Origin: Acidimicrobiales bacterium
GTDB taxonomy: Bacteria > Actinomycetota > Acidimicrobiia > Acidimicrobiales > Poriferisodaliceae
DNA length: 12,993 nt
Direction: 5' to 3'
Assembly (NCBI GenBank): GCA_020631315.1
Contig: JAHDHM010000060.1
Location: 1-12,993 of the forward strand
Shown here: in pieces, positions 1-12,993 of the stretch
Layout: every line of letters starts with the position of its first letter
Numbering within the stretch: position 1 is the first letter of the stretch
Made by a program: the position numbers and the translations under genes
Notes under the pieces: generated by a model
What the model was told of the DNA's origin: nothing
Seen by the model: only the letters and a program-made list of their open reading frames with translations
Database searches by the model: none

Positions 1-872
1 ACGACCCAGAGATCACCGCGCGCATTGAAGCGAACCTGCCACTCGTGAAGCACGTGGTGTTCCAAGTCGCCGTCCACTTCCCACGTCATGTGGAACGTGA
101 GGAACTGGCCAGGGCAGGCGCCTTGGGCTTGGTCGAAGCCTCGCAGCGCTACGACGAGTCACGTGGAGTGCCGTTCGAGCGTTTCGCCGCACAGCGGATC
201 CGTGGCGCGATCCTCGATTCGGTCCGCGCTGCCGACTGGGCGCCGCGCTCGGTCCGGAATCTCGCTCGCAACCTCGAACAGACCGAGCAGCGTCTGGCGA
301 ACCGGCTGGGACGTCTACCCAGCCCCGATGAGGTCGCCGAGGAACTCGACATGGACCGCGATCGTCTGCATCGCATCCAGGACCGAGTTCACCGCTCCGT
401 CGTGTTGGCGCTCGACCACTACGTCGCTCCCGACGACGACGAGGAGTTGACCCTCGTCGACGTGCTCGCCGACCCGGTGACGCTCGAACCTGACGCCGAC
501 GTCGAGGTACGCGAGATGCGCGGCTACCTGCGCGACGCCGTCGGCCTGCTGCCGGAACGGCACCGTGCCGTGATCGTCGGCTACTTCCTCGAAGGCCGCA
601 CGTCGCTCGAGCTGGCCCAGTTCCTCGGCGTCACCGAGAGCCGCATCAGCCAGCTTCGTTCCGAGGCGCTCATCATGTTGCGTGAGGGCATCGAGGCCCA
701 GTACGACGGCAACATCGAGTCGCCCGACGAGGTCAAGGGTCGTGTCGCTCGCCGCAAGGCCCGCTATGCCACCGAGATCGCGGAAGCGTCGTCGTGGCGT
801 GAGCGTGTGATCCACCTCAGTGGCGACGAGACGCTGCGAGCCGGCGTCAGCGAAGAGATCCAGCTCGGCTGA
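1..872 (+). CDS. fliA: Flagellar/sporulation-type RNA polymerase sigma factor (FliA/WhiG family), 5' partial
   Basis: Sigma-70 family factor of the sigma-28 type, which directs RNA polymerase to motility (FliA) or developmental (WhiG) promoters. The frame is open from base 3, giving 289 visible residues. A GTG at 45 could be called as start, but the upstream in-frame residues ending in EANLPLVKHVV are typical of region 2.1, so the true start lies before the window. Visible in order: region 2 (PRHVEREELARAGALGLVEA, then YDESRGVPFERFAAQRIRGAILD), the DWAPRSVR motif typical of this family, region 3 (LPSPDEVAEELDM), and region 4 (LPERHRAVIVGYFLEGRTS, with helix-turn-helix LGVTESRISQLRSEAL). About 60 residues follow region 4.2, a basic then acidic tail longer than usual. 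It is convergent with the downstream minus-strand gene. FliA rather than WhiG is inferred from the flagellar context. Confidence 0.88.
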   Translation, partial: DPEITARIEANLPLVKHVVFQVAVHFPRHVEREELARAGALGLVEASQRYDESRGVPFERFAAQRIRGAILDSVRAADWAPRSVRNLARNLEQTEQRLANRLGRLPSPDEVAEELDMDRDRLHRIQDRVHRSVVLALDHYVAPDDDEELTLVDVLADPVTLEPDADVEVREMRGYLRDAVGLLPERHRAVIVGYFLEGRTSLELAQFLGVTESRISQLRSEALIMLREGIEAQYDGNIESPDEVKGRVARRKARYATEIAEASSWRERVIHLSGDETLRAGVSEEIQLG

Positions 873-891
873 TCTCGACGCAGCTCGAACT

Positions 892-928
892 CGACGATGG
901 CGGCACCGACCTGGTGCCGCCATCGTCG
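892..928. terminator. Perfect 16-bp hairpin between convergent genes, likely bidirectional terminator
   Basis: The arms CGACGATGGCGGCACC (892-907) and GGTGCCGCCATCGTCG (913-928) are exact reverse complements around a 5-nt loop (GACCT). The hairpin begins 19 nt after the sigma factor stop and ends 8 nt before the stop of the converging minus-strand gene. There is no T-tract on either side, as is common for terminators in high-GC actinobacteria, so termination is inferred from position and stem strength. Confidence 0.75.
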
Positions 929-936
929 CGTCCGCA

Positions 937-1659
937 TCACATCGTCATCTTGTCGTTCCACTCGGCGACCTGGGACTCGTCGCCGAAGACCTCGAGATCG
1001 TCGCCGACGCCTCGCGACCAGATGAAGAGACCGAGCTGTGCGGCAGGTCCGCGAACGGCCGTCGTGGACTTGGCGTGCTCGTGGAGGACCTGCATGCCGT
1101 CGGCATCTCGGCGGATCTCCCACTCACCGTCCGCGTCCGTCGCGTGCAGATGGAAGGTGCGCTCGGCGGGGTCGGCGAAGGTCTCGGGTCCGATCCGCGG
1201 CACGTAGACCTCGAGGAACTCGTCGACGAGGTCGACACCTTGCTCCGCCGGCAACGAGATCGGGTCACCTACGACGAGACTCGCGTCCCAGGCGTGGATG
1301 GCCGTCTCGTTGCTCATGCGACGCAGCCAGAACGACGACGGCTTCGGTCCGAGGAAGGTCCAGGCAGCGGCGTCGGGATCTGCGGCGTCGAGGGCAGCGA
1401 GCAACGCCGCCGCGCCCGCCCGGAACCACTCACCGAGGTCGGCTCCGTCGTCGGGTGCGCTGGTGCTCGGCCGCTCGTCGGGGTCGGTGGCGACCAGCGC
1501 ACCGGTCGCCATCTGGTGCACGCGACCCGTGTGGACGACGAGGTCACGCAGCGACCAGTCGGGGCAGCTGGGAACGACGGCGCCGAGGTCGGCGCTGTCG
1601 ATGATCGACGTGACGGTGTCGATGTGGTCGGCGAGCCACTGCCGATGATCGGTGCTCAT
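937..1659 (-). CDS. MDMPI/DinB-family mycothiol-dependent enzyme (maleylpyruvate isomerase family)
   Basis: A 240-residue protein of the actinobacterial family related to mycothiol-dependent maleylpyruvate isomerase. The N-terminal four-helix DinB-like domain carries the signature PSCPDWSLRDLVVHTGRVH (residues 30-48) and RRMSNETAIHAWDA (113-126). By analogy with the characterised isomerase, H43, E118 and H122 would be the metal ligands, and all are present. A C-terminal domain (about 150-240) contains LHATDADGEWEIR and a WSRG motif. The substrate cannot be told: most family members are uncharacterised thiol transferases. The frame is open upstream to 1833, but ATG 1659 is chosen because family similarity begins there, a G-run (GGGGGGAA) lies 8 nt upstream, and it overlaps the stop of the upstream ATPase gene by 4 nt (ATGA). 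It is therefore probably co-transcribed and translationally coupled with that gene. Confidence 0.82.
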   Translation of the reverse strand: MSTDHRQWLADHIDTVTSIIDSADLGAVVPSCPDWSLRDLVVHTGRVHQMATGALVATDPDERPSTSAPDDGADLGEWFRAGAAALLAALDAADPDAAAWTFLGPKPSSFWLRRMSNETAIHAWDASLVVGDPISLPAEQGVDLVDEFLEVYVPRIGPETFADPAERTFHLHATDADGEWEIRRDADGMQVLHEHAKSTTAVRGPAAQLGLFIWSRGVGDDLEVFGDESQVAEWNDKMTM

Positions 1660-3998
1660 GTCAGGTTCCCCCCAGGGTGTTGTTCGCGTTCGAGCCGTGA
1701 TTCGCATCGGTCCACGAGCACGACGGAGACGGCGGTCGCGGCGATGCCGACGGCGCTCGCCCACAGCACCGTGCTCCACTGCGACGAGCTCAGTTCGACC
1801 AGTTCGAAGTAGTCGCTCGCGACGTCGACCCACATGATCAATGCGTAGGACGCCGCCATCGCCACGACGAGACCGATGCGTGGGATGGTCAACGGCCGTG
1901 CTGCGACGGTGAGGATCGCGAGCCCGACCGCCAGCAGGGTGATGACCGCGACCGTTCGTGCTTGCGCCAGCGTCGCGAGGTCGTCGCGGCGCACGATCTC
2001 GTAGGCGACGATCGAGGTGAGGCCGGCGATCGTCCCGAGCGGCACGGCGAGGCGAAGGACCCGGTGGATGAAGCCGGGTCGGGCATGGGCGACGTTCGGT
2101 GCCAGCGCCAGGAAGAAGCCGGGGATGCCGATCGAGAACGAGCCGATCAGCGTGAAGTGCCGTGGCAGGAACGGGAACTGCGAACCGATGAGGCCGACGG
2201 CCACCGCGATGAGCACGGCGTAGACCGCCTTCGCGACGAACAACGTCGCCACCCGCTCGATGTTGTTGATGACCCGCCGACCCTCGGCGAGGACGAGGGG
2301 AAGGGTCGAGAACCGGTTGTCGAGCAGGGTGATCTGCGCGACGGCTCGTGATGCTGCGGAGCCGGACCCCATGGCGATGCCCATGTCGGCGTCCTTGAGG
2401 GCGAGGACGTCGTTCACGCCGTCGCCGGTCATGGCGACCACGTGCCCGCGCGACTGGAGCGCGTGCACCATCGAGCGCTTCTGGTGCGGGGTCACCCGCC
2501 CGTAGACCACCTCGTGGTCGAGCAGCTCGGCGAGGTCCTCGTCGTCAGAGGGCAGCTCCCGGGCGTCGACGCCCGAACCGGCACGCGGGATCCCCGCACG
2601 GGCGGCGACCGCGGCGACCGTGCGTGGGTGGTCGCCGCTGATGACGCGCAGCGAGATGCCCTGCTCACGCAGGAACCGGAAGATGTCGGCGGCATCGGGA
2701 CGGATCTCGTCCTCGAGGATGGCGAGGCCGGCGACGGTGAGGTTCTCGGGCAGCGGATGGTCGCTGTCGACGGGCTGGTCGGTGTGCGCGATGGCGATGA
2801 CGCGCTGACCGGACTCGGCGCGTTCGGTCGCGTCGGGCAGGTCGGCGTGAGGCGCGACGAATTCGGGTGCGCCCATCACCCACCAGCCGCGTCCGTCGAA
2901 CTCGGCGGCCGACCACTTGCGGGCCGAGCTGAACGGCACCGTGTTCGTGAGTCGCCAACCGGGGTCCTCGTTGGCCGAGGCGATGGCAGCGAGCGTCGCG
3001 TTGGGGTGCGGATCCGATGCTCCGAGCGCGCCGAGAGCTGCAGGCAGATGGTCGTCGTAGGAGATGGCCTCGGCGAACGTGATGTGACCGGTGGTGATGG
3101 TGCCGGTCTTGTCGAGGCACAGCACGTCGACTCGGGCGAGCAGCTCGACGGAGGCGAGTTCCTTCGCGAGTGCCTGACGACGTGCGAGGGCGAGGATGCC
3201 GACGATGAAGGTGATGCTGGTCAACAGGACGAGACCGTCCGGGACCATGGCGACGGCCGCCGCGACGGTGCCGCGCAACGCTTCCTGCCAAGTGGGTTCC
3301 GCGTCGAGCAGACGCCACAGGAGCACGACCGACACCGGCGGGATGATGAAGGTGAGCCACCGGAGGATGACGTTGATACCGCTCTTCAGCTCGCTGTTCA
3401 CGAGCACGAACCGACGAGCCTCCTCGGCGAGGGAGTTGGCGTAGGACTCGGCCCCGATGCCGGTGGCGCGGACATGGCCGGAGCCGGCGACCACGAAGCT
3501 GCCCGAGAGCACGGTGTCGCCGTTCTCCTTGGCGATCGGATCCGCCTCGCCCGTCAGCAGGCTCTCGTCGAGCTCGAGACCCAGACCGGCGACGACTTCG
3601 GCGTCGACGGCGAGCTGGTCGCCGGTCTCGATGACCAGCAGCTCGTCGGCGACGACGTCACCGGGACCGAGCTGGATGTCGGTGCCGTCGCGCACGGCGT
3701 TCACGACCGGCGTGTTGACGACCTCGAGACGGTCGAGCGTCCGCTTGGCTCGGATCTCCTGCACGACACCGATGACCGAGTTCGAGACGATGACGCCGGC
3801 GAACAAGGCGTCTCCGGGGGCGCCGGCGACCAGGACCAGGACCAGCAATGTGGTCATGATGATGTTGACCGTCGTGAACACGTTGGCCCGGATGATCTCG
3901 CTGATGGACCGGGTCGACGGCGGCGGTGGGGTGTTCACACGGCCGTCGCGGCGTCGCTGCTCGACCTCGGCCGCGGTCAGACCGCTGAGTGCGTCCAC
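1656..3998 (-). CDS. Cation-translocating P-type ATPase, CtpE-like
   Basis: A 780-residue membrane ion pump energised by ATP through a phospho-aspartate intermediate. Visible landmarks: N-terminal GLTAAEVEQRR; membrane helices near 38-60 and 63-80; actuator domain with LLTGE (147-151); helices near 213-231 and 243-272, with the ion-site motif PDGL (253-256); phosphorylation site DKTGT (D296); nucleotide domain with FSSARKW (356-362) and GAPE (376-379); hinge TGDGVNDVLALKDADMG (524-540); and about six C-terminal helices (585-763). There is no CPC motif or N-terminal CxxC, which argues against heavy-metal P1B pumps. The layout and C-terminal GIPGFFLALAPN resemble mycobacterial CtpE, a calcium-related pump; this substrate is inferred. 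It starts at GTG 3998 with no clear Shine-Dalgarno, and a TAGACT lies 8 nt upstream. It is the first gene of a two-gene unit. Confidence 0.88.
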   Translation of the reverse strand: MDALSGLTAAEVEQRRRDGRVNTPPPPSTRSISEIIRANVFTTVNIIMTTLLVLVLVAGAPGDALFAGVIVSNSVIGVVQEIRAKRTLDRLEVVNTPVVNAVRDGTDIQLGPGDVVADELLVIETGDQLAVDAEVVAGLGLELDESLLTGEADPIAKENGDTVLSGSFVVAGSGHVRATGIGAESYANSLAEEARRFVLVNSELKSGINVILRWLTFIIPPVSVVLLWRLLDAEPTWQEALRGTVAAAVAMVPDGLVLLTSITFIVGILALARRQALAKELASVELLARVDVLCLDKTGTITTGHITFAEAISYDDHLPAALGALGASDPHPNATLAAIASANEDPGWRLTNTVPFSSARKWSAAEFDGRGWWVMGAPEFVAPHADLPDATERAESGQRVIAIAHTDQPVDSDHPLPENLTVAGLAILEDEIRPDAADIFRFLREQGISLRVISGDHPRTVAAVAARAGIPRAGSGVDARELPSDDEDLAELLDHEVVYGRVTPHQKRSMVHALQSRGHVVAMTGDGVNDVLALKDADMGIAMGSGSAASRAVAQITLLDNRFSTLPLVLAEGRRVINNIERVATLFVAKAVYAVLIAVAVGLIGSQFPFLPRHFTLIGSFSIGIPGFFLALAPNVAHARPGFIHRVLRLAVPLGTIAGLTSIVAYEIVRRDDLATLAQARTVAVITLLAVGLAILTVAARPLTIPRIGLVVAMAASYALIMWVDVASDYFELVELSSSQWSTVLWASAVGIAATAVSVVLVDRCESRLEREQHPGGNLT

Positions 3999-4006
3999 GG
4001 CGCCGG

Positions 4007-4012
4007 AGTCTA
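4007..4012 (-). promoter_or_regulatory. Candidate -10 box for the P-type ATPase gene (leaderless start)
   Basis: On the minus strand TAGACT fits the TANNNT -10 pattern and ends 8 nt before the GTG start at 3998. With a start point about 7 nt downstream, the transcript would begin at or next to the start codon, which would explain the missing Shine-Dalgarno. No good -35 hexamer is visible. This is a pattern-based inference. Confidence 0.35.
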
Positions 4013-4047
4013 CGGCGGTCGGCCTGTGGGAAGACCTGCGACACCGT

Positions 4048-4053
4048 TAGTGT
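4048..4053 (+). promoter_or_regulatory. Candidate -10 box for lgt (leaderless start)
   Basis: TAGTGT fits TANNNT and lies 9 nt before ATG 4063, with no Shine-Dalgarno in between. It mirrors the arrangement at the divergent ATPase gene, so the 64-nt intergenic space would hold two outward-facing leaderless promoters. No convincing -35 element is seen. Confidence 0.35.
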
Positions 4054-4062
4054 TTGCCCTGC

Positions 4063-4899
4063 ATGCAGCTGCTGGCCTCCATCCCGAGCCCCTCGTCGAA
4101 CTCGATCAGCCTCGGGCCGCTCGACTTCCGGGCCTATGGCATCGCCATCGCCCTCGGGGTGCTCGCCGCGGTGTGGATCACCCAGCGCCGTTGGGCCGAG
4201 CGCGGCCATGATCCCGAGCAGATCTCGAACGTGGCGCTGTGGGCGGTCCCCTTCGGTGTCGTCGGCGGTCGGCTGTATCACGTCATCACCGACAACCAGC
4301 GGTTCCGCGGCCAATGGCTGGAGGCGTTCAAGATCTGGGAAGGCGGTCTCGGCGTCTGGGGTGCCGTCGCTGCCGGTGCGCTCGGTGCGCTGATCGCGGC
4401 CCACCGGGCGAACCTGTCCGTTCCGGACCTCTTCTACGCGACCGCGCCGGCCATCCCGGTGGCGCAGGGCATCGGTCGTCTCGGCAACTGGTTCAACCAG
4501 GAGCTCTTCGGTCGTCCGACCGACGTGCCGTGGGCGCTCGAGATCGACGAGTCGCATCGGCCCACCGGCTTCGAGAACGACGCGTTGTTCCATCCCACGT
4601 TCCTCTACGAGATGTTGTGGAACTTCGGTGTCGCCGCCGTGGTCATCTGGGTGGTGCCCAAGGTGCTGCCTCGCCTGCGGACGGGTTACCAGTTCGCCGT
4701 CTACGTGGCGCTGTACACGCTCGGGCGGTTGTGGATCGAGTTGCTGCGCATCGACTCGGCGAACGAGATCCTCGGTCAGCGGTTGAACGTCTGGACGAGC
4801 CTCATCGTCGGCGGCGTCGCCACCGTGCTGGTGATCATGAACCGCAACGGGCTCGACGACACGGTCGGCTCGGACCCCGTGTCGAGCCCGACGCGCTGA
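4063..4899 (+). CDS. lgt: Prolipoprotein diacylglyceryl transferase
   Basis: Lgt transfers a diacylglyceryl group from phosphatidylglycerol to the lipobox cysteine of prelipoproteins, the first step of lipoprotein maturation in the cytoplasmic membrane. The 278-residue product has about seven hydrophobic segments. It contains FRAYG (23-27), the loop IWEGGLGVWGAV (91-102), the family signature GRLGNWFNQELFG (138-150), HPTFLYE (177-183) and GRLWIELLRIDSA (221-233), in the usual order. The length is normal and no lesion is seen. ATG 4063 is preferred to an in-frame TTG at 4054 because family members begin close to the LASIPSP segment and the -10-like TAGTGT would place transcription start at about this codon. 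It is divergent from the ATPase gene and precedes the flagellar operon by 242 nt. A functional link to motility is not evident. Confidence 0.95.
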   Translation: MQLLASIPSPSSNSISLGPLDFRAYGIAIALGVLAAVWITQRRWAERGHDPEQISNVALWAVPFGVVGGRLYHVITDNQRFRGQWLEAFKIWEGGLGVWGAVAAGALGALIAAHRANLSVPDLFYATAPAIPVAQGIGRLGNWFNQELFGRPTDVPWALEIDESHRPTGFENDALFHPTFLYEMLWNFGVAAVVIWVVPKVLPRLRTGYQFAVYVALYTLGRLWIELLRIDSANEILGQRLNVWTSLIVGGVATVLVIMNRNGLDDTVGSDPVSSPTR

Positions 4900-4911
4900 C
4901 CCGTCACCCGC

Positions 4912-4956
4912 CGACGCCCTGCTCAACAACCAACGCCCTGCTCATCAGCCAACGCC
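4912..4956. repeat. Imperfect 19-nt tandem repeat, about 2.4 copies
   Basis: CGACGCCCTGCTCAACAAC (4912-4930) is followed by CAACGCCCTGCTCATCAGC (4931-4949) and a partial CAACGCC (4950-4956). The copies are adjacent with no spacer, which rules out a CRISPR. The repeat lies just after the lgt stop codon and its function is unknown. Confidence 0.7.
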
Positions 4957-4968
4957 ACGATCTTCTCG

Positions 4969-4982
4969 TCACGAGCTCGTGA
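4969..4982. promoter_or_regulatory. Perfect 14-bp palindrome upstream of the flagellar operon
   Basis: TCACGAGCTCGTGA is a perfect dyad with no loop, the shape expected for a dimeric regulator site. It lies 7 nt before the sigma-28-like -35 candidate and 159 nt before flgB. It could also be part of a weak lgt terminator, but it has no loop and no T-tract. The regulator is unknown. Confidence 0.4.
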
Positions 4983-4989
4983 GGACTCG

Positions 4990-5016
4990 TTAAGCGACCA
5001 CTCGGACGGTCGACGA
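4990..5016 (+). promoter_or_regulatory. Candidate sigma-28-type promoter for the flgB operon
   Basis: TTAAGCGA (4990-4997) and GTCGACGA (5009-5016) are separated by exactly 11 nt, the spacing of the sigma-28 consensus TAAAGTTT-N11-GCCGATAA. The matches are only 4/8 and 5/8, so support rests mainly on spacing and position. Transcription would begin about 120 nt before flgB. An alternative is that the element near 5037 is the real promoter. Confidence 0.3.
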
Positions 5017-5035
5017 GCAGTTCTGTACCAACCAA

Positions 5036-5048
5036 TGTGTCGGTACGA
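5036..5048 (+). promoter_or_regulatory. Element TGTGTCGGTACGA, shared with the flbD upstream gap
   Basis: TGTGTCGGTACGA lies in the gap before flgB. A near copy, TGTGTTCGGTACAAA, occurs at 11746-11758 before flbD-motA, differing by one inserted T and one G-to-A change. Both copies lie 75-95 nt before the first gene of a flagellar unit, which suggests a common promoter element or regulator site. The evidence is two short copies only. Confidence 0.35.
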
Positions 5049-5141
5049 CCAACTCAGACTCGATGGATCGACTGACGGCAAGGACGCCGGTGTGCGTTCT
5101 TGTCCGCGCCGTCGACGACGGCATCCTCCGATCGGAGTCCC

Positions 5142-5501
5142 ATGGCTGGTCTTGGTCTCGGTGACGGTGTCACCGACGTCACCGCGTATGCGCTCCATGG
5201 CCTGAACCGGCGCGCCGAGGTGCGGGCGAACAACATCGCCAACGCCGCGACGCCGGGTTTCCTCGCCTCGTCGGTCGACTTCGAGTCCTCCCTTCGGTCG
5301 AAGATCGCAGCCGGCGGCGGCTACGACGACCGTCAGGTGTACGAGTCACTCGCGCCCGGCGTCGTCGACGAGGTCGGCAACAACGTCGATCTCGAGGCCG
5401 AGACCACTGCGCTGGTCTCGGACAACCTGCTCTTCCAGGCCATGGTCAACGGGTTCAACTACAAGGTCGGCGTCCTGCGGACCGCGATGGGCACCCGATG
5501 A
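5142..5501 (+). CDS. flgB: Flagellar basal-body proximal rod protein FlgB
   Basis: A 119-residue rod component exported by the flagellar type III system. It has the N-terminal rod signature RANNIANAATPGF (28-40) and the C-terminal segment GNNVDLEAETTALVSDNLLFQ (79-99), followed by the amphipathic helix that packs in the rod core. Length is close to other FlgB proteins. FESSL (47-51) fits the FxxxL-type export motif seen in early flagellar substrates. ATG 5142 has GGAG at 5134-5137 (4-nt spacing); an upstream TTG at 5100 in frame adds residues not seen in the family. It is the first gene of the operon, and its last four bases overlap flgC (ATGA). Confidence 0.94.
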   Translation: MAGLGLGDGVTDVTAYALHGLNRRAEVRANNIANAATPGFLASSVDFESSLRSKIAAGGGYDDRQVYESLAPGVVDEVGNNVDLEAETTALVSDNLLFQAMVNGFNYKVGVLRTAMGTR

Positions 5502-5896
5502 GCGGCCCGTTCGGAGCGCTCGACGCCGCCAGGTCCGGTGCCTCGATGGCCTCGATGTGGATGGACGTGCTGGGTCACAACCTGGCGAACATCAACACGG
5601 TCACCGCGACGGACCAGGAGGCCTTCCGGGCCAAGTACGTGGTGCTCACCGAGGACGCGGCCGGCGAAGGCGTCGACGTCCAGGAGATCGTCGCTGCCTC
5701 CGGTGAGGCGCCCCTGCTGTACGACCCAGATCACCCCCTCGCTGACGAGGACGGCATGGTCCAGGCCCCGATGGTCGACACCGCAGGCCAGATGTCGGAC
5801 CTGATCCTCGCCAGCCGCCACTACCAGATGAACCTCCAGGTCGTGAGTGCCGCCGAAGAGGCGTACCGCTCCGCCCTGAACATCGGGAGGCCCTGA
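5498..5896 (+). CDS. flgC: Flagellar basal-body rod protein FlgC
   Basis: A 132-residue proximal rod subunit that assembles with FlgB above the MS-ring. The N-terminal helix contains the rod motif LGHNLANINTVTA (25-37), followed by FRAKYVVL (43-50). The C-terminal half has the FlgC hallmark YDPDHPLADEDGMVQAP (75-91) and the terminal helix ASRHYQMNLQVVSAAEEAYR (105-124), ending in NIGRP. The start overlaps the flgB stop by 4 nt, and no strong Shine-Dalgarno is seen, so translation probably depends on coupling to flgB. The stop shares one base with the fliE start. Confidence 0.94.
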   Translation: MSGPFGALDAARSGASMASMWMDVLGHNLANINTVTATDQEAFRAKYVVLTEDAAGEGVDVQEIVAASGEAPLLYDPDHPLADEDGMVQAPMVDTAGQMSDLILASRHYQMNLQVVSAAEEAYRSALNIGRP

Positions 5897-6192
5897 TGAA
5901 CCCCATCTCCGGCGTCAGCGCCCTGTCCTCGGTCGGCATGTCACCGAGCGTCGGTGTCACCTCTGCGGCCGACTCGGGCTTCGGCGAGATGCTCTCCGGC
6001 GCCCTCCAGTCCGTGTCCGACACCGAACGCGCCGCCGACGACCTCGTCACCGCACTGGCTGCGGGCGAGGACGTCCAGCTGAGCGATGTCGCCATCGCCT
6101 CGACCGAGGCTGCGCTCGCCGTCGAACTCCTCGTCACCGTCCGAGACCAGGCCGTGCAGGCCTACCAGCAGATCGCGAATCTCCAGCTCTGA
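5896..6192 (+). CDS. fliE: Flagellar hook-basal body complex protein FliE
   Basis: A 98-residue export substrate that joins the MS-ring (FliF) to the rod and is needed to open the export gate. The family pattern is seen in FGEMLSGALQSVSDTERAADD (near 29-49), the LAAGEDVQLSDVAIASTEA segment (54-72) and the C-terminal AVELLVTVRDQAVQAYQQI (75-93). The length is typical and the C-terminus intact. FGEML at 29-33 fits the FxxxL export motif. GGAGG at 5886-5890 lies 5 nt before the ATG. The stop overlaps the start of fliI by one base (TGATG). The usual next genes fliF, fliG and fliH are absent here. Confidence 0.93.
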   Translation: MNPISGVSALSSVGMSPSVGVTSAADSGFGEMLSGALQSVSDTERAADDLVTALAAGEDVQLSDVAIASTEAALAVELLVTVRDQAVQAYQQIANLQL

Positions 6193-7526
6193 TGACCCTC
6201 ACGTCCGCCCCGATCGGCCTCGAGCCGAAGCTGGCCGCCATCGGCGGTCGTCTTCGCGCGCTCGACGGTGCGAAGCGTCGGGGCAGCGTCGTGCGTGTCC
6301 GAGGCAGCGAGGTCGAGATCCGAGGTCTGACCTCTGCGGTGTCGGACATGGTCGAGATCCATGGCGCCGCCGGCGTCGTGCCGGGTCAGGTCATCGGTGT
6401 GACGCCGTCGTCCGTCGTCGTCGCGCTGTTCGGCTCGGTCGACGGCATCCGTCGCGGCGATCCGGTCGCACCGCGACCCGACGCTCGCCCGCGCATGGGT
6501 GCCGACCTGATCGGCCGCGTGGTGGACGGTCTCGGCCGCCCGATCGACGGCGGCCCCGACCTGGCCGGTGTGCCGACGATGGTCGACGGCACCACGCCGA
6601 GCCCGCTCGAGCGTGCCCGTGTCCAGGAACCACTGGCCACCGGAGTGCGGGTGCTCGACCTGATGGTGCCCGCCGCCAAGGGGCAGCGTCTCGGCATCTT
6701 CGGTGGCTCCGGCGTCGGCAAGTCCACGCTGCTCGGCATGATGGCGCGCGGCACCGAAGCCCAGATCAACGTGATCGCCCTCATCGGTGAGCGTGGCCGA
6801 GAGGTCCGCGAGCTCATCGAGGACGATCTCGGCCCCGAAGGTCTCGCCAAGTCGATCGTCGTCGTGGCCACGTCGGACCAGCCGGCGATCATGCGCCGAC
6901 GCGCTGCCGACCTGGCCGTGGCGTACTCCGAGTTCTTCTCCGATCGCGGTGCCGACGTCCTCCTGTTGTTCGATTCGTTGACCCGTCTCGCGATGGCGCA
7001 GCGAGAGCTCGGTCTCGCTGCCGGCGAACCGCCGACCGCTCGTGGCTACACGCCGTCGGTGTTCTCACTGCTTCCTGCGTTGCTCGAGCGGACCGGCCCA
7101 CGTGCTGCCGGTTCGATCACCGGGTTCTTCACGGTGCTCGTCGACGGCGATGACATGAACGACCCGATCGCCGACGCTGCCCGATCGATTCTCGATGGCC
7201 ACGTGGTGCTCGACCGCCGCCTGGCACACCGCAACCAGTACCCCGCCGTCGATCCACTCGCATCGCTCAGCCGTCTGGCGAGCGTCGTGTCCTCCCCCGA
7301 GGACGCCGAAGCCGCGGGCCTCATGCGTTCGGCGCTCGCCGCAGTCGAAGAGGTCAGGGACCTCGTCGAGGTCGGCGCCTACTCCCCCGGTTCGAACCCT
7401 CGAGCCGACGCCGGCCTGGCCGTGGAACACGACATCTGGAACCTGCTCGCGCAGCGTCCGGACGAGACCACCACCGCCGATGACGCGCGGGCCGCAGCTC
7501 GTGCCCTGGTCGGGGGTGTCGCATGA
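6192..7526 (+). CDS. fliI: Flagellar type III export ATPase FliI
   Basis: FliI is the F1-beta-like hexameric ATPase at the base of the flagellar export apparatus; it unfolds and delivers rod, hook and filament substrates. The 444-residue product has an N-terminal beta-barrel domain (about 25-95), Walker A GGSGVGKST (171-179), the GERGREVRE motif (199-207), Walker B LLLFDSLTR (257-265), ARGYTPSVFSLLPALLER (283-300), and the conserved GHVVLDRRLA...YPAVD (336-354). All catalytic motifs are intact and the length is typical. FliI is chosen over F1-beta or Rho from these motifs and the context. It begins one base inside the fliE stop with no clear Shine-Dalgarno, and ends in an ATGA overlap with fliJ. 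Its usual regulator fliH is not in the window. Confidence 0.96.
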   Translation: MTLTSAPIGLEPKLAAIGGRLRALDGAKRRGSVVRVRGSEVEIRGLTSAVSDMVEIHGAAGVVPGQVIGVTPSSVVVALFGSVDGIRRGDPVAPRPDARPRMGADLIGRVVDGLGRPIDGGPDLAGVPTMVDGTTPSPLERARVQEPLATGVRVLDLMVPAAKGQRLGIFGGSGVGKSTLLGMMARGTEAQINVIALIGERGREVRELIEDDLGPEGLAKSIVVVATSDQPAIMRRRAADLAVAYSEFFSDRGADVLLLFDSLTRLAMAQRELGLAAGEPPTARGYTPSVFSLLPALLERTGPRAAGSITGFFTVLVDGDDMNDPIADAARSILDGHVVLDRRLAHRNQYPAVDPLASLSRLASVVSSPEDAEAAGLMRSALAAVEEVRDLVEVGAYSPGSNPRADAGLAVEHDIWNLLAQRPDETTTADDARAAARALVGGVA

Positions 7527-7957
7527 CGAGTCGGATGAACGTCGTCGTACGGCTGCGCCAGCTGCGCGAACGAGAAGCCCAGAAGTCGCTCGCCGACATC
7601 CGAGTGCGTGTCGAGGCGGCCCGTGAGCATCTCGATTCGCTGCGCCAGCCGATGTACGACGGGGGCACGCTCGGCGTGGAACACCTGATCGCGCTGCGTG
7701 CCCAGGGTGTCGTCCGGGCCTAAGAGCTCGAGGCCGCCCGTGCCGAGCTCGAAGAGTCGACGAACCAGGTCAACGAAGCAGTGATGGCTTTCCGCGCTGC
7801 CACGAGTCGCCGACGCGCCGCGGAGTTGGCAGAAGAACAACGGCGCACCGCTCGTGCTGCAGTCGCCGCCCGCGCTGCCCAGCTCTCGCTCGACGAGATC
7901 GTCATGGCGCGGCGCGCCTGGCTCGACGCGAGGGCAGAGGAGGACGACGATGTCTGA
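7523..7957 (+). pseudogene. fliJ: fliJ-like flagellar export protein gene interrupted by an in-frame TAA
   Basis: FliJ is a coiled-coil protein that sits in the FliI ring and couples ATPase activity to the export gate. The frame opens at ATG 7523 (ATGA overlap with fliI) and gives 66 residues, including RLRQLREREAQKSLADIR, then meets TAA at 7721-7723. With that one codon ignored, the same frame runs on to TGA 7955-7957 with heptad-like, Ala/Glu/Arg-rich sequence (ELEAARAELEES, RRRAAELAEEQRRTARAA, MARRAWLDARAEED). The full frame has 144 codons, close to the usual FliJ length of about 147. No frameshift is needed. The downstream part has no start with a Shine-Dalgarno; GTG 7781 and ATG 7784 are the only near candidates. 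Alternatives are a sequencing error, a recent nonsense mutation, or a split product. Sequence identity of FliJ is always low, so the name rests on position and coiled-coil character. Confidence 0.8.
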
Positions 7958-8585
7958 TCTCAGCGTGACGTCGGGCACGGCGTTGTCCGGCCGGCTCGCC
8001 GGTCTCACTGGTGGCTTCGGCGGCATGCGGTCCTTCGCTGACGTGTTGGCCTCTGCCCGCCCGGTCGGTCCGAAGCTCGACCTGCCGTCGGATCCGATTC
8101 CGTCGGCGGTCGTCTCTCAGACCCCGTACACCGTGCCCACCGCCGGGATCGCGACCGTGCCGGCCAGCATCTCGAACGCGTCGCTGCCGGACCGAGCGCA
8201 GCAGTGGTTGGGGCCGATCGCAGATGCAGCGCAACGCCATGGCGTCGACGCCCATCTGCTCACCGCACTGGTGTGGACCGAGTCCGCGTTCCGGCCCGAC
8301 GCCGTGTCACCCGCGGGTGCGCTCGGCCTCGGCCAGCTGATGCCGGGGACCGCCGGGGACCTCGGCGTCGATCCGCACGACCCGATCCAGAACCTCGACG
8401 GCGCCGCCCGCTACCTGCGCGAGCAGCTCGACCGCTTCGGCTCCGACGAGCTCGCCCTCGCTGCCTACAACGCCGGCCCCGGCCGCGTACTGCAGGCCGG
8501 TGGCATCCCGAACATCACCGAAACCCAGTCGTACGTCCGGATCGTGACGGCCCGCCGCGACCAGCTCCGAGGAGATGCATCGTGA
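7950..8585 (+). CDS. Lytic transglycosylase (SLT domain), flagellar operon-associated
   Basis: A 211-residue peptidoglycan hydrolase that would cleave glycan strands, here probably to let the rod cross the wall. The SLT (Slt70-like) fold covers about 84-205: ADAAQRHGVDAHLLTALVWTE (91-111) with presumed catalytic E111, AVSPAGALGLGQLMPGTA (118-135), and AAYNAGPGRV (171-180). No signal peptide or transmembrane segment is seen at the N-terminus, which is a Ser/Gly/Pro-rich linker with FADVL at 29-33, an FxxxL motif like that of flagellar export substrates. ATG 7950 has GGAGG at 7939-7943 (6-nt spacing); the frame extends upstream, but only as shadow sequence within fliJ. It overlaps the fliJ end by 8 nt and overlaps the fliK GTG by 4 nt. 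Confidence 0.93.
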   Translation: MSDLSVTSGTALSGRLAGLTGGFGGMRSFADVLASARPVGPKLDLPSDPIPSAVVSQTPYTVPTAGIATVPASISNASLPDRAQQWLGPIADAAQRHGVDAHLLTALVWTESAFRPDAVSPAGALGLGQLMPGTAGDLGVDPHDPIQNLDGAARYLREQLDRFGSDELALAAYNAGPGRVLQAGGIPNITETQSYVRIVTARRDQLRGDAS

Positions 8586-9913
8586 GTGTTCCCATCCTGA
8601 CCGCCGCCCCCGACATCGGCCAGAGCGTCGTGCGCCCCGGTACCGAACCCGAGGCACAGGGCGAGTTCTCGCGGATGCTGAACGACGAACTCCACGTCGA
8701 TGACACAGCAACCATCGACGACGCAGCATCCATCGACGACGCAGGGATCGACGATGTCGCCACCCAGGTCGAGGACGCCGTCGAACTGTTCGACCCGACC
8801 ACCGCCCTGATCGAGGAGGTGTCGGCCCAGGTCGAGCCCGAGGCGGTGGTGCTCGATCCGACGGTCGTCGCACTGACGCTGCCGTCGGGTGCGTCGGCCG
8901 CTGACGTCGTCGATGTTCCGCTCGCCGAGCTGAACGGAACGCGGCGTGAGGCCGACCAGGTCACCGGAGCAGCGGAACTCGATGCTGCGACCGACGATCC
9001 GCTGATCACGTCGACGGTCGGACTGCTCGCCGAGAGTCGGGCAGTCGCGCCGGCCGGTGTCGAGGTCACGGTCGATACCCAGGTGGCGACGGACGACGTG
9101 TCGGTCGCAGCAGACGTCGCAATGGCAACGGGTGTCAGCGCGACGGAGATCGGCGCCACCCCGGTCGAAGGTGACACGCAGATCGACGCCGAGCTCGCCG
9201 GACTCGACGCCCCGGGCGCAGCCGTCGACTCTGATCCGTCGGCTGCTGCCGACCTGATCGGATCCGACGCAGTGGCGGGAACCGATGTCGCCACACCCGC
9301 ACAAGCCGCGTCGTCCGAGACCGACGGCGCAGCGACGTTGGGCGCGACCGATGGTGCCGCGGACGATGGTGCCGTCGCCGACGCCGACGCAGCGACGTCG
9401 ATGCAGCAGACGACGGCAGCAGAGAACTCCGGCCGGGCATCGGCCGACGTGAGCACGACCGCCACCACGGCCACCACTGCCGAGGGCGCCTCGCCGCTCG
9501 CCGCGACCGGTGCGTTGTCGACCGCGAGCGGTCCCACTGCCCCGCCCGTGGGTGTGGCGGGATCGCCGACCGGGCCTGACGCCATGGTCGAGACGACCCT
9601 GTCGCGCATCGCCGAGACGATCGAGGCCATGTCGGCGCAGCCGCCCCCACGGTCGATCTCGCTCGACCTGAGCGAACTCCACGGCATCCGAGTGCGCATC
9701 TCGATCGATGCCGGAGAGATCTCCGTCGACGTGTCGGACGCCGGTGCCGGTTCCTCGGGCTCCGATCACTGGCAGCGCCAGCTGCAGGACTCGTTGCACG
9801 AACGCCGCCGTGGCGGTCGCCGCTTCGGCGACGACGCATCTGCCCCGACGGCAGCCACTGCAACAGCTTCCACATCCACCACCGAGCGGACCGACCGCGG
9901 TCTGCGCCTCTGA
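8582..9913 (+). CDS. fliK: Flagellar hook-length control protein FliK
   Basis: FliK is the secreted molecular ruler that sets hook length and switches export specificity from hook to filament proteins. The 443-residue product has a short N-terminus with FSRML (29-33), an acidic, Ala/Asp/Thr/Val-rich, probably disordered middle (about 36-335), and a C-terminal domain (about 336-410) with SLDLSELHGIRVRISIDAGE (360-379) and DHWQRQLQDSLHERR, matching the FliK switch-domain pattern of two beta strands and a closing helix. The GTG start overlaps the previous stop (GTGA) and has AGGAG at 8570-8574, 7 nt upstream. There is no lysine, no cysteine, and no Phe/Tyr/Trp from 71 to 396. Naming rests on the C-terminal pattern and on position before flgD. 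Confidence 0.85.
   Translation: MSVPILTAAPDIGQSVVRPGTEPEAQGEFSRMLNDELHVDDTATIDDAASIDDAGIDDVATQVEDAVELFDPTTALIEEVSAQVEPEAVVLDPTVVALTLPSGASAADVVDVPLAELNGTRREADQVTGAAELDAATDDPLITSTVGLLAESRAVAPAGVEVTVDTQVATDDVSVAADVAMATGVSATEIGATPVEGDTQIDAELAGLDAPGAAVDSDPSAAADLIGSDAVAGTDVATPAQAASSETDGAATLGATDGAADDGAVADADAATSMQQTTAAENSGRASADVSTTATTATTAEGASPLAATGALSTASGPTAPPVGVAGSPTGPDAMVETTLSRIAETIEAMSAQPPPRSISLDLSELHGIRVRISIDAGEISVDVSDAGAGSSGSDHWQRQLQDSLHERRRGGRRFGDDASAPTAATATASTSTTERTDRGLRL
8713..8758 (+). repeat. Short degenerate coding repeat in fliK (IDDA units)
   Basis: CATCGACGACGCAG starts at 8713 and again at 8731 (18-nt step), followed by a third, diverged ATCGACGAT at 8747 (15-nt step). It encodes TIDDAASIDDAGIDDVA, an acidic tandem unit at the start of the ruler region. 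It probably arose by slippage and could change length between strains. Confidence 0.6.
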
Positions 9914-9925
9914 GCAGGAGTCGAG

Positions 9926-10351
9926 ATGATCAGTTCAGTCACCCCGTCGCTCGTGAACACCGGGTCCGACACCGGACTTGCGGACATGGGCTCGGACCTG
10001 TTCCTCGAGTTGCTCGTCGCGCAGCTCCAGAACCAGAACCCGATGGAACCGATGGACGGCAATGCGCTGCTCCAGCAGACGAGCCAGCTCGCCAACGTCG
10101 AGGCGCTGCAGGAGCTGACCGAGATGCAGACCCACATCGCAGGACTCGGCCAGTTCGACACCGCTGCCCAGATGATCGGTCACACGGTGACGGCGACGGA
10201 CCCCGTGTTCGGTGCCATCACCGGTGAGGTGACCGGTGTCCGTGCCACCGCGGCCGGCCCGGTCGTCCAGATCAACGGCCGTGAGGTGAGCGTCGACCAG
10301 ATCATCGCCATCGTCCAGACCGTCGAGGAGGCCGAGGGGGTCGAGACCTGA
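9926..10351 (+). CDS. flgD: Flagellar hook assembly (hook cap) protein FlgD
   Basis: FlgD caps the growing hook and promotes FlgE polymerisation, then is displaced. The 141-residue product has the diagnostic N-terminal segment FLELLVAQLQNQNPMEPMD (26-44), then LLQQTSQLANVEALQEL (48-64) and the AQMIGHTVTA motif (81-90). It stops after a short beta-rich segment and lacks the C-terminal Ig-like domain of enterobacterial FlgD (about 230 residues), resembling the short Bacillus form. FLELL (26-30) also fits the FxxxL export motif. AGGAG at 9916-9920 lies 5 nt before ATG 9926, and the gap to fliK is 12 nt. It is the last gene of the tightly packed block. Confidence 0.93.
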   Translation: MISSVTPSLVNTGSDTGLADMGSDLFLELLVAQLQNQNPMEPMDGNALLQQTSQLANVEALQELTEMQTHIAGLGQFDTAAQMIGHTVTATDPVFGAITGEVTGVRATAAGPVVQINGREVSVDQIIAIVQTVEEAEGVET

Positions 10352-10372
10352 TCTCGCACCGCCTGACCGCCG

Positions 10373-10440
10373 CGGCGTCTCTCGCCCTCATCCCCCTTCG
10401 CCCCTACTCCCCCCTCACCCAGAACTCGCTCCCACTCTCA
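10373..10440 (+). promoter_or_regulatory. C-rich, G-poor leader between flgD and flgE, possible Rho-utilisation-like region
   Basis: In the 60 nt from 10381 to 10440 there are 36 C, 12 T, 8 A and only 4 G, in sharp contrast to the balanced G and C of the surrounding genes. Such C-rich, unstructured RNA is the hallmark of Rho-utilisation sites. It could tune transcription into flgE, or keep the flgE ribosome site unstructured. No hairpin terminator is seen. The function is inferred from composition alone. Confidence 0.35.
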
Positions 10441-10453
10441 GGAGGAAGCTCCC

Positions 10454-11680
10454 ATGATGCGTTCCATGTTCTCCGGCGTCTCAGGACTCCGCAGCCACCA
10501 GACGATGATGGACGTCGTCGGTAACAACATCGCCAACGTGAACACCGCCGGTTTCAAGGCCAGCCAGGTCACGTTCTCCGAGTCGCTGTCGCAGATCCTG
10601 CGCGGCGCGAGTGGTGCCAGCGGTGACCGCGCCGGTACGAACGCCGCCCAGATCGGTCTCGGCGTGAAGGTCGGCCAGATCGACTCGGTGTTCACCCAGG
10701 GCGCCAGCCAGGTGACGGGCCGCAACACCGACCTGGCCGTCCAGGGCGAGGGCTTCTTCGTGGTCGAGGCCGCGGGCGAGCGTTCCTACACCCGACTCGG
10801 TTCGTTCCTGTTCGACTCCGCCGGCACCTTGACGACGGCGTCCGGTGCTGCGGTCCAGGGCTGGGTGGCCGCTGCCGACGGTTCGGTCGACGCGAACGCC
10901 GCCATCGAGGACATCCAGATCCCGCTCGGTCTCGTCATCGATCCGATCAGGACGACGCAGGTCGCCATCGGTGGCAGCCTCTCGTCCGATGCCGCCGTCG
11001 GCCAGATCTCGCGGACCTCCATCGAGATCTTCGACTCGCTCGGCAGCTCGCACGAGGCGACGTTCATCTTCACGAAGTCGAACGTCAACGAGTGGACGGC
11101 GACCGTCGAGGTCGGCGGCGTCGCCGGTGGCGTGACGCCTGCGACCCTCACCTTCGACACGGCCGGCCAGCTCACCAGCGGGACGACGCTGTCGGTCACC
11201 GGCTTCACGCCTCCCGGTGCCGACCCCATCGCGTTCGACGTCGACCTCGCGAGCTCGCTGCCGGTCGTGCAGTTCGGTGGTGAGTCCACCATGGAGGCCA
11301 AGGCGAAGGACGGCCAGGCGATCGGCTACCTGATCGGCTACTCCGTCAGCGACGACGGTCTCATCGAGGGTCAGTTCTCGAACGGCCAGAACAAGGCGCT
11401 CGGCCAGGTCGCCACCGCCACGTTCGCCAACCCTGGCGGTCTCGTCCGGGAGTCCGACTCGACCTTCCGCAGCTCGGTCAACTCCGGTGAGCCGCTGGTC
11501 GGCATCGCCGGCACCGGCAACCGCGGTCTGTTGTCGAGCGGCACCCTCGAGATGTCGAACGTCGACCTCGCTCGTGAGTTCACCAACCTGATCGTCGCCC
11601 AGCGTGGCTTCCAGGCCAACTCCCGTGTGATCACCACCACGGACGAACTGCTGTCCGACCTCGTCAACATCAAGCGTTGA
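10454..11680 (+). CDS. flgE: Flagellar hook protein FlgE
   Basis: A 408-residue subunit of the curved hook, the universal joint between rod and filament. The N-terminal D0 helix and rod/hook signature are seen in FSGVSGLRSHQTMMD (6-20) and VVGNNIANVNTAGFKAS (21-37). The middle has LAVQGEGFFVVE, and the variable D2 region covers roughly 150-285 (TTQVAIGGSLSSDA, ISRTSIEIFDSLGSSHEAT). The C-terminal D0 helix is LEMSNVDLAREFTNLIVAQR followed by GFQANSRVITTTDELLSDLVNIKR. FSESL (41-45) fits the FxxxL export motif. ATG 10454 has an excellent AGGAGG at 10440-10445 (8 nt); ATG 10457 is a less well-spaced alternative. The strong ribosome site fits the high copy number of hook subunits. The 102-nt leader separates it from flgD. 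Confidence 0.95.
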   Translation: MMRSMFSGVSGLRSHQTMMDVVGNNIANVNTAGFKASQVTFSESLSQILRGASGASGDRAGTNAAQIGLGVKVGQIDSVFTQGASQVTGRNTDLAVQGEGFFVVEAAGERSYTRLGSFLFDSAGTLTTASGAAVQGWVAAADGSVDANAAIEDIQIPLGLVIDPIRTTQVAIGGSLSSDAAVGQISRTSIEIFDSLGSSHEATFIFTKSNVNEWTATVEVGGVAGGVTPATLTFDTAGQLTSGTTLSVTGFTPPGADPIAFDVDLASSLPVVQFGGESTMEAKAKDGQAIGYLIGYSVSDDGLIEGQFSNGQNKALGQVATATFANPGGLVRESDSTFRSSVNSGEPLVGIAGTGNRGLLSSGTLEMSNVDLAREFTNLIVAQRGFQANSRVITTTDELLSDLVNIKR

Positions 11681-11744
11681 TCGGTCGAGTCGTGGTGTTG
11701 CTTCGTCGACTGGGCGCTGAAGTGGCGTCGGGCTGTCGGATTTT

Positions 11745-11766
11745 GTGTTCGGTACAAACACTTAAT
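11745..11766 (+). promoter_or_regulatory. AT-rich element with inverted repeat upstream of flbD-motA, candidate promoter/operator
   Basis: In the 151-nt gap after flgE, GTGTT (11745-11749) and AACAC (11757-11761) form an inverted repeat around CGGTACA. The stretch 11739-11766 is strikingly AT-rich for this genome and ends in CTTAAT. It contains TGTGTTCGGTACAAA, which resembles the element at 5036-5048 upstream of flgB. A TGAAGTGG (11718-11725) and GTCGGATT (11735-11742) lie just upstream, with weak sigma-28 resemblance. A promoter for the flbD-motA-motB unit is plausible, but the exact boxes are not settled. The rest of the gap shows no gene. Confidence 0.4.
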
Positions 11767-11820
11767 GGCCCGGCGGCCCCGCCGACCGTCTCGTTGAAGC
11801 AACCGGCGACACGGTTCCCT

Positions 11821-11826
11821 GGAGGT
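11821..11826 (+). promoter_or_regulatory. Strong Shine-Dalgarno for flbD
   Basis: GGAGGT, a full match to the anti-Shine-Dalgarno core, lies 5 nt before ATG 11832. It fixes that start codon over an overlapping frame that begins at 11825. Confidence 0.8.
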
Positions 11827-11831
11827 GCCCA

Positions 11832-12074
11832 ATGATTCTCGTCCATCGTCTCAAGGGCGACCCGGTGTTCCTGAACGCCGACCTGATCGAGTTCGTCGAG
11901 GCACGTCCCGACACCGTGATCACGTTGGCCGACGGACGCAAGATGGTCGTCGCGGAGACGCCGGAGGAGATCATCGAGCGGTCGCGGTTGTTCCGCGCCT
12001 CCGTGATCGTGGCCACCGATCAACTCCGCGCCCAAGGTGAGGTCTCGCACCTCACCGTCGTCGAGAACGAGTAA
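11832..12074 (+). CDS. flbD: Small flagellar protein of the FlbD/SwrD family
   Basis: An 80-residue cytoplasmic protein of the FlbD family found between flgE and the stator or fliL genes in many Gram-positive bacteria. The homologue in Bacillus subtilis, SwrD, is needed for full flagellar power. This family is distinct from the Caulobacter regulator also called FlbD. Family features are the start MILVHRLKGDPVFLNADLIE (1-20), the central PDTVITLADGRKMVV (26-40) and ETPEEIIER (42-50). About 20-25 residues at the C-terminus (VATDQLRAQGEVSHLTVVENE) extend beyond the compact core. The coding sequence ends in TAA, only 3 nt before motA, so coupled expression with the stator is likely. Confidence 0.88.
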   Translation: MILVHRLKGDPVFLNADLIEFVEARPDTVITLADGRKMVVAETPEEIIERSRLFRASVIVATDQLRAQGEVSHLTVVENE

Positions 12075-12077
12075 CGC

Positions 12078-12863
12078 ATGGATCCACTGACGTTCATCGG
12101 ACTCGGCCTGGTCTTCGTGGCCATCATCGTCTCGACGGTGATGGACGGGAACAGCTTCGCGCCGCTCATCGGCCCGTCGTCGTTCGTGCTGGTGCTCTTC
12201 GGCACCATCGGCGCGGCGTTGTCCGGCTACCGCATGGACATGATGAAGCGCCTGCCGAAGGGCGTCATCATCGCCCTCACCGCGAAGCCGCAGGACCCGG
12301 ACGAACTGGTCACCAGCCTCATGCAATACGCCGAGGCGGCCCGCAAGGACGGCATCCTCGCGCTCGAATCCGGCCTCGACGAGCTCGACGACAAGTTCCT
12401 GGCCGCCGGCCTGCAGAGTGTCGTCGACGGTCTCGAGAGCGAAGAGGTCCGCGAGGTGATGGAGGCCGAGATCATCGCGATGGAGGCTCGTCACGAGTCG
12501 CTCATCGGCCTGTTCAAGAAGCTCGTCGAGTACGCACCGACGCTCGGCATGATCGGCACCGTCATCGGTCTGATCAACATCCTGGGCAACCTGTCCGACC
12601 CGTCTGCACTGGGTACCGGTATGGCGCTCGCCCTGTTGACGACGCTGTACGGCGTGTTCTTCGCGAACATCATCTTCAGCCCGATCGCCGGCAAGCTCAC
12701 GGTGCTCAACGAGCTCGAGGTCATGACCCGCGAGCTGACCGTCGAAGGCATCATCGCCATTCGAGAGGGCGCCAGCCCTCGCCACATCGTCGAGCGTCTC
12801 GAGGCCTACCTCGAGCCCGAGCTGCGGGTCGGTTCCAAGGCCCGCCTCGACCGCGCGGCCTGA
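12078..12863 (+). CDS. motA: Flagellar motor stator protein MotA
   Basis: MotA forms the five-subunit ring around MotB that conducts ions and turns the rotor through FliG. The 261-residue product has four membrane segments (about 4-21, 33-50, 153-171 and 180-204) with the large cytoplasmic loop between the second and third. Functional residues are visible: R89 and E97 in AARKDGILALE (equivalent to R90 and E98 of E. coli, which contact FliG), P154 in YAPTLGMIGTVIGL, and P202 in NIIFSPIAGKL (equivalent to P173 and P222). The C-terminus has the usual EGIIAIREGASPRHIVERL. ATG 12078 follows flbD by 3 nt with no strong Shine-Dalgarno. Whether protons or sodium ions are used cannot be decided. Confidence 0.96.
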   Translation: MDPLTFIGLGLVFVAIIVSTVMDGNSFAPLIGPSSFVLVLFGTIGAALSGYRMDMMKRLPKGVIIALTAKPQDPDELVTSLMQYAEAARKDGILALESGLDELDDKFLAAGLQSVVDGLESEEVREVMEAEIIAMEARHESLIGLFKKLVEYAPTLGMIGTVIGLINILGNLSDPSALGTGMALALLTTLYGVFFANIIFSPIAGKLTVLNELEVMTRELTVEGIIAIREGASPRHIVERLEAYLEPELRVGSKARLDRAA

Positions 12864-12878
12864 TCGAGCGGATCTGAC

Positions 12879-12993
12879 GTGGCCAAGAAGCGGCAGAAGC
12901 CCGCCGACGACGGTGGCGGCGACTTCATGACCACCTACGCGGACATGGTCACGTTGCTCATGGCGTTCTTCGTCATGCTCTTCGCCATCTCGT
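12879..12993 (+). CDS. motB: Flagellar motor stator protein MotB, 3' partial
   Basis: MotB is the peptidoglycan-anchored half of the stator and carries the ion-binding aspartate. Only the first 38 residues are in the window: a basic cytoplasmic tail (VAKKRQKPADDGG) followed by the single membrane helix with TTYADMVTLLMAFFVMLFAI. D22 matches the essential ion-binding aspartate of the family. The GTG start at 12879 is the only start giving a normal short N-terminus; the Shine-Dalgarno is weak (GGA at 12870-12872). It lies 15 nt after motA. The periplasmic OmpA-like domain would lie beyond the window edge. Confidence 0.93.
   Translation, partial: MAKKRQKPADDGGGDFMTTYADMVTLLMAFFVMLFAIS

What the first reader, a model, noticed from the sequence alone, without database searches (positions are those of the whole stretch)
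7721..7723. In-frame TAA in the middle of fliJ
After 66 residues the fliJ frame hits TAA, yet the same frame continues for another 77 codons with typical FliJ-like coiled-coil composition, up to a stop that overlaps the next gene's start by 8 nt. No frameshift is needed, so one codon separates a full-length FliJ from a truncated one. The complete genes in this window otherwise end in TGA 13 times and TAA once, so TAA is not a common codon here. If real, export ATPase coupling is damaged, the product is made in two pieces, or the codon is read through.
Basis: partly seen in the sequence, partly recalled or inferred. Interest (0 to 1): 0.72.

Follow-up and report, generated by a model that had tools for sequence, protein, structure and literature searches.

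The report
Private stop codon inside flagellar fliJ
One contig carries a stop codon in the middle of an otherwise normal flagellar export gene, where the relatives compared have an unbroken gene; this is most likely a sequencing or assembly error or a fresh mutation of one strain, and so ordinary.

Summary
TAA at 7721-7723 lies in frame after 66 codons of fliJ; the frame runs on for 77 codons to TGA 7955-7957, overlapping the next gene by 8 nt. Both parts align in one frame with full-length FliJ. All 9 protein relatives found, one of them 98% identical, have an amino acid at the stop's column. Of 35 loci with fliI, 22 gave a scored fliJ, each unbroken; the other 13 have a long open frame after fliI, judged by length and composition only. 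I found no split gene, conserved restart, readthrough structure or sign of recoding (TAA ends flbD). The window differs from its 98% relative at three residues only, within 24 codons, all compatible with one transversion class; two of the three, the stop included, are seen in none of the 9 relatives. I conclude that this is a private, recent lesion without function. A base error in the contig is slightly likelier than a real strain mutation; only reads can decide. Split or recoded FliJ is very unlikely. Interest is low.

The parts
7523..7957 (+). fliJ frame, 66 codons + TAA + 77 codons + TGA
7721..7723 (+). in-frame TAA, codon 67; 9 of 9 protein relatives and 22 of 22 scored locus frames have an amino acid here
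7724..7954 (+). 3' part of fliJ, still FliJ-like (PF02050, E 4e-4, bits below the cut-off)
7745..7747 (+). codon 75, differs from the 98% relative; the window's residue is shared with five more distant relatives (P0005-P0009)
7790..7792 (+). codon 90, differs from the 98% relative; the window's residue is in none of the 9 relatives
6192..7526 (+). fliI, flagellar export ATPase; overlaps the fliJ start by 4 nt
7950..8585 (+). lytic transglycosylase (SLT) gene; an AGGAGG stretch before its ATG lies inside the 3' end of fliJ

Best explanation
An ordinary fliJ gene that carries a private, very recent base change to a stop codon, with no biological function. I commit to a base error in the assembled contig (poor or damaged reads in a short stretch around 7720-7792) as the likeliest single cause. 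The gene in the cells is then most likely full length and makes the usual two-helix FliJ stalk of the FliI ring. Shown: the stop is absent from the relatives examined, and the gene around it is conserved. Inferred: that the base is an error and not a mutation.
For: 9 of 9 protein relatives have an amino acid at the column, as have 22 of 22 scored fliJ frames from genomic loci (of these 31 sequences 29 share one residue and 2 have others). The nearest relative is identical at 141 of 144 positions; the three differences (67, 75, 90) fall within 24 codons, and each fits a single change of one transversion class, the class that PMC12390751 (abstract seen; human exome data) ties to oxidative damage artefacts. 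By site count that class is 22% of the non-silent single changes possible in this frame. At 67 and 90 the window's state is in none of the 9 relatives. The window appears to be a whole 12,993-base contig (its own SLT protein P0027 is listed with that contig length), and no genome is held for it, which fits a metagenome fragment.
Against: The cluster argument is weak and post hoc: three random points fall within 24 of 144 codons with p about 0.07, and at residue 75 five more distant relatives (P0005-P0009) share the window's residue, so only two of the three differences are private. On the plus strand the three changes are not all of one sense, which a single damaged strand would predict. The same class is also the commonest among the window-side changes in fliI and SLT (4 to 6 of 11 explained by one base change), so it may be a bias of the lineage and not of the reads. 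No reads, coverage or DNA of the 98% relative could be seen, so silent differences are unknown.
Confidence: 0.52

Rival explanations
1. A genuine, recent nonsense mutation in one strain. FliJ is cut after helix 1 and 15 residues of helix 2, so the coiled-coil stalk of the FliI ring is lost; flagellar export is weakened or lost, and translation of the overlapping lytic transglycosylase gene may fall too, since ribosomes no longer reach the overlap.
For: The stop is one substitution away from a codon for the relatives' residue (the relatives' DNA was not seen). The rest of the gene is still close to its nearest relative (66 of 66 and 75 of 77 residues), as expected of a new lesion. Flagellar genes look patchy in this family: 4 of 39 genomes have a FliI match at E <= 1e-140 (no laxer cut-off was tried there). 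The model of the relative puts residue 67 early in helix 2 (helices 2-41 and 52-142).
Against: No other gene of the contig looks broken, though the genes were taken from a list of stop-free frames. A second private residue (90) lies near the stop, which one mutation does not explain.
Confidence: 0.44
2. FliJ is made from two pieces: the stop ends a 66-residue part and translation restarts to give a C-terminal part that assembles with it.
For: Both helices are still encoded in frame, and a two-helix stalk could in principle be assembled from two chains (inference).
Against: The first in-frame restart codons are GTG 7781 and ATG 7784, without an evident ribosome-binding sequence upstream. Residue 88 is not conserved. 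None of 35 loci shows a gene split here (22 scored; 13 by open frame only).
Confidence: 0.015
3. The TAA is read through, or recoded as an amino acid, in this organism.
For: The frame after the stop is conserved.
Against: TAA is the end of flbD in the same contig. 190 of 200 shuffles fold at least as well as the 100 nt after the stop (z +1.5). No Rfam match at gathering scores in the window. The relatives compared have no stop here.
Confidence: 0.015

Closest known systems
[quoted passage not shown] solved structure 3AJW)
   Same: Place directly after fliI, 143 codons plus the stop codon, predicted two long helices in the nearest relative; PF02050 is listed as precomputed domain for all 9 relatives, though P0001 and P0002 score below the cut-off in my scan (23.7 and 25.8 of 28.4 bits); best PDB match of the relative's model is 3AJW (probability 0.97, but E 0.18).
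   Different: An in-frame TAA after 66 codons, seen in this contig only among those compared.
Base errors and private nonsense alleles in assembled contigs
   Same: Single changed codon, absent from the relatives compared, gene otherwise conserved.
   Different: Nothing shown to differ; reads are not available.

Membership tests
FliJ | Profile match to PF02050 over the whole length | tested here: inconclusive
   The 98% relative P0001 matches at residues 17-129, E 6e-5, 23.7 bits, under the 28.4-bit cut-off; the NCBIfam FliJ model gives 18.1 bits against a cut-off of 50.45, and another NCBIfam model (TIGR00998) scores about the same, also far below its cut-off. The window's 3' part alone: 21 bits; its 5' part alone: no match. 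PF02050 is precomputed for 9 of 9 relatives.
FliJ | Gene directly after fliI in a flagellar operon | tested here: met
   fliI 6192-7526 overlaps the fliJ start; flgB, flgC, fliE before, SLT, flgD and flgE after; 22 of 35 loci with fliI have a scored FliJ frame after it.
FliJ | Two-helix antiparallel coiled coil | tested here: inconclusive
   Model of P0001: helices 2-41 and 52-142, mean pLDDT 80 but pTM 0.32; best PDB match FliJ 3AJW, probability 0.97, E 0.18, none of 286 matches at E <= 0.001. The window's own truncated product would lack most of helix 2.
FliJ | Unbroken reading frame | tested here: not met
   In-frame TAA at 7721-7723; met by 9 of 9 protein relatives, though that search could not return proteins under 0.55 of the query's length, and by 22 of 22 scored locus frames.
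Programmed readthrough or stop recoding | Stop conserved among relatives, or a stimulating element after it | tested here: not met
   Stop absent in the relatives compared; fold z +1.5; no Rfam match at gathering scores.
Base error in the contig | Reads disagree with the consensus | not testable with these tools
   No reads or coverage are held.

The most novel reading that the evidence does not exclude
A working FliJ made of two separately translated helices in this lineage, or a TAA read through in a flagellar operon as a switch for flagellar export.
Probability: 0.02. Interest if true: 0.65.

Novelty: already known. Interest (0 to 1): 0.08.

Why it matters
It matters little in itself: a private stop in one contig should not be read as a split or recoded FliJ. 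If the base were real in a living strain, it would mark a fresh loss of flagellar export in a family of Acidimicrobiia where flagella look patchy (4 of 39 genomes with a FliI match at E <= 1e-140).

Tried and rejected
Split gene with restart, readthrough, and code change were each tested and rejected. A frameshift was rejected: both parts align in one frame. An independent small gene after the stop was rejected: the 3' part aligns throughout with the C-terminal part of FliJ. A bias of the whole lineage towards one change class was considered and is not excluded: window-side changes in fliI and SLT, against more distant relatives, are of several classes, but the class seen in fliJ is the commonest (4 to 6 of the 11 explained by one base change). 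DNA of the 98% relative was sought and not found: no whole genome for the window, best genome relative 70% in FliI, no relative in viral contigs, no plasmid match. Searches covered the same 39 genomes three times and added nothing beyond the first. A sequence search of solved structures with the FliJ alignment found nothing at E <= 0.1. A paper search for premature stops in metagenome-assembled genomes returned none that hold all four terms; a search for fliJ nonsense mutations listed five papers, of which I saw passages of one, where the nonsense mutation is in another gene. A limit of the protein search: FliJ under about 79 residues could not appear, so for truncated relatives the case rests on the genomic loci.

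Full report
What is there. The window is a flagellar gene cluster of a member of the Acidimicrobiia or a close relative (best FliI relatives in genomes: L001-L004, metagenome-assembled actinobacteria, three of the four titled Acidimicrobiales or Acidimicrobiia, 63-70% identical; best protein relative of FliI 95%). It appears to be a whole contig of 12,993 bases: its own SLT protein, P0027, is listed with that contig length. The order is a sigma factor of the sigma-70 family in the place of fliA, two genes on the other strand (mycothiol-dependent isomerase-like, P-type ATPase), lgt, flgB, flgC, fliE, fliI, fliJ, a lytic transglycosylase, a long gene without Pfam match in the place of fliK, flgD, flgE, flbD, motA. 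The 14 genes other than fliJ have no internal stop; since I took them from a list of stop-free frames this is partly by construction, but with the exception of the fliK-like frame they carry the expected Pfam matches.

The observation. The fliJ frame opens at ATG 7523 and meets TAA at 7721-7723 after 66 codons. It then continues for 77 codons to TGA 7955-7957, overlapping the ATG of the next gene (7950) by 8 bases. The 3' part still looks like FliJ: alone it matches PF02050 at E 4e-4, below the curated bit cut-off, as does the full-length relative P0001 (23.7 of 28.4 bits). Family membership thus rests on position and alignment as much as on the profile.

Relatives. A search of 5.8 billion proteins with the frame read through gave 9 proteins of 142-147 residues, the best 98% identical over the whole length. 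All 9 have an amino acid at the stop's column. This search could not return proteins shorter than 0.55 of the query, so truncated homologues were invisible to it. I therefore read the DNA after fliI in 35 loci: L001-L009 and L038 of the 80, and 25 of the 30, the other 5 being duplicates of the first group; L009 and L099 look like the same genome too. (One search found fliI in 64 of 395 genomes and fetched 30 loci, so the rest were not read.) 22 of 35 gave a scored FliJ frame, each in one unbroken piece. In the other 13 no frame scored at E <= 0.01, but each has an open frame of 134-207 codons, made up 57-70% of A, E, R, L, Q, K and V, straight after fliI, with L104 cut by its contig end; these were judged by length and composition and not scored. 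At the stop's column, 29 of the 31 relatives aligned (9 proteins, 22 loci) share one residue and 2 have others.

Differences from the nearest relative. Between the window and the 98% relative there are three differences in 144 residues, at 67 (the stop), 75 and 90. At 67 the window's state is in none of the 9 relatives; at 90 its residue is in none of the 9, of which 8 agree with each other. At 75 the nearest relative agrees with P0002 and P0004, but the window's residue is shared with the five more distant relatives P0005-P0009, so this one is not private. My polarisation used only P0002-P0004 and called all three window-side. Each difference is explained by one base change of the same transversion class, a class linked to oxidative damage artefacts in sequencing (PMC12390751, abstract seen, on human exome data). 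By site count that class makes up 22% of the non-silent single changes possible in this frame. The span of 24 codons has p about 0.07 for three random points, computed after seeing the data. On the plus strand the three changes are not all of one sense, which speaks against one damaged molecule. In fliI and the SLT gene, where only more distant relatives were at hand, the window-side changes are of several classes, but the class seen in fliJ is the commonest (4 to 6 of the 11 explained by one base change, two of the 6 being ambiguous); a bias of the lineage is thus not excluded. Taken together this leans only slightly towards a local base-quality problem.

Function of the 3' part. A model of the 98% relative has helices at 2-41 and 52-142 (mean pLDDT 80, pTM 0.32); its best PDB match is FliJ 3AJW (probability 0.97, E 0.18). 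A product ending at residue 66 would keep the first helix and 15 residues of the second. In Salmonella, FliJ is a two-stranded coiled coil that binds the centre of the FliI ring and activates the export gate through conserved residues in a helix-loop-helix that extends out of the ring (PMC9114704, passages seen). FliJ can act as a rotor axis in a rotary ATPase (PMC3665681, passages seen). So a real stop would most likely inactivate the protein (inference). An AGGAGG stretch before the next gene's ATG lies in the last codons of fliJ, so a real stop might also lower the downstream gene by uncoupling (inference).

Alternatives. Restart: the first in-frame start codons after the stop are GTG 7781 and ATG 7784, with no evident ribosome-binding sequence, and residue 88 is not conserved. 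Readthrough: no unusually stable fold after the stop (z +1.5), no Rfam match at gathering scores in the window, stop not conserved. Code change: TAA ends flbD.

Verdict. The sequence feature is as described. It is private to this contig among everything I could compare, recent, and without sign of function. I put a base error at 0.52, a genuine strain mutation at 0.44, and split or recoded FliJ together at about 0.03. Only reads can choose between the first two.

Noticed in passing
window 5896-6192 and 6192-7526; L001-L005: fliI follows fliE directly: fliF, fliG and fliH do not lie between them as in many flagellar operons (that order is recalled). The same junction is seen in L001-L005, where the fliE match ends 48-109 nt before the matched start of fliI, so it is a trait of these relatives and not a deletion in this contig.
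   Followed up: partly
window 8582-9910: A 443-codon frame in the place of fliK has no Pfam match at E <= 0.001.
   Followed up: no
window 6939-6941: FliI residue 250 departs from a residue that is the same in all 17 relatives aligned; its change class is the same as those in fliJ.
   Followed up: partly
family of L001 (39 genomes): Only 4 of 39 genomes of the family have a FliI match at E <= 1e-140, so flagella seem patchy in this family; no laxer cut-off was tried there.
   Followed up: no
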